DNA of 64,000 nucleotides from Zhihengliuella sp. (GTDB lineage Bacteria > Actinomycetota > Actinomycetes > Actinomycetales > Micrococcaceae): assembly GCF_031178195.1 (NCBI RefSeq), contig NZ_JAPSJL010000007.1, positions 1 through 64,000 on the forward strand, written 5' to 3'. Positions 1-64,000 of the stretch are shown here, one piece after another. The notes beneath the pieces are model-generated. The model had not been told where the DNA came from and ran no database searches. It saw only the letters and a list, made by a program, of their open reading frames with translations. Position numbers and translations under genes: made by a program. The first letter of the stretch is position 1. Every line of letters begins with the position of its first letter.

Positions 1-671
1 ACACCGCGGACGGTCGGGCGGATGCCCTTCCAGCGGTTACGGCCGGCCTTGCCCCAGTTGATGTTCGACTGCTCGGCGTTGCCGACCTCGCCGATCGTCG
101 CGCGGCAGCGGACGTCGACGTTGCGGATCTCGCCGGAGGGCAGGCGCAGCTGGGCGAACTTGCCCTCACGGGCCACCAGCTGGATGGAGGCACCGGCCGA
201 GCGGGCCATCTTGGCACCGCCGCCCGGGCGCAGCTCCACGGCGTGGATGACCGTACCCACCGGGATGTTGCGCAGCGGGAGGTTGTTGCCCGGCTTGATG
301 TCGGCGTTGGCGCCGGCCTCGACGGTGTCGCCCTGGGAGAGCTTGTTCGGGGCAATGATGTAGCGCTTCGTGCCGTCCACGTAGTGGAGCAGCGCGATGC
401 GGGCCGTGCGGTTGGGGTCGTACTCGATGTGAGCGACCTTCGCCGGCACGCCGTCCTTGTCGTGACGACGGAAGTCGATCAGACGGTACGCGCGCTTGTG
501 GCCGCCACCCTTGTGCCGGGTGGTGATCTTGCCGCTGTTGTTACGACCACCGGACTTCGTCAGCGGGCGAACCAGCGACTTTTCCGGAGTGGTCCGGGTG
601 ATTTCTGCGAAGTCGGCAACGGACGAGCCGCGAAGGCCCGGCGTTGTCGGCTTGTACTTACGGATTCCCAT
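1..671 (-). CDS. rplB: 50S ribosomal protein L2 (3' end cut by window edge)
   Basis: L2 binds 23S rRNA near the peptidyl-transferase centre and helps subunit association. The first ~223 residues are visible, starting [12 protein letters not shown] from an ATG at 671, with the family's [12 protein letters not shown]-like and RNRWKG segments in order. The C-terminal part, including the conserved histidine region, lies outside the window. It is the fifth gene of the S10 operon, 28 nt after rplW, and is transcribed with it. Identification rests on sequence recall of the family and on gene order; both agree. Confidence 0.97.
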
Positions 672-699
672 TTTTATTCCTCGTTAAAGTGGTCTCCGC

Positions 700-1005
700 T
701 TAGGAAAGCGGACCGCCGAAGATGTCGATAGTGCCTTCCTTCAGCGACACGATCGCACGCTTGGTAGCCTTGCGCTCGCCCCAGCCGAAGCGGGTGCGCT
801 TGCGCTTCCCGGCACGGTTGATGGTGTTGACCGAAGCAACCTTCACGCCGAAGATCTGCTCCACGGCGTTCTTGATTTCGGACTTGTTCGAGCGCGGGTC
901 GACCAGGAAGGTGTACTTACCCTCGTCGATCAGGCCGTAGCTCTTCTCGGAGACGACGGGAGCAATGATCACGTCGTGCGGAGTCTTGGTGAAGGCGGCG
1001 CTCAC
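700..1005 (-). CDS. rplW: 50S ribosomal protein L23
   Basis: L23 (101 aa) binds domain III of 23S rRNA at the exit tunnel and is the docking site for trigger factor and SRP in known ribosomes. The protein shows the family's [17 protein letters not shown] and [17 protein letters not shown] segments and a basic [17 protein letters not shown] tail region. Its ATG overlaps the end of rplD by 4 nt (ATGA arrangement), which implies translational coupling within the S10 operon. Length is normal for the family. Confidence 0.97.
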
Positions 1006-1604
1006 TTGGCTTCCTCCTTGTTGACCAGGGCATCGAATGCATCCTTGGTGAAGACCACGTCATCGGCGACCAGCACGTCGTACGTGTTGAGCTGGTCGAC
1101 GTAGATCACGTGGACGTCGGTGAGGTTGCGCACGGAGAGTGCTGCAACGTCATCGGCGCGGTCGATGACAACGAGCATGTTCTTGCGCTCGGTGAGAGCG
1201 CGAAGGGTTGCCAGCGCTTCCTTGGTGGACGGCTTGGTGCCGGCCACGAGGGACTCGATGACGTGGATGCGCTCGTGACGAGCGCGATCCGAGAGAGCGC
1301 CACGCAGTGCGGCGGCCTTCATCTTCTTGGGCGTCCGCTGCGAGTAGTCGCGCGGGGTCGGGCCGTGCACGATGCCGCCGCCGGTCATGTGCGGGGCGCG
1401 GATCGAGCCCTGACGAGCCCGGCCGGTGCCCTTCTGCTTGAACGGCTTGCGGCCTGCGCCCGAAACCTCGGCGCGGGTCTTGGTCTTGTGCGTACCCTGG
1501 CGAGCCGCGGCCAGCTGGCCGACGACGACCTGGTGCAGCAGCGGGACATTGGTCTGGACGTCGAAGATCTCGGCGGGGAGATCGACCTTCACAGTGTTAG
1601 CCAT
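1002..1604 (-). CDS. rplD: 50S ribosomal protein L4
   Basis: L4 (200 aa) is an assembly protein with a globular domain and a long loop reaching the exit tunnel. The loop is visible as [20 protein letters not shown] followed by [17 protein letters not shown]. It starts at ATG 1604, 4 nt after rplC, preceded by a GGGAG ribosome-binding site. In enterobacteria L4 represses its own S10 operon through the leader; whether that happens here cannot be told from sequence. Confidence 0.97.
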
Positions 1605-1608
1605 TTGG

Positions 1609-2259
1609 TTATGCTCCCTTCACGGCAGAGCGCACGAGGACGACCTGGCCGCGGGCGCCGGGAACGGCACCCTTGATCAAGAGGAGGTTCTTCTCGGCAT
1701 CCACCGCGTGAACCGTGAGGTTCTGCGTGGTGTGGCGAACGGCGCCCATGCGGCCAGCCATGCGCAGGCCCTTGAAGACGCGGCCCGGGGTGGACGCGCC
1801 ACCGATGGAACCCGGCTTACGGTGGTTCTTGTGCGCGCCGTGCGAAGCGCCGACGCCGGAGAAGCCGTGACGCTTCATGACACCGGCGAAGCCCTTGCCC
1901 TTGCTCTTACCGACGACGTCGACCTTCTGGCCGGCCTCGAAGATCTCGACAGAGAGTTCCTGGCCGAGCTCGTAGGAGTCGGCATCAGCAGTGCGCAGTT
2001 CGACGACGTGGCGGCGCGGCGTGACGCCGGCGGCCTCGAAGTGGCCGGCGAGCGGCTTGGTGACCTTGCGCGGGTCGATCTGGCCGAAGCCGATCTGGAG
2101 CGCGGTGTAGCCGTCGCGGTCTGCATTGCGCAGCTGGGTCACGACGTTGGAGTCGGCCTGCACGACGGTGACCGGGATGAGCTTGTTGTTCTCATCCCAC
2201 ACCTGGGTCATGCCGAGCTTCGTGCCCAGCAGGCCCTTGACATTACGGGTTGCGGTCAT
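1609..2259 (-). CDS. rplC: 50S ribosomal protein L3
   Basis: L3 (216 aa) nucleates 23S rRNA folding and reaches the peptidyl-transferase centre. The N-terminus [21 protein letters not shown] and the [21 protein letters not shown] segment, which forms the central extension, are characteristic. The start at ATG 2259 is 19 nt after rpsJ, so the genes are surely co-transcribed. Length is normal. Confidence 0.97.
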
Positions 2260-2278
2260 AGTCTCTCAGCACCTCCCC

Positions 2279-2587
2279 TTAAAGCTTGATTTCGATGTTG
2301 ACGTCAGCCGGAAGGTCGAGACGCATGAGCGAGTCGACAGCCTTCGGAGTCGGATCGACGATGTCGATCAGGCGCTTGTGGGTGCGCATCTCGAAGTGCT
2401 CGCGGCTGTCCTTGTACTTGTGGGGCGAACGGATGACGCAGTACACGTTCTTCTCCGTCGGCAGCGGCACGGGGCCGACTACGGTTGCGCCTGCGCGCGT
2501 GACCGTCTCTACGATCTTCCGGGCAGAAACGTCAATGACCTCGTGGTCATACGACTTCAGCCGGATGCGGATTTTTTGTCCCGCCAT
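2279..2587 (-). CDS. rpsJ: 30S ribosomal protein S10
   Basis: S10 (102 aa) is a 30S head protein and the NusE subunit of antitermination complexes. The start is taken as the ATG at 2587, giving [19 protein letters not shown]; an upstream in-frame ATG at 2614 would add nine residues not present in the family. Conserved [10 protein letters not shown] and [20 protein letters not shown] segments are present. It is the first gene of the S10 operon, with a long upstream leader. Confidence 0.97.
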
Positions 2588-2926
2588 GGCGTCATGCCTC
2601 TTTCTGATTAGCACTCTCTGTACAGTTGCTGTGCCCTAGACGTGATCCTCACCGGATCGGCACGCCTCGCACGGACTGAATCCGGATGAATCCGGGTTCC
2701 TCACCCCGCCGAGGTCCGACCCCCGCGGTCGGGCGTGTCGCTAACTCTTCTCAGAGTTGCCCGCCGTGGGGGAATCTTCAATTGCGCTCTGTTCGCTCCA
2801 GTCGGCCACTCCCCCGCCCCGGGCATTATCCCGGGCGGGAAGCTGGCTCCGTCGGAGCCGGCCTGCGGACCGCGTTCTGGTACCGGACACGGCTGACCGC
2901 AGGCAAAGCAAATGAACAACTTGTCT

Positions 2927-2956
2927 AGTGTGCCATGCCCTGCCGCGGCGTCGCAA
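2927..2956 (-). promoter_or_regulatory. Candidate S10-operon promoter
   Basis: On the minus strand a TTGCGA -35 (2951-2956) is separated by 18 nt from a CACACT -10 (2927-2932). The predicted start near 2920 leaves a leader of about 330 nt before rpsJ. The match is moderate and not tested. Confidence 0.4.
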
Positions 2957-3023
2957 ATCGGGGCCCAGGGCTCGGCCCTCCCCCGGTGCCCGGCCGTTGA
3001 ATGAACCGGGCCCCGAACGGCAT

Positions 3024-3069
3024 TGCCGTTGAACGACCTGCCGTTAGACGACCTGCCGTTAAAACGACG
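3024..3069. repeat. Three-copy 15-bp tandem repeat
   Basis: Units TGCCGTTGAACGACC (3024-3038), TGCCGTTAGACGACC (3039-3053) and TGCCGTTAAAACGACG (3054-3069) lie in tandem immediately downstream of the tuf terminator stem, in the direction of tuf transcription. The last unit overlaps the base of the stem. No function is evident. Confidence 0.8.
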
Positions 3070-3106
3070 AGGGGCCCCGCTGCCTTCCGGCAACGGGGCC
3101 CCTCGT
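3067..3106 (-). terminator. tuf transcription terminator
   Basis: A 13-bp perfect stem (3067-3079 with 3094-3106), extended by 4 bp after one mismatch, closes a TTCC loop. In the tuf direction it is followed by a TTTT run. It lies 33 nt after the tuf stop codon. Confidence 0.85.
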
Positions 3107-3139
3107 ACGATCCTGCGGATCTACAAGAAGGTCGGGACC

Positions 3140-4330
<1,191 letters not shown>

Positions 4331-4398
4331 AGGTTCCTCCTAGAACATAGTCAGAAGACTTACCCTCGCCCACGCGGTTCGTGGACGAAACTCATGCA

Positions 4399-4428
4399 AG
4401 TCTAATGGGGGCTGGTTTGTTTCGCTAA
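4399..4428 (-). promoter_or_regulatory. Candidate tuf promoter
   Basis: A TAGACT -10 box (4399-4404, minus strand) lies about 70 nt before the tuf start. Behind it is a TTAGCG-like -35 (4423-4428, spacer 18) and an A/T-rich AAATTTAGCGAAACAAA patch that could act as an UP element. The -10 is good and the -35 weak. Confidence 0.5.
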
Positions 4429-4493
4429 ATTTGCTTTCCGCAGGCGCCCGCGTCGTCCGGGCCCCTCAGTCTGCCCGGGCGGGGGCCGCCGCT

Positions 4494-4596
4494 GGGGGGG
4501 GCCCCCCCGGCGCCCCCCCCCCGCCCCGCGCGCGCGCCCCCCCCCCGCCCGCCGGCGGGGGCCGCCCCCCCCCGCCGCCCGGGGGGGGCCCCGCGG
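4494..4596. repeat. 103-nt tract of G and C only, with homopolymer runs
   Basis: From 4494 to 4596 there is not one A or T; runs of 8-10 identical C or G follow each other. Nothing else in the window resembles it. It is most likely a low-quality or collapsed assembly region in the fusA-tuf spacer, though a true G/C-rich structure cannot be excluded. Confidence 0.8.
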
Positions 4597-4662
4597 TGGG
4601 GGGCCCCCGCCCGGTCGCCGCCGACCGTCTCCGGCCGGCGGCAGACCAGGTTCCTCAGGCGA

Positions 4663-6777
4663 TTACTCGCCGCGGGACTTCTGGATGATCTCGTCGGCCA
4701 CGGCCTTCGGGACCTCGGCGTAGCTGTCGAACGTCATGGTGTAGACGGCACGACCCTGCGTCTTGGAACGCAGGTCGCCGATGTAGCCGAACATCTCGGA
4801 CAGCGGGACCGAGGCCTTGACGACCTTGACGCCCTGCGCGTCCTCCATGGACTGGATCTGGCCACGGCGGGAGTTCAGGTCGCCGATGACGTCGCCCATG
4901 TACTCCTCCGGGGTGCGGACCTCGACGGCCATGACCGGCTCGAGCAGGACCGGGTTGGCGCGGCGTGCGCCTTCCTTGAAGACCTGCGAACCGGCGAGCT
5001 TGAACGCCATCTCCGAGGAGTCGACGTCGTGGTACGCGCCGTCGATCAGGGTCGCCTTGACGCCCACGACCGGGTAGCCGGCCAGGATGCCGAACTGCAT
5101 GGCGTCCTGGATGCCGGCGTCGACGGACGGGATGTACTCGCGCGGGACGCGACCGCCCGTGACGGCGTTCTTGAACTGGTACATCTCGCCCTCGGAGGTG
5201 TCCAGGGGCTCGAACGAGACCTGCACCTTGGCGAACTGGCCGGAACCACCCGTCTGCTTCTTGTGGGTGTAGTCGACCTTCTCGGCGGCCTTCTTGATCG
5301 TCTCGCGGTAGGCCACCTGCGGCTTGCCGACGTTGGCCTCGACCTTGAACTCGCGCTTCATGCGGTCCACCAGGATGTCCAGGTGGAGCTCGCCCATGCC
5401 GCCGATCTCGGTCTGGCCGGTGTCCTCGTTGAGGTTGACCGTGAAGGTCGGGTCCTCGGCGGCCAGCTTCTGGATGGCCGTGGACAGCTTCTGCTGGTCG
5501 CCCTTGGTCTTCGGCTCGATGGCCACGGAGATCACGGGCTCCGGAAAGGTCATCGACTCGAGGACGATCGGGGCGTCCGTGGCGCTCAGGGTGTCACCGG
5601 TGGTGACGTCCTTGAGGCCGATCACGGCGTAGATGTGGCCCGCCACGATCTCCTCGACCGGGTTCTCCTTGTTGGAGTGCATCTGGAACAGCTTGCCCAG
5701 GCGCTCCTTCTTGCCCTTGGTCGTGTTCAGCAGCTGCGTGCCGGCCGTGACCCGGCCCGAGTAGACGCGCACGAAGGTCAGCTGGCCGAAGAACGGGTGC
5801 GAGGCGATCTTGAAGGCGAGGGCCGAGAACGGCTCGTCCTTGCTCGGCTTGCGGGTCAGCTCGACGGACTCGTCCGACGGGTCGTGACCGATCATCGGCG
5901 GGACGTCCAGCGGAGCCGGCAGGTAGTCGATGACCGCGTCCAGCATCGGCTGGACGCCGCGGTTCTTGAAGGCGGAGCCACAGAAGACCGGGTAGGCCTC
6001 GGAGTTGACCGTCATCTTGCGGATGCCGGCCTTGAGCTCCTCGTTGCTGATCTCCTCGCCCTCGAGGTACTTCTCCATGAGCTCCTCGGAGGACTCGGCA
6101 ACCTGCTCGATGAGCTTGTTGCGGTACTCCTCGGCGCGCTCCTTGAGGTCCTCGGGGATCTCGCGGGTCTCGTAGGCGGCACCCATGGTGACGTCGCCCT
6201 TGGAGTCGCCCGGCCACACGAGGGCCTTCATGGAGAGCAGGTCCACGACGCCGACGAAGTCGGACTCGGAGCCGATCGGCAGCTGCATGACCAGCGGGGT
6301 CGCGCCCAGGCGCTTCACGATGGTGTCCACCGTGAAGTAGAAGTCGGCGCCCATCTTGTCCATCTTGTTGACGAAGCAGATGCGCGGGACGTCGTACTTG
6401 TCGGCCTGGCGCCAGACGGTCTCCGACTGCGGCTCCACGCCCTCCTTGCCGTCGAAGACGGCAACGGCGCCGTCGAGCACGCGGAGTGCGCGCTCGACCT
6501 CGACGGTGAAGTCAACGTGGCCCGGGGTGTCGATGATGTTGATCTGGTTGTTGTCCCAGAAGCAGGTCACGGCGGCGGACGTGATGGTGATGCCGCGCTC
6601 CTTCTCCTGCTCCATCCAGTCGGTCGTCGAGGCGCCGTCGTGCGTCTCGCCGATCTTGTGGTTCACACCCGTGTAGAAGAGGATGCGTTCCGTCGTGGTG
6701 GTCTTACCGGCATCGATGTGGGCCATGATGCCGATGTTGCGGACCTTCTTGAGGTCGGTGAGCACATCCTGTGCCAC
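4663..6777 (-). CDS. fusA: Elongation factor G
   Basis: EF-G (704 aa) is the GTPase that drives translocation and, with RRF, ribosome recycling. G motifs [30 protein letters not shown] and NKMD are present, followed by the domain II-V sequence ending in the KSRGE tail. The start is set at GTG 6777 (VAQDVLTDL) because an AAAGGGAGA ribosome-binding site sits just before it; an upstream ATG at 6825 would add 16 proline-rich residues unlike the family. It follows rpsG by 87 nt in the str operon. Confidence 0.97.
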
Positions 6778-6864
6778 GTTGTCTCCCTTTGTCTGTTGAC
6801 CCGGGGACGACGGCGGCCTCCGCACCGGGGTGCCTCGGCCGCCGTCATCCTCACGACGTCATGC

Positions 6865-7335
6865 TTACCAGCGGTAGTGAGCGAAGGCCTTGTTGGACTC
6901 GGCCATCTTGTGGGTGTCCTCGCGGCGCTTCACAGCGGCACCGAGACCATTCGAGGCGTCGAGGATCTCGTTCATGAGACGCTCGATCATCGTCTTCTCG
7001 CGGCGGTCCTTGGAGTAGCCGACGAGCCAACGGAGGGCGAGGGCGGTGGCACGGCCCGGCTTGACCTCGACCGGGACCTGGTAGGTGGCGCCACCGACGC
7101 GGCGGGAGCGGACCTCGAGGGCCGGGCGGACGTTGTCCATGGCCTTCTTGAGGGTAACCACCGGGTCGTTGCCGGACTTGGCCTCGGCACCGGCGAGGGC
7201 ACCGTAGACGATGCGCTCGGCGGTCGACTTCTTGCCGTCGACGAGGACCTTGTTGATGAGCTGCGTGACCAGCGGCGACCCGTAGACCGGATCGGCGACG
7301 AGGGGGCGCTTGGGCGCCGGACCCTTACGAGGCAT
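6865..7335 (-). CDS. rpsG: 30S ribosomal protein S7
   Basis: S7 (156 aa) nucleates assembly of the 30S head and lines the E site. [10 protein letters not shown] at the N-terminus and the [11 protein letters not shown] and [19 protein letters not shown] segments are diagnostic. Its ATG at 7335 shares one base with the rpsL stop (TAATG), showing tight coupling. In E. coli S7 is the str-operon repressor; no test of that here is possible. Confidence 0.98.
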
Positions 7336-7709
7336 TACTTCTTCTCCTTCTTGGCGCCGTAGCGGGAACGAGCCTGCTTGCGGTTCTTCACACCCTGGGT
7401 ATCGAGAGCACCGCGGACGATCTTGTAGCGGACGCCCGGGAGGTCCTTCACGCGGCCGCCGCGGACCAGCACGATGGAGTGCTCCTGCAGGTTGTGGCCC
7501 ACGCCGGGGATGTAGGCGGTGACCTCGACGCCGCCGGAGAGGCGCACGCGGGCGACCTTGCGGAGCGCGGAGTTCGGCTTCTTCGGGGTGGTCGTGTACA
7601 CACGGGTGCACACGCCACGGCGCATGGGATCGCCCTTCAGGGCGGGGGCCTTGGTCTTGTTGACCTTCGGCGAGCGGCCCTTGCGGACCAGCTGCTGAAT
7701 AGTAGGCAC
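7335..7709 (-). CDS. rpsL: 30S ribosomal protein S12
   Basis: S12 (124 aa) sits at the decoding centre and controls accuracy; it is the streptomycin-resistance locus. The start is GTG 7709 ([12 protein letters not shown]), which gives the exact family length. The two lysines whose change confers streptomycin resistance are wild type: [12 protein letters not shown] and [11 protein letters not shown]. It is the first gene of the str operon (rpsL-rpsG-fusA), with a GGAGGA site about 10 nt upstream. Confidence 0.98.
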
Positions 7710-8048
7710 TTTCGTGTCCTCCGGTTTCTGTGATCTGCCGCGCCGTGGGCCCAGGAGCCGTCGGCACTGCGGTGTGGTCGTTTCATCGCAACGCAACGGC
7801 AGCGGAATCGACCGTAGGCGTGCAAAAGTGTGGCATTCGTCGCGCAACTTCCCCGCGACCCGGACCGTGTCCCTTTGCCACACACAAAACAATTGACATC
7901 AATCTACCACGATTCGGCCCCCTCCTCCGAATCGAGGCGCGCGGGCCCGCCGACGGCGCAGGGCGGCACCGCTGCTGCGGTGCCGCCCTGCACTGTCGGG
8001 ACGGTGGGCGACCTCTCCCCTAGGGGATCAGTCGCCTACTGCGGTCGG
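7710..8048. other. Intergenic region between rpsL and rpoC
   Basis: This 339-bp gap has no gene. It includes the rpoC terminator (7958-7991). An AT-rich patch at about 7881-7910 carries a TAGATT -10-like box on the minus strand (7901-7906), with no good -35, and is the likeliest place for the str-operon promoter. The leader to rpsL would be about 190 nt. Confidence 0.6.
7958..7991 (-). terminator. rpoBC terminator hairpin
   Basis: A 15-bp perfect stem (7958-7972 with 7977-7991) closes a 4-nt TGCT loop 57 nt after the rpoC stop. There is no U-run, as often in GC-rich actinobacteria. Confidence 0.75.
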
Positions 8049-11939
<3,891 letters not shown>

Positions 11940-12060
11940 ATGGTCCCTATCTCTCTAATTCTCTGAAGTCTTGTCCAGCGGCGCGAGCCGCTGATGGGTT
12001 CGGGAAAAAGATCGGTACGACGGCGGGTGCCCGGCGGTGCGCCGGGCCCCCGCCCGCGTA

Positions 12061-15567
<3,507 letters not shown>

Positions 15568-15756
15568 GATGGATCCTTCCACAGACCGTCAGGTTTCCGA
15601 GCGCCTCCCCCGCCCGTCCATGCCGCCGCCGCCAGCAGGGCACGCCAGTCGTCGTACTGGAGTGCTGCTGTTCGGGATTGCCGGTCGACATCACGGGATT
15701 TTCGGACCCACCGCTATATGAAGGCCAGAACGCAGAGAGGGAAGACGCAAAGCTCC

Positions 15757-15785
15757 ATTCTACATACGGGCGCCTAGCATGTCTA
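15757..15785 (-). promoter_or_regulatory. rpoBC promoter
   Basis: TAGACA (-35, 15780-15785) and TAGAAT (-10, 15757-15762) are separated by exactly 17 nt on the minus strand; each matches the sigma-A consensus at five of six positions. It is the best housekeeping promoter in this spacer. An overlapping TTGTCA further upstream (15793-15798) might give a second one. Confidence 0.75.
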
Positions 15786-15867
15786 GTGGAGGCTTGACAA
15801 GCCGCACACGCCGGATCCGCGCCGGCACGGCCCTGACCTGCGGACTCCACTGTGTCGTTGGTCACGG

Positions 15868-15873
15868 TAAAGT
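15868..15873 (+). promoter_or_regulatory. -10 box, leaderless thiolase mRNA
   Basis: TAAAGT ends six bases before the ATG at 15880, so transcription should begin at or next to the start codon. No ribosome-binding site is present. Confidence 0.55.
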
Positions 15874-15879
15874 GGCCGT

Positions 15880-17097
15880 ATGAGCAATCGGGATACGGGG
15901 AAGAGCGACGCCAGGACCGCCCGGGAGGCCGTGATCGTCGGGGGCGCGCGGACGCCGTTCGGCCGGTTCAAGGGCGGGCTCGCGGCCCTGTCCGCCGTGC
16001 AGCTGGGATCCCGCGCCATCGCCGGCGCGCTGGAGCGCTCCGGGGTCGGTCCGGAGGCCGTCGACGCCGTCGTGATGGGCCAGGTGGTCCAGGCCGGCGC
16101 CGGGCAGAACCCCGCCCGCCAGGCCGCGGTCGCCGCCGGCATCGGGTGGGACGTCCCCACGGTCACCATCAACAAAGTCTGCCTCTCCGGCCTGGCGGCC
16201 GTCACGGACGCCGCCCGCCTGGTCCGTCTCGGCGAGGCGGACGTCGTCGTCGCCGGCGGGATGGAGTCGATGACGAACGGCCCGCACGTCCTGCCCGGCT
16301 CGCGCCAGGGCTGGAGCTACGGCGACATCTCGGCGGTCGACTCGGTCGCCCACGACGGCCTGACCGACGCGTTCGACGGCGTCTCGATGGGCGTGAGCAC
16401 CGAGCGGCACAACGGCAGGCTCGGGATCGCGCGCCGCGACCAGGACGAGGTCGCCGCCGCGTCGCACCGCCGGGCCGCAGCCGCCCAGAGCGACGGCGTG
16501 TTCGATCAGGAGATCGTTCCGGTCGAGATCCCCCAGCGCCGGGGAGAGCCCGTGGTGGTCTCCGCCGACGAGGGCGTCCGGGCCGACACCACGGCCGAGG
16601 GATTGGCGGGCCTGCGCCCCGCGTTCGACCCCGAGGGGACGATCACCGCGGGCAACTCTTCGCCGCTCTCGGACGGCGCCGCGGCCGTCGTCGTCGCCTC
16701 CCGGGCGTATGCCGAGGAGCACGGACTGACCGTGCTCGCGGCCATCGGCGCCCCGGGCCAGGTGGCCGGTCCGGACAACTCGCTGCACTCCCAGCCCTCG
16801 CGGGCGATCGAGCGGGCCCTGGAGACGGCGGGCTGGAGCCTCGCCGACGTCGACTTCATCGAGATCAACGAGGCCTTCGGCGCCGTGGCGTGCCAGTCCC
16901 TGCGGGATCTGGACTACCCGCTGGAGCGCACCAACATCCACGGCGGGGCCATCGCGCTGGGCCATCCGATCGGGGCCTCCGGTGCACGCCTCGCGCTGCA
17001 CGCCGCGCTGGAGCTGGCCCGCCGCGGCTCGGGCCGCGCGGCGGTCAGCCTGTGCGGCGGAGGAGGGCAGGGCGAAGCCCTGCTGCTGCAGCGCTGA
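15880..17097 (+). CDS. Acetyl-CoA acetyltransferase (thiolase)
   Basis: Thiolases join or split acyl-CoA units (acetoacetyl-CoA synthesis or the last step of beta-oxidation). The 405-aa protein has the nucleophilic cysteine in NKVCLSGLAAVT (Cys101), the GHPIGASGAR histidine motif and the C-terminal CGGGGQGEA motif with the second cysteine, all as in active enzymes. The short N-terminal tail before VIVGGARTPFGRF is polar. Its last 53 nt overlap the convergent acyltransferase gene. Whether it works in biosynthesis or degradation cannot be decided from context; neither neighbour is a fatty-acid gene. Confidence 0.93.
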   Translation: MSNRDTGKSDARTAREAVIVGGARTPFGRFKGGLAALSAVQLGSRAIAGALERSGVGPEAVDAVVMGQVVQAGAGQNPARQAAVAAGIGWDVPTVTINKVCLSGLAAVTDAARLVRLGEADVVVAGGMESMTNGPHVLPGSRQGWSYGDISAVDSVAHDGLTDAFDGVSMGVSTERHNGRLGIARRDQDEVAAASHRRAAAAQSDGVFDQEIVPVEIPQRRGEPVVVSADEGVRADTTAEGLAGLRPAFDPEGTITAGNSSPLSDGAAAVVVASRAYAEEHGLTVLAAIGAPGQVAGPDNSLHSQPSRAIERALETAGWSLADVDFIEINEAFGAVACQSLRDLDYPLERTNIHGGAIALGHPIGASGARLALHAALELARRGSGRAAVSLCGGGGQGEALLLQR

Positions 17098-18160
17098 ACC
17101 GCTCCCCCGCCCAGTCCAGGCCCTGCGTGACCTTCTCGGAGAGCGTCCTGCCGTAGGGGCGCTCGACCGCCCGGTGCACCGCGAAGGCGGCGACGAGGAC
17201 CAGGGCCACGACGACGGCGAGCGTGACCGGGCGCGGCAGCACGGGGGCCAGGATGCCGATGAGCCACCAGCCCCACATCTGGTGCAGCAGGTAGACCGGG
17301 TAGGTCAGCGCCCCGGCCGTCGTCGCCCCCGGGATGGACCAGTCGCGGGCCCGGGTGAGCGTCATGCCGGCCAGGAGCGCGAACAGGGCGACGACGATCG
17401 GCCAGTACACCTCCGGGGCGATGGTGTAGCCCACGAGCGACTCGACCTCGCCGCTGACGCGTTTCCCGGTGAAGAAGGCGCTGAGGGCCACGTTGGTCCC
17501 GAGAACGATCCAGCGCAGGGGCGTGTGGCCGAAGCGGAAGATCAGGAAGAGCGCGATGCCCCCGGCGAAGAGCGGGGCGTGCTGCTTCATGAGGACCGTG
17601 TCCAGCGCCTCGAGGCCGGCCGCGTCGGCGAGGATCCCCGCGACCGGCCAGAGCCCGGCGAAGGCGATCATCCGTCCGGGCGTGAGCCAGCCCAGGAGCA
17701 TGAGCAGCAGGATCCAGCCGTAGAAGCGCATCTCGGCCCAGAGGGTCCAGTAGACGCCGTCGATGTCGGGGACGTCGGCCGCCGACTGGAACATCGTGAA
17801 GTTCACGGCCCAGTCGGCGTACGTGAGCTTGTCGCCGGCGTCCGCCCAGATGAAGAACACGAGGATGCCGGTGGCGAGCACGCCCACCCAGTAGGCGGGG
17901 AAGAGCCGGCCCACACGCGAGCCGATGAACTGGCTGGGCCGGCGGCCGTAGCTGGAGAGCAGGATGACGAACCCGCTGACGATGAAGAACAGGGGGACGC
18001 CGAGGTTCCCGAAGGTGGTGATCCGGCTCAGCAGGGGCCAGGCCTCGCTGGCGTTCTCCGGGCCCCAGTTGCTGTGGTGCCAGGCCGTGTAGTGGTAGAA
18101 CACCACCATCAGCGCCGCCACGAGGCGCGTGACATCGAGGAGGGCCAGCCGAGATCTCAT
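17045..18160 (-). CDS. Membrane acyltransferase, acyltransferase-3 family
   Basis: This 371-aa integral membrane protein resembles the acyltransferase-3 family that O-acylates cell-surface sugars. The N-terminus MRSRLALLDVTRLVAALMVVFYHYT carries the family's Arg and active-site His pattern (R..AALxVVFYH). About ten hydrophobic segments follow, with FFIVSGFVILLSS early and PVYLLHQMWGW late. The start is the ATG at 18160; a TTG at 18199 would add 13 residues but has no support. A TACCGT box seven bases upstream suggests a leaderless transcript. The substrate is unknown. Confidence 0.85.
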   Translation of the reverse strand: MRSRLALLDVTRLVAALMVVFYHYTAWHHSNWGPENASEAWPLLSRITTFGNLGVPLFFIVSGFVILLSSYGRRPSQFIGSRVGRLFPAYWVGVLATGILVFFIWADAGDKLTYADWAVNFTMFQSAADVPDIDGVYWTLWAEMRFYGWILLLMLLGWLTPGRMIAFAGLWPVAGILADAAGLEALDTVLMKQHAPLFAGGIALFLIFRFGHTPLRWIVLGTNVALSAFFTGKRVSGEVESLVGYTIAPEVYWPIVVALFALLAGMTLTRARDWSIPGATTAGALTYPVYLLHQMWGWWLIGILAPVLPRPVTLAVVVALVLVAAFAVHRAVERPYGRTLSEKVTQGLDWAGERFSAAAAGLRPALLRRTG

Positions 18161-18167
18161 ATTGGTA

Positions 18168-18173
18168 ACGGTA
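18168..18173 (-). promoter_or_regulatory. -10 box, leaderless acyltransferase mRNA
   Basis: TACCGT on the minus strand lies seven bases before the ATG at 18160. A TTGACG at 18196-18201 is 20+ nt upstream, a little far for a -35. Confidence 0.45.
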
Positions 18174-18242
18174 CGAAGCCAGCCTTGGAGCTTCGTCAAC
18201 GTTCACTGGTACGCGCGTGCGCGCGGGCGGACGCGGGGACGA

Positions 18243-18284
18243 CGGAAGCCCCGCCCTCCGCTGCTGCGGTGGGCGGGGCTTCCG
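18243..18284 (-). terminator. rplJL terminator
   Basis: A 14-bp perfect stem (18243-18256 with 18271-18284), a T-T mismatch and four more pairs close a TGCT loop. It lies 43 nt after the rplL stop. Confidence 0.85.
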
Positions 18285-18327
18285 ATGCTGAGATCCGGGG
18301 GTCCCGGCCTCGAGTAGTCCGGGGGAC

Positions 18328-18705
18328 TTACTTGAGGGTGACCGTGGCGCCGGCGGCCTCGAGGGCCTCCTTGGCCTTCTCGGCGGTCTCCTTGTTGGCG
18401 CCCTCGAGGACGGCCTTCGGAGCGCCGTCGACGAGCTCCTTGGCCTCCTTCAGGCCCAGCGACGTGAGGCCACGGACCTCCTTGATGACGCCGATCTTCT
18501 TGTCGCCGGCGGCCTCGAGGATGACGTCGAACTCGGTCTGCTCCTCGGCAGCGGCCTCGCCGCCACCGGCGGCCGGGCCGGCAACGGCGACGGCAGCGGC
18601 GGTGACCTCGAAGGTCTCCTCGAAGGACTTCACGAACTCGGAGAGCTCGATGATGCTCATTTCCTTGAAAGCGTCGAGCAGCTCGTCAGTGGTAAGCTTC
18701 GCCAT
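18328..18705 (-). CDS. rplL: 50S ribosomal protein L7/L12
   Basis: L7/L12 (125 aa) forms the ribosomal stalk that recruits translational GTPases. The N-terminal dimerisation helix ([27 protein letters not shown]), an Ala/Gly hinge (about residues 35-55) and the C-terminal domain ([27 protein letters not shown]) are all present. It follows rplJ by 69 nt, with AAAGGA sites upstream, and ends in a strong terminator. Confidence 0.98.
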
Positions 18706-18774
18706 GATTTTGGCGTCCTTTCCTTTGAGCGGCGCGGTGTAGGCGCCGCAAGTTTGCGGTGGGGGTGAGAAGCC

Positions 18775-19335
18775 TCAGGCCTCTTCGGTGGCGGCGTCGG
18801 AAGCGGGTGCTTCCTCGGCCTCGGCGGCGGGAGCCTCAGCCGGGGCGCCACCTTCTTCTTCGCGCTTGGCGCGCAGTGCGTCGATGATGCGGGCCGCGGC
18901 GGACGCCGGTGCCTGCAGGACGCCGGCGACACGGGCCAGCTGGTGCTCGCGCGACTCGAGTGCGGCCAGGGCCTCGACCCCGCTCGCGTCGAGTGCCTTG
19001 CCCTCGAAGAAGCCGGTCTTCACGACCAGCTGCTTGTTCTCCTTGGCGAAATCCGTCAGGCTCTTGGCTGCGGCCACGGCGTCGCCCTTGATGAAGGCGA
19101 TGGCGGTCGGGCCGGAGAGCTGGTCATCGAACGCGTCGATGCCCGCTTCCTTGGCGGCGATGCTGGTCAGGGTGTTCTTGACGACCGAGTACTTGGTGTC
19201 GGGACCAAGTGCGCGGCGCAGATCCTTAAGCTTCGCAACCGAAAGCCCGCGGTATTCGGTCAGGACAGCGGCGTTCGACTCCTTGAAGTCGGCGGTGATC
19301 TCCTCAACAGCGGTGATCTTGCTCTGCGTTGCCAT
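18775..19335 (-). CDS. rplJ: 50S ribosomal protein L10
   Basis: L10 (186 aa) anchors L7/L12 dimers on the ribosome. The N-terminal RNA-binding domain (VEEITADFKESNAAVLTEYRGLSVAKLKDLR) is followed by a C-terminal helix rich in Ala and Glu. A GGAAGGAGGG site precedes the ATG at 19335. Expression is probably controlled by the L10-type RNA leader upstream, which ends in an intrinsic terminator 86 nt before the start codon. Confidence 0.98.
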   Translation of the reverse strand: MATQSKITAVEEITADFKESNAAVLTEYRGLSVAKLKDLRRALGPDTKYSVVKNTLTSIAAKEAGIDAFDDQLSGPTAIAFIKGDAVAAAKSLTDFAKENKQLVVKTGFFEGKALDASGVEALAALESREHQLARVAGVLQAPASAAARIIDALRAKREEEGGAPAEAPAAEAEEAPASDAATEEA

Positions 19336-19420
19336 AACCCTCCTTCCGGGGATTGAGTCGGATGTCGATCAGTTCCGGAAGTCCAGCCCCTGGGGGCTCG
19401 GGCCCGGGAGGGCCGCACAC

Positions 19421-19449
19421 AAAAAACGCCCCGTGCAGGCGCACAGGGC
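19421..19449 (-). terminator. Intrinsic terminator inside the rplJ leader (attenuator)
   Basis: A 9-bp stem with one G-U pair (19428-19436 with 19441-19449, loop AGGC on the plus strand) is followed on the minus strand by G then six T (19427-19421). This is one of the few hairpin-plus-U-run terminators in the window, and it lies before rplJ, not after a gene, as expected for an attenuator. Confidence 0.75.
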
Positions 19450-19484
19450 TTCGGAGGACGACGACGTTGGTCACCGTGGAGGAA

Positions 19485-19590
19485 GTGTGTCACCTGCGTG
19501 GGTCGTCCTCTACGAGGAACTTTCAGATGCCCGCCCACGCTCTTCCTTGCGGAATCGCCATGGGCACACACCGACCGACGGTCTTAGGTA
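19485..19590 (-). ncRNA. Ribosomal protein L10 leader RNA
   Basis: The transcribed strand shows the signature AAGACCG near its 5' end and GCAGGTGA near its 3' end, as recalled for L10 leaders. Supporting pairs are GTGTGT/ACACAC (19566-19571 with 19485-19490) and GCGTGGG/CCCACGC (19534-19540 with 19496-19502), plus a small CCTC-GTA-GAGG hairpin. In known cases L10 or L10(L12)4 binds this RNA. A covariance-model search would confirm it. Confidence 0.75.
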
Positions 19591-19596
19591 CAGACA

Positions 19597-19625
19597 ACTA
19601 TAGCGACACGGCGGGCCCGCTCCAA
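19597..19625 (-). promoter_or_regulatory. rplJL promoter
   Basis: TTGGAG (-35, 19620-19625) and TATAGT (-10, 19597-19602) are 17 nt apart on the minus strand. The predicted start near 19590 falls at the beginning of the L10 leader, which supports both calls. Confidence 0.8.
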
Positions 19626-19646
19626 ATCGGCGGCCCCGCCAGACGC

Positions 19647-19680
19647 GGAAGGCCCCGCTGCTCGCGCAGCGGGGCCTTCC
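19647..19680 (-). terminator. rplKA terminator
   Basis: A perfect 15-bp stem (19647-19661 with 19666-19680) with a 4-nt TCGC loop lies 18 nt after the rplA stop. There is no U-run. Confidence 0.85.
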
Positions 19681-19698
19681 AGCCGAGGTCCGGGGACC

Positions 19699-20403
19699 CT
19701 AGGCGGTGACGACCTTGGTGACGTTCGGGTCCACCGGGATGCCCGGGCCGAAGGTCGTGGCGACGGTGGCCTTGCTGATGTAGCGACCCTTGGAAGCGGT
19801 CGGCTTCAGGCGAAGGATCTCCTCCAGCGCTGCGGCGTAGTTCTCGGCGAGCTTCTGGGTGTCGAAGGACGCCTTGCCGATGATGAAGTGCAGGTTGGAG
19901 TGCTTGTCGACGCGGAAGTCGATCTTGCCGCCCTTGATGTCCTCGACGGCCTTGGCGACGTTCATGGTCACCGTGCCGGTCTTCGGGTTCGGCATGAGGT
20001 TGCGCGGGCCGAGGATCTTGCCCAGGCGGCCGACCTTGCCCATGAGGTCCGGGGTGGCGACGGCGGCGTCGAAGTCGGTCCAGCCGCCCTGGATCTTCTC
20101 GATGATGTCGTCCGAGCCGACGAAGTCGGCGCCGGCGGCGATCGCGGCCTCGGCCTTGTCGCCGGTGGCGATGACGACCACGCGGGCCGTCTTGCCGGTG
20201 CCGTGCGGCAGGTTGACGGTGCCGCGGACCATCTGGTCGGCCTTGCGCGGGTCAACGCCCAGGCGGAAGGCGACCTCCACGGTCGGGTCGGCCTTGGAGA
20301 CCGCGGTCTCCTTGGCCAGTGCCACGGCTTCGGCCGGCGAGTACAGCTTGCCGAAGTCGATCTTGGCTACAGCTGCCTCGTATGCTTTGCTGCGCTTTGC
20401 CAT
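19699..20403 (-). CDS. rplA: 50S ribosomal protein L1
   Basis: L1 (234 aa) forms the mobile E-site stalk. Family segments [39 protein letters not shown] and [22 protein letters not shown] are all present. It follows rplK by 151 nt. L1 is a translational repressor of rplKA in E. coli; a matching leader target was not looked for in detail here. Confidence 0.98.
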
Positions 20404-20554
20404 CTGCGTTTTCTCCTTATGCAGTCGTGGTCCAGTGGGTCGCGCTCGACCCTGCCACTTGCGGTGTCCGGCTCATCGGCCGTCCCGCGTTGATGATGTT
20501 CGGTGCCCCGGGTGGGGCTGCTCCGGACGGACCGGAGCGAGGGGGTGGGGCTGG

Positions 20555-20986
20555 TCAGCCCTCGACGGTGATGCCCATGGAGCGGGCAGTGCCGGCGATG
20601 ATCTTGGCGGCGGCCTGGACGTCGTTGGCGTTCAGGTCGGTCATCTTCTGCTCGGCGATCTCCTCGCACTGCGCCTGGGTCAGCTTCGCGACCTTGACGG
20701 TGTGCGGGGTGGCGGAGCCCTTCTGGACGCCCGCAGCCTTCTTGATGAGCTCGGCCGCCGGCGGGGTCTTCGTGATGAAGGTGAAGGAGCGGTCCTCGTA
20801 GACCGTGATCTCCACGGGGATCACGTTGCCGCGCTGGGATTCGGTCGCGGCGTTGTACGCCTTGCAGAACTCCATGATGTTGACACCGTGCTGACCAAGC
20901 GCGGGACCGATCGGCGGTGCCGGGTTGGCGGCGCCTGCCTGGATCTGCAGCTTGATGAGGCCGGTGACCTTCTTCTTGGGGGCCAT
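20555..20986 (-). CDS. rplK: 50S ribosomal protein L11
   Basis: L11 (143 aa) binds the GTPase-associated centre of 23S rRNA and is needed for RelA-type stringent signalling and thiopeptide binding. The N-terminal [29 protein letters not shown] motif is unmistakable, and the C-terminal RNA-binding domain ([20 protein letters not shown]) is intact. It is preceded by nusG, with a hairpin between them. Confidence 0.98.
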
Positions 20987-21069
20987 GTCGGGTCCTTCTA
21001 CTCTTTACGTTTCCCACGCAGCACAGGAGCGTGCTGGAGGGGGTTGATTGCCGTGGCGCGGCAACCGAA

Positions 21070-21106
21070 CGGCCCCATCCGGTCAAAGCGGTCCGGAATG
21101 GGGCCG
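21070..21106 (-). terminator. Hairpin between nusG and rplK
   Basis: Nine outer pairs (21070-21078 with 21098-21106) and a second CCGG stem (21079-21082 with 21093-21096), with one bulged A between them, surround the loop. It lies just after the nusG stop and may end or process the secE-nusG transcript. Confidence 0.6.
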
Positions 21107-21130
21107 AAGCTTGTTAATCCTACGGGATCG

Positions 21131-21985
21131 CTACTGGATCTTGGTGACCTGGTCGAAGGAGAGGGTCACCGGCGTCTCGCGCTCGAAGATCGACACGAGG
21201 ACCACGAGCTGCTTGGTGTCCAACTTGATCTCGGAGATCGTGGCGGGCAGCGTCTCGAACGGGCCGTCGTTGACGGTGACCGACTCGCCGACCTCGAAGT
21301 CCACCGTGACCTCGGTGATCGGCGCACGGCCGGGCTTCGAGGAGCCCTCGGGGCCCTCCTCGGTCACGACCGTGTGCTCGAGCATCGAGAAGACCTCGTC
21401 CAGGCTCAGCGGCGTCGGGTCGTGGGCGTTGCCGACGAACCCGGTGACGCCCGGAGTGTGGCGGACGACACCCCAGGACTCGTCCGTGAGCTCCATGCGC
21501 ACGAGCACGTAGCCCGGGATGCGCACGCGGCGGACGATCTTCTTGGTGGTGTTCTTGATCTCCATGACCTCTTCCATGGGGACCTGGATCTCGTAGATGA
21601 AATCCTCCATGTTGAGGGTCTGGATGCGCGTCTCCAGGTTGACCTTCACGCGGTTCTCATAGCCCGCGTAGGAGTGGATGACGTACCAGTCGCCCGGCTG
21701 GCGGCGCAGCTTGGACCGGAACTCCTCCTTGGGGTCGACCTCGGCCGCGGCGTCCGCGTCCTCCGTGGCCGACTCGGTGCCCGGTGCGTCGGCGTCCTCC
21801 TGGACGGCGTCGGACTCGGCGGCGGGCGCGTCCTGCGCCGGCGCTGCGTCCTCGGAATCCGCGCCCTCGGAAACGGCAGCTTCGGCCGACGCCTCGGCGT
21901 CGGCCTCCGGTGCCAGGTCAACGTTCTCTTCGTTGCTCTGGGCTTCGAGTTCCTGATCGGACACTGCGTTCCTGCTTTCTATCAC
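21131..21985 (-). CDS. nusG: Transcription termination/antitermination factor NusG
   Basis: NusG (284 aa) joins RNA polymerase to the ribosome or Rho. The N-terminal ~95 residues are a very acidic Ala/Glu/Asp-rich extension usual in actinobacteria. The NGN domain then begins near [20 protein letters not shown], and the C-terminal KOW domain is seen at [21 protein letters not shown]. It is co-directional with secE (55 nt apart), the usual secE-nusG pair. Confidence 0.96.
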
Positions 21986-22040
21986 TGGTTAACCAGAAGT
22001 GTTCATCGTGCAGCGGGCCGTCGCCACGCGTCAACGAGAC

Positions 22041-22304
22041 TTACTGTTCCAGCGGTTCCGTGAAAACGAAGATCGACGCGTTGCCGAACAGGAAGTCCAG
22101 TGCACTGACAATCAGCATCACGACGATGACGAAGCAGAGAACGGTGATCGTGTAGTTGACCCATTCCTTCTTCGTCGGCGTGACGACCTTTTTCAGCTCG
22201 GAGAGGACCTGGCGGAGGAACAGCGCGATCTTGGCGAAGATCCCCCGCTTGTCGGCCTCGGGAGCTCGCATGTCGTTGGAGTCGCTCACCGCGCTATCGC
22301 TCAC
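22041..22304 (-). CDS. secE: Preprotein translocase subunit SecE
   Basis: SecE (87 aa) clamps the SecY channel. It has one membrane segment near the C-terminus ([25 protein letters not shown]) after the conserved amphipathic [21 protein letters not shown] helix. The start is set at GTG 22304, four bases after a GAGG site; further upstream in the same frame lies the tRNA-Trp gene, so a longer product is not real. Confidence 0.93.
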
Positions 22305-22430
22305 GCTACCTCGATCCAGGTGGTTTCCGATGAAACAGTCACGGTGCCCCGCTGGTCCCTCAGACCCGCGAGACACCGTGACGTGGTTATCGCTGAGCAC
22401 GTCACGGACGGATCCGTGATTGCCACTGCG

Positions 22431-22503
22431 CAGGGCAGACAGGACTCGAACCTGCAACCTGCGGTTTTGGAGACCGCTGCGCTACCAATTGCGCCACTAC
22501 CCT
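22431..22503 (-). tRNA. trnW: tRNA-Trp (CCA anticodon)
   Basis: This 73-nt cloverleaf has an acceptor stem AGGGTAG/CTGCCCT (one U-G pair), D-loop AATTGGTAG, anticodon loop TCTCCAAAA and T-loop GGTTCGAGTCC. The 3' CCA is not encoded. It stands directly before secE, the usual arrangement. Confidence 0.95.
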
Positions 22504-22594
22504 TGGTTGTTTCGACCGGCCGGACGCCTGCCGTCGGGACGGGGTCCCACCGACTGCACGGCTCGATCATGGTGCTTCGCAACACCGAGGTAAG

Positions 22595-22618
22595 AGTTTA
22601 CGCAATGGATCGCCACAA
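22595..22618 (-). promoter_or_regulatory. Candidate -10 upstream of tRNA-Trp
   Basis: TAAACT (22595-22600, minus strand) with a weak TTCGAC-like -35 about 18 nt behind it lies some 90 nt before the tRNA. It is the only reasonable box seen in this spacer. Confidence 0.3.
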
Positions 22619-22722
22619 GTCGAACCGGGCCGGAGCACGGCCCGCCGAGCACCATGACGGGGCGGGCGGCACTAAGCTGGGGACGTCGCCCCGCAACCCC
22701 AGTGAAAGCGAGCCAGAAGCGC

Positions 22723-23916
22723 ATGTCCCGGATCTCCCGCCGCATCGGTTCCATCGCCGAATCCGCCACTCTCGCCGTCGACGCAAAGGCCAAGGCCCTC
22801 AAAGCGGCCGGGCGCCCGGTGATCGGGTTCGGCGCCGGAGAGCCCGACTTCCCGACCCCCGAGTACATCGTCGACGCGGCCGTCGAGGCCGCGCGCGACC
22901 CGCGGAACCACCGCTACTCCCCCGCCGCGGGGCTGCCCGAGCTGCGCGAGGCGATCGCGGCCAAGACCCTCCGCGACTCCGGCTACGAGGCCGCCGCCGC
23001 CCAGGTCCTGGTGACCAACGGCGGCAAGCAGGCCGTGTACAACACGTTCGCCACGCTGCTGGACCCCGAGGACGAGGTCCTCGTGCCCGCCCCCTACTGG
23101 ACCACCTACCCGGAGGCCATCCGGCTCGCCGGCGGCGTGCCCGTCGACGTGTTCGCCGGCCCGGAGGCCGAGTACAAGGTCACCGTGGACCAGCTCGAGG
23201 CCGCGCGCACCGAGCGGACCAAGGTCCTGCTCTTCGTCTCCCCCTCCAACCCGACCGGCTCGGTGTACTCGCCGGAGGAGGTCGCCGCGATCGGCCGCTG
23301 GGCCGCGGAGCATGGCCTCTGGGTCGTCACCGACGAGATCTACGAGCACCTGGTGTACGACGGCGTCGAGTTCACCTCGATCGCCAGCGTTGTCCCCGAG
23401 CTCGCCGACCGCGTGGTCATCCTCAACGGCGTCGCGAAGACGTATGCCATGACGGGCTGGCGCGTCGGCTGGATGGTCGGCCCCCAGGACGTCATCAAGG
23501 CGGCCACCAACCTGCAGTCCCACGCCACCTCCAACGTCTCCAATGTCTCCCAGCGGGCCGCCCTGGCCGCCGTATCCGGGCCCCTGGACGCGGTGCACGA
23601 GATGCGCACGGCCTTCGACCGGCGGCGGAAGGCGATGGTCACGGCGCTGAACGAGATCGAGGGCTTCTACGCGCCGACTCCGCAGGGCGCGTTCTACGCG
23701 TACGTGGACGTTCGCGGCGCGCTGGGCCGCGAGATCGGCGGCGTCACGCCGACCACGTCCGCCGAGCTGGCGGCGCTGATCCTCGAGCAGGCCGAGGTCG
23801 CCGTCGTGCCCGGCGAGGCGTTCGGTCCGTCCGGGTTCATCCGCCTGTCCTACGCCCTCGGCGACGAGGACCTGGCCGAGGGCGTCGCCCGGATCCAGAG
23901 GCTCCTCGCCCGCTAG
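22723..23916 (+). CDS. PLP-dependent aminotransferase, aspartate transaminase type
   Basis: This 397-aa fold-type I class-I aminotransferase probably transfers the amino group of aspartate or another amino acid to 2-oxoglutarate. It shows [33 protein letters not shown] (substrate/PLP binding), [12 protein letters not shown] and the PLP lysine in [13 protein letters not shown] (Lys239). The start is the ATG at 22723. A TAAGCT box at 22673-22678 may be its -10. It converges on the response-regulator gene, with a 4-nt overlap of the stop codons. Exact substrate is not predictable; aspC is the common annotation. Confidence 0.9.
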
Positions 23917-24614
23917 AGGATGCGGCGGTCCACGGCCCACCGGGTCAGCTCGTGCCGGTTGGACAGCTGCAGCTTGCGGAGCACCGAGGAGACATGGGTC
24001 TCGACGGTCTTGACGGAGATGAAGAGGTCCTTGGCGACCTCCTTGTAGCTGTAGCCGCGGGCGATGAGCCGCATGACCTCGAGCTCCCGCGCCGAGAGCA
24101 GATCCAGGTCCTCGTCCGCGCTGACGGCCGCGCCGGTGCCGAAGGCGTCCAGCACGAATCCGGCCAGCCGGGGCGAGAAGACCGCGTCCCCTCCGGCGAC
24201 CCGGACCACGGCGTCGGAGATCTCCCTCCCGGAGGCCGACTTGGTGATGTAGCCGCGGGCACCCGCGCGGATGACGGTGACCACGTCCTCGGCCGCGTCG
24301 GAGACGCTGAGGGCCAGGAAACGGGTCCCGGCGAGCTGCCCCGCGCAGAGGGCCAGCACCTCGGCGCCGCCTCCCCCGCGGCCGCCGGGCAGGTGGACGT
24401 CCAGGAGCACGACCTCCGGACGCAGCTGCTGCACCGCGGCGGCGGCCTGCTCCACCGTGGCGGCCTCGCCGACGACCCGGAGGCGGCCATCGAGCTCGGC
24501 CTTCAAGCCGGCCCGGAAGACCGCGTGGTCGTCCACGACCACCACGCGGATCGGCTCCCCCGCGCCCGGGGAGCCCGGCTGCGGGGCGGGGGCGGCGTCG
24601 TCGTGCTGGTTCAT
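23913..24614 (-). CDS. LuxR/NarL-family response regulator
   Basis: This 233-aa regulator has an N-terminal receiver (about residues 22-145) with acidic pair DD28-29, phosphoacceptor Asp72 ([10 protein letters not shown]), a conserved Thr/Ser (ALSVSD) and Lys (YITKSASG). The C-terminal LuxR-type helix-turn-helix is [36 protein letters not shown]. An extra Gly-rich loop ([11 protein letters not shown]) follows the phosphorylation site. Its ATG overlaps the kinase stop by 4 nt, so the two are a coupled pair. It probably controls the divergent PspC operon (inference). Confidence 0.93.
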
Positions 24615-26080
24615 GCCTGTTCCTCCTGGTGCGGGCGCTGCGCCCGATGCTCGTGCTCGGCGGGGTCGTGCTGGCGGCCGGGCCCGGAGCCCTCGCCGCC
24701 GTTGCCGTTGCGTCCGTCGTCGCCGCTCAGGGGCAGGCAGAGCTGGACCTCCGTGCCGTCGGGGCCGCTGCGGATGCGGGCGGTGCCGCCGTGGCGGTGC
24801 ATGCGCCCGATGATGGACTCGCGCACGCCGAGCCGGTCCTCGGCGATGGTCTCGACGGCGAAGCCCTCGCCGCGGTCGCGGACGAACACCGCGACCTCCC
24901 GCGGGCCGCTCTCCACGTAGACCGAGACGCTGCCGCCGGCGTGCTTCGCCGCGTTGATCATGGCCTCGCGGGCCGCCTGGACCAGGGCCTCCTGACCGGG
25001 GACGCCCTCCACCCGGCCGACGGTCACGACGTCGAACCGGACCGGATAGCGCGCCTCCAACTCGGCGGCGTCGTGCCGGATCGCATCCCCGACGTCGGTC
25101 CTCTCCGGCGGCGCGTCCCGGTAGAGCCACTGCCGCAGCTCCCGCTCCTGGGCACGGGCGAGCCGGACCACGTGGGCCTCGTCGCCGGCGCGCTGCTGGA
25201 TCAGGGCGAGGGTCTGCAGGACGGAGTCGTGCAGGTGGGCCGCGATGTCGGCGCGCTCGGCGGCGCGGATGCGGCTCGCGCGCTCGGCCTGGTAGTCCCG
25301 CCAGAAACGCAGCCCCCAGGGCAGGAGCACCACCACGACGCCGGCGAGGACCACCAGCGACACCAGCGCACCGGCCCAGATCGCCTCCACCCGGAGGCTC
25401 TGGGCGAGCAGCAGCATCAGGCCGACGATGACGAGGGCGAGCCCTCCGGCCAGCCGGGCGCCGAGGATCCAGCGCCGTTTCCGCCGCGGGGCGTCCGGGT
25501 CCTCCGGGCCGGACCCGCCGTCGCCGCGACTCGGCTCCGTCCCGGCCTCCGCGTTCAGGCGGGACCGGCCGGCGTCGATCTGCGTCCAGACGAGGGCGGC
25601 GCCGACGGCGGTCACCACGATCGGCCAGACGAAGCCCCACGCCAGGTCGAGGCCCAGCAGCTGCGCGACCAGCAGCAGGCCGGCCGCCAGCAGGGCGACG
25701 CCGATCAGCACGGTCCGCAGCGCCTGACCGGTGCCCGGGTCGCCGAGGCCGCCCGGGAGGCCGCGCATCGCCTCGGCGAGGGTGCGGCGGCGGGATGAGT
25801 CGAGCGTCTCGGAGGCCCGGGCCGCGTCGGTGCTGCTGGGCAGCAGGATCCAGAGCCAGGCGTAGAGGAAGAGGCCGGCGCCTCCGGCGAAGGCCGCCAG
25901 GACCATCAGCAGGCGGACCACCCACGGCTCGGTCCCCAGATGGGCGGCGAGCCCGGAGCAGACTCCCGCGAGGACGGCGGGCTCGCTGCGCAGCAGCGGG
26001 GCGCGCCCGCCGCCCGGGCGCTGGGCCGCGGCGTCGTCGGGTCCCGGCGGGCTGCCGGTGGCGGTGGCGGTGGCGGTCAT
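24611..26080 (-). CDS. PspC-domain sensor histidine kinase
   Basis: This 489-aa membrane kinase begins with a PspC domain (about residues 30-82: AGVCSGLAAHLGTEPWVVRLLMV then FLYAWLWILLP). Further membrane segments lie at about 123-141, 148-166, 208-228 and 236-256. A HisKA_3 dimerisation domain follows, with His284 in AAHLHDSVLQTL, and then an HATPase domain (REAMINAAKHAGG; VRDRGEGFAVE). It forms an operon with the LuxR regulator and diverges from the PspC operon. Such kinases sense envelope stress in other actinobacteria; the signal here is unknown. Confidence 0.92.
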   Translation of the reverse strand: MTATATATGSPPGPDDAAAQRPGGGRAPLLRSEPAVLAGVCSGLAAHLGTEPWVVRLLMVLAAFAGGAGLFLYAWLWILLPSSTDAARASETLDSSRRRTLAEAMRGLPGGLGDPGTGQALRTVLIGVALLAAGLLLVAQLLGLDLAWGFVWPIVVTAVGAALVWTQIDAGRSRLNAEAGTEPSRGDGGSGPEDPDAPRRKRRWILGARLAGGLALVIVGLMLLLAQSLRVEAIWAGALVSLVVLAGVVVVLLPWGLRFWRDYQAERASRIRAAERADIAAHLHDSVLQTLALIQQRAGDEAHVVRLARAQERELRQWLYRDAPPERTDVGDAIRHDAAELEARYPVRFDVVTVGRVEGVPGQEALVQAAREAMINAAKHAGGSVSVYVESGPREVAVFVRDRGEGFAVETIAEDRLGVRESIIGRMHRHGGTARIRSGPDGTEVQLCLPLSGDDGRNGNGGEGSGPGRQHDPAEHEHRAQRPHQEEQA

Positions 26081-26107
26081 GGGACTACTAAAGCACGCGG
26101 AACCGCC

Positions 26108-26160
26108 GCTCAGGGCCCGGCCCCGGGGTACCCCGGGGCCGGTTCAGGGTCCGTTCAGGG
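26108..26160 (+). promoter_or_regulatory. Repeated TCAGGG boxes and a 26-bp palindrome before the PspC operon
   Basis: In the spacer between the kinase and the first PspC gene, GCTCAGGG occurs at 26108-26115 and GTTCAGGG at 26142-26149 and 26153-26160 (the last two 11 bp apart, one helical turn). Between the first two lies a perfect 26-bp palindrome (26117-26142) centred on GGTACC. These are candidate operator sites for the neighbouring response regulator. Confidence 0.5.
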
Positions 26161-26206
26161 CCTCCCCTCATGGTGCGCCGCGGCGCCGAGGAGAAGGATG
26201 GATGAC

Positions 26207-27625
26207 ATGAACCCCACCCCTGAGAACTCCATCTTCCGCTGGCTGCGGTCGCTGGGCGTCGCGCGCAGCTCCGACCGGTGGATCGGCGGCGTCGCCGGCG
26301 GCCTGGCCGACCGGACCCGGCTCGATCCCATTCTCGTCCGCGGGCTCACCGCGCTGGTGGTGATCTTCACGGGCTTCGGGCTGCTGCTCTACGGCGCGGC
26401 GTGGGCCCTGCTGCCCGGCCCGGACGGGCGCATCCACGCCCAGGAGGTCGCCCGCGGCAACTGGACCACCGGCTTCACCGGCGCCCTCGTCGTCACGCTG
26501 ATCGGCCTCTTCGGCTGGTTCCGCCCCTGGGACGCGTTCGACGGCGGGTTCGACGGCGGCGACGTGATCCTGCTGCTCATCGTCGGCCTCGTGGCCTGGT
26601 TCCTCATCGCCCGGACCCGCCGGAACGACGGCGTCCCGGGCCCCGCGGAGCGCGGCCCGACGGGCACGACGGCGTTCGCCGCCCCCGACGCCCCGTCCGA
26701 CGCCTCCGCCTCCGCCGCGGCGGATCCCTCCGCCGCTGCCTGGCCCGGCGGCACTGGGACGGCCCCCGCGGAGTCGGCCTACACCACGCCGACATACACC
26801 CCGCCGACGTACACGGCTCCGACCTACACCGCGGCGGCCGGCACCGGGACAGCCGGCACCACGACGTCGTCCACGGCGCCGCCCCGCCCGCCCAAGCCCC
26901 CGCGGCCACTGAAGCCGATGTACCCCACCCTCGGCACCGGCGGCACACTGATCTGGCTGGGGCTGGCCGTCCTCGCCGGCGGAGCCGTGTTCCTGCTCGA
27001 CGTCCTCGACTTCGGGATCCTGCCCGAGGGCGCGGCGGCGCTGGCGATCGCGCTGGCCGTGGCCCTGGGAGTCCTGTCCCTCGGCGTGGTCACGAGCGCG
27101 CTCGCCCAGCGCAGCGGCGGCGCCCTGACCGGCTGGACGGTGCTGACCCTCATCGCCGCGCTGCTCTTCGGCGGTCTGGCCGGGCTCCGCGACCACGGTC
27201 CGGACCGGTGGGGCCAGGACTGGAACCGGCCCTTCTCCATCGACTCCGAGACCGGTGAGCGCGGATACGTGTTCTCCGACCACACGCTAGACATGACCGG
27301 CTACGCGGGCACGATCACCGACGACGTGACGGTCCCGCTCGCGCTGGCCTTCAGCGACACCACCATCCGCGTCCCGGACAGCATCCCGGTTTACGTGGAC
27401 GCCAACAGCGCCTTCGCGGACCTGACCATCACCCGCAGCGGCGGCGCCGGATCCGACGGCGGCGAACAGGAGCACGTGCAGGAGTTCGAGGGCCTCAGCG
27501 GCCCGAACGACCTGCTCATCACCGGCACGACCGATGGCCCCGCCCTGCGCCTGGTGCTCAACGGCGCCTTCAACGAGGTCACCATCGACGTGGTGGAGAC
27601 GAAGACCGAGGAGGTCACCCCGTGA
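26207..27625 (+). CDS. PspC-domain membrane protein with LiaF-like C-terminal region
   Basis: This 472-aa protein starts with a PspC domain (RWIGGVAGGLADRTRLDPILVRG, then a hydrophobic helix to about residue 70) and two more membrane segments (about 85-105, 125-145). A Pro/Thr/Tyr-rich linker with YTxPT repeats (about residues 185-215) leads to a second group of four hydrophobic segments. The last ~130 residues are a soluble beta-rich region resembling the C-terminal domain of LiaF/DUF2154-type cell-wall stress proteins (moderate similarity, from memory). ATG 26207 or ATG 26198 could be the start; both have GGAGAAGG upstream. It is the first gene of a three-gene operon. Confidence 0.85.
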   Translation: MNPTPENSIFRWLRSLGVARSSDRWIGGVAGGLADRTRLDPILVRGLTALVVIFTGFGLLLYGAAWALLPGPDGRIHAQEVARGNWTTGFTGALVVTLIGLFGWFRPWDAFDGGFDGGDVILLLIVGLVAWFLIARTRRNDGVPGPAERGPTGTTAFAAPDAPSDASASAAADPSAAAWPGGTGTAPAESAYTTPTYTPPTYTAPTYTAAAGTGTAGTTTSSTAPPRPPKPPRPLKPMYPTLGTGGTLIWLGLAVLAGGAVFLLDVLDFGILPEGAAALAIALAVALGVLSLGVVTSALAQRSGGALTGWTVLTLIAALLFGGLAGLRDHGPDRWGQDWNRPFSIDSETGERGYVFSDHTLDMTGYAGTITDDVTVPLALAFSDTTIRVPDSIPVYVDANSAFADLTITRSGGAGSDGGEQEHVQEFEGLSGPNDLLITGTTDGPALRLVLNGAFNEVTIDVVETKTEEVTP

Positions 27626-28275
27626 ACAACCCCGACATCCCCGAGGACGGCCGCCGGCTCGAAGCGGCCGACGAGGAACGTACCGCCGACGAGTACGCCG
27701 CCGGCGACCGGCCCACGCAGCCCATCGGCGACCAGCCGACGCGGCCCCTCCCGCCGAGGACCGACCAGCCGACCGAGCGGATCGACGCGACGGAACGGAT
27801 CGACACCACCGAGCGGATCGACGCGACGGGACGGACCGACACCACCGAGCGAATCGACGCGACGGAATCGACGGATCAGCCCGAGGCCGCCGACCCGGAG
27901 CGTGCCGAACGGAAAGCCGGGCCCACGGCGCCCCACGGCGGCGACGAGCCGGCCTGGTCCCGGACCGCGGCCCCGGCACCCCCGGCTCCGACTCCGACTC
28001 CGGCCCCCGCCCAGCGGCCGATCAGGCGCGGCGTCCCGCTGGGCACGCTGGTCTTCGGGCTCGCGTCGCTCGTCGTCGCGATCGCCCTCCTGACCAACGC
28101 GTTCCTCGACGTGGCGGTGAACCCGGCCATCGTCGTCGTCCTCATCCTGATCGGCGCGGGCGCCATCATGGTGATCGGCGGCATCGCCGCCACCCGCCGG
28201 CGCCGCGACGTCGACGGCCCCGGTTCCGATCCCATCCACAGCACTGGCACCCCCGACCCCCATATGAGAGGCTGA
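27622..28275 (+). CDS. Membrane protein with N-terminal hexapeptide repeats
   Basis: This 217-aa protein is of unknown function. Its GTG start overlaps the preceding stop by 4 nt (GTGA), so it is coupled to the PspC protein. Residues about 50-77 are near-perfect repeats of ERIDAT, ERIDTT, GRTDTT, made of polar and acidic residues; a Pro/Ala stretch follows. Two hydrophobic helices near the C-terminus (GTLVFGLASLVVAIALLTNAF and IVVVLILIGAGAIMVIGGIAA) end in an Arg-rich stop-transfer. The topology suggests a long cytoplasmic disordered arm. Confidence 0.8.
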   Translation: MNNPDIPEDGRRLEAADEERTADEYAAGDRPTQPIGDQPTRPLPPRTDQPTERIDATERIDTTERIDATGRTDTTERIDATESTDQPEAADPERAERKAGPTAPHGGDEPAWSRTAAPAPPAPTPTPAPAQRPIRRGVPLGTLVFGLASLVVAIALLTNAFLDVAVNPAIVVVLILIGAGAIMVIGGIAATRRRRDVDGPGSDPIHSTGTPDPHMRG

Positions 28276-28279
28276 CGCC

Positions 28280-28525
28280 ATGGACAAGTTCTTCGACATG
28301 CTCCGCTCGATCAAGTTCCGCCGCAGCCGACGCCGCGTGGTCGCGGGCATCGCCGGCGGCGTCGCCGACAGCACCGGCTGGGACGTCACGCTCGTCCGCA
28401 TCGGCGTCCTGCTGTCCTTCCTGCTGCCGGTCGTCGGCCTCGGCGCGTACGTCGTCGCCTGGCTGCTGATCCCCTACGAGGACGGGACGATCGCCCTCGA
28501 GAAGCTCGTCAGCGGTACGCGCTGA
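28280..28525 (+). CDS. Small PspC-domain protein
   Basis: At 81 aa this is little more than one PspC domain: a basic N-terminus (FRRSRRRVVAGIAGGVADSTGWDVTLVRIGVLL) and a membrane helix (FLLPVVGLGAYVVAWLLIPYED). It is the third gene of the PspC operon, 4 nt after the previous stop, with GAGAGG upstream, and is followed by a terminator. PspC proteins guard membrane integrity in proteobacteria; the role here is inferred by homology only. Confidence 0.9.
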   Translation: MDKFFDMLRSIKFRRSRRRVVAGIAGGVADSTGWDVTLVRIGVLLSFLLPVVGLGAYVVAWLLIPYEDGTIALEKLVSGTR

Positions 28526-28544
28526 CAACCTCCGAGCCGCACCC

Positions 28545-28578
28545 GACGGCCGCCGCAGCTCCGGCTGTGGCGGCCGTC
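28545..28578 (+). terminator. PspC operon terminator
   Basis: A 14-bp stem with one G-U pair (28545-28558 with 28565-28578, loop of 6) is followed by TCCTTTGTT on the plus strand, 19 nt after the last PspC gene. Confidence 0.8.
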
Positions 28579-28589
28579 TCCTTTGTTGC

Positions 28590-28595
28590 TAGCAT
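28590..28595 (+). promoter_or_regulatory. Candidate pfkA -10 box
   Basis: TAGCAT lies just beyond the PspC-operon terminator and about 75 nt before the pfkA start. No good -35 is seen 17 nt upstream. Confidence 0.35.
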
Positions 28596-28669
28596 CTATG
28601 TCAGCCCAGCGTCGTGCTCATCAGTCAGTTCGGCATCTGCCGACCACAGCGAGACAGGAAGCAGAACGC

Positions 28670-29698
28670 ATGCGCATCGGCATTCTGACCAGCGGCGGTG
28701 ATTGCCCCGGCCTCAACGCCGTCATCCGCGGCGCCGTCCTCAACGGCATCAAGACCTACGAGCACGAGTTCGTGGGCCTCCGCGACGGATGGCGCGGCCT
28801 CGTCGAGGGCGACGTCATGGAGCTCCCCCGCTCCGAGGTGCGCGGCATCTCCAAGCAGGGCGGCACCATCATCGGCACCTCCCGCACCAACCCCTTCGAG
28901 GGCGAGCGCGGCGGGCCGGAGAACATCTCCCGGACCATGGCGGAGATCGGGGTCGACGCCGTCATCGCGATCGGCGGCGAGGGCACCCTGGCCGCCGCGA
29001 AGCGGCTCACCGACGCCGGCCTGAACATCGTGGGCGTCCCCAAGACCATCGACAACGACCTCGACGCAACGGACTACACGTTCGGCTTCGACACCGCCGT
29101 GTCCATCGCCACCGAGGCCATGGACCGGCTCCGCACCACCGGCGAGTCCCACCACCGCTGCATGGTCGCCGAGGTCATGGGCCGCAACGTCGGCTGGATC
29201 GCCCTGCACTCCGGCATGGCCGCGGGCGCGCACGCGATCCTCATCCCCGAGCAGTCCGTCCCCATGGAGCAGGTCAACGAGTGGGTCCGCCAGGCCGCCG
29301 AGCGCGGCCGCGCCCCGCTGGTGGTCGTGGCCGAAGGCTGGATCCCCGACGGCGCCGACGAGGCCTTCTCGACCCGGGGGCTCGACGCGTTCGGCCGTCC
29401 CCGGCTCGGCGGCGTCGGCGAGCAGCTCGCCGAGTCCATCGAGGCCGCGACCGGTATCGAGTCCCGGGCGACCGTCCTGGGCCACATCCAGCGCGGCGGC
29501 GTCCCGACGGCGTTCGACCGCACCCTGGCGACCCGGCTGGGGATGGCCGCCGTGGACGCGGTGTCCGACGAGGCCTGGGGCATGATGGTCTCCCTGCGCG
29601 GGACCTCGATCATCCGCGTGCCGTTCCAGGCCGCGCTGAACAACCTCAAGCGCGTCCCGCAGAAGCGCTACGACGAGGCCGCGATCCTCTTCGGGTAG
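28670..29698 (+). CDS. pfkA: 6-phosphofructokinase
   Basis: Phosphofructokinase (342 aa) phosphorylates fructose 6-phosphate, the committed step of glycolysis. It begins MRIGILTSGGDCPGLNAVIRG after an AGGAA site. The GGEGT motif (residues 102-106) carries Gly105, typical of ATP users, while PKTIDND carries Lys125, typical of PPi users. This mixed Gly/Lys signature is known in actinobacterial group-III enzymes that use ATP, so ATP dependence is inferred. MNR-type substrate residues (EVMGRNVGWIA) are present. The gene stands alone between two strong terminators. Confidence 0.95.
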   Translation: MRIGILTSGGDCPGLNAVIRGAVLNGIKTYEHEFVGLRDGWRGLVEGDVMELPRSEVRGISKQGGTIIGTSRTNPFEGERGGPENISRTMAEIGVDAVIAIGGEGTLAAAKRLTDAGLNIVGVPKTIDNDLDATDYTFGFDTAVSIATEAMDRLRTTGESHHRCMVAEVMGRNVGWIALHSGMAAGAHAILIPEQSVPMEQVNEWVRQAAERGRAPLVVVAEGWIPDGADEAFSTRGLDAFGRPRLGGVGEQLAESIEAATGIESRATVLGHIQRGGVPTAFDRTLATRLGMAAVDAVSDEAWGMMVSLRGTSIIRVPFQAALNNLKRVPQKRYDEAAILFG

Positions 29699-29720
29699 CG
29701 CGCCCGCCCGGAGGCGGGCC

Positions 29721-29776
29721 CAGCAAACAGGGAAGCGTCCCGGACCGAGCGGTCCGGGACGCTTCCCTGTTTGCTG
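29721..29776. terminator. Long bidirectional terminator between pfkA and ygfZ
   Basis: A perfect 26-bp inverted repeat (29721-29746 with 29751-29776) with a 4-nt GAGC loop separates two convergent genes. Its length and perfection are unusual here. On the plus strand it is followed by TTGCG. Confidence 0.9.
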
Positions 29777-29811
29777 TTGCGTGCCCCGACGGGGTGAACC
29801 CGTTGGCGGGG

Positions 29812-30948
29812 TCAGCGGGGCCCGCGGAGGAATCCGCTCTGCCGGCCGACCGTCTTCCCGGCGTCCGGCGAGACGATCACGTGCTGGGCGGCGGCGAGCC
29901 GGTCCTCCCCCGCCACGATCGACAGGGTCGCCTCGGGGTCGACGGTGCGCTTCACGAGGGCGAGCGCGATCGGCCCGGCCTCGTGGTGCAGGGCGGCCGA
30001 GGTCACGCGGCCCACGCTGCGCTCGCCGCGTCCGGGATCGTCGAAGAGGACGTCGGAGCCGACCTCCGGCAGCGTGTGGTGGCTGCCGTCCAGGTCCAGG
30101 AACACGAGCCGGCGCGGCGGGTGGCCCAGGTTGTGGACGCGCGCGATGGTCTCCTGGCCCTTGTAGCAGCCCTTCTCCAGGTGCACGGCGGTGCGCAGGA
30201 GGTCGAGCTCGTGGGGGATGGTCTTCTCGTCGGTGTCGAGTCCGTGCCGGGGGCGCCAGGCGGCGATGCGCAGCGCCTCGACCGCCATGGTGCCGGCGAG
30301 CTGCCGGCCCTCGACCGCCGCCTCCAGCTCCGCCATCGGAACCAGGGACTCGATCCAGGTCCGCTCGGCCCCGGGGTGCTCGGCGACCGAGTACGCGAAC
30401 CCGCCGGCCTGGACGTGCGGCCACGGGTCCGTCCAGGCGAGCCGGTCCTCGGGACCCTCCAACGCCGTCGTGGAGCCGATCACGGCCCAGTCCGCGGACG
30501 CATCCGCGACCTCGACGCGCAGCATGAAGCGCATGGAGTCCAGCCACGCGGCCAGCGGCGCGGCCTCGAAGGCCTCGACGATCAGCCACGCGGCCTCGCC
30601 GTCGTCGACGATCCGGCAGTCGAACTCGATGCGCCCCTGGACGGTGAGGAAGAGGGCCTCGGCGGAGACGCCCGGGCGCAGGTTCAGCAGGTGCTGGGAG
30701 GAGAGCGTGTGCAGCCAGTTCAGCCGGTCCGGACCGGTCACCGTGACGACGCCGCGGTGGGACAGGTCGGCGACCGCCTGGCCGCGCTCGAGGCGGCGCT
30801 GCTCCGGGAGCGGTTCGCCGTAGTGGGCGGCGACGCCGGCGTCGAGGCCGGTGCCGGCCACGGCACCCGGGCGGGCCAGGAGCGGGGAGAGGTGGGCCGG
30901 GCCGCGGCGCTGCCCGCCGGCGCCGTCCGTCGCCTCGCCGGCCGTCAC
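29812..30948 (-). CDS. ygfZ: Folate-binding protein YgfZ
   Basis: YgfZ (378 aa) is a tetrahydrofolate-binding relative of the glycine-cleavage T protein that helps repair or assemble some Fe-S enzymes. The hallmark motif with a reactive cysteine, LEKGCYKGQETIARVHNLGHPPRR, is present at about residues 238-261. Residues just before it (HGLDTDEKTIPHELDLL) are also typical. Its start overlaps the stop of the nitrobindin-like gene by 4 nt, so they form an operon together with the 38-aa membrane protein. Confidence 0.93.
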   Translation of the reverse strand: MTAGEATDGAGGQRRGPAHLSPLLARPGAVAGTGLDAGVAAHYGEPLPEQRRLERGQAVADLSHRGVVTVTGPDRLNWLHTLSSQHLLNLRPGVSAEALFLTVQGRIEFDCRIVDDGEAAWLIVEAFEAAPLAAWLDSMRFMLRVEVADASADWAVIGSTTALEGPEDRLAWTDPWPHVQAGGFAYSVAEHPGAERTWIESLVPMAELEAAVEGRQLAGTMAVEALRIAAWRPRHGLDTDEKTIPHELDLLRTAVHLEKGCYKGQETIARVHNLGHPPRRLVFLDLDGSHHTLPEVGSDVLFDDPGRGERSVGRVTSAALHHEAGPIALALVKRTVDPEATLSIVAGEDRLAAAQHVIVSPDAGKTVGRQSGFLRGPR

Positions 30949-31541
30949 TGCTGCTTCTTCAGGACCGCGGAGGCGTGCGCGGCCAGGTCCTCGCCAGCGG
31001 GCCGGGAGTCCCAGCGCCAGAAGAGCTCGCCGTTGACGAGCCCGTAGATGCGGGTGGCGTGGGCGTAGTCCTTGGAGCCGTCGGCCCGCATGACCTCCTC
31101 CGTCTCGAGCTGCACGCGGGGGCCGTTGATGGTGCCGTAGTACATCTCCGAGATGCCGCCCGGGTGGACGATGTTCGCCTGGATCGGGAACCCGTCCGCG
31201 GAGCGCAGCTGCTCGACGTCGTCCGCGGTGCGCAGCGCCGGGACCACGTCCGAGGGCACCATGCCGGGCCCGGAGTCCGCGTCGACCTGCTCGCGGCGGA
31301 GCTGCCAGAAGCCCTGCTCGACGGCGAGCGGGCGGAGGACGTTGCCGTCCTCGTCCACGAGCCAGCTCTCGGCCCGGTACTGGACGAACGGCTGGCCGTT
31401 CTCCGTGAACTCGACGCGCTGGAAGAAGTACTCGTCGTCCACGGCGCCCTCGCCGAGGCGGCCGCTACCCTCCCAGGTGCCGAGCAGCCAGGAGAGGGGG
31501 ACGAGCTCCGGGGTCAGGTTCGTGGGGATCTCGATCGGCAT
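30945..31541 (-). CDS. Nitrobindin-like FABP-family protein (heme-binding beta-barrel)
   Basis: This 198-aa protein matches the bacterial nitrobindin/FABP-like family. LLGTWEGSGRLGEG is the GxWxGxG signature and the protein reads as a run of beta strands. Nitrobindins bind ferric heme and isomerise peroxynitrite in characterised members. The start is the ATG at 31541 with an AGGAG site 12 bases upstream. It is coupled to ygfZ by a 4-nt overlap, a pairing seen in actinobacteria. Confidence 0.88.
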   Translation of the reverse strand: MPIEIPTNLTPELVPLSWLLGTWEGSGRLGEGAVDDEYFFQRVEFTENGQPFVQYRAESWLVDEDGNVLRPLAVEQGFWQLRREQVDADSGPGMVPSDVVPALRTADDVEQLRSADGFPIQANIVHPGGISEMYYGTINGPRVQLETEEVMRADGSKDYAHATRIYGLVNGELFWRWDSRPAGEDLAAHASAVLKKQQ

Positions 31542-31559
31542 AGAGCGGGGGCTCCTGAT

Positions 31560-31676
31560 CTACTTCTGGCCCTTGAAGAGGCGGGAGATGACCAGCCCGG
31601 CGACGCCGGCCATGCCCAGACCCGCGACGACCAGCAGGCTGATGAAGAAGATTTCCAGTGCCAGGTAGTTTTCCAT
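31560..31676 (-). CDS. 38-aa membrane protein
   Basis: This short gene encodes MENYLALEIFFISLLVV followed by AGLGMAGVAGLVISRLFKGQK: one hydrophobic helix with a short acidic N-terminus and a basic C-terminal tail. It ends 18 nt before the nitrobindin-like gene on the same strand. A TAGTAT -10 box seven bases before the ATG suggests it starts a leaderless operon mRNA. Codon use and position make it credible; its function is unknown. Confidence 0.75.
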   Translation of the reverse strand: MENYLALEIFFISLLVVAGLGMAGVAGLVISRLFKGQK

Positions 31677-31683
31677 GGCCCCC

Positions 31684-31689
31684 ATACTA
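31684..31689 (-). promoter_or_regulatory. -10 box, leaderless mRNA of the 38-aa/nitrobindin/ygfZ operon
   Basis: TAGTAT on the minus strand ends seven bases before the ATG at 31676. A TTAGCC 18 nt further upstream is a weak -35. Confidence 0.55.
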
Positions 31690-31723
31690 GTTCGCGCGGG
31701 CGCGTGCGGCTAAGCGCGCGGTG

Positions 31724-32383
31724 TCACGCGGAGAGCAGGCGCTGGACGAAGTAGGCCGCGCTCCCGGCGGCCAGCAGCGGGCCGATCCCGAGGGCCGCCA
31801 CGCCCCAGATCCCGACGCGCGGGATGCGCTGCGCGAGGGCCCAGAGGACGCCGAGCGTCCCGAGCGCCACCGCCCCCGCCGCCACCGGGACCGTCAGCGG
31901 GGTCCCGGCGAGCGCCGCCGTCGTCACGACGCCCACCCAGCCGGAGCCGAGGGCGACGACGACGACGCCGAGCAGCGACCCCAGGGTCGCCTCCAGCCGC
32001 TGGCTGGTGCCCGTGCCGCGCACGAGCTGCGTGACAAAGGTCGCCAGGACGCCCACGGCGATGGTGACGGGGAGCCACTGCAGGGGGTTGGGCAGCGGGG
32101 TCCAGAGCGCGGCGAGCGCGGAGGCGAAGCCGACCAGGAGCAGGAGCCAGGTGACGTGCCAGCGGCCGGCGAGGCCGAGCAGGCGCGGCCAGCCGTAGGC
32201 GAAGGCGGCGACCAGCACGCCGACGATCCCGGCCATCGGCACGGCGGCGGCGCCCTCCGTGGCGGCCTCGGCCCCCAGCGCGGCGGCGAACAGCCCGCCG
32301 GAGATCAGTGCGGCGGCTCCGACGACGGCGGTCGGCGCGACGATCGCGGTCGGGGCCGGGCTTCGTGTACTCACGGTTTCCAT
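31724..32383 (-). CDS. Hypothetical multi-spanning membrane protein
   Basis: This 219-aa protein is not recognised. About seven hydrophobic helices alternate with short loops (for instance IVGVLVAAFAYGWPRLLGLAG, HVTWLLLLVGFASALAALW, IGPLLAAGSAAYFVQRLL). The first ~15 residues are Thr/Pro/Ala-rich; GTG four codons in (VSTRSP) is an alternative start. It diverges from glnR, from which 176 nt separate it. No motif suggests a substrate. Confidence 0.75.
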   Translation of the reverse strand: METVSTRSPAPTAIVAPTAVVGAAALISGGLFAAALGAEAATEGAAAVPMAGIVGVLVAAFAYGWPRLLGLAGRWHVTWLLLLVGFASALAALWTPLPNPLQWLPVTIAVGVLATFVTQLVRGTGTSQRLEATLGSLLGVVVVALGSGWVGVVTTAALAGTPLTVPVAAGAVALGTLGVLWALAQRIPRVGIWGVAALGIGPLLAAGSAAYFVQRLLSA

Positions 32384-32482
32384 CCTGCCCTACCCGCGCG
32401 GGACCGGGCGACAGCAGCGGCGGGGGCGGGCGCGTGTAACCGGGGCGACACACGCGCAATCTGCCGGAAACGGGGCCGCTCC

Positions 32483-32488
32483 TATACT
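32483..32488 (+). promoter_or_regulatory. glnR -10 box
   Basis: TATACT lies 71 nt before the glnR start. The -35 region is poor, which would suit an activated promoter. An ordinary GAGGAG ribosome-binding site lies downstream. Confidence 0.55.
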
Positions 32489-32559
32489 GGAACGCATCCG
32501 GCCCACCGGCGTGTTCGGTCATCCGACGCACGGTCCCACGGCACAGAGGAGAACCGGAA

Positions 32560-33264
32560 ATGGCGAGCATCCTGCTCCTGACGAACACCGCGGAGGCGTC
32601 GGCCGGCGTCCTCCCGGCCCTCGAGCTCCTCGCCCACGACATCCGCGTGCTGCCCGCCTCGGCGACGGCGCTGCTCGACGCGGACCGGGCGGACGTGGTC
32701 CTGGTGGACGCCCGCCGGGACCTCTCCGGCTCCCGCTCCCTCTGCCAGCTGCTGCACACCACCGGCACGTCCGTGCCCGTCATCCTGGTCCTGACCGAGG
32801 GCGGGATGGCCGCCGTGTCCGGGCTGTGGAAGGCGGACGACGTCGTCCTCGAGTCGGCCGGCCCGGCGGAGGTGGAGGCGCGGCTGCGCCTGGCCGCGTC
32901 GCGGACCCAGGCCCCCGCGGAGGACGACCCCACGGAGATCCGGGCCGCCGGCGTCGTGATCGACGAGGCCAGCTACACGGCCAAGGTGCACGGCGCGCCA
33001 CTGAACCTGACCTACAAGGAGTTCGAGCTCCTGAAGTACCTGGCGCAGCACCCGGGCCGCGTGTTCACGCGCGACCAGCTGCTGCACGAGGTGTGGGGCT
33101 ACGACTACTACGGCGGCACCCGCACCGTGGACGTGCACGTCCGCCGCCTGCGCGCCAAGCTCGGCGCGGACCACGAGCAGCTCATCGGGACCGTGCGCAA
33201 CGTGGGCTACCGGTTCACGGCGCCGCGCCAGCCGGCGGACTCCGAGGCCGGCGTCGAAGCCTAG
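32560..33264 (+). CDS. glnR: Orphan OmpR-type regulator GlnR
   Basis: GlnR (234 aa) is the global nitrogen regulator of actinobacteria, controlling glutamine synthetase, ammonium transport and assimilation genes. It has an atypical receiver: [14 protein letters not shown] lacks the acidic pocket near the N-terminus, while Asp50 ([20 protein letters not shown]) is conserved. Known GlnR dimerises through such a domain without normal phosphorylation. The C-terminal winged helix is [28 protein letters not shown] then [14 protein letters not shown]. No cognate kinase is nearby. It precedes mshD as in mycobacteria. Confidence 0.94.
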
Positions 33265-33308
33265 CGGCCGAACGCCCCGGGGCGTAGCCCGCCGGGCCGC
33301 TGCCGGGC

Positions 33309-33314
33309 TAAGTT
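33309..33314 (+). promoter_or_regulatory. -10 box, probable leaderless mshD mRNA
   Basis: TAAGTT ends six bases before the mshD ATG, and no ribosome-binding site is visible. mshD may also be read through from glnR. Confidence 0.45.
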
Positions 33315-33320
33315 GGTGCC

Positions 33321-34322
33321 ATGAGCGACGCCGACACCACCGCGACGACCGACTGGACGATCCGCACGCGCACGTCCGCCCCCACCCCCCAGCAGCTGGA
33401 GGCGATCGAGGCCCTCGCCGCGGACGCCGCCGCGGCCGACGGGAACCCCCCGCTCTCCGAGCAGACCCTGGTGGAGCTGCGGACGGGCAGCGCGGACCTG
33501 TTCGTCGCGCTCGCCTACCTCTCCGAGTCCCCCGCCGCCGGTGCCCCGGCCCCGGCCTCGCTGGACGGCGCGGACCTGGTGGGCGTGGCGGTGGCGGTCC
33601 TGCCCAAGCCGACGGTGGAGGGGCCCGGGGTGCTCGAGCTCGTGGTACACCCGCGCTTCCGCTGTGACGGCATCGGCGGCGCCCTCGCCGACGTGGTCGC
33701 CGCCCAGACGGACGTGCAGCTGCTGCGCGCGTGGTCCCACGGTCAGCACGACGGCGCCGCCCGCCTGGCGGACCGCCACGGGTTCGTGCCGGTGCGCGAG
33801 CTGTGGCGGATGCGGCTCACCGGCCACACCCCGCTGGAGCAGCCCGCACTGCCCGAGGGCGTCCGGCTGCGCACGTTCGTGCCGGGTCACGACGACCAGC
33901 GGTGGCTCAGCGCCAACGCCGACGCGTTCGCGCACCACCCCGAGCAGGGCGGGCTGACCCTGACCGACCTCAAGGCGCGCCTGGCCGAGGACTGGTTCGA
34001 CCCGGCCGGCTTCTTCCTCGCCGTCGACTCCGAGGACCACGTGCTCGGCTACCACTGGACCAAGGTCCACCCGGCCGCGACGGATGAGACCGGGGAGCAC
34101 GCCGCGATCGGCGAGGTCTACGTCGTCGGGGTGGTCCCGCGCGCCCAGGGCACCGGGCTCGGCAGGGCGCTGACCGTGGCCGGCATCAACCACCTGCTCG
34201 GTCGCGGCGTGCACGGGGTCATGCTCTACGTCGACGCGGACAACACCGCCGCGGTGGGGCTCTACGAGCGGCTCGGGTTCACCCGCTGGGACGTCGACGT
34301 GATGTTCGGTCCGCGGGCCTGA
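33321..34322 (+). CDS. mshD: Mycothiol synthase
   Basis: MshD (333 aa) acetylates Cys-GlcN-Ins, the last step of mycothiol synthesis. It is built of two GNAT domains: a degenerate N-terminal one (about residues 10-165) and an active C-terminal one (about 170-330) with the acetyl-CoA loop [13 protein letters not shown]. The segments [13 protein letters not shown] and [12 protein letters not shown] are typical of the family. It lies 56 nt after glnR, a conserved order in actinobacteria, which supports the name. The presence of this gene predicts a mycothiol-producing organism. Confidence 0.93.
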
Positions 34323-34437
34323 TTCCGATGCGGCCCCGGATGCGGCGGCTTCGCCGGTAATGTTGTCGTTGAACTGCGACGATGCCGGTCCCGCTCTGCG
34401 TCCGTGCAGCAGTCAGGGGCCCGGGAGGGAACGTGAG

Positions 34438-36645
34438 ATGAACACCGTCAAGACGCATACCTTCGGCGACCGGGACATGCCGGCCGCGAGGGCCACACAG
34501 GACCGCATCGAGCTGCCCGAGTTCGAGCCGACGCTCGGCCCGGAGGGCGACTTCACCAACGAGCGCCGCTTCCTGGACCGCGAGCTCAGCTGGCTGGACT
34601 TCAATGCGCGCGTCCTCGAGCTCGCCGAGGACGACGACCTGTACCTGCTGGAGCGGGTCAACTTCCTCTCGATCTTCGCGTCCAACCTCGACGAGTTCTT
34701 CATGGTCCGCGTCGCCGGCCTCAAGCGCCGGATCGCCACGGGGCTGGCGGTGCCCTCCGCCGCCGGCGTCAGCCCCACCGTCCAGCTCGAGTGGATCCTC
34801 GACGGCGCCCGCCGCCTCCAGGAGCGCCACGCGGCGGTCTTCGCCGAGAAGATCCGCCCGGCCCTGGAGCAGGAGAACATCCACCTGGTCTCCTGGGACG
34901 GCCTCGGCGAGGAGGAGCAGGAGCGGCTCCACCAGTGGTTCGTGGACCAGGTCTTCCCGGTCCTCACGCCGCTCGCCGTCGACCCGGCCCACCCGTTCCC
35001 CTACATCTCCGGGCTCTCGCTCAACCTCGCGGTGATCGTCCGTAACCCCACCAGCGGCAAGGAGCTCTTCGCCCGCGTCAAGGTCCCGGACACGCTCCCG
35101 CGCCTGGTCTCGGTGGACGGCCGCCGCCCGGGCAAGGATCCGGGCACCCGGGCCCGCTTCATCCCGCTGGAGGACGTCATCTCCTACCAGCTCGAGCACC
35201 TCTTCCCCGGCATGGAGGTGGTGGAGCACCACACCTTCCGGGTCACCCGCAACGAGGACCTGGAGGTGGAGGAAGACGACGCCGAGAACCTCCTGCAGGC
35301 GCTCGAGAAGGAGCTGCTGCGCCGCCGCTTCGGGCCGCCCGTCCGGCTGGAGGTCGGCAGCGACATCAACCCGGCCGTGCTGGACCTGCTGGTCCGCGAG
35401 CTCGGCGTGGAGCGCGACGAGGTGTTCGAGCTGCCCGCGCCGCTGGACCTGCGCGGCCTCGGCGTCATCGGGCGGATCGACCGCGCCGACCTGCACTACC
35501 CCAAGCAGCTGGCCCAGACCTCGCGCTACCTCAACGAGTCCGAGACGTCCAAGGCCGCCAACGTGTTCGCGGCCATGCGCCGGCGCGACATCCTGCTGCA
35601 CCATCCCTACGACTCGTTCTCCACGTCCGTGCAGGCGTTCCTGGAGCAGGCGGCGGCTGACCCGCAGGTCCAGGCCATCAAGCAGACGCTCTACCGCACC
35701 TCGGGCGACTCGCCGATCGTGGATGCGCTGATCGACGCGGCCGAGGCCGGCAAGCAGGTCCTGGCGCTGGTGGAGATCAAGGCCCGGTTCGATGAGCAGG
35801 CCAACATCTCCTGGGCCCGGAAGCTGGAGCAGGCGGGCGTGCACGTGGTCTACGGGATCGTGGGCCTGAAGACGCACAGCAAGCTCTCCCTGGTGGTGCG
35901 GCGCGAGGGCGAGCGGATGCGCCGCTACTGCCACATCGGCACCGGCAACTACCACCCGAGCACCGCCCGCTACTACGAGGACTTCGGCCTGCTCACCTGC
36001 GACGACCAGGTCGGCGACGACGTCTCCCGGCTGTTCAACCAGCTCTCCGGCTACGCCCCGCGCTCGACCTACAAGCGGCTCCTCGTCGCCCCGCGCTCGT
36101 TGCGCTCGGGCCTGATCGACCAGATCGAGCACGAGATCGCCAACCGGAAGGCGGGTCTGCCGGCCCGGGTGGTGATCAAGGTCAACTCGATGGTGGACGA
36201 GGCGATCATCGACGCCCTGTACCGGGCCTCGCAGGCCGGCGTGAGCGTCGACGTCGTGGTCCGCGGCATCTGCGCGCTGCGCCCCGGCGTGCCCGGGCTG
36301 AGCGAGAACATCCGGGTCCGCTCCGTCCTGGGCCGGTTCCTCGAGCACTCCCGGGTCTTCATGTTCTGCAACGGCGGCGACGAGGTCGTCTACATCGGCT
36401 CCGCCGACATGATGCACCGCAACCTGGACCGCCGCGTGGAGGCCCTCGTCCGGCTGTCCAACCGCGAGTCGATCGCCGAGCTCAGCGGGATCATGGACCG
36501 GTACCTGGACGACGCGACGTCGAGCTGGCACCTCGGCGCGGAGGGGAAGTGGACCCGCCACCACCGGGACGCCGAGGGGCGCCCCCTGATCGACGTCCAG
36601 ACATGGCTGCTGGAATCCCGCAAGCGCGGATCGGTCCGCCGCTAG
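34438..36645 (+). CDS. ppk1: Polyphosphate kinase
   Basis: PPK1 (735 aa) makes polyphosphate from ATP, reversibly. The four domains read in order: N-terminal helical domain with [20 protein letters not shown], head domain, then two catalytic phospholipase-D-like domains. The autophosphorylated histidine lies in [16 protein letters not shown] and the second histidine in [13 protein letters not shown]. The start is ATG 34438 with GGGAGGGA upstream; an in-frame ATG at 34360 would extend it without support. It is followed directly by a MutT1-type gene, as in mycobacteria. Confidence 0.96.
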
Positions 36646-36653
36646 TGGTGGCG

Positions 36654-37601
36654 ATGCGCCGCTCGTCCGACCGGCCGGACACGGTGGACTCCCCCGCCGT
36701 CGTGGCGGCCGGCGTCCTCCCCTGGCGCCTGCGCGACGGCGAGCTGCAGCTGCTGCTCATCCACCGGGAGCGCTACGACGACTGGTCCTGGCCCAAGGGC
36801 AAGCGCGACGCGGGCGAGACCCTGCCCGAGTGCGCGGTCCGCGAGACCCGCGAGGAGGTCGGGCTCGACGTCGTCCTCGGGATCCCGCTGCCGGCCATCC
36901 GCTACCAGGTGAAGTCCGGGCCCAAGGCGGTCTACTACTGGGCCGCCGAGGTCTCGGAGCGTCCCGTGCCCGACGGCGACGAGGTCGACCGCTGCGCGTG
37001 GGTCACCGCAGGCGAGGCGCGCCGGCAGCTGACGAATCCCAGCGACGTCGAGCCCCTGGACGCGCTGATCGCGGCGCACGAGGCGGGCACCCTCGCGACC
37101 ACGCCCTACGTCGTCGTACGCCACGCCAAGGCCAAGCCGCGCTCGTCCTGGACGAAGGCCGAGGGCGAGCGGCCGCTGGCGGCGACGGGGCAGCGGCAGG
37201 CGTGGGCCGTGTGCCGGCTGCTCAGCTGCTGGGGCCGGATGAAGCTGGCGTCGAGCCCGTGGAAGCGCTGCGTGCAGACTATGTCGCCGGTGGCGCACGC
37301 CCAGGACGGCAAGCTCAAGCTGATCAAGAACATCACCGAGGCCGAGGCGGAGCGGCGCCCGTACAAGGCGCAGCAGTCGTTCGAGAAGCTCCTGGACAAG
37401 CGCGTGCCCGCAGCGGTGTGCACGCACCGACCGGTGCTGCCGATCGCGATCGAGCTGCTGCGTCAGCGCACGACGGCGCCGGTGGCCGCGTTCCTACCCG
37501 ACTCCGACCCGTTCCTCCGCCCCGGCGCCGCGATCGTCGCGCAGCAGACGCGCGACGGGCGGATCGTCTCCATCGAGGTCGTCGAGGCGTACGACGACTG
37601 A
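36654..37601 (+). CDS. mutT1: Nudix hydrolase with C-terminal histidine phosphatase domain, MutT1 type
   Basis: MutT1-type proteins (315 aa here) hydrolyse 8-oxo-dGTP and related nucleotides; the second domain removes a further phosphate in mycobacterial homologues. The Nudix box is complete: GKRDAGETLPECAVRETREEVGL. The histidine-phosphatase domain begins at about residue 145 with VVVRHAKAKPRSSW (RHxK signature), and CTHRPVLP carries the second histidine. The ATG at 36654 is 8 nt after ppk1; GTG codons at 36645 and 36648 are possible starts overlapping the ppk1 stop. Co-expression with ppk1 is likely. Confidence 0.9.
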   Translation: MRRSSDRPDTVDSPAVVAAGVLPWRLRDGELQLLLIHRERYDDWSWPKGKRDAGETLPECAVRETREEVGLDVVLGIPLPAIRYQVKSGPKAVYYWAAEVSERPVPDGDEVDRCAWVTAGEARRQLTNPSDVEPLDALIAAHEAGTLATTPYVVVRHAKAKPRSSWTKAEGERPLAATGQRQAWAVCRLLSCWGRMKLASSPWKRCVQTMSPVAHAQDGKLKLIKNITEAEAERRPYKAQQSFEKLLDKRVPAAVCTHRPVLPIAIELLRQRTTAPVAAFLPDSDPFLRPGAAIVAQQTRDGRIVSIEVVEAYDD

Positions 37602-37649
37602 CGCCCGGGAAGGCGGGCACCGGTCCCCCCTCCTCGGGGCGGTCGGCGC

Positions 37650-37655
37650 TAGGCT
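37650..37655 (+). promoter_or_regulatory. Candidate -10 box of the small GNAT gene
   Basis: TAGGCT lies about 60 nt before the ATG at 37717, which has its own AGGAGG site; this is a normal, leadered promoter position. Confidence 0.4.
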
Positions 37656-37716
37656 GAGCGCAGGCGGTGTGGCGGACGCCACGCCCGCGGGACCGGACGA
37701 ACGCGCAGGAGGAACG

Positions 37717-38025
37717 ATGACCGCAGCGCCCGAGAAGATCGTGCACGAGGGGCTCCGGCTGGACCACGACCCGGGGCGCCAGCGCTACAGCCTCTGGCAC
37801 GGCGCCACCTACGTGGGATTCCTGGGCTACGCGCTGGACGACGGCGTCGCGACGCTGCAGCACACCATCATCAGCGAGGCGTACGGCCGCCGCGGGTACG
37901 CGCGCGCCCTGGTCACGCTGGTGTTGGACCGGCTGCGCGGCGAGGGCGTGAAGATCGTCCCGGAGTGCTCCTACGTGCAGGACTACCTGACGCGCTACCC
38001 CGAGTACGAGGACCTGCTGGCGTAG
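37717..38025 (+). CDS. Small GNAT-like N-acetyltransferase
   Basis: This 102-aa protein belongs to the short YjdJ-like GNAT group. It has a central beta sheet, the acyl-CoA-binding segment [22 protein letters not shown] and an end segment [22 protein letters not shown] that is highly typical of these proteins. The start has an ideal AGGAGG three bases upstream of ATG 37717. The substrate is unknown. Confidence 0.9.
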
Positions 38026-38073
38026 CGCCGATCCGCCGCTGCGGTTGACCCGCCGGCCGACTTCCGCCTCCAC

Positions 38074-38079
38074 TACACT
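38074..38079 (+). promoter_or_regulatory. -10 box, leaderless thyA mRNA
   Basis: TACACT ends seven bases before the thyA ATG. TTGACC lies 23 nt further upstream, too far for a normal -35. Confidence 0.55.
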
Positions 38080-38086
38080 GGGGCGC

Positions 38087-38890
38087 ATGCCTATCGCCAC
38101 CCCGTACGAGGATCTGCTGCGCGACGTACTGGCCAACGGCACCGTGAAATCGGACCGCACCGGCACCGGCACGCACAGCGTCTTCGGCCGTCAGATCCGG
38201 TTCGATCTCTCCGCGTCGTTCCCGCTGATCACCACCAAGCGCGTGCACTTCAAGTCCGTGGCGCTCGAGCTGCTCTGGTTCCTCCGCGGCGACTCGAACG
38301 TCCGCTGGCTGCAGGAGCAGGGCGTCACCATCTGGGACGAGTGGGCGGATGACGACGGCGAGCTCGGCCCGGTCTACGGCGTCCAGTGGCGCTCGTGGCC
38401 GACGCCGGACGGCGGGCACATCGACCAGATCGCCCGCGTGATCGAGCAGATCAGGACCAACCCGGACTCGCGCCGGCACGTCGTCAGCGCGTGGAACGTC
38501 GCGGAGCTCGAGGACATGGCGCTCCCGCCCTGCCACGCCCTGTTCCAGTTCTACGTGGCGGACGGCCGTCTGTCCTGCCAGCTCTACCAGCGCAGCGCGG
38601 ACCTCTTCCTGGGGGTGCCCTTCAACATCGCCTCCTACGCCCTCCTGACGCACCTGGTCGCCGCGCAGACCGGGCTGGAGGTCGGCGAGTTCGTGTGGAC
38701 CGGCGGCGACGTCCACATCTACGGGAACCATCTGGACCAGGTGAACCGCCAGCTCGAGCGCGAGCCGTTCCCCTACCCCGGGCTGAGGCTCGCCCGCCTC
38801 CCCGAGTCGATCTTCGACTACACGCTCGAGGACTTCGAGGTCCTCGACTACCAGCACCACCCGGGTATCAAGGCGCCGATCGCCGTCTGA
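38087..38890 (+). CDS. thyA: Thymidylate synthase
   Basis: ThyA (267 aa) methylates dUMP to dTMP using methylene-tetrahydrofolate and yields dihydrofolate. The catalytic Cys149 is in [12 protein letters not shown], the phosphate-binding motif is [23 protein letters not shown], and Arg21-region [14 protein letters not shown] is intact. The start is ATG 38087; an upstream ATG at 38045 has no support. The next gene, folA, recycles its folate product and lies 50 nt downstream on the same strand. Confidence 0.97.
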
Positions 38891-38940
38891 CCGCTTCGCC
38901 CATCTCCCCGCCGCACCCCCACAGGAACCGTGAGAGCCCC

Positions 38941-39489
38941 ATGACCTCCCCGCAGAACGCACTCATCGCCCTGGTCTGGGCCCAGACCGTCGACGGCGTC
39001 ATCGGCCGCGACGGCGACCTGCCCTGGCACCTCCCCGAGGACATGGCGCACTTCAAGGCCGAGACCATGGGCCACCCGGTGGTCATGGGCCGACGCACCT
39101 GGGCCTCGATCCCGCCGCGCTTCCGGCCCTTCGCCGGCCGCACCAACATCGTCCTGACCAGCGACCCCGCGACCGCCGACGACGTCCGCCAGGCCGGCGG
39201 GATCGCCGTCGAGCGCCTCGACGAGGCCCTCGACGCCGCCCGGGCCGCCGACGGCGGGGAGCTGGTCTGTGTGATCGGCGGCGGCCAGGTCTTCGCCGCG
39301 GCGGTGCCGCTGGCGGACACCGCCGTGGTCACCGTCATCAATGCGGAGGTCGACGGCGACACCTACGCCCCCGCACTGGAGGACGGCTGGGAGCTGGCCG
39401 CCGCCGAACCCGCCGACGGCTGGCGGACCGCCGCCAACGGCACCGAATTCCGCATCGAACGCTGGCGGCGCACCGCCGAAAGGAACTGA
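38941..39489 (+). CDS. folA: Dihydrofolate reductase
   Basis: DHFR (182 aa) reduces dihydrofolate to tetrahydrofolate. Signatures are ALVWAQTVDGVIGRDGDLPWHLPEDMAHFK (substrate and cofactor loops), VVMGRRTWASIP and the glycine pair in VIGGGQVFAAA. It follows thyA as in many bacteria, forming a dTMP/folate unit. The ribosome-binding site before ATG 38941 is weak (AGGAA 14 nt upstream), suggesting coupling to thyA. Confidence 0.96.
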   Translation: MTSPQNALIALVWAQTVDGVIGRDGDLPWHLPEDMAHFKAETMGHPVVMGRRTWASIPPRFRPFAGRTNIVLTSDPATADDVRQAGGIAVERLDEALDAARAADGGELVCVIGGGQVFAAAVPLADTAVVTVINAEVDGDTYAPALEDGWELAAAEPADGWRTAANGTEFRIERWRRTAERN

Positions 39490-39493
39490 TCCG

Positions 39494-39757
39494 GTGGAGA
39501 AGACCGATCTGAAGGCCGCCTTCAAGGCGCTCGTCTCGAAGCCGGAGCCGCTGTTCCTCCTGGGCTACATGCTCTTCCCCCTACTCGCGGTGATCTTCGC
39601 GGCACTGGGCCTGTGGATGGTCATCACCGGCCAGCGGGCCGGCGGGCTGATCGTCCTGCTCGTGGTGACGCAGGTCTTCGCCATCGGCGCCCTCTGGGCG
39701 ATCGCCCGCCGCCGGCAGATTCTGGACAGCCCGCAGGGGAAGCAGGACGCGCCGTAG
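39494..39757 (+). CDS. Small membrane protein downstream of folA
   Basis: This 87-aa protein starts at GTG 39494, eight bases after an AGGAA that overlaps the folA end. Two hydrophobic helices (PLFLLGYMLFPLLAVIFAALGLWMVI and GGLIVLLVVTQVFAIGALWAIA) are flanked by basic residues, followed by a short polar tail. It seems to be translated with folA (4-nt gap). No known family is recognised. Confidence 0.75.
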   Translation: MEKTDLKAAFKALVSKPEPLFLLGYMLFPLLAVIFAALGLWMVITGQRAGGLIVLLVVTQVFAIGALWAIARRRQILDSPQGKQDAP

Positions 39758-39845
39758 CCCAGCCGGCGTAAGGCGCTGGCGTCACAGTGGCATCGCCCGC
39801 ATCACATCCGCGTCATCGACTCGGCGCGCCACCGGGGGCTGCCTC

Positions 39846-39851
39846 TACCAT
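39846..39851 (+). promoter_or_regulatory. -10 box, leaderless asd mRNA
   Basis: TACCAT ends seven bases before ATG 39859. An in-frame ATG at 39850 overlaps the box itself and so is unlikely to be the start. Confidence 0.5.
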
Positions 39852-39858
39852 GGAAGGC

Positions 39859-40977
39859 ATGACTTCTTCCGTTGGTTTTGTCGGCTACCGCGGCATGGTG
39901 GGCTCCGTTCTGATGCAGCGCATGCTGGAGGAGGACGACTTCGCCGGCATCGACCCGGTGTTCTTCTCGACGTCGAACCCGGGCGGCGCCGCGCCCTCCT
40001 TCGCCGAGGGGGCCGGCCCGCTCCAGGACGCCCATGACCTCGATGCACTCGCGAAGCTGCCGATCATCGTCACCGCCCAGGGCGGCGACTACACGAAGAC
40101 CGTCCACGGCGAGCTGCGCGGCCGCGGATGGGACGGGCTCTGGGTCGACGCCGCGTCGGCCCTGCGGATGAACGACGACTCGATCATCGTGCTCGACCCC
40201 GTCAACCGGGACGTGATCGACCGCGGCCTCGAGGCCGGGATCAAGGACTTCGTGGGCGGCAACTGCACCGTCTCCTGCATGCTCATGGGCCTGGGCGGGC
40301 TGTTCCGCAACGGCCTGGTCGAGTGGGCGACGGCGATGACCTACCAGGCGGCCTCCGGCGGCGGCGCCCGCCACATGCGCGAGCTGCTGACCCAGTTCGG
40401 CGACATCAACGCCTCCGTGGCCGGCGAGCTGGCCGACCCCGCCTCCGCGATCCTGGAGATCGACCGCAAGGTCCTCGAGACCCAGCGCGGCGGTCTGGAC
40501 GCCTCCCAGTTCGGCGTGCCGCTGGGCGGCTCGCTCATCCCGTGGATCGACGCCGACCTCGGCAACGGGCAGTCCAAGGAGGAGTGGAAGGCCGGCGTCG
40601 AGACCAACAAGATCCTGGGCACCACCGAGTCCAACCGGATCGCCATGGACGGGCTCTGTGTGCGCATCGGCGCCATGCGCTCCCACTCCCAGGCCCTGAC
40701 GCTCAAGCTCACCGAGGATCTCCTCGTCGAGGAGATCGAGCGCCTGCTCGACGCGGACAACGAGTGGGCCAAGGTCGTCCCCAACTCCAAGGAGGCGACC
40801 ATGGAGGGCCTGACCCCGGTCGCCGCCTCCGGCAGCCTGGACATCCCGGTGGGGCGCATCCGGAAGCTGGAGATGGGCCCCGAGTACATCTCCGCGTTCA
40901 CCGTCGGCGACCAGCTGCTCTGGGGCGCCGCGGAGCCGCTGCGCCGCATGCTCGCCATCGCGCTCGGACGTCTCTAG
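39859..40977 (+). CDS. asd: Aspartate-semialdehyde dehydrogenase
   Basis: Asd (372 aa) reduces aspartyl phosphate to the semialdehyde for lysine, threonine, methionine and diaminopimelate. The N-terminal NADP loop is [18 protein letters not shown] and the catalytic Cys136 is in [18 protein letters not shown]; the active-site His is in [13 protein letters not shown]. This long form matches the gamma-proteobacterial-like Asd also found in several actinobacteria. The start is set at ATG 39859 on the basis of the -10 position. A terminator hairpin follows. Confidence 0.96.
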
Positions 40978-41019
40978 GCGTCGCTTCCGGACCTCGCGTC
41001 TACCACGGGAGACGCCGAA

Positions 41020-41059
41020 GGGGCGCCGTCCACCGGTCGATGACCGTGGACGGCGCCCC
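41020..41059 (+). terminator. asd terminator
   Basis: A 14-bp perfect stem (41020-41033 with 41046-41059) extended by a GGTC/GACC inner stem lies 42 nt after the asd stop. The tail is not U-rich. Confidence 0.8.
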
Positions 41060-41085
41060 GTCGTCTGTGCGCGTCGTCTGTGCGC
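41060..41085. repeat. 13-bp perfect tandem duplication
   Basis: GTCGTCTGTGCGC is present twice in a row, at 41060-41072 and 41073-41085, directly after the asd terminator. Confidence 0.85.
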
Positions 41086-41134
41086 TGCTCGCCCGGGCAC
41101 GCTCCCGGCAGCACCCCCGCCGGCGGGCGGGCTG

Positions 41135-41326
41135 CTAGGCCTCTCGATGGGTGCGCTGCACCTCGGACACCGCGGTTTCGTAGAGGCGCTCGATCGAGGC
41201 GAGCCGGTCGGCGTCGATCTCCCCCGCCGCGTGCTGCGCCCGGGCCTTCTCCAGGAGTCGCTTGGCCTCCTTGAAGTTGCCATCCGCCTGTTCCATGGCC
41301 ATCTCGAGACTCGTCGTGTGTTCCAT
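41135..41326 (-). CDS. Small helical hypothetical protein
   Basis: This 63-aa protein begins MEHTTSLEMAMEQADGNFKE from ATG 41326, with AGGA upstream; an ATG at 41341 is an alternative. It is highly charged and likely all helical (KEAKRLLEKARAQHAAGEIDADRLASIERLYETAV). It lies 42 nt after the frameshifted winged-helix gene on the same strand. No family is recognised. Confidence 0.65.
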   Translation of the reverse strand: MEHTTSLEMAMEQADGNFKEAKRLLEKARAQHAAGEIDADRLASIERLYETAVSEVQRTHREA

Positions 41327-41368
41327 ACCGCAATCCTGCATCCGCTTCCGGCGCTTGTCCAGAGAATC

Positions 41369-42660
41369 TCAGTGCCCGCGGAAGCGCCGGTACTCGCCCA
41401 CCCTCGCGGCGAATGCGGCGACCGCCCGGGGGCCCGGCGCCGGGCCGAAGAACTCGGGCGCGGGCACGCCGCCGCGCCGGGCCGACGCCGTCGCACTCCA
41501 GCAGCCGACCACCGCACCCCCGACCACCACGGTGGGCCGGAAGACGCCGTTGTTCCCGGGCACGACCCGGTGCGCGTGCTCCGGGGCGAGCACCGCGCCA
41601 CGGTCCGCGTAGCCCAGCAGGAACTCGTCGAAACGGGCAGCGCGAGGACGCTGCGCGACCCCGGCGGATCGTCCCAGCGAGCGGCGGTCCCCGGCGCCAT
41701 CCAGTAGACCTCGCCGCGGCCGGCGCCGGGGACCTCGCGCCGGGCCAGCTCCCGCGCCCCGGAGGCCGGTGCCTGGAGGCGTGCCAGGGCGGCGCGGACC
41801 GGCGTCAGCGGCAGGCCCAGCCACCACGCCAGATCCCGCTCGGTCGCTGGCCCGTGGCTGCGGAAGTAGTCGACGGCGATCCGGTCCAGCACCGCCGGTT
41901 GCGTCCCACCCGCCGCCGCACCGGACGACGGGTCATCGCCCTCGGCGCCGGCGGGGAGCCAGTCCTCGGCGAGGACGAAGCGCTGCGCGGCGGTCCTGCC
42001 GTCGTCGGCCATGGGTCCCTGCACCAGGTGCCCGGCCAGGCAGACCGCCATGAGGGTGTGGACTCCACGCTGCCCGTCGGTGCGCAGGCCGGCCTCCTCG
42101 ATGGCGGAGAGGAGCTCCGCGCGGGTCGCCCCGGGCCGACGGGCTGGCCGATGATCGGGCTGCTGGGCTGGCCGCCGGGCGACACGTCTCCCGGTCCGCT
42201 CGTCGCGGCGTGGCCACGCGGACGCCGGGCGGGCGTCGGCGGCAACGGAGCACAGATCCCCGGCCACCCGGGCCGCCGTGGCGACCACGCCGTCGTCGAT
42301 CCCGAGCTCGCGGCGCCGCGCGGCGAGCTGGGCGGCCATGCGCGGGCCGGTGAGTGTCAGCAGTGGGCGGACGCGTTCCGGCGCGAGCAGCATCAGCGTG
42401 CCGCGGGCGCCCCACGTGCGGACGATCCGCCCCTCGTCCAGCGCGGCGCGGACCCCCGTCTCGGTGGAGCCGGGGAGCCGGGCCCCGACGGCCCAGAAGG
42501 CCTGGTGCAGGTCCTGCGCCTGGACCATGCCCAGCCGGCGCACGACGTCCTCGACGGAGCGGGGCGCGGCTTCCCCGGCCCCGTCCGGCCCGGCGACGCC
42601 CGGTCCGGCGCGGAGCAGGCCCTGCGCGAGCAGCCGCAGCCGGCCCACCGTCCGCTCCAT
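41369..42660 (-). pseudogene. Winged-helix DNA-binding protein (HTH_42/YcaQ-like), frameshifted
   Basis: The 5' part reads as a winged-helix protein of the HTH_42 family: VRRLGMVQAQDLHQAFWAVGARLPG, RTWGARGTLMLLAPE, TERDLAWWLGLPLT, VYWMAPG. At about 41633-41634 the frame is lost: the text runs LALPVSTSSC, whereas one base more would give LALP-x-FDEFLLGYADR. The correct continuation (FDEFLLGYADRGAVLAPEH, VVPGNNGVFRPTVVVGGAVVG) is open to the stop at 41369. A restored protein would have about 430 residues. An odd Arg-rich stretch (WPRRDERTGRRVARRPAQ) sits mid-gene. This is either a pseudogene or a sequencing error. Confidence 0.8.
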
Positions 42661-42676
42661 GGGCCCGCCCCCTCGC

Positions 42677-43741
42677 CTAGAGGCTCTCGTCGATCAGCAG
42701 GGGCTCGTTGTGGAGCCGGATGCCGAAGCGCTCCTCGACCCCGTCGCGCACCGCCCGGGCGACCGCCAGGATGTCCGACGCCGTGGCGCCGCCCCGGTTG
42801 GTCACCGCGAGAGTGTGCTTGGTCGAGAGGGACGCGCGGCCCGCGGCGAGGCCGAAGCCGTCCGTGCCCTCGAGCCCGTACCCCTTGCCGAACCCGGACC
42901 GATCGATGAGCCAGGCGGCGGAGAGCTTCACGAGCCCGTCCCCCGCGAGGTAGCGGGGCGCGCCGTCGGGCAGGCCCTCGGCGCGCTCCGCCGGGACGAT
43001 CGGGTTGGTGAAGAAGGAGCCGGTGCTCCAGGTGTCGCGGTCCGCCGCGTCCAGCACCATCCCCTTGCCGGCACGCAGCCGCAGCACGGCCTCGCGCACC
43101 CTGGCGGCCTCGACGCGGCCGCCCACCTCGGCGTCCAGGGCTCGTGCGAGCTCGGCGTAGCCGAGGGGCGCGCCGAGCGTGCCCTGCTTCAGCTGGAACG
43201 TGGTCTGCAGGACCACGTAGCGCGGGGAGCCGTTGGCGGTGGTGCGCTTCAGCAGGGAGTCGCGGTAGGCGAACTGCAGGTCCGCGTTGGCGAAGGAGAC
43301 GATCCGGCGCTCGGTCCGGTCCCAGGTCCGCACGCGGGAGATGGTGTGGGCGACCTCGGCGCCGTACGCGCCGACGTTCTGCACGGGCGTGGCCCCGGCG
43401 GAGCCGGGGATCCCGGACAGGGCCTCCAGGCCGACGAAGCCGTTCCGCAGGGTCTCGGCCACGAAGTCGTCCCAGGAGTGGCCGGCCTGGACGGCGATCG
43501 TCCCGCCGGAGCAGGAGGCGAGGTCCTCCAGGGAGGAGCCGCGGGTGGCGACGCGGACGACCGTGCCGGCGAACCCGGCGTCGGAGACCACGAGGTTGGA
43601 GCCGCCGGCGATGAGCAGGAGCGGCTCCCCGGCGTCGTCGGCGCGCGTGACGGCGTCGATCAGCTCGGCCTCGGTGGTCGCCTCGACGTAGCGGGCCGCG
43701 GGCCCACCGACGCCGGTGGTGGTGAGCTCGGCGAGGCGCAC
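42677..43741 (-). CDS. murB: UDP-N-acetylmuramate dehydrogenase
   Basis: MurB (354 aa) makes UDP-N-acetylmuramic acid for peptidoglycan, using FAD and NADPH. The FAD-binding segments TTTGVGGPAARYVEA and LLIAGGSNLVVSDAGF are present, as are SGIPGSAGATPVQNVGAYGAEV and the C-terminal KHTLAVTNRGGATASDIL. The C-terminal Glu-containing segment (RFGIRLHNEPLL) completes the active site. It is coupled to hadB (2-nt gap), as in other actinobacteria. Confidence 0.95.
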   Translation of the reverse strand: MRLAELTTTGVGGPAARYVEATTEAELIDAVTRADDAGEPLLLIAGGSNLVVSDAGFAGTVVRVATRGSSLEDLASCSGGTIAVQAGHSWDDFVAETLRNGFVGLEALSGIPGSAGATPVQNVGAYGAEVAHTISRVRTWDRTERRIVSFANADLQFAYRDSLLKRTTANGSPRYVVLQTTFQLKQGTLGAPLGYAELARALDAEVGGRVEAARVREAVLRLRAGKGMVLDAADRDTWSTGSFFTNPIVPAERAEGLPDGAPRYLAGDGLVKLSAAWLIDRSGFGKGYGLEGTDGFGLAAGRASLSTKHTLAVTNRGGATASDILAVARAVRDGVEERFGIRLHNEPLLIDESL

Positions 43742-43743
43742 GC

Positions 43744-44187
43744 TCAGAACCTCACCACGGCCTGCGACTTGACCAGGACCTTCTGTCCCTCGACGCTCAC
43801 GGCGAGGTCGACGCGCACGGTGCGGGCGTCCTCGTCCTTGGCCCCGATCTTCCCCTCGATGCGCACGGGAGTGCCCTCGGCCTCGGTCGGCGAGACGCCG
43901 GCGACATCCTCGACGACGACGGGCTTGGTGAAGCGGGTCTGGTAGTCGACGACGGCGGTGGGGTCGCCCGCCCAGTCGGTGACGAGCTGCACGGCCGCGC
44001 CCATGGTCAGCATGCCGTGGGCGATGACGCCGGGCAGACCGACCTCCGTGGCGAAGCGCTCGTTCCAGTGGATCGGGTTGAAGTCACCGCTGGCACCGGC
44101 GTAGCGGACCAGGTCCGCCCGGTTGAAGGACACGGCAGTCTCGCCGATGACGTCGCCGACGGCGAGGGACTCGAATTCGACGGCCAT
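43744..44187 (-). CDS. hadB: MaoC-type (3R)-hydroxyacyl dehydratase, HadB-like
   Basis: This 147-aa hot-dog-fold protein carries the hydratase-2 motif YAGASGDFNPIHWNERFA with catalytic Asp and His, then GLPGVIAHGMLTMG. In mycobacteria HadB pairs with HadA or HadC to dehydrate 3-hydroxyacyl-ACP in FAS-II. Here it follows HadA by 2 nt and precedes murB by 2 nt. The organism type suggested by the window does not make mycolic acids, so the substrate is uncertain. Confidence 0.87.
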   Translation of the reverse strand: MAVEFESLAVGDVIGETAVSFNRADLVRYAGASGDFNPIHWNERFATEVGLPGVIAHGMLTMGAAVQLVTDWAGDPTAVVDYQTRFTKPVVVEDVAGVSPTEAEGTPVRIEGKIGAKDEDARTVRVDLAVSVEGQKVLVKSQAVVRF

Positions 44188-44189
44188 GG

Positions 44190-44636
44190 TCAGTCCTCTC
44201 CTCGGACGAGCAGCGATGAGACGGTGGTGGCGACGCGCTCGCCCGAGGTGGTGCTGATCTCGGCGCGCGTGGTGATCATGGCGCCGCCGCCCATGGCGCG
44301 GACCTGGTCCACGTGCAGCTCGGCGGTGAGCGCCTCGCCGGCGACGATGGGGCGGTGGTGCGTGAAGCGCTGGTCGGCGTGGACCACGCGCGAGAAGTCG
44401 ATGCCGGACGCGGGGTCCGCGATCAGTTGCGCGTCGGCGCGCTGGGCAACGATCACGGCGAAGGTCGGCGGCGCGACGACGTCGGCGTAGCCGAGCTCCT
44501 GCGCGACGGCGGGATCGAAGTGGGCCGGGTGGTTCGCCTTCACGGCGGCGGCGAACTCGCGGATCTTCTCGCGTCCCACGAGGTAGGGCTCACCGGCGGG
44601 GTACACCCGCCCGGCGAGTTCCGGGTTGATCGACAT
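44190..44636 (-). CDS. hadA: MaoC N-terminal-domain dehydratase subunit, HadA-like
   Basis: This 148-aa hot-dog-fold protein resembles the non-catalytic partner of HadB: SINPELAGRVYPAGEPYLVGREKIREFAAAVKANHPAHFD and VVAPPTFAVIVAQRA. HadA subunits lack the catalytic His/Asp and hold the acyl chain. The gene is co-directional and nearly contiguous with hadB and murB, suggesting one transcript. Confidence 0.87.
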   Translation of the reverse strand: MSINPELAGRVYPAGEPYLVGREKIREFAAAVKANHPAHFDPAVAQELGYADVVAPPTFAVIVAQRADAQLIADPASGIDFSRVVHADQRFTHHRPIVAGEALTAELHVDQVRAMGGGAMITTRAEISTTSGERVATTVSSLLVRGED

Positions 44637-44698
44637 GCGACTCCTTCTGCGCTCGGGGCGGACGCGGATGCGACCGCCGTCGGGGTGGGATTCGGCGC

Positions 44699-44938
44699 CT
44701 ACTGGCGCGGCGGGTTCTGCATCCGGTAGGCGCGGGCGTCACGCCCCCGGACCACGAGGCCGGCGACGTGCAGGCAGGCGCCCACGACGATCAGCCCGAT
44801 CGCCGTGTAGAGCAGCGGCCGGGTGCTCGTCCCGGCGCCCACGAGGGCCAGCACGATGCCGAGCGCCGAGAGGCCCATCGAGGCGGCCACGAGGATCTTG
44901 TACAGCGGGGAGAGCGCGTCCCACGGGATCGAGAGCAT
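44699..44938 (-). CDS. Small two-helix membrane protein
   Basis: This 79-aa protein has two hydrophobic helices (YKILVAASMGLSALGIVLALVGA and LYTAIGLIVVGACLHVAGLVVRG) with a basic tail. Its -10 box (TAGACT) begins with the stop codon of the upstream ATPase gene and sits seven bases before the ATG, so it is probably transcribed leaderless from inside the end of that gene. Function is unknown. Confidence 0.75.
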   Translation of the reverse strand: MLSIPWDALSPLYKILVAASMGLSALGIVLALVGAGTSTRPLLYTAIGLIVVGACLHVAGLVVRGRDARAYRMQNPPRQ

Positions 44939-44945
44939 GCGTGCC

Positions 44946-44951
44946 AGTCTA
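44946..44951 (-). promoter_or_regulatory. -10 box, leaderless small-membrane-protein mRNA
   Basis: TAGACT is at minus-strand 44951-44946. Its first three bases are the stop codon of the ParA-like gene. It lies seven bases before the next start codon at 44938. Confidence 0.6.
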
Positions 44952-46664
44952 CTGGGGCCGCGGTTCCGATGCCGTGTCGACGAGCCCGTCGGAGACCGCG
45001 GCGGCGGCCTCGAGCCAGGCCCGCTGGGTGGCCGGCTTCAGCGCGTCGTAGCGGATCTTCCCCTTCACCAGGTGCGAGTCGTACGGCACGGTGACGACGG
45101 TGCGGGCCAGATCCTCGAACCCGCGCCGGATCCGGCGGAGCTGGCCCGGGTTGATGTTCGGCGACTGCTGGGACACGACGACGACGGCGTTGCGCGCCAG
45201 CTCGGCGTAGCGGCCGCCACGCTTGGTGAGCGCGGCGAGCAGCAGGGCGCCGGCCTCGGCGTGCTCCTCCACGGTGGTGGAGGCGATGACCAGCTGATCC
45301 GTGTGGTCGATCATGCGCAGCCAGCGCTCGGCCGACTCGTCGTTGCCGGAGTCGACGAACGTGATCTGGAAGTAGCGGCTGACGACCTCGTGGAGCGTGT
45401 CGAAGTCCCGGCTGGAGACGGACTGCTCGGCGGCCAGCAGGGTCGGCTCCGTGCGCAGGACGCTGAACCGGTCGGTCTGCTGGTAGTGGACGTAGCCGTC
45501 GATGCTCAGCTCGGTCGGCGAGACGCCGAGGAGCCGGTCCGCGTCGTGCAGCAGGTCCATCACGTGGCCCTCGTGGGCGTCCTTGGCGGTGCGCCAGCCC
45601 AGGGTGCCGCGGGTGCCGTTGTTGTCCCAGGCGAGGACCGACTGGCTCGAGTTCCGGCCGAACACGGCCGCGAGGAGCACGGTGGTCGGCGTCTTGTTGG
45701 CGCCGCCTTTGCCGTTGACGATCGACACGGTCCGCGGCCGGCCGACGCGGCGGCCCACGCGGGCGCGGCGGGCCCGGTCGCGGAGCTCCTCGCCGGTGGG
45801 CTCCAGGGAGAAGCCCAGCCGGTTCAGGAATCCGCGCAGGCCCTGCTGGGCCGGGAGCTCGCCCAGGTCCTCCTCGTGGCGGAGGAAGGTCTGGCGGTCG
45901 TCCTGCTCGTCGGTCTCCGGACCGGGTGCCGCCACGGGCGCGCTGTCGGTCGTGAGGGGCCGCGCCACTGGGGCGGCTGCAGTGGCCTGCGACGCGGCGA
46001 CCTGCGGTGGGGTGGACTGGCGTGCGGGAATCACGGGGTGCGTCTCGTTTCGCTGGGGTCCGACGACGTCGTCGAAGTCATCACGGCGGGCGGCGGCGTG
46101 CGCGGTCGCGCCACTCGGCGCGGCAGGTCTGGGCCCACCGGGGCCGGCCGTGCCATGGCTGGGATCCGCGGCCGCGGCGGCCTCCGACCGGGGCACCGCG
46201 GTGATCAGCGGTGTCGCCGCGGTATCCGGCTCCGCCTCGTCGTCGTCCGGAACGGCCTGGGGGTCCGCAGCGGCGTCATGGTCGACGTCAGTCTCGGTCT
46301 CGGTTTCGGTCTCGGTCTCGGCCTCGGCCTCGGCCTCGGCGGGATCGTGCCCGTGCTCGTGCTCGGGCGCGTACTCGGCGTCCTCGGGACGCGACTCGTC
46401 CAGGTCGTCGAACTCGTCGACCGTGTCAGAGGTCTCGGCGACCCGGAACCGGTCCGCCTCCGCGGGGTCGACGACGGCATGGCCGTCGGCTGCGGGGGCG
46501 GCGGTCCCCTCGGCCGGCGGCACGTTCACCCCGAGCTTCTCCAGGGTCTCCTGCGCGCGGCGCTGGCGCTCGGCGTCCTCGGCGCGCCGGCGCTCCTCCT
46601 CGGCCTGCTGCCGGGCCCGACGCATCTCCGCGCGGGTCATGAACTCCTTGTTCGGCTCTGCCAC
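44949..46664 (-). CDS. ParA/MinD-like ATPase with acidic N-terminal arm
   Basis: This 571-aa protein has a long disordered N-terminus: a charged coiled-coil (EMRRARQQAEEERRRAEDAERQRRAQ), then acidic repeats of AE and TE near residues 100-120, then Ala/Pro-rich sequence. The ATPase domain starts at about residue 312. Its P-loop reads GKGGANKT (318-325) in place of the usual KGGxGKT; Asn replaces the glycine before the lysine. WDNNGTRGTLGWR and the FVDSGNDESAERW segment take the place of the other ParA motifs. The start is GTG 46664, five bases after GAGAGGA. The role is unknown; a related actinobacterial family, from memory, shares the NKTPT loop. Confidence 0.8.
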   Translation of the reverse strand: MAEPNKEFMTRAEMRRARQQAEEERRRAEDAERQRRAQETLEKLGVNVPPAEGTAAPAADGHAVVDPAEADRFRVAETSDTVDEFDDLDESRPEDAEYAPEHEHGHDPAEAEAEAETETETETETDVDHDAAADPQAVPDDDEAEPDTAATPLITAVPRSEAAAAADPSHGTAGPGGPRPAAPSGATAHAAARRDDFDDVVGPQRNETHPVIPARQSTPPQVAASQATAAAPVARPLTTDSAPVAAPGPETDEQDDRQTFLRHEEDLGELPAQQGLRGFLNRLGFSLEPTGEELRDRARRARVGRRVGRPRTVSIVNGKGGANKTPTTVLLAAVFGRNSSQSVLAWDNNGTRGTLGWRTAKDAHEGHVMDLLHDADRLLGVSPTELSIDGYVHYQQTDRFSVLRTEPTLLAAEQSVSSRDFDTLHEVVSRYFQITFVDSGNDESAERWLRMIDHTDQLVIASTTVEEHAEAGALLLAALTKRGGRYAELARNAVVVVSQQSPNINPGQLRRIRRGFEDLARTVVTVPYDSHLVKGKIRYDALKPATQRAWLEAAAAVSDGLVDTASEPRPQ

Positions 46665-46850
46665 GGCCGTCCTCTCTGCGGATCTCGATACCGGTGCATG
46701 CTCGCTCGGTCCGCGCACGGCCGTCGAGCGGCCCCGGTGACTCCCGGGCCTCGGACCAGCTTACCGAACCGCGTCCGGCCCGACCCCGGACGCAGAGATG
46801 GGCCGGCTGGCTGTACGCCGCCTGCCTGTCGCCGGTGTACGGCGCCAGCC

Positions 46851-46940
46851 ATCGGCGTCGCACTGACGCAGCTTCGTTCCATCGGCGTTGCGGTGACGCA
46901 GGCTCACTCCGTCGGCGTCGCGATTCCACAGCCGGAGACT
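46851..46940. repeat. Degenerate 30-bp tandem repeats (three units)
   Basis: Units start at 46851, 46881 and 46911, each beginning ATCGGCGT or GTCGGCGT followed by TGACGCAG in the first two. The first two units match at most positions; the third is diverged after its first 12 bases. Confidence 0.75.
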
Positions 46941-46981
46941 GCCCGCAGCCTGATGGATCGCGACGCGGATGCGGCCTGCTC

Positions 46982-47041
46982 CCCCTCGAGGGGACGGGCG
47001 GGCGCACGAAACCCCTCGAGGGGACGGGCGGGCGCACGAAA
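46982..47041. repeat. Perfect 30-bp tandem duplication
   Basis: Two identical 30-bp units (46982-47011 and 47012-47041) each start with the palindrome CCCCTCGAGGGG and end GCGCACGAAA. Confidence 0.95.
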
Positions 47042-47169
47042 CGCGCACTCCGCCGTCGAACGCAATCCACGTCACACGGAGGGTCATGGAGACGTCGACG
47101 GTCGGGGCCGCGCCGTGGACGGAAGGTGAGGACCCGGGGCGCCGTCAGGGGGTCGGCGGCGGGCGCAGG

Positions 47170-47202
47170 AACGGCCCCGAGATCCAGGATCTCGGGGCCG
47201 TT
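47170..47202 (-). terminator. tRNA-Thr/tRNA-Met terminator
   Basis: A perfect 14-bp stem (47170-47183 with 47189-47202, loop CCAGG) begins 7 nt beyond the 3' end of tRNA-Met in the direction of transcription. Confidence 0.85.
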
Positions 47203-47209
47203 CGTCCGG

Positions 47210-47283
47210 TAGCGGCGCCGGGACTCGATCCCGGGACCTCACGATTATGAGTCGTGCGCTCTAACCAGCTGAGCTACGCCGCC
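47210..47283 (-). tRNA. trnM: tRNA-Met (CAT anticodon)
   Basis: This 74-nt cloverleaf has acceptor GGCGGCG/CGCCGCT (G-U first pair), D-arm GCTCAGCTGGTTAGAGC, anticodon loop CTCATAA and T-loop ATCGAGT. The acceptor and the CACGA/TCGTG anticodon stem lack the three G-C pairs of initiator tRNA, so this is elongator tRNA-Met; tRNA-Ile with lysidine-modified CAT is the alternative. The 3' CCA is not encoded. Confidence 0.9.
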
Positions 47284-47344
47284 ACGAATGGGTCTGCCCG
47301 CGTCTGCGCCAGTTTGCACGACACAGACGCGGGCATCCATTCAG

Positions 47345-47416
47345 AGCCCCCCACGGGAATCGATCCCGTGACCTCGTTCTTACCAAGAACGCGCTCTACC
47401 ACTGAGCTAGGGGGGC
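47345..47416 (-). tRNA. trnT: tRNA-Thr (GGT anticodon)
   Basis: This 72-nt cloverleaf has acceptor GCCCCCC/GGGGGGC, D-arm GCTCAGTGGTAGAGC, anticodon stem CGTTC/GAACG with loop TTGGTAA, and T-loop ATCGATT. It lies 61 nt upstream of tRNA-Met and probably shares its transcript. Confidence 0.95.
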
Positions 47417-47580
47417 AACGGAGAAATACTTTACCAGCGCCGGGGGTCCGCGCAAAATCGGCGATGACCTGCGGGGGCGTGTCGCTCGTCACGCCCGCCC
47501 GGGCGGCCCGTCCGGCTGGCGGGGACCACGGCCGGGTCCGGCCCCGCCGTCCCCGGCCACGACCGCTCCGTACGCCCGCG

Positions 47581-49968
<2,388 letters not shown>

Positions 49969-50096
49969 GCCCCATTATGGGCACCGATCTGCGGCGAGCG
50001 GCACCGCGGCAGCCCGGATTCGACCCCGAGGAGCCGAATCGAGCAGCTCCGGAGAAGTCCACCGGCCGGCGAGGGCGAGGCCGGATACGACGACGA

Positions 50097-50127
50097 GCCC
50101 CGCCGCGCGCTGAGCGCGGAACGGGGC
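50097..50127 (-). terminator. Hairpin after the DEAD-box helicase gene
   Basis: Two 6-bp G/C blocks (50097-50108 with 50114-50127, with two unpaired A) close a 5-nt loop 62 nt after the helicase stop. Confidence 0.6.
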
Positions 50128-50188
50128 CCGTGATCGGGAGGCCTGCCGGGTCCGGGTGGGACGCGCGGTGGCCGACCGGGGTGGTTGG

Positions 50189-52033
50189 CTAGCCGCGGGA
50201 GTTGCGCGGGCCGCCGCGGCCCTCGCTGTAACCGCCGCGCTTGAAGCCGCCCTCCTTCTTGAAGCCGCCGCGGTCCTTGCGGAAGCCGCCGCCCTTGCCG
50301 CCGCGGAACCCACCGGCGTCGCCGTCGCGGCGGGGCTTGCGGCCGGAGTCGAGCTCGAGGTTGATGAGCTCGCCGCCGATGCGGGTCTTGGACAGCGCCT
50401 GCATCTGCTCGCTGCTCAGGTCCGCGGGCAGCTCCACCAGGGAGTGGTCGCTGCGGATGTCGATGCCGCCGATCTCGGCGGCGCTGAAGCCGCCCTCGTT
50501 GGCGAGCGCACCGACGATCGATCCGGGCATGACGCGCTGGCGGCGGCCGACGGCGATGCGGTAGGTCGCGTTGCCCTCGGTCAGCGAGCGCGACGGGCCG
50601 CGGGAGCCGAAGCCGTCCTTGGCGCCCTTGGCCATGCGGGCCTGCTTGGTCGGCGGGACCGGGAGGTCCTGCATGAGCAGCGGGCGTCCGCCCTGGGCCA
50701 TGTGGGCCAGCGCGGCGCCGACCTCGACGGCCGTGATGTCGTGCTCCTCGACGTACTTCTCGACGAGGTTGCGGAAGACCGTCAGGTCCTCGGACTCCAG
50801 GGTCGCCGTGATGCGCTGGGCGAACTTGTCCAGGCGCTTGTCGTTGACGATGTCGACGCTGGGCAGCTGCATGAGCTCGACGGGCTGGCGCGTGGCCTTC
50901 TCGATGGCCCGCAGCAGGTACTTCTCGCGCGGGGTCATGAAGAGGATCGCGTCGCCCTTGCGGCCGGCGCGGCCCGTGCGGCCGATGCGGTGCACGTAGG
51001 ACTCGGTGTCGTGCGGGATGTCGAAGTTGATGACGTGGCTGATGCGCTCCACGTCCAGGCCGCGGGCCGCGACGTCGGTGGCGACGAGGATGTCGACCTT
51101 GCCGGCGCGGAGGTTCTCCACGGTGCGCTCGCGCTGCTGCTGCGGGATGTCGCCGTTGATGGCGGCGGCGGTGAAGCCGCGGGCCTGCAGCTTGTCCGCG
51201 AGGTCCTCGGTGGCCATCTTGGTGCGGACGAAGGCGATGACGCCGTCGTGCTCCTCCGACTCGAGGATGCGGGTCATCGCGTCCAGCTTGTGCGCGCCCA
51301 TGACCTGGACGTAGCGCTGGCGGATGTTGGTGCCGGTCGAGGTCTGGGACTTGACCGTCACCTCCTGCGGGTTGCGCAGGTACTGCTTGGAGATACGGCG
51401 GATGGAGCTCGGCATGGTGGCCGAGAACAGGACGACCTGCTTGGTGGCCGGCGTGGCCTCGAGGATGCGGTCCACCTCCTCGGCGAAGCCCATGCGTAGC
51501 ATCTCGTCGGCCTCGTCGAGGACCACGTACTGCAGGTCGGAGAGGTCCATGGACCCCTTGCTGATGTGGTCGATCACGCGGCCCGGCGTGCCGACGACCA
51601 CCTGGGCGCCGCGGCGCAGGCCGTTCAGCTGCGGGCCGTACGGCGCGCCGCCGTAGACCGGGAGGACGGTGACGCCGTCCATGTGCTTGGCGTAGGAGGT
51701 GAAGGCCTCGGCGACCTGGAGCGCGAGCTCGCGCGTCGGGGCGAGGACCAGGACCTGCGGGCTCTTCGTGGGACCGTTGAGGTCGGCGAGCTCGGCCATG
51801 CGGGACAGGGCCGGCACGGCGAACGCGGCGGTCTTGCCGGTGCCCGTCTGGGCGACGCCGACGACGTCGTTCCCGTCGAGCAGCAGCGGGATGGTGGCGG
51901 CCTGGATGGGCGAGGGCTTCTCGTAGCCCACGTCCTGCAGGGCGGCCAGGACCCGGCCGTCGATGCCGAGTTCGGCGAAAGTGGGGATGTTCTCTTCGTT
52001 CGTGGGCACGTCAGATGACACGTCGTTAGACAC
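50189..52033 (-). CDS. DEAD-box RNA helicase with DbpA-type RNA-binding domain
   Basis: This 614-aa helicase has all motifs: Q motif (GYEKPSPIQ), I AQTGTGKT, Ia PTRELALQ, Ib TPGR, II DEAD, III SAT, V ARGLD, VI HRIGRTGRAG. After the helicase core (to about residue 390) a DbpA-like RNA-binding domain follows (YRIAVGRRQRVMPGSIVGALANEGGFSAAEIG), then a Gly/Arg/Lys-rich tail (from about residue 565). This is the CsdA/DeaD layout, used in ribosome assembly and cold adaptation. It has a long upstream leader and stands alone. Confidence 0.95.
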   Translation of the reverse strand: MSNDVSSDVPTNEENIPTFAELGIDGRVLAALQDVGYEKPSPIQAATIPLLLDGNDVVGVAQTGTGKTAAFAVPALSRMAELADLNGPTKSPQVLVLAPTRELALQVAEAFTSYAKHMDGVTVLPVYGGAPYGPQLNGLRRGAQVVVGTPGRVIDHISKGSMDLSDLQYVVLDEADEMLRMGFAEEVDRILEATPATKQVVLFSATMPSSIRRISKQYLRNPQEVTVKSQTSTGTNIRQRYVQVMGAHKLDAMTRILESEEHDGVIAFVRTKMATEDLADKLQARGFTAAAINGDIPQQQRERTVENLRAGKVDILVATDVAARGLDVERISHVINFDIPHDTESYVHRIGRTGRAGRKGDAILFMTPREKYLLRAIEKATRQPVELMQLPSVDIVNDKRLDKFAQRITATLESEDLTVFRNLVEKYVEEHDITAVEVGAALAHMAQGGRPLLMQDLPVPPTKQARMAKGAKDGFGSRGPSRSLTEGNATYRIAVGRRQRVMPGSIVGALANEGGFSAAEIGGIDIRSDHSLVELPADLSSEQMQALSKTRIGGELINLELDSGRKPRRDGDAGGFRGGKGGGFRKDRGGFKKEGGFKRGGYSEGRGGPRNSRG

Positions 52034-52450
52034 GGTTCAATAACCTCTGTGTGGTTGGCCCAGGCGCGGCACCCTGGCGGGCGCCTGCAGTGGGCTGGTG
52101 TGGCGGGGGCGGCAGGATCGCCGCGCTGGGCGCGGGAGGCCGCTACGCATTCGGACTCGATCACTACGGCCCGGCGACTCCCCTATGACTCTGACCCGCA
52201 CTACTTCAGTCAGCAGCCTGCGGATGACACACACGACACGAGGGGGCTCCTGCCTCAAATATTGGGCAGGATGCGAGGGAAACCGGAATGAGTGAACACT
52301 TCATTCTAGCCGACCTGCGGCTCCGCGTCTCCCGGCAGGGGCTCACGGCGACGTGCGATGCAGCACATCGGCCGCCGCATGGGGCGGTGCAGCCCGGTCA
52401 CCCACCGGATGGCGGCCCCGCTGCGAAGCCTCCCCGGCGTCGCTCCTTCG
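52034..52450. other. Spacer upstream of the DEAD-box helicase gene
   Basis: This 417-bp gap has no convincing gene. On the minus strand a TAGAAT box (52303-52308) without a clear -35 could start a leader of about 265 nt for the helicase gene. Nothing else stands out. Confidence 0.55.
52303..52308 (-). promoter_or_regulatory. Candidate -10 box of the helicase gene
   Basis: TAGAAT on the minus strand is the best -10 in the spacer, leaving a long untranslated leader. Confidence 0.4.
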
Positions 52451-53167
52451 TCACGACTCCACGGCGCCGAGCACCCGGTCCACCTCGCGGGCGGCCTTCG
52501 GCGTGAGCTCCCAGGCGCCGGCCTCGCGTCCGGCGTGCAGGCGGCCGGCCTCGTCCGGCGTCGGCCCGAGGAAGAGATCGCGGACGCTGACCCCGTGGTC
52601 GGGGCGGTGCACGACGGCGACCGCGTCGCCCGCGGCGAGCTCGCCCCGGCGGAGGACCCGCAGGTAGGCGCCGGTCGCGGCGCGCTCGGCGAAGCGCCGG
52701 ACCCACTTCGGCTCGCCCATGCGGCGGGCGAAGGTCGCACACGGGGTGCGCGGGACCGTCACCTCGAGCAGGGCGGTGCCGATCCGCCAGCGCTCTCCGA
52801 TGACGGCGTCGGACACAGCGAGACCGCGTACCCGGAGGTTCTCGCCGAAGAGGCCCGGCGGGATCTCGCATCCGAGTTCCGCGGCCCATTCGGCGGCGTC
52901 CTCCTCCGCGTAGGCGTAGACGGCCTGCTCCTCGCCGCCGTGGTGGGCCCGGTCCGCCTGAACGTCCGCGTAGAGCCCGAGCCGCCCGACCTTCACGGGG
53001 CCCTCGACCGGCCGCTTGTCGATGGCCGTGATCCCCACCGGCCCGGCGTCGGGCACAAGCTGGTGCACCCGGCAGACCGCCAGCACCTCGCCGACGGCGA
53101 GCGCGGGGGCGGGCTCGGCGGACTCCGTGGCCGGGTGGGCGGACGCCGTGCGCTGGTCGCTGCTCAT
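52451..53167 (-). CDS. MOSC-domain protein, YiiM-like
   Basis: This 238-aa protein has the MOSC fold, used by molybdenum-cofactor-linked reductases such as YiiM for N-hydroxylated bases. ITAIDKRPVEGPVKVGRLGLYADVQADRAHHGGEEQAVYAYA, LFGENLRVRGL and the conserved cysteine in VPRTPCATFARRMGE fit the family. The start ATG 53167 has TACGCT seven bases upstream, suggesting a leaderless mRNA. It diverges from the next gene. No molybdenum cofactor genes are in the window. Confidence 0.88.
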   Translation of the reverse strand: MSSDQRTASAHPATESAEPAPALAVGEVLAVCRVHQLVPDAGPVGITAIDKRPVEGPVKVGRLGLYADVQADRAHHGGEEQAVYAYAEEDAAEWAAELGCEIPPGLFGENLRVRGLAVSDAVIGERWRIGTALLEVTVPRTPCATFARRMGEPKWVRRFAERAATGAYLRVLRRGELAAGDAVAVVHRPDHGVSVRDLFLGPTPDEAGRLHAGREAGAWELTPKAAREVDRVLGAVES

Positions 53168-53174
53168 GTCCCCC

Positions 53175-53180
53175 AGCGTA
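53175..53180 (-). promoter_or_regulatory. -10 box, leaderless MOSC gene mRNA
   Basis: TACGCT on the minus strand ends seven bases before ATG 53167. The divergent -10 at 53206 is only 25 nt away. Confidence 0.5.
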
Positions 53181-53205
53181 CTGGGACGCCGACGGGCCGC
53201 GCCGG

Positions 53206-53211
53206 TAGGCT
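53206..53211 (+). promoter_or_regulatory. -10 box, leaderless 169-aa membrane protein mRNA
   Basis: TAGGCT ends seven bases before GTG 53219. There is no ribosome-binding site. Confidence 0.5.
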
Positions 53212-53218
53212 CGACGTC

Positions 53219-53728
53219 GTGACTGCCTCGCCTTCGAACCGCCGCCCCGAGCCGTCCCGCTCGGAGGATCCGCCCGCCCCGGGCGGCCGCCCGTCCGGCC
53301 GGTGGGCCTGGCCCCGGCTGCCCGGCACGCTGCGCGCGGCGGCGGCCTGGTGGGGCGTGCTCGCGGCGGCCCTGCTGGTCTTCGCCCTGGCCGCCTTCGC
53401 GAACCACCGACTGCTCGCCGGCGAGGCGGACCGCTCGGCTCTCGTCATCCTCGGCATCTTCCTCTGCGGGCTCGCCGCGGTCATCGGGTGGGGGACCGTC
53501 CTGCTCCTGCGCGGCCGTCTGTCCGGACGGGCGCAGTTGACCACCTTCGGCCTGATCGCCGGGTTGCCGCTGCTCTTCCGCGGACCGCGGCTGATGATTC
53601 CCGCCGTGGGACTGCTGATCGGCGTGCTGCTCCTGTGGCTGCCGCCGTCCCTGCGGTACTTCAAGGCGCAGGCGAAGGCGGCGCGTGCCGCCCGCCGCCG
53701 GGAGAAGGACCGGCTGAAGGGACGGTAG
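53219..53728 (+). CDS. Hypothetical membrane protein with basic C-terminal helix
   Basis: This 169-aa protein starts at GTG 53219 (VTASPSNRRPEPSRSEDPP), has a polar Pro-rich N-terminus and about four hydrophobic segments (WWGVLAAALLVFALAAFANH, LVILGIFLCGLAAVIGWGTVLLL, TFGLIAGLPLLF, AVGLLIGVLLLWLPPS), then an Arg/Lys/Ala-rich helix (RYFKAQAKAARAARRREKDRLKG). No family is recognised. It lies 47 nt before the amidohydrolase. Confidence 0.72.
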   Translation: MTASPSNRRPEPSRSEDPPAPGGRPSGRWAWPRLPGTLRAAAAWWGVLAAALLVFALAAFANHRLLAGEADRSALVILGIFLCGLAAVIGWGTVLLLRGRLSGRAQLTTFGLIAGLPLLFRGPRLMIPAVGLLIGVLLLWLPPSLRYFKAQAKAARAARRREKDRLKGR

Positions 53729-53775
53729 CCGCAGGAGTAGGGTCGACAGCAGGACCGATCCGAAAGGACTGCTGA

Positions 53776-54960
53776 ATGAGCACCTTCTCCCTCGTCAATG
53801 CGCACGTCGTCCCGATCGAGGGCGAGCCGTACGACGGCGCCGTCGTCGTCCGCGACGGGCGGATCGCCGCCGCGGGCCCCGGGGTCCAGCCCGAGGGCGA
53901 CGTGATCGACGCGGACGGCCAGTGGCTGCTGCCCGGCTTCGTGGACGCCCACGTCCATCTCGGCATGGACCCGGAGGGCGAGAACGCCGCGACGGCCGAC
54001 GTGAACGAGATGACCGACCCGGTCACGGCCGCCGCGCGGGCGATCGACGCCGTCGACCCGTTCGACCCCGGATTCGACGACGCGCTGGCCGGCGGCGTGA
54101 CCACCGTGAACGTCAACCCGGGCTCCGGGAATCCGATCGGCGGGCTCGCCGTCGCGCTGCACACGCATGGCCGCTATCTCGAGGAGATGGTGCTGCGCTC
54201 CCCCAGCGGCCTGAAGTCCGCGCTCGGCGAGAACCCCAAGCGGGTCTACGGCGAGAAGAAGCAGACGCCGTCCACGCGGCTGGGCACGGCGATGGTCATC
54301 CGTCAGGCCTTCATCGAGGCCCAGGACTACCTGCGGGCGCGCGAGGCCGACGAGTCCACACCCCGGGACGCCCGGCTGGAGGCGCTGGGCCTGGTGCTCC
54401 AGCGCGAGATCCCGTGGCGCCAGCACTGCCACCGAGCGGACGACATCGCGACCGCCCTGCGCCTCGCCGACGAGTTCGGGTACGAGCTGGTGCTCGACCA
54501 CGGCACCGAGGCGCACGTGCTCGCGGACGTGCTCGCCGAGCGCGGGACGCCGGTCCTGATCGGACCGTTGTTCACCACCAAGTCCAAGGTGGAGCTGCGC
54601 GGGCGCTCGCTGGCGAACCCGGGGAAGCTGGCCGCCGCGGGCGTCGACCTCTCGATCATCACCGACCACCCGGTGGTGCCGATCCACTTCCTGGTCCACC
54701 AGGCAACCCTGTCGGTGAAGGAGGGGCTGGACCCGGTGACCGCGCTGCGCTCCATCACCCTCAACCCGGCCCGGGTGCTGGGCCTGGCGGACCGGATCGG
54801 CTCGATCGAGCCCGGCAAGGACGCCGACCTGGTCCTCTGGTCCGGGGACCCACTCGACGTCATGCAGCGCGCCCGGCGCGTATTCATCGGGGGCCGGACG
54901 GTCATGGAGTACGACGACGAGGCGCGCGCCCCGCGCGTGACCGCCCGCGGCGCCGGGTAG
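53776..54960 (+). CDS. Amidohydrolase, imidazolonepropionase-like
   Basis: This 394-aa metal-dependent hydrolase belongs to the large amidohydrolase superfamily (imidazolonepropionase-related group). GFVDAHVHLGM holds the HxH metal ligands, QHCHRADDIATAL another histidine, LDHGTEAHVLA a third, and ITDHPVVPIHFL the Asp; the C-terminal SIEPGKDADLVLWSGDPLD is typical. AAAGGA lies seven bases before ATG 53776. The substrate cannot be deduced. Confidence 0.9.
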   Translation: MSTFSLVNAHVVPIEGEPYDGAVVVRDGRIAAAGPGVQPEGDVIDADGQWLLPGFVDAHVHLGMDPEGENAATADVNEMTDPVTAAARAIDAVDPFDPGFDDALAGGVTTVNVNPGSGNPIGGLAVALHTHGRYLEEMVLRSPSGLKSALGENPKRVYGEKKQTPSTRLGTAMVIRQAFIEAQDYLRAREADESTPRDARLEALGLVLQREIPWRQHCHRADDIATALRLADEFGYELVLDHGTEAHVLADVLAERGTPVLIGPLFTTKSKVELRGRSLANPGKLAAAGVDLSIITDHPVVPIHFLVHQATLSVKEGLDPVTALRSITLNPARVLGLADRIGSIEPGKDADLVLWSGDPLDVMQRARRVFIGGRTVMEYDDEARAPRVTARGAG

Positions 54961-55041
54961 GCACTGCGGGCGGAGTCCGTGGCAGCGCCGGGCACGCCAC
55001 GCCGTCCTACCGGCCGCGCCGGGCGGCCGGCACGGACCGCG

Positions 55042-56229
55042 TCAGCCCAGCTTCGCGAAGGCCTGCTCGAGGTCCGCGATGAGGTCCTCGGCCTCCTCGA
55101 TGCCGACGGAGAGGCGCAGCAGGTTCTCCGGCACCGCGAGCTCGGTGCCCTTCACGGACGCGTGCGTCATCTCCGACGGGTAGTTCATCAGCGACTCGAT
55201 GCCGCCGAGCGACTCCGCCAGCGTGAACAGGCGCGTGGACTCGGCGACGGTGCGCGCCGCGGCCTCGCCACCGGCGAACTGCACGGAGACCATGCCGCCG
55301 AACCGCTTCATCTGCTTCCGCGCGAGCTCGTGGCCGGGGTGATCCTCCAGCCCCGGGTAGAGCACCCTCTCCACCTCGGGACGCTCCAGCAGCCAGGCCG
55401 CGATCCGCTCGGCATTGTCCGAGTGGCGGTCCATGCGCACGCCGAGCGTCTTGAGCCCGCGCGTGGTGAGGAACGCGTCCATCGGCCCGTTCACCCCGCC
55501 GGCGGCGAACTGCAGGAAGCCGATCTCCTCGGCCAGCGCGTCGTCGCGGACCACCACGGCGCCGCCGACGACGTCGGAGTGGCCGCCGATGTACTTGGTG
55601 GTCGAGTGGATGACGATGTCCGCCCCGAGGGTCAGCGGCTGCTGGAGGTACGGGGAGGCGAAGGTGTTGTCCACGACCAGCAGGGCGCCGGCAGCGTGGG
55701 TGATCGCGGCGATCGCCTCGATGTCGGTGATCTTCATCAGGGGGTTCGACGGCGTCTCGAGCCAGACGAGCCCGGCCCCGGTCTCGACGACGGCGGCCTC
55801 GACCGCGTCCAGGTCCGCCATGTCGACGGGGCGGTTGCCGATGCCCCAGTCGCCGAAGATCTTGCTGATCAGCCGATAGGTCCCGCCATAGGCGTCGTTG
55901 CCGAGGACGATGCTGTCCCCCGGGCGCAGCACGGCCCGGATGATCGCGTCCTCGGCGGCCAGGCCGGAGCCGAAGGTCAGCCCGTGGGTCCCCCGCTCGA
56001 GGGCGGCCAGCTGCTCCTGGAGCGAGTCGCGCGTCGGGTTGGTCCCGCGCCCGTACTCGTAGCCGTGGCGCAGCTGCCCGATGCCGTCCTGGGCGTAGGT
56101 GGTGGAGAAGTGGACCGGCGGGACCACGGCGCCGGTGTGGCGCTCGGGCTCCTGTCCGGCGTGGATGGCGCGGGTGTTGAAGCCGTCCGGGGCTGCCTGC
56201 TCGGCGGGGGTGTGCTCTGCGTTGCTCAT
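55042..56229 (-). CDS. metB: Cystathionine gamma-synthase/lyase
   Basis: This 395-aa PLP enzyme acts in transsulfuration. Motifs are HGYEYGRGTNPTRD, ETPSNPLMKITDI, VDNTFASPYLQQPLTLGADIVIHSTTKY with Lys212, and HPGHELARKQMKRFGGM. Sequence alone does not separate synthase (metB) from lyase; being the neighbour of cystathionine beta-synthase (49 nt upstream on the same strand) favours a reverse-transsulfuration lyase role. A GAAGGA site precedes ATG 56229. Confidence 0.93.
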   Translation of the reverse strand: MSNAEHTPAEQAAPDGFNTRAIHAGQEPERHTGAVVPPVHFSTTYAQDGIGQLRHGYEYGRGTNPTRDSLQEQLAALERGTHGLTFGSGLAAEDAIIRAVLRPGDSIVLGNDAYGGTYRLISKIFGDWGIGNRPVDMADLDAVEAAVVETGAGLVWLETPSNPLMKITDIEAIAAITHAAGALLVVDNTFASPYLQQPLTLGADIVIHSTTKYIGGHSDVVGGAVVVRDDALAEEIGFLQFAAGGVNGPMDAFLTTRGLKTLGVRMDRHSDNAERIAAWLLERPEVERVLYPGLEDHPGHELARKQMKRFGGMVSVQFAGGEAAARTVAESTRLFTLAESLGGIESLMNYPSEMTHASVKGTELAVPENLLRLSVGIEEAEDLIADLEQAFAKLG

Positions 56230-56278
56230 GCTCTGCGGTCCTTCGGGATCGTGGAATCGTGGGAGGTGGAGGCAGCCG

Positions 56279-57709
56279 TCAGCGGGTGGCGGCGGCGATG
56301 AGGTCGTGGCGCGTCAGCACGCCGACCAGGTCGCCGTCCAGGGTCGCGAGGAGGACCTCGGACTCGGCCAGCAGGCGGCGGGCGGCCGTCAGCGGCTGCC
56401 GCGCCCCGATCAGCGGGGGGAGCCCGTCCAGGTGCTCGCCCACCGGCGCCTCGAGCGAGGCCGCACGCGTGAAGACGGCCTCGGTCAGCCCCTGCGCGGT
56501 CGCGGCTCCGGCGACCTCGCCCAGCCGGACCGTCCTCGGCGCGGGGTGCTCGGCGGGCTGCCCGCTGAACACGGGCAGCGCCGGCAGACCGGACGCGCGG
56601 AGCGCCTCCAGCGCCTCCCCCACCGTGGCCTCGGCCCGCAGGTGCGGCAGCGGGCGTAGACCGGCGTCGGCACCGTTATCCGCGCCGTCCGCCGCCAGGA
56701 GCGAGCGGACCGTCGGAGCGTCGTCGTCCGCCTGGTCCTGCTCCAGCGAGAAGCCGTGGCGGCCCATCCAGTCGTCGTTGAAGATCTTGGCGAGGTAGCC
56801 GCGGCCGCCGTCGGGCAGGATGACCACCACGACGTCGTCCTCGGTCAGGTTCTGCGCCGCGCGCAACGCCGCGACCACGGCCATGCCGGAGGACCCGCCG
56901 ACCAGCAGCCCCTCCTCGCGGGCCAGGCGCCGGGTCATCGCGAACGACTCGGCGTCGGTGACCGGGACGACCTCGTCGGCGACCCCGGGGTCGTAGTTCC
57001 CCGGCCACATGTCCTCGCCGACGCCCTCGAGGAAGTATGGGCGCCCGGTCCCACCGGAGTAGACGGAGCCATCCGGGTCCGCGCCGATGATCCGGACGGG
57101 GCCGGACGGCCGGTCCCGGGAGACCTCCTTGAGGTAGCGGCCCGTGCCCGTGATGGTGCCGCCGGTGCCCGCGCTGATGACGGCGTGCGTGATCCGGCCG
57201 TCGGTGTCGCGCCAGATCTCGGGACCGGTGGTCTCGTAGTGGCTGGCCGGGGCGGCCGGGTTGGAGAACTGGTCCGGTTTGTAGGCGCCGGGGATCTCGC
57301 GGGCTAGGCGGTCGGAGACGCCGTAGTAGGAGTCCGGGGACTCCGGCGGGACGGACGAGGCCGTCACGACCACCTCGCCGCCGTAGGCGCGCAGGACGTC
57401 GCGTTTCTCCTCGCCCACCTTGTCCGGAGTGACGAAGACGGTCCGGTAGCCCTTCTGCTGGGCGACCAGGGCGAGGCCGACGCCGGTGTTGCCGGAGGTG
57501 GGCTCGACGACGGTCCCGCCGGGGCGCAGGGCGCCGGACTTCTCCGCCTCCTCCACCATCTTCAGGGCGATCCGGTCCTTGATGGATCCGCCGGGGTTCA
57601 GGTATTCGAGCTTGACCAGGATGGTGGCGCGGAGCCCTTGGGTGACCTGGTTGAGGCGGACGAGGGGTGTGTCGCCGATCAGGTCGATCACGGAGTTGGC
57701 GTACTTCAT
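56279..57709 (-). CDS. cbs: Cystathionine beta-synthase
   Basis: Cbs (476 aa) condenses serine and homocysteine into cystathionine. Catalytic fold-type II features are NPGGSIKDRIALKM (PLP Lys44), EPTSGNTGVGLALVAQQKGY, and GTGGTITGTGRYLKE (phosphate-binding loop). Two CBS domains follow (about residues 340-476), possibly binding a regulatory nucleotide or AdoMet. A TAGAGT box seven bases before the ATG suggests a leaderless mRNA. It is cotranscribed with metB. Confidence 0.93.
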   Translation of the reverse strand: MKYANSVIDLIGDTPLVRLNQVTQGLRATILVKLEYLNPGGSIKDRIALKMVEEAEKSGALRPGGTVVEPTSGNTGVGLALVAQQKGYRTVFVTPDKVGEEKRDVLRAYGGEVVVTASSVPPESPDSYYGVSDRLAREIPGAYKPDQFSNPAAPASHYETTGPEIWRDTDGRITHAVISAGTGGTITGTGRYLKEVSRDRPSGPVRIIGADPDGSVYSGGTGRPYFLEGVGEDMWPGNYDPGVADEVVPVTDAESFAMTRRLAREEGLLVGGSSGMAVVAALRAAQNLTEDDVVVVILPDGGRGYLAKIFNDDWMGRHGFSLEQDQADDDAPTVRSLLAADGADNGADAGLRPLPHLRAEATVGEALEALRASGLPALPVFSGQPAEHPAPRTVRLGEVAGAATAQGLTEAVFTRAASLEAPVGEHLDGLPPLIGARQPLTAARRLLAESEVLLATLDGDLVGVLTRHDLIAAATR

Positions 57710-57716
57710 GGGCGAG

Positions 57717-57722
57717 ACTCTA
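57717..57722 (-). promoter_or_regulatory. -10 box, leaderless cbs-metB mRNA
   Basis: TAGAGT on the minus strand ends seven bases before ATG 57709. Confidence 0.55.
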
Positions 57723-57828
57723 CCGGCGGGCCGTCGCGCAGCCGAGGGGGAGGAAACGCTGGTTCACGCGCGTGGGCCGGCGCACAGCGTGCGCCTCCTC
57801 CGGGGCGGACGGGTGCATCATAGAGGTC

Positions 57829-58866
57829 ATGACCGAAGCCCCCGCCCTGCCCCTGGCGCGCCCGGATGCCGAGGGTGACTGGCGACCGGGACGGGCGTAC
57901 GCGCTGCGGCCGACGCTCGGGATCCTCCAGCGCGGGACCATGGACCCCTGCGTCCGCGTCGGCGAGCGCACGGCGTGGATGTGCTTCCGGACGACGGCCG
58001 GGCCCGTCAGCCTCCTGATCCAGCATCTGGCCGAGCCGGGCGGCGACGGCCGGCTCCCCACCGGCCAGCACGACGCCGGTCGGGTGCGGTGGCGGGCGTG
58101 GGGCGAGGGAGCGGCGGGCCTCGCGGCCGAACCGGAGCGGGTGGAGCGGCTGCTCGGCTCCGAGGACGACTGGTCCGGTCTCGACGACCCCGACGTCGCG
58201 GCGACGCTGCCCCACGCACTGTGCGAGGCGCGCCGCCGGAATCCCGGGCTGCGCCTGCCGGCGACCGGTCGGGTCTTCGACGCGCTGGTGCCGGTCGTCC
58301 TGGAGCAGAAGGTCACCACGATCGAGGCGCGGTACGCCTGGCGCTACCTCGTCCGGCGCTTCGGCGACGCCGCACCGGCGCCGAGGACCGCCTCGCTCCC
58401 CGAGGGGCTCAGGCTGCCGCTGACGGCGGAGCAGATCCGCCGCGTCCCGTCCTGGGAGTGGCACGCGGCCCGCGTGGACGCCACGCGCAGCCGCGCGCTG
58501 ATGTTGGCGGCGGAGTCGGCGGACGGGCTGGACCGACTGGGCTCCCGCCCCATCGTCGACCACGCCGGGCACAACGCCGTCAGCCGCGCCATGCAGTCGA
58601 TCCCGGGCATCGGCCCGTGGAGCGTGGCCGAGACGCTGCAGCGCAGCCACGGCGCACCGGACACCGTCTCGGTCGGGGACTTCCACCTGGCGGCCTACGT
58701 CGGTGCGGCCCTGACGGGACGGCGAACGGACGACGCGGGGATGCTCCGGCTCCTGGAGCCCTGGCGCGGACACCGCCAGCGCGTGGTGCGCCTGATTCAG
58801 GCCACCGGGTTCCGCAAGCCGACCTACGGGCCCCGGCTCTCCCCCATGGATCACCGGCGGCACTAG
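57829..58866 (+). CDS. DNA-3-methyladenine glycosylase, AlkA-like
   Basis: This 345-aa base-excision enzyme carries a HhH-GPD domain near its C-terminus: IPGIGPWSVAETLQRSHGAPDTVSVGDFHL with the helix-hairpin-helix and the catalytic Asp. An N-terminal domain of about 160 residues resembles the AlkA beta-sheet domain. It probably removes alkylated purines. The start is ATG 57829 (MTEAPALPLARP); AGAGG and a CATCAT box lie just upstream, so either a leadered or a leaderless mRNA is possible. Confidence 0.85.
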   Translation: MTEAPALPLARPDAEGDWRPGRAYALRPTLGILQRGTMDPCVRVGERTAWMCFRTTAGPVSLLIQHLAEPGGDGRLPTGQHDAGRVRWRAWGEGAAGLAAEPERVERLLGSEDDWSGLDDPDVAATLPHALCEARRRNPGLRLPATGRVFDALVPVVLEQKVTTIEARYAWRYLVRRFGDAAPAPRTASLPEGLRLPLTAEQIRRVPSWEWHAARVDATRSRALMLAAESADGLDRLGSRPIVDHAGHNAVSRAMQSIPGIGPWSVAETLQRSHGAPDTVSVGDFHLAAYVGAALTGRRTDDAGMLRLLEPWRGHRQRVVRLIQATGFRKPTYGPRLSPMDHRRH

Positions 58867-58904
58867 GCGACACGCCGGACGACGAGCCCGTTCGGGTGGG
58901 GTCT

Positions 58905-59273
58905 CTACTCGGGCTGACCGCCCTGGGCGATCTCCGCGCGCACGGCCTCCATGTCGAGGCCCTTGACTGCGTCGACGAGTCCGTTGAGCGTCCCGGCATC
59001 GACGGCGCCGGGCTGGGAGTAGACCAGCACCTGGTCGCGGAACGCCATCAGCGTCGGGATGGAGGTGATCGCCGCCGCGGCCGCGAGCTCCTGCTCCGCC
59101 TCGGTGTCGACCTTGCCGAACACGACCTCCGGGTGCTGCTCCGAGACCTGCGCGTAGACCGGCGCGAACGCCTGGCAGGGGCGGCACCAGCCGGCCCAGA
59201 AGTCGATGAAGACGATCTCGTTGTCCTCGAGGGTCTGGCCGAAGGCGGCCTGGGTGATGTCTACGGTTGCCAT
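58905..59273 (-). CDS. trxA: Thioredoxin
   Basis: This 122-aa protein is a thioredoxin with active site WAGWCRPCQAFAP (Cys30, Cys33) and cis-Pro in TSIPTLMAF. The usual Gly-Pro of CGPC is Arg-Pro here. A 15-residue acidic extension follows the normal C-terminus (MEAVRAEIAQGGQPE). A TACCGT box six bases before ATG 59273 suggests a leaderless mRNA. No reductase gene is beside it. Confidence 0.93.
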   Translation of the reverse strand: MATVDITQAAFGQTLEDNEIVFIDFWAGWCRPCQAFAPVYAQVSEQHPEVVFGKVDTEAEQELAAAAAITSIPTLMAFRDQVLVYSQPGAVDAGTLNGLVDAVKGLDMEAVRAEIAQGGQPE

Positions 59274-59279
59274 GGCTCC

Positions 59280-59285
59280 ACGGTA
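59280..59285 (-). promoter_or_regulatory. -10 box, leaderless trxA mRNA
   Basis: TACCGT on the minus strand ends six bases before ATG 59273. Confidence 0.5.
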
Positions 59286-59396
59286 CCCGCGGTGCCGGCT
59301 TGTCCACAGACCGGGCCGCCCCGCTGGTCCGGTACCGGCGGTCCGCCTAGCGTTCTGGGAACAACTCACACCGCCTGCGACCCCCAAGGAGGGGCC

Positions 59397-59801
59397 ATGA
59401 GCCGCTGCTCGCTCCTGTTCGTCATCGCGGAATCGCCGCTCTCCGACGCGATCCGGCAGTCCATCGACCTCGCGGTGCGCTACCGCGAGGACCTCCTGCT
59501 CGGCCTGCCGGTCGACGCCGAGGAGCTCTACGCCTTCGGCGAGGCCGAGCGCATCCAGGAGAAGATCCGCCCGCCCCGCCCGACCCGCTCCGGAGACCCG
59601 GCCGAGACGAGCCTGGGGCCGGTGCACGCGATCTGGCGCGACGGCGGTTGGCTCACACCCGAGTCGTGCCCGCCGGCGCCACCGGAGGACAACGGCGCCA
59701 CGGCCTGGCAGTGGGCCCACTACAACGCCGTGATGGAGGCCCCGCCACGGTCCTATCTGGTCCTGTGGGATCTGCAGCTGGCCGACGAGCTCGCGGCGTG
59801 A
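59397..59801 (+). CDS. Hypothetical acidic protein
   Basis: This 134-aa protein has an excellent AAGGAGG site before ATG 59397 and a TAGCGT box at 59348-59353. It begins MSRCSLLFVIAESPLSDAIR, is soluble by composition, contains a Pro-rich middle (IRPPRPTRSGDP) and ends RSYLVLWDLQLADELAA. No family is recognised. It diverges from trxA and is followed by the tRNA-Tyr terminator on the other strand. Confidence 0.72.
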   Translation: MSRCSLLFVIAESPLSDAIRQSIDLAVRYREDLLLGLPVDAEELYAFGEAERIQEKIRPPRPTRSGDPAETSLGPVHAIWRDGGWLTPESCPPAPPEDNGATAWQWAHYNAVMEAPPRSYLVLWDLQLADELAA

Positions 59802-59855
59802 CCCGCCCCGACCCGCAGTGCTCTGGCACAGCCGTCCATTCCGGGAGTGGATACA

Positions 59856-59893
59856 CGAATGGCCCCGCTTCCTGGTGGAAGCGGAGCCATTCG
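59856..59893 (-). terminator. tRNA-Tyr terminator
   Basis: Sixteen base pairs with one internal mismatch (59856-59872 with 59877-59893) close a TGGT loop, 7 nt beyond the tRNA 3' end. Confidence 0.85.
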
Positions 59894-59900
59894 ATTCGGG

Positions 59901-59982
59901 TGGCAGATGAGGGATTCGAACCCCCGTAGGCATTGCCAGCTGATTTACAGTCAGCCCCCTTTGGCCGCTCGGGTAATCTGCC
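59901..59982 (-). tRNA. trnY: tRNA-Tyr (GTA anticodon)
   Basis: This 82-nt class-II tRNA has acceptor GGCAGAT/ATCTGCC, anticodon stem GCTGA/TCAGC with loop CTGTAAA, a long variable arm and T-loop GGTTCGAATCC. The 3' CCA is not encoded. Confidence 0.95.
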
Positions 59983-60094
59983 CGGTGTTCCCTCGGGAAC
60001 GAGAAAATACTCTACAGAACTTTGCCCGCAGAATCGAATCGTGCGTTCCCGGTACCCTTGGGGGCAGACATCAACCCGATCCGAAAGGTGAGTC

Positions 60095-60583
60095 ATGGCG
60101 AGCGATTCTACGTTTGACGTGGTCAGCAAGGTCGACAAGCAGGAGGTCTCCAACGCGCTGAACCAGGCGCAGAAGGAGATCGCGCAGCGGTACGACTTCA
60201 AGGGCGTGGGCGCCGAGATCGACTACAGCGGCGAGAAGATCCTGATGAAGGCGAGCTCGGAGGAGCGCGTCAAGGCCATCCTCGACGTCTTCCAGTCCAA
60301 GCTCGTGAAGCGCGATATCTCCCTGAAGTCCCTCGACGCCGGCGAGCCGTTCGCCTCCGGCAAGGAGTACCGCATCGAGGCGACGATCAAGGAGGGCATC
60401 GCCCAGGACGTCGCCAAGAAGATCACCAAGCTGATCCGCGACGAGGGCCCGAAGTCCGTGAAGGCGACGATCCAGGGCGACGAGCTCCGGGTGACGTCGA
60501 AGTCCCGCGACGACCTCCAGCAGACCATCTCGCTGCTGAAGGGGTTCGACGAGGCTGCGCTGCAGTTCGTCAACTTCCGCTGA
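60095..60583 (+). CDS. YajQ-family nucleotide-binding protein
   Basis: This 162-aa protein belongs to the YajQ/UPF0234 family; one member binds cyclic di-GMP. It opens [37 protein letters not shown] and ends [16 protein letters not shown], both family hallmarks. The gene stands alone, with an AAAGG site eight bases before the ATG and a good terminator after it. Its role in actinobacteria is not established. Confidence 0.95.
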
Positions 60584-60627
60584 TCCGGTCGATGCGGCCG
60601 CGCGAGGAGCCGCCGGCCCGCGCGAGG

Positions 60628-60664
60628 GAGGACCGCCACCGTCTCCAGGACGGTGGCGGTCCTC
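60628..60664 (+). terminator. YajQ gene terminator
   Basis: A perfect 16-bp stem (60628-60643 with 60649-60664, loop TCCAG) is followed by TTCTGCCCTGTT, 45 nt after the gene. Confidence 0.85.
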
Positions 60665-60698
60665 TTCTGCCCTGTTCGCGCTGCGGCGGGCCGGGCTC

Positions 60699-61295
60699 TC
60701 AGTCGGCGGACTCCAGGTCCTGACGGGTGGAGGTGGCGAGGGACTGCCCATCGAGCGTCATCGCGACGACCATGTCCAGGTGCGGCGCGTCCGGCGCGAT
60801 GCCCTCCATGGCCACGGTGGCGATCTCCTCGAGGTCCACGGCGCCGTCCTGACCCGGGCAGATGGTCGGCGCGTCGCCGTCGACCTCCGCCTCCACGTGC
60901 AGCACCAGCAGACCCGGGTCCGGGGACTCCCAGGACCGGATCAGATCGAACGGGCAGCTGAAGTCGTCCACGGAGCCAGCGCCCTCCGCGGCCAGCCACT
61001 GCTCCATCTTCTGGTCCGACCAAGCCTGCAGTTCCTCGGAGCTGGGCGCGTCGGCGGACGGCGATGCGGCGGCAGCCTCGGAGGAATCGGTGCCGGCGGA
61101 GCCCTCGATCTTGCTCAGCCGGGGCGTCTCCGGTGCGGGCCCGCCACGGGCCTCCTGGACGAAGTGGACGATGCCCATGGTGAGGGCGACGCCGATGACG
61201 GCGACGACCGCCGCGCCGACCACCAGGAGCAGGAGCATGCCGGCCAGCGGAGCACCCCGCCGGCGGCGTTCGCGGGGCGCGCTGCGCCTACCCAT
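60699..61295 (-). CDS. Single-pass membrane protein with extracytoplasmic domain
   Basis: This 198-aa protein starts at ATG 61295 with GGGAGG seven bases upstream. A basic N-terminus (MGRRSAPRERRRRGAPL) precedes one membrane helix (MLLLLVVGAAVVAVIGVALTMGIVHFVQ), then a Ser/Ala-rich linker and a C-terminal domain of about 100 residues. Two cysteines (FSCPFDL and TICPGQDG) could form a disulfide. No family is recognised. Confidence 0.72.
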   Translation of the reverse strand: MGRRSAPRERRRRGAPLAGMLLLLVVGAAVVAVIGVALTMGIVHFVQEARGGPAPETPRLSKIEGSAGTDSSEAAAASPSADAPSSEELQAWSDQKMEQWLAAEGAGSVDDFSCPFDLIRSWESPDPGLLVLHVEAEVDGDAPTICPGQDGAVDLEEIATVAMEGIAPDAPHLDMVVAMTLDGQSLATSTRQDLESAD

Positions 61296-61462
61296 GGGCG
61301 GCCTCCCGCCCGGTCGCTGCGCCCGCGCCCGCACCGTGGCGGACGCTCCTCCCGGGGCGGTGCGCGGAACTGATCGAGGACAAGGTTCCCCCAACGGATT
61401 GTCTCGGAGATGTTGCTCGAACCCTAGCACCGGAGCGCAGGGAGCTCCCGGCCGGGGACTCG

Positions 61463-62335
61463 CTACCAGCCGAGCGGCCGGCCCGCCATCCTCTCCAGCC
61501 GCGCGATGCGGTCGGCCATCGGCGGGTGCGTGGCGAAGAACTTCTTAGCGCCCCCGAGGAACGGGTTCGCGATCATCAGGTGGGACGTGTTGACCAGCTT
61601 CTGGTCCTCGGGCAGGGGCGCGCGCTGGACGCCGAGCTCCAGCTTGCGCAGCGCGGACGCCAGCGCCAGCGGGTCGTTCGTCAGCTGCGCGCCGTCCTCG
61701 TCGGCGTCGTACTCCCGGGTGCGGCTGACCGCCATCTGGATCAGGGCCGCCGCGAGCGGGGCCAGCAGGGCGAGGGCGATCATCGCGATCGGGTTGGCGT
61801 TCCGGCGGTCCCCTCCGCCGCCGAAGAACATCATGAACTGGGCCACCGACGTGATGACCCCCGCGACGGCGGCCGCCACCGACGAGGTGAGGATGTCCCG
61901 GTTGTACACGTGCATCAGCTCGTGGCCCAGGACGCCGCGCAGCTCGCGCTCGTCGAGCAGCTGCATGATGCCCTCGGTGCAGCACACGGCCGCATTCTCC
62001 GGGTTCCGCCCGGTCGCGAACGCGTTGGGCGCCAGCGTGGGCGAGACGTAGAGCCGCGGCATCGGTTTCTGCGCGGTCAGGGAGAGCTCGCGGACGATCC
62101 GGTAGTACGTGGGGTGCTCGGCCTCGGTCACCGGATAGGCCTGCATGGACCGCAGGGCGAGCTTGTCCGAGTTCCAGTAGCCGTAGGCCGTGGTGGCCAC
62201 GCCGATCAGCGCGAACAGCCAGATGAACATGGAGTTGCGCGTCCCGGAGGCGATCAGCGCGCCGAGGGCGAGGAGCAGTGCGAACAAGGCTCCCAGGAGC
62301 AGGGCCGTCTTCAGTCCGTTGTTGTGGTTGTGCAC
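61463..62335 (-). CDS. htpX: Zinc metalloprotease HtpX
   Basis: HtpX (290 aa) is a membrane-bound zinc endopeptidase in membrane-protein quality control. The zinc motif is [11 protein letters not shown] (His138, Glu139, His142); two hydrophobic segments lie before it (about residues 8-30 and 36-54) and two after it. The third ligand is likely the Glu in [15 protein letters not shown]. The start is GTG 62335 (VHNHNNGLK) with TACTCT six bases upstream, suggesting a leaderless mRNA. Confidence 0.95.
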
Positions 62336-62341
62336 GATCCC

Positions 62342-62347
62342 AGAGTA
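62342..62347 (-). promoter_or_regulatory. -10 box, leaderless htpX mRNA
   Basis: TACTCT on the minus strand ends six bases before GTG 62335. Confidence 0.5.
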
Positions 62348-62419
62348 CTGATCGCGCGGAGGAAGCCGCTACGGCACGGTGCCCACTAGGGCACGCGGCT
62401 CGCTACGGCACGGGGCTCG

Positions 62420-63736
62420 CTACGGCACGGGGCGGCGGGCGTCGTAGCGCAGGAAGCCCGGCTGCCAGCGCATCAGCCCGGTGGCCACCGCCACGCACAG
62501 CAGCCCGCCGACCATGAGCGTCCACGGCTCGCCGACGAGGCTCGCCGCGCCGCCGGCGACCAGGTCCCCGACGCGGGGGCCGCCTGCGACGACGACGATG
62601 AAGACACCCTGCAGCCGGCCCCGCAGCCGGTCCGGCGTGGCCGACTGCAGGATGGTGTTGCGGAAGACGCCGGAGACCGAGTCCGCGACGCCGGCGAGGA
62701 GCAGGAAGCCGGCGGCCGGCCACAGCCACGCGGTGGAGGAGCCGTCGTCGGGCACGTCCGTGCCGGCGGCGAGGTACACGATGACGCCGAAGCCGCAGAT
62801 GCAGAGGCCCCAGGCGACGACCGACCAGTACACGGCCGCCCCGTGCCAGTGGATCCGGCCGAGCGGACCGGAGAAGAGGCCGGTGAGGAAGGCGCCCAGG
62901 GCCGTGGCCGCCAGCAGGACGCCGACCGTGGTCTCCCCGCCGCCGATGAGCACGGCGCCGATCGCCGGCAGCAGAGCCCGCGGGGCGGCCATGATCATGG
63001 CGGCCAGGTCGATCACGAAGGTCATGCGCACGTTCCGCCGCGTGGCCAGGAACCCGAACCCCTCGACCACCGAGCCCAGCCCCACGCGCCGCCGCCGCGG
63101 TGAGGGCGCGGCCGCCCCGCCGTCGTCGTCCGCTTGTTCCGGTGGGAGCGGCGGCAGACGCCAGATCGCCCAGAGGGCGGCGAGGTAGGTGACGACGTCG
63201 ATCGAGTAGGTCCAGGCGTAGCCGACCTGGGCGACGAGAACCCCTCCCAGCAGCGGTCCGACCATCATGGCGATACTGAAGGTGACCATATTCAGGGCGT
63301 TCGCCGCCGGCAGGAGCTTCACCCCGACCAGCGCCGGGATGATGGCCCCGCGGGTGGGCTGGTTGATGCCGACGGCGCCCGAGTGGACGGCGATGAGACC
63401 GTAGAGGACCCAAACGCTCTCCAGGCCGGCCCACGCCTGCGCGGCGATGGCCGCCGTGGCCAGCCACAGCACCGCGGCCGAGGCGAGGGCGACCCGGCGG
63501 CGGTCGAACGCGTCCGCGACGGCCCCGCCGTACAGGCCCGCCACGATGAGCGGGACGACGGCGAAGAGACCGAGGAGCCCGACGTAGAGGCTCGACTGGG
63601 TGATCTTGTAGACCTCCAGGCTCACCGCGACGAGCGTGAGCTGGCTGCCCACCGCGGACAGCGTGTTGCCCAGCCAGAGGCGCCGGAAGTCGGCACTGAC
63701 CCGCAACGGGGTGAGGTCGGCGAGGAGTCGGGGCAC
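62420..63736 (-). CDS. MFS transporter (EntS-like exporter)
   Basis: This 438-aa major-facilitator protein has about 12 hydrophobic helices and the loop 2-3 motif GGAVADAFDRRRVAL. FRRLWLGNTLSAVGSQLTLVAVSLEVYKIT and the overall layout match the enterobactin-exporter-like (MFS_3) group. The central loop is acidic/polar (PEQADDDGGAAAPSPRRRRVG). The start GTG 63736 has TAGGCT seven bases upstream, suggesting a leaderless mRNA. Substrate is unknown. Confidence 0.92.
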   Translation of the reverse strand: MPRLLADLTPLRVSADFRRLWLGNTLSAVGSQLTLVAVSLEVYKITQSSLYVGLLGLFAVVPLIVAGLYGGAVADAFDRRRVALASAAVLWLATAAIAAQAWAGLESVWVLYGLIAVHSGAVGINQPTRGAIIPALVGVKLLPAANALNMVTFSIAMMVGPLLGGVLVAQVGYAWTYSIDVVTYLAALWAIWRLPPLPPEQADDDGGAAAPSPRRRRVGLGSVVEGFGFLATRRNVRMTFVIDLAAMIMAAPRALLPAIGAVLIGGGETTVGVLLAATALGAFLTGLFSGPLGRIHWHGAAVYWSVVAWGLCICGFGVIVYLAAGTDVPDDGSSTAWLWPAAGFLLLAGVADSVSGVFRNTILQSATPDRLRGRLQGVFIVVVAGGPRVGDLVAGGAASLVGEPWTLMVGGLLCVAVATGLMRWQPGFLRYDARRPVP

Positions 63737-63743
63737 GATCGCG

Positions 63744-63749
63744 AGCCTA
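63744..63749 (-). promoter_or_regulatory. -10 box, leaderless MFS mRNA
   Basis: TAGGCT on the minus strand ends seven bases before GTG 63736. Confidence 0.5.
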
Positions 63750-63802
63750 GCCGGTCCCTGCCCGCAGGGCGGCAGCGCCCCTCAGGCGCGGCGCGGGCCG
63801 GG

Positions 63803-64000
63803 CTACGCCTCGGAGTGCGCGGCCTCCCGGGCGATCATCCGCCGCTCCAGGTACACACCGACGCCGACGACGGCCGCCCCGGCCAGGACGAGGCCGATCA
63901 CGGGCCAGAGAGTGGCGGGGTCCGCCGGGACGATGCTCCGGTCCTCCGCCTGCCAGGGCCAGAGGGCGCGCAGGCCGCCGGCCATGAGGCCGGTGATGAC
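63803..64000 (-). CDS. DUF368-like membrane protein, C-terminal end (5' cut)
   Basis: The reading frame enters from beyond the window edge and ends at 63803. The visible 65 residues hold VITGLMAGGLRALWPWQAE and a last membrane helix (PVIGLVLAGAAVVGVGVYLE) with a basic/acidic tail. LMxGSLRxLWPW is recalled as a DUF368 signature, a family of polyprenyl-phosphate transporters. An internal ATG at 63985 is not taken as the start because the frame stays open upstream. Confidence 0.7.
   Translation of the reverse strand, partial: VITGLMAGGLRALWPWQAEDRSIVPADPATLWPVIGLVLAGAAVVGVGVYLERRMIAREAAHSEA

Follow-up and report, generated by a model that had tools for sequence, protein, structure and literature searches.

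The window, a 64,000-nucleotide stretch of Zhihengliuella sp. DNA, contains a cluster of five genes in which a kinase gene and a regulator gene diverge from a three-gene operon on the opposite strand (Table 1). Gene boundaries and Pfam domains bear out the first-pass annotation, which had described a PspC-bearing kinase and a LuxR-type regulator facing away from an operon with two PspC proteins: the PspC domain scores 66 bits in the kinase, 56 bits in the EsrI-like protein and 60 bits in the small stand-alone protein (curated cut-off 25), and no other protein of the genome has one (E ≤ 0.001). The coordinates of that annotation (24611-28525) omit the regulator gene.

Table 1. Features of the cluster, with positions in the window
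Feature	Position	Strand	Basis
LuxR/NarL-type response regulator, EsrR-like, 233 aa	23913..24614	-	Response_reg and GerE, translation, start
Sensor histidine kinase, EsrS-like, 489 aa	24611..26080	-	PspC, HATPase_c, HLHD box
Divergent gap, 126 bp, common to both operons	26081..26206		Gene boundaries
Tandem direct repeat TCAGGG-N5-TCAGGG, predicted regulator site	26144..26160	+	Conservation, position
EsrI-like membrane protein, 472 aa	26207..27625	+	PspC, helices, LiaF-like toastrack beta domain (predicted)
Membrane protein, 217 aa, two C-terminal TM helices	27622..28275	+	Sequence, relatives
Small stand-alone PspC protein, 81 aa	28280..28525	+	Pfam PspC

The kinase begins with its PspC domain (residues 29-82), followed by four more hydrophobic segments, an H-L-H-D box (residues 282-285) and a HATPase_c domain (residues 364-452; 32 bits, above the Pfam cut-off). 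Its HisKA_3 match is sub-threshold (17 bits vs 24), and the Pfam scan gave no HAMP match at E ≤ 1. Membership of the LiaS or MacS families was ruled out, as the scores lie under the curated NCBIfam cut-offs (20.3 bits vs 450 for LiaS; 94.4 bits vs 300 for NF047322, the MacS family). The regulator has Response_reg and GerE domains above the Pfam cut-off, in a scan that used a shortened start at 24575; its actual start codon, at 24614, overlaps the stop codon of the kinase gene.

In the operon, the second gene overlaps the first by 4 bp and encodes a repeat-rich hydrophilic N-terminal part followed by two conserved C-terminal transmembrane helices. The repeat that had caught attention at first reading is real (36-bp period, 3.0 copies, 27758-27867), but it sits in the hydrophilic tail, which relatives do not retain. 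As a LiaI equivalent, this second protein is at most a possible candidate: LiaI-LiaF-like_TM1 and LiaF-TM match 2 of 21 members each, with best E-values (0.0064 and 0.011, respectively) on par with those of unrelated membrane families. The accessory genes vary among relatives.

Use of the PspC domain as an envelope-stress module is shared with the classical Psp system (PspFABC). In a Psp system proper, the PspC proteins of the cluster would bring PspA to the damaged membrane, with a secondary role for the kinase. Such recruitment is suggested in the consulted passages of PMC11237479, the cluster has three PspC domains, and the genome encodes a PspA homologue, its sole match, on another contig (G000:C13:59872-60564). 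However, none of the five cluster proteins has a PspA domain in the Pfam scan, and we regard this explanation as very unlikely.

The beta domain of the EsrI-like protein

The EsrI-like protein consists, in order, of PspC (residues 20-70), two helices, a Pro/Thr/Ala-rich linker, three helices and a predicted beta domain of the LiaF-like toastrack kind (about residues 342-463). The LiaF-like family PF09922 matches the protein with 16.4 bits and E = 0.0085, under the Pfam cut-off of 29, and reaches E ≤ 0.01 in 22 of 39 family members, the window protein among them (best 3.5e-06); the search for this domain across the genome returned no match at E ≤ 0.001. The beta domain is, on the other hand, predicted by AlphaFold, and profile searches against the PDB lead to one structure. 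With the profile of the whole family, 4qrk was the best of 18 matches at E ≤ 1 (E = 8.7e-06), the next one (E = 0.0013) falling outside the beta domain; with the profile of the domain only, it was the sole match at E ≤ 0.1 (E = 1.3e-07).

Fold searches returned the same structure. In Foldseek, 4qrk was the sole match below 0.001 (E = 5.4e-04 and 6.2e-04), though at rmsd 4.3 and 9.0 and with TM-scores by query of 0.16 and 0.43. In VIA-align, the domain alone matched 4QRK with Z 6.7 and rmsd 3.0 over 97 residues, the sole chain of 110 with Z ≥ 2. With the whole protein, helical hairpins dominate (Z up to 7.6) and 4QRK ranks 10 (Z 6.5); we relied on the domain-alone search because the whole-protein list is full of such hairpins. 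4QRK was the only toastrack structure retrieved; it is one of two named in the passages of PMC11237479 considered here. Structure prediction, profiles and fold searches thus agree on the first-pass proposal that the first operon protein joins PspC to a LiaF-like beta domain, and the predicted model supports a 4QRK-like toastrack fold.

The cluster could be a LiaFSR system with an added PspC, in which the beta domain of the LiaF-like protein does the inhibiting and PspC merely anchors it in the membrane. With the LiaFSR and VraTSR systems of Firmicutes it shares the LiaF-like C-terminal domain and the three-component logic; the way inhibitor, kinase and regulator act on one another would be identical, and the kinase is of the HisKA_3/HATPase kind. 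LiaS, however, has a HAMP domain, LiaF has DUF2157/DUF2154 parts and there is one lia operon, as far as described in the same passages (PMC11237479), whereas here the genes are divergent and the kinase, far under the LiaS cut-off, has PspC instead. Moreover, PspC is present in 39/39 inhibitor homologues, in which the beta domain is weaker and varies more, and the linker also varies; the passages of PMC11237479 report a Toastrack only "in some cases". We therefore consider an augmented LiaFSR system unlikely.

Inheritance of the divergent gene pair

Of 59 genomes, counting the one that holds the window, 42 have the kinase at E ≤ 1e-20. By coordinates it is divergent to the inhibitor gene in 41 of them; in the 42nd (G047), the first part of the kinase gene is divergent to the inhibitor gene and cut by the contig end, the best kinase match lying on another contig. 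In the other 17 genomes, the inhibitor was matched in its PspC part only (8) or not at all (9). Of 40 loci fetched, the 39 with both genes in the first pass all have the divergent layout; with profiles the count becomes 40/40, the contig of the fortieth locus (L056) holding the first part of the kinase only. PspC was found in all 27 kinases scanned (27 of the 41 collected, window's own included).

No relative was confirmed in a contig scan that used only the inhibitor protein as query. From a scan with the kinase alignment, the best 80 of 589 loci were taken: 76 of these 80 have a divergent PspC protein within 1.5 kb, while of the remaining four, two are located at the end of a contig and the other two show a PspC ORF 2.5 and 2.9 kb off. 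Custom profiles detected the PspC domain of the kinase in 79 of these best 80 loci and the beta domain in 71 of the 76 divergent proteins, and a regulator-like ORF follows the kinase in 79. The kinase and the divergent PspC protein are inherited together. This survey of relatives, which the first-pass annotation had proposed as a check, rules out a one-off cluster. Two of the grounds for refutation given in that annotation, no predicted beta fold and no co-conservation, thereby did not materialise.

A direct repeat in the divergent gap

In 9 of 39 relative loci the gap is likewise 124-127 bp long (starts picked automatically). The exact repeat TCAGGG-N5-TCAGGG is present in the gap of 31/40 loci and of 45/75 further loci (from the best 80 of 589; one duplicate dropped), compared with 0/714 and 0/1,394 random stretches of the same length from the same loci (0/2,108 in total). 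It is absent from 9/40 and 30/75 gaps, and absent even with one mismatch from 6/40 and 12/75, the 75 being again those from the best 80 of 589. The repeat is followed by CCCC-N-AT-purine-G, extending to about 26173, which is likely a degenerate -10 region. Among 295 family genomes, 142 carry the longer form TCAGGG-N5-TCAGGG-N5-CC-N2-AT, at 144 sites in all, with no occurrence of the reversed pattern. On a reading by hand, four genera whose tested member has the kinase (g4, g20, g21 and g25) lack it in their genomes.

Exact double sites are also found outside the gap. The 59 genomes contain 97 exact double sites in all, compared with 20 of the reversed control (hand count); 36 of the 97 are in divergent gaps and ~61 elsewhere. 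We inspected 20 regions of relatives (26 of the outside matches) and one region of the window's own genome. By Pfam, the ORFs behind these sites are mixed: for instance, a small PspC gene (L092), PAP2 (L091), rhomboid (L089) and a YccF gene that has the full promoter form (L100). Two others, read by eye from the sequence, we take to be an ABC-transporter ATPase (L099) and a response regulator (L105). The ORF of L101 has no Pfam family, and many other outside sites have no clear gene. Because these ORFs are mixed, no regulon is claimed. In the window's own genome, the second site has three half-sites (G000:C14:290981-291008); it is oriented towards a pair of tRNA-Asn genes on the opposite strand, and 94 bp separate it from the following gene, which encodes a holin-3_6-like membrane protein in opposite sense.

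From position and co-occurrence alone, TCAGGG-N5-TCAGGG is likely the regulator's site. Alternatively, it could be a promoter element or the site of another regulator, with the LuxR-type regulator acting elsewhere. Core-promoter constraint could preserve part of the repeat, which adjoins the conserved CCCC-N-AT, and both the four kinase-bearing genera without the longer form and the excess of outside sites over the reversed control fit this alternative. On the other hand, the two identical half-sites lie one helical turn apart, an arrangement typical of a dimeric regulator and not of a core promoter. Furthermore, the longer form occurs in 1 of 83 genomes (G101, genus g28) from the 13 genera with tested members lacking the kinase and in 141 of the 212 others, a split counted by hand from a table, with the kinase tested in one or two members per genus. 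An element unrelated to the regulator thus appears improbable to us.

Assignment to the cluster's own regulator is preferred. The literature search yielded no description of a TCAGGG site; Kleine 2017, beyond the literature covered, may give a motif. EsrR sites do exist at the nlpC promoter, according to the part of PMC9960051 consulted. New here are this highly conserved site, which probably turns the system on, and signs that the beta domain may face outward.

Relation to known systems and proposed mechanism

The first-pass annotation had seen in the cluster an incompletely described system merging two that are separate elsewhere. The literature, as far as its consulted passages go, speaks against both points. 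Ravi 2024 (PMC11237479) describes a PspA-free actinobacterial "Lia-like system" (exemplars AIJ13865.1 and AIJ13866.1) with the same arrangement: a kinase with an N-terminal PspC and a LiaI-LiaF-type TM part, a REC-HTH regulator, and a PspC protein on the opposite strand with a common promoter region and, in those cases mentioned above, the Toastrack. The PspC-LiaF fusion is thus already in print. The passages name neither a regulator site nor downstream genes for a two-helix and a small PspC protein, which the window cluster has (the site as a prediction).

An experimentally studied relative is EsrISR of Corynebacterium glutamicum (PMC9239133, PMC6975037, PMC9960051; passages). There, EsrI is the inhibitor of EsrSR, and the regulon, which includes esrI, is activated by bacitracin and vancomycin (PMC6975037); CgtS7/cg0707 is described as a PspC-HisKA_3-HATPase_c kinase with 5 predicted transmembrane segments (PMC3353115). 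A PspC-bearing HisKA_3-type kinase and a separate inhibitor are common to both systems; compared by description, the inhibitor-like protein here differs in having a LiaF-like beta domain and in heading an operon of two further membrane proteins. EsrI (cg0706) reportedly has a PspC domain and is divergently transcribed, and EsrR is said to be LuxR-type (Kleine's 2017 work). Because the arrangement is described and EsrISR has been studied, we assign the cluster to a known kind.

We read the genes, domains, predicted beta fold, co-inheritance and conserved repeat observed here as an envelope-stress system of the EsrISR type, made up of three components plus two accessory membrane proteins, with a probability of about four in five. 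The label "EsrISR-like" is given by analogy, from matching architecture and the published description in C. glutamicum. Inhibition, stimulus, phosphotransfer, DNA binding and direction of regulation, which we infer, would proceed as follows. At rest, the EsrI-like protein would keep the PspC kinase off via contacts of the membrane parts, for which a PspC-to-PspC contact is the natural candidate. Envelope damage, which lipid II-cycle antibiotics cause in C. glutamicum, would be sensed by the membrane parts with PspC, by the LiaF-like beta domain, or by both; the kinase, then released from its inhibitor, would phosphorylate the LuxR-type regulator. The phosphorylated regulator would bind TCAGGG-N5-TCAGGG at the -35 position of the promoter that drives the inhibitor operon, and the system would raise its own inhibitor together with the two small membrane proteins. 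As the regulator would activate the inhibitor operon, the result would be negative feedback.

The Toastrack is predicted to be intracellular in the passages of PMC11237479, whereas here the way charges are distributed in 39 homologues suggests a location of the LiaF-like domain outside the membrane. A more detailed version, tentative and possible rather than probable, places the toastrack outside, on the three TM helices that follow a cytosolic linker, as a possible sensor; the PspC domains of inhibitor and kinase would pair in or at the membrane and relay the signal, and the regulator would act mainly on its own inhibitor promoter via the repeat, in a near-closed loop.

The 17-bp string marks the promoter of the system in many Micrococcales and in some Streptomyces and Kitasatospora. 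If the beta domain is outside, the model of the Toastrack as a sub-membrane cytosolic platform would need correction for this group, and the outward domain of EsrI-like proteins would become a candidate for sensing cell-wall precursors or antibiotics.

Gene organization and conservation of the cluster

The gene arrangement proposed in the first-pass annotation was borne out: the kinase and the regulator lie on the minus strand, three genes lie on the plus strand, and PspC occurs in three proteins (the kinase, the inhibitor-like protein and the small PspC protein), in each above the curated cut-off. No further PspC was found at E ≤ 0.001 in a search of the whole 3.15-Mb genome (G+C of the window, 70.6%). 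The operon is followed by an ORF which we take, from its sequence, to be phosphofructokinase-like, and the ORF behind the regulator gene is presumably, on the same basis, aminotransferase-like. The single PspA match of the genome (G000:C13:59872-60564) is on a different contig from the cluster.

Coordinates of the cluster genes
Feature	Position	Strand	Remark
Regulator	23913-24614	-	ATG start overlaps kinase stop
Sensor kinase	24611-26080	-	
Inhibitor-like protein gene	26207-27625	+	
Middle membrane protein gene	27622-28275	+	4-bp overlap with the preceding 26207-27625 gene
Small PspC protein gene	28280-28525	+	

In the kinase, PspC spans residues 29-82 and HATPase_c residues 364-452; HisKA_3 is under the cut-off, and an H-L-H-D box is present at 282-285. 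The domain scan covered 27 of the 41 kinases available, the window's own included, and detected PspC in all 27, HATPase_c in 26 and HisKA_3 in 15 (E ≤ 0.01); H282, H284, D285, N376, D402, G404 and G406 are invariant in the alignment of these proteins. Identity with LiaS or MacS was rejected, as the kinase fails the NCBIfam cut-offs. Directly before the kinase start, positions 26081-26097 read CTACTAAAGCACG, where relatives have CCACTAAAGCACG or CCATCCAAGCACG; this stretch may be part of a leaderless kinase promoter.

The inhibitor-like protein has matches in 50 of 59 genomes at E ≤ 0.001 (own genome included), some of them to PspC only, and the neighbourhoods of 40 matched genomes were fetched. 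Inhibitor and kinase genes are divergent in all 39 loci where both were detected at once; the kinase of the fortieth locus (L056) is truncated by the contig end, and its first part is also divergent from the inhibitor gene. Overall, the kinase is found in 42/59 genomes at E ≤ 1e-20 and is divergent from the inhibitor in 41, namely our own, 39 fetched and G049, the latter by coordinates alone. In the last genome, G047, the situation is that described for L056, a divergent first part of the kinase cut by the contig end, and the best kinase match lies on another contig. In the remaining 17 genomes the inhibitor was matched in its PspC part only (8) or nowhere (9). Among 80 named loci, a biased sample since they are the best 80 of 589 by kinase, the divergent PspC protein lies within 1.5 kb in 76 and the beta domain, detected with our own profile, is present in 71. 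The relatives closest in their kinase are mostly Arthrobacter and neighbours, which suggests a Micrococcales host, and the locus titles also include Curtobacterium, Leucobacter, Cellulomonas, Nocardioides, Kribbella, Streptomyces and Actinomyces.

The repeat-bearing membrane protein of the first-pass annotation is the middle protein, which consists of a hydrophilic, repeat-rich N-terminal part (36-bp unit, 3.0 copies) and two helices. Across 20 relatives the helices are conserved but the N-terminal part is not; some of these sequences carry extra N-terminal residues, the starts having been picked automatically. The third operon product is a plain PspC protein. Single-sequence searches of 22 family-level loci, some of which stop early, found a middle-protein relative in 21, the small PspC gene in 19 and the phosphofructokinase gene in 19.

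A direct repeat in the divergent intergenic region

The 126-bp gap between the divergent genes contains TCAGGGTCCGTTCAGGG at 26144-26160, a TCAGGG-N5-TCAGGG direct repeat. In the window alone, a match with at most one mismatch is not significant (0.50 expected); the evidence for the repeat is comparative. It was discovered by eye and word counts in the gaps of 40 loci, where discovery and count are not independent, and the independent test used the gaps of the 80 named loci, less one that duplicates a locus of the first set. The exact repeat is present in 31/40 and 45/75 gaps, and with at most one mismatch in 34/40 and 63/75; the corresponding figures for random same-length stretches of the same loci are 0/714 and 0/1,394 (exact), and 4/714 and 0/1,394 (one mismatch). 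The reversed word is absent from the same gaps (0/40 and 0/76 loci), and altered spacings are seen in 0 and 1 (N4), 3 and 5 (N6), and 0 and 0 loci (N8) of the first and second set, respectively. TCAGGG starts 11 bp apart form 35 pairs in the first set and 51 in the second, where no other distance below 45 exceeds 6 and 9 pairs, respectively.

At a fixed distance 3′ of the repeat, CCCC-N-AT-purine-G stands where a -10 element would be, which places the repeat in the -35 region, where class II activators bind. The direct repeat is put forward as a predicted site, added to an already described system. CCAGGG often replaces the second half in the Streptomyces loci inspected, and one half-site is left in the Nocardioides loci.

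Of 295 family genomes, 142 have the longer form, TCAGGG-N5-TCAGGG-N5-CC-N2-AT, at a total of 144 sites (a single site in 140 of the 142); its reversed control has 0 sites in the same 295. By hand count, the longer form is present in 1/83 genomes of genera without the kinase versus 141/212 of the rest; four kinase-bearing genera (g4, g20, g21 and g25) have it in none of their genomes.

Several sites lie elsewhere. The extra longer-form site of G011 immediately precedes a YccF membrane protein gene (L100, about 2579-2660). Near a contig end, G060 has two letter-identical longer sites separated by 986 bp (L187; G060:C67:67239-68252), possibly a local duplication or an assembly effect. The second exact site of our genome (G000:C14:290981-291008; L086:3982-4009) comprises three TCAGGG half-sites 11 bp apart, with a duplicated tRNA-Asn pair on one side and, on the other, a holin-3_6-like membrane protein gene, from which the site is oriented away. 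In G050, a stand-alone PspC gene is likewise preceded by three half-sites (L092, about 2484-2511, minus strand), at a distance of 4.7 kb from the cluster's divergent gap. Finally, in G013 TCAGGGCGTTCTCAGGG, or a sequence differing from it by one letter, is scattered over five places outside the cluster, perhaps as part of a repeated element.

The LiaF-like domain and its topology

PspC is present in all 39 inhibitor family members and PF09922 (LiaF-like_C) in 22 at E ≤ 0.01, including the window protein, which is under the Pfam cut-off. In the AlphaFold model of the whole protein (39 sequences; mean pLDDT 74, pTM 0.48) the linker is of low confidence and the beta domain is confident from about residue 353; modelled alone (34 sequences), this domain reaches a mean pLDDT of 82 and a pTM of 0.74. 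Against the PDB, the whole-family profile has 4QRK as top match (E 8.7e-06), with 17 others at E ≤ 1, the second best (E 0.0013) being outside the beta domain; for the beta-domain profile 4QRK is the sole match at E ≤ 0.1 (1.3e-07). It is also the sole match with E < 0.001 in both Foldseek searches, where the overlay is loose (rmsd 4.3 and 9.0; query TM-score 0.16 and 0.43). VIA-align superimposes 97 residues on 4QRK (Z 6.7, rmsd 3.0), all other chains of 110 having Z < 2. According to Ravi et al. (2024; PMC11237479), 4QRK is one of two structures called toastrack. The absence of a predicted toastrack fold, which would have refuted the first-pass annotation, was therefore not observed, although a Z of 6.7 is modest.

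Charge counting, a weak guide to topology, gives a recurrent pattern in the 39 members. The linker end, ahead of the last three helices, carries a net positive charge in 37 members, and the loop joining the second and third of these helices does so in all 39. A net negative charge is seen in 25 members for the loop joining the first and second helices, in 29 for the stretch behind the third helix, and in all 39 for the beta domain. By the positive-inside rule, this pattern would place the linker in the cytosol and the beta domain outside. PspC and the next two helices must then end inside, which requires PspC to form a hairpin or re-entrant element. The kinase would need the same form, because its catalytic part must be inside and, by our own count, four more hydrophobic segments follow its PspC. 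For E. coli PspC, one-pass and two-pass forms have both been predicted (PMC3068692). The N-terminal half only weakly supports PspC and two helices ending inside: the linker start is net positive in 18 of the 39 members and net negative in 6, while for the loop that follows PspC, expected inside if the beta domain is outside, net negative charge (18 members) is commoner than net positive charge (8). An intracellular toastrack is predicted by Ravi et al. (PMC11237479). Taken by itself, an outside location of the beta domain would have somewhat less than an even chance. The joint reading, in which an outside toastrack domain would act as envelope sensor, signal through a PspC-PspC relay and have the regulator act mainly on its own inhibitor promoter, is given about one chance in three, slightly lowered (from 0.35 to 0.33) because of the charge in the loop after PspC.

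Relation to EsrISR

The same core arrangement is described in section 26 of PMC11237479, and EsrISR of Corynebacterium glutamicum is the experimental example, the likeness being one of architecture and published description. PMC6975037 describes EsrI as inhibiting the EsrSR two-component system, and the regulon, in which esrI is included, as activated by bacitracin and vancomycin; according to PMC9960051, EsrISR is active solely during cell wall stress. Given this core and this example, the cluster is of an already known kind, to which the predicted regulator site and the question of topology are the additions.
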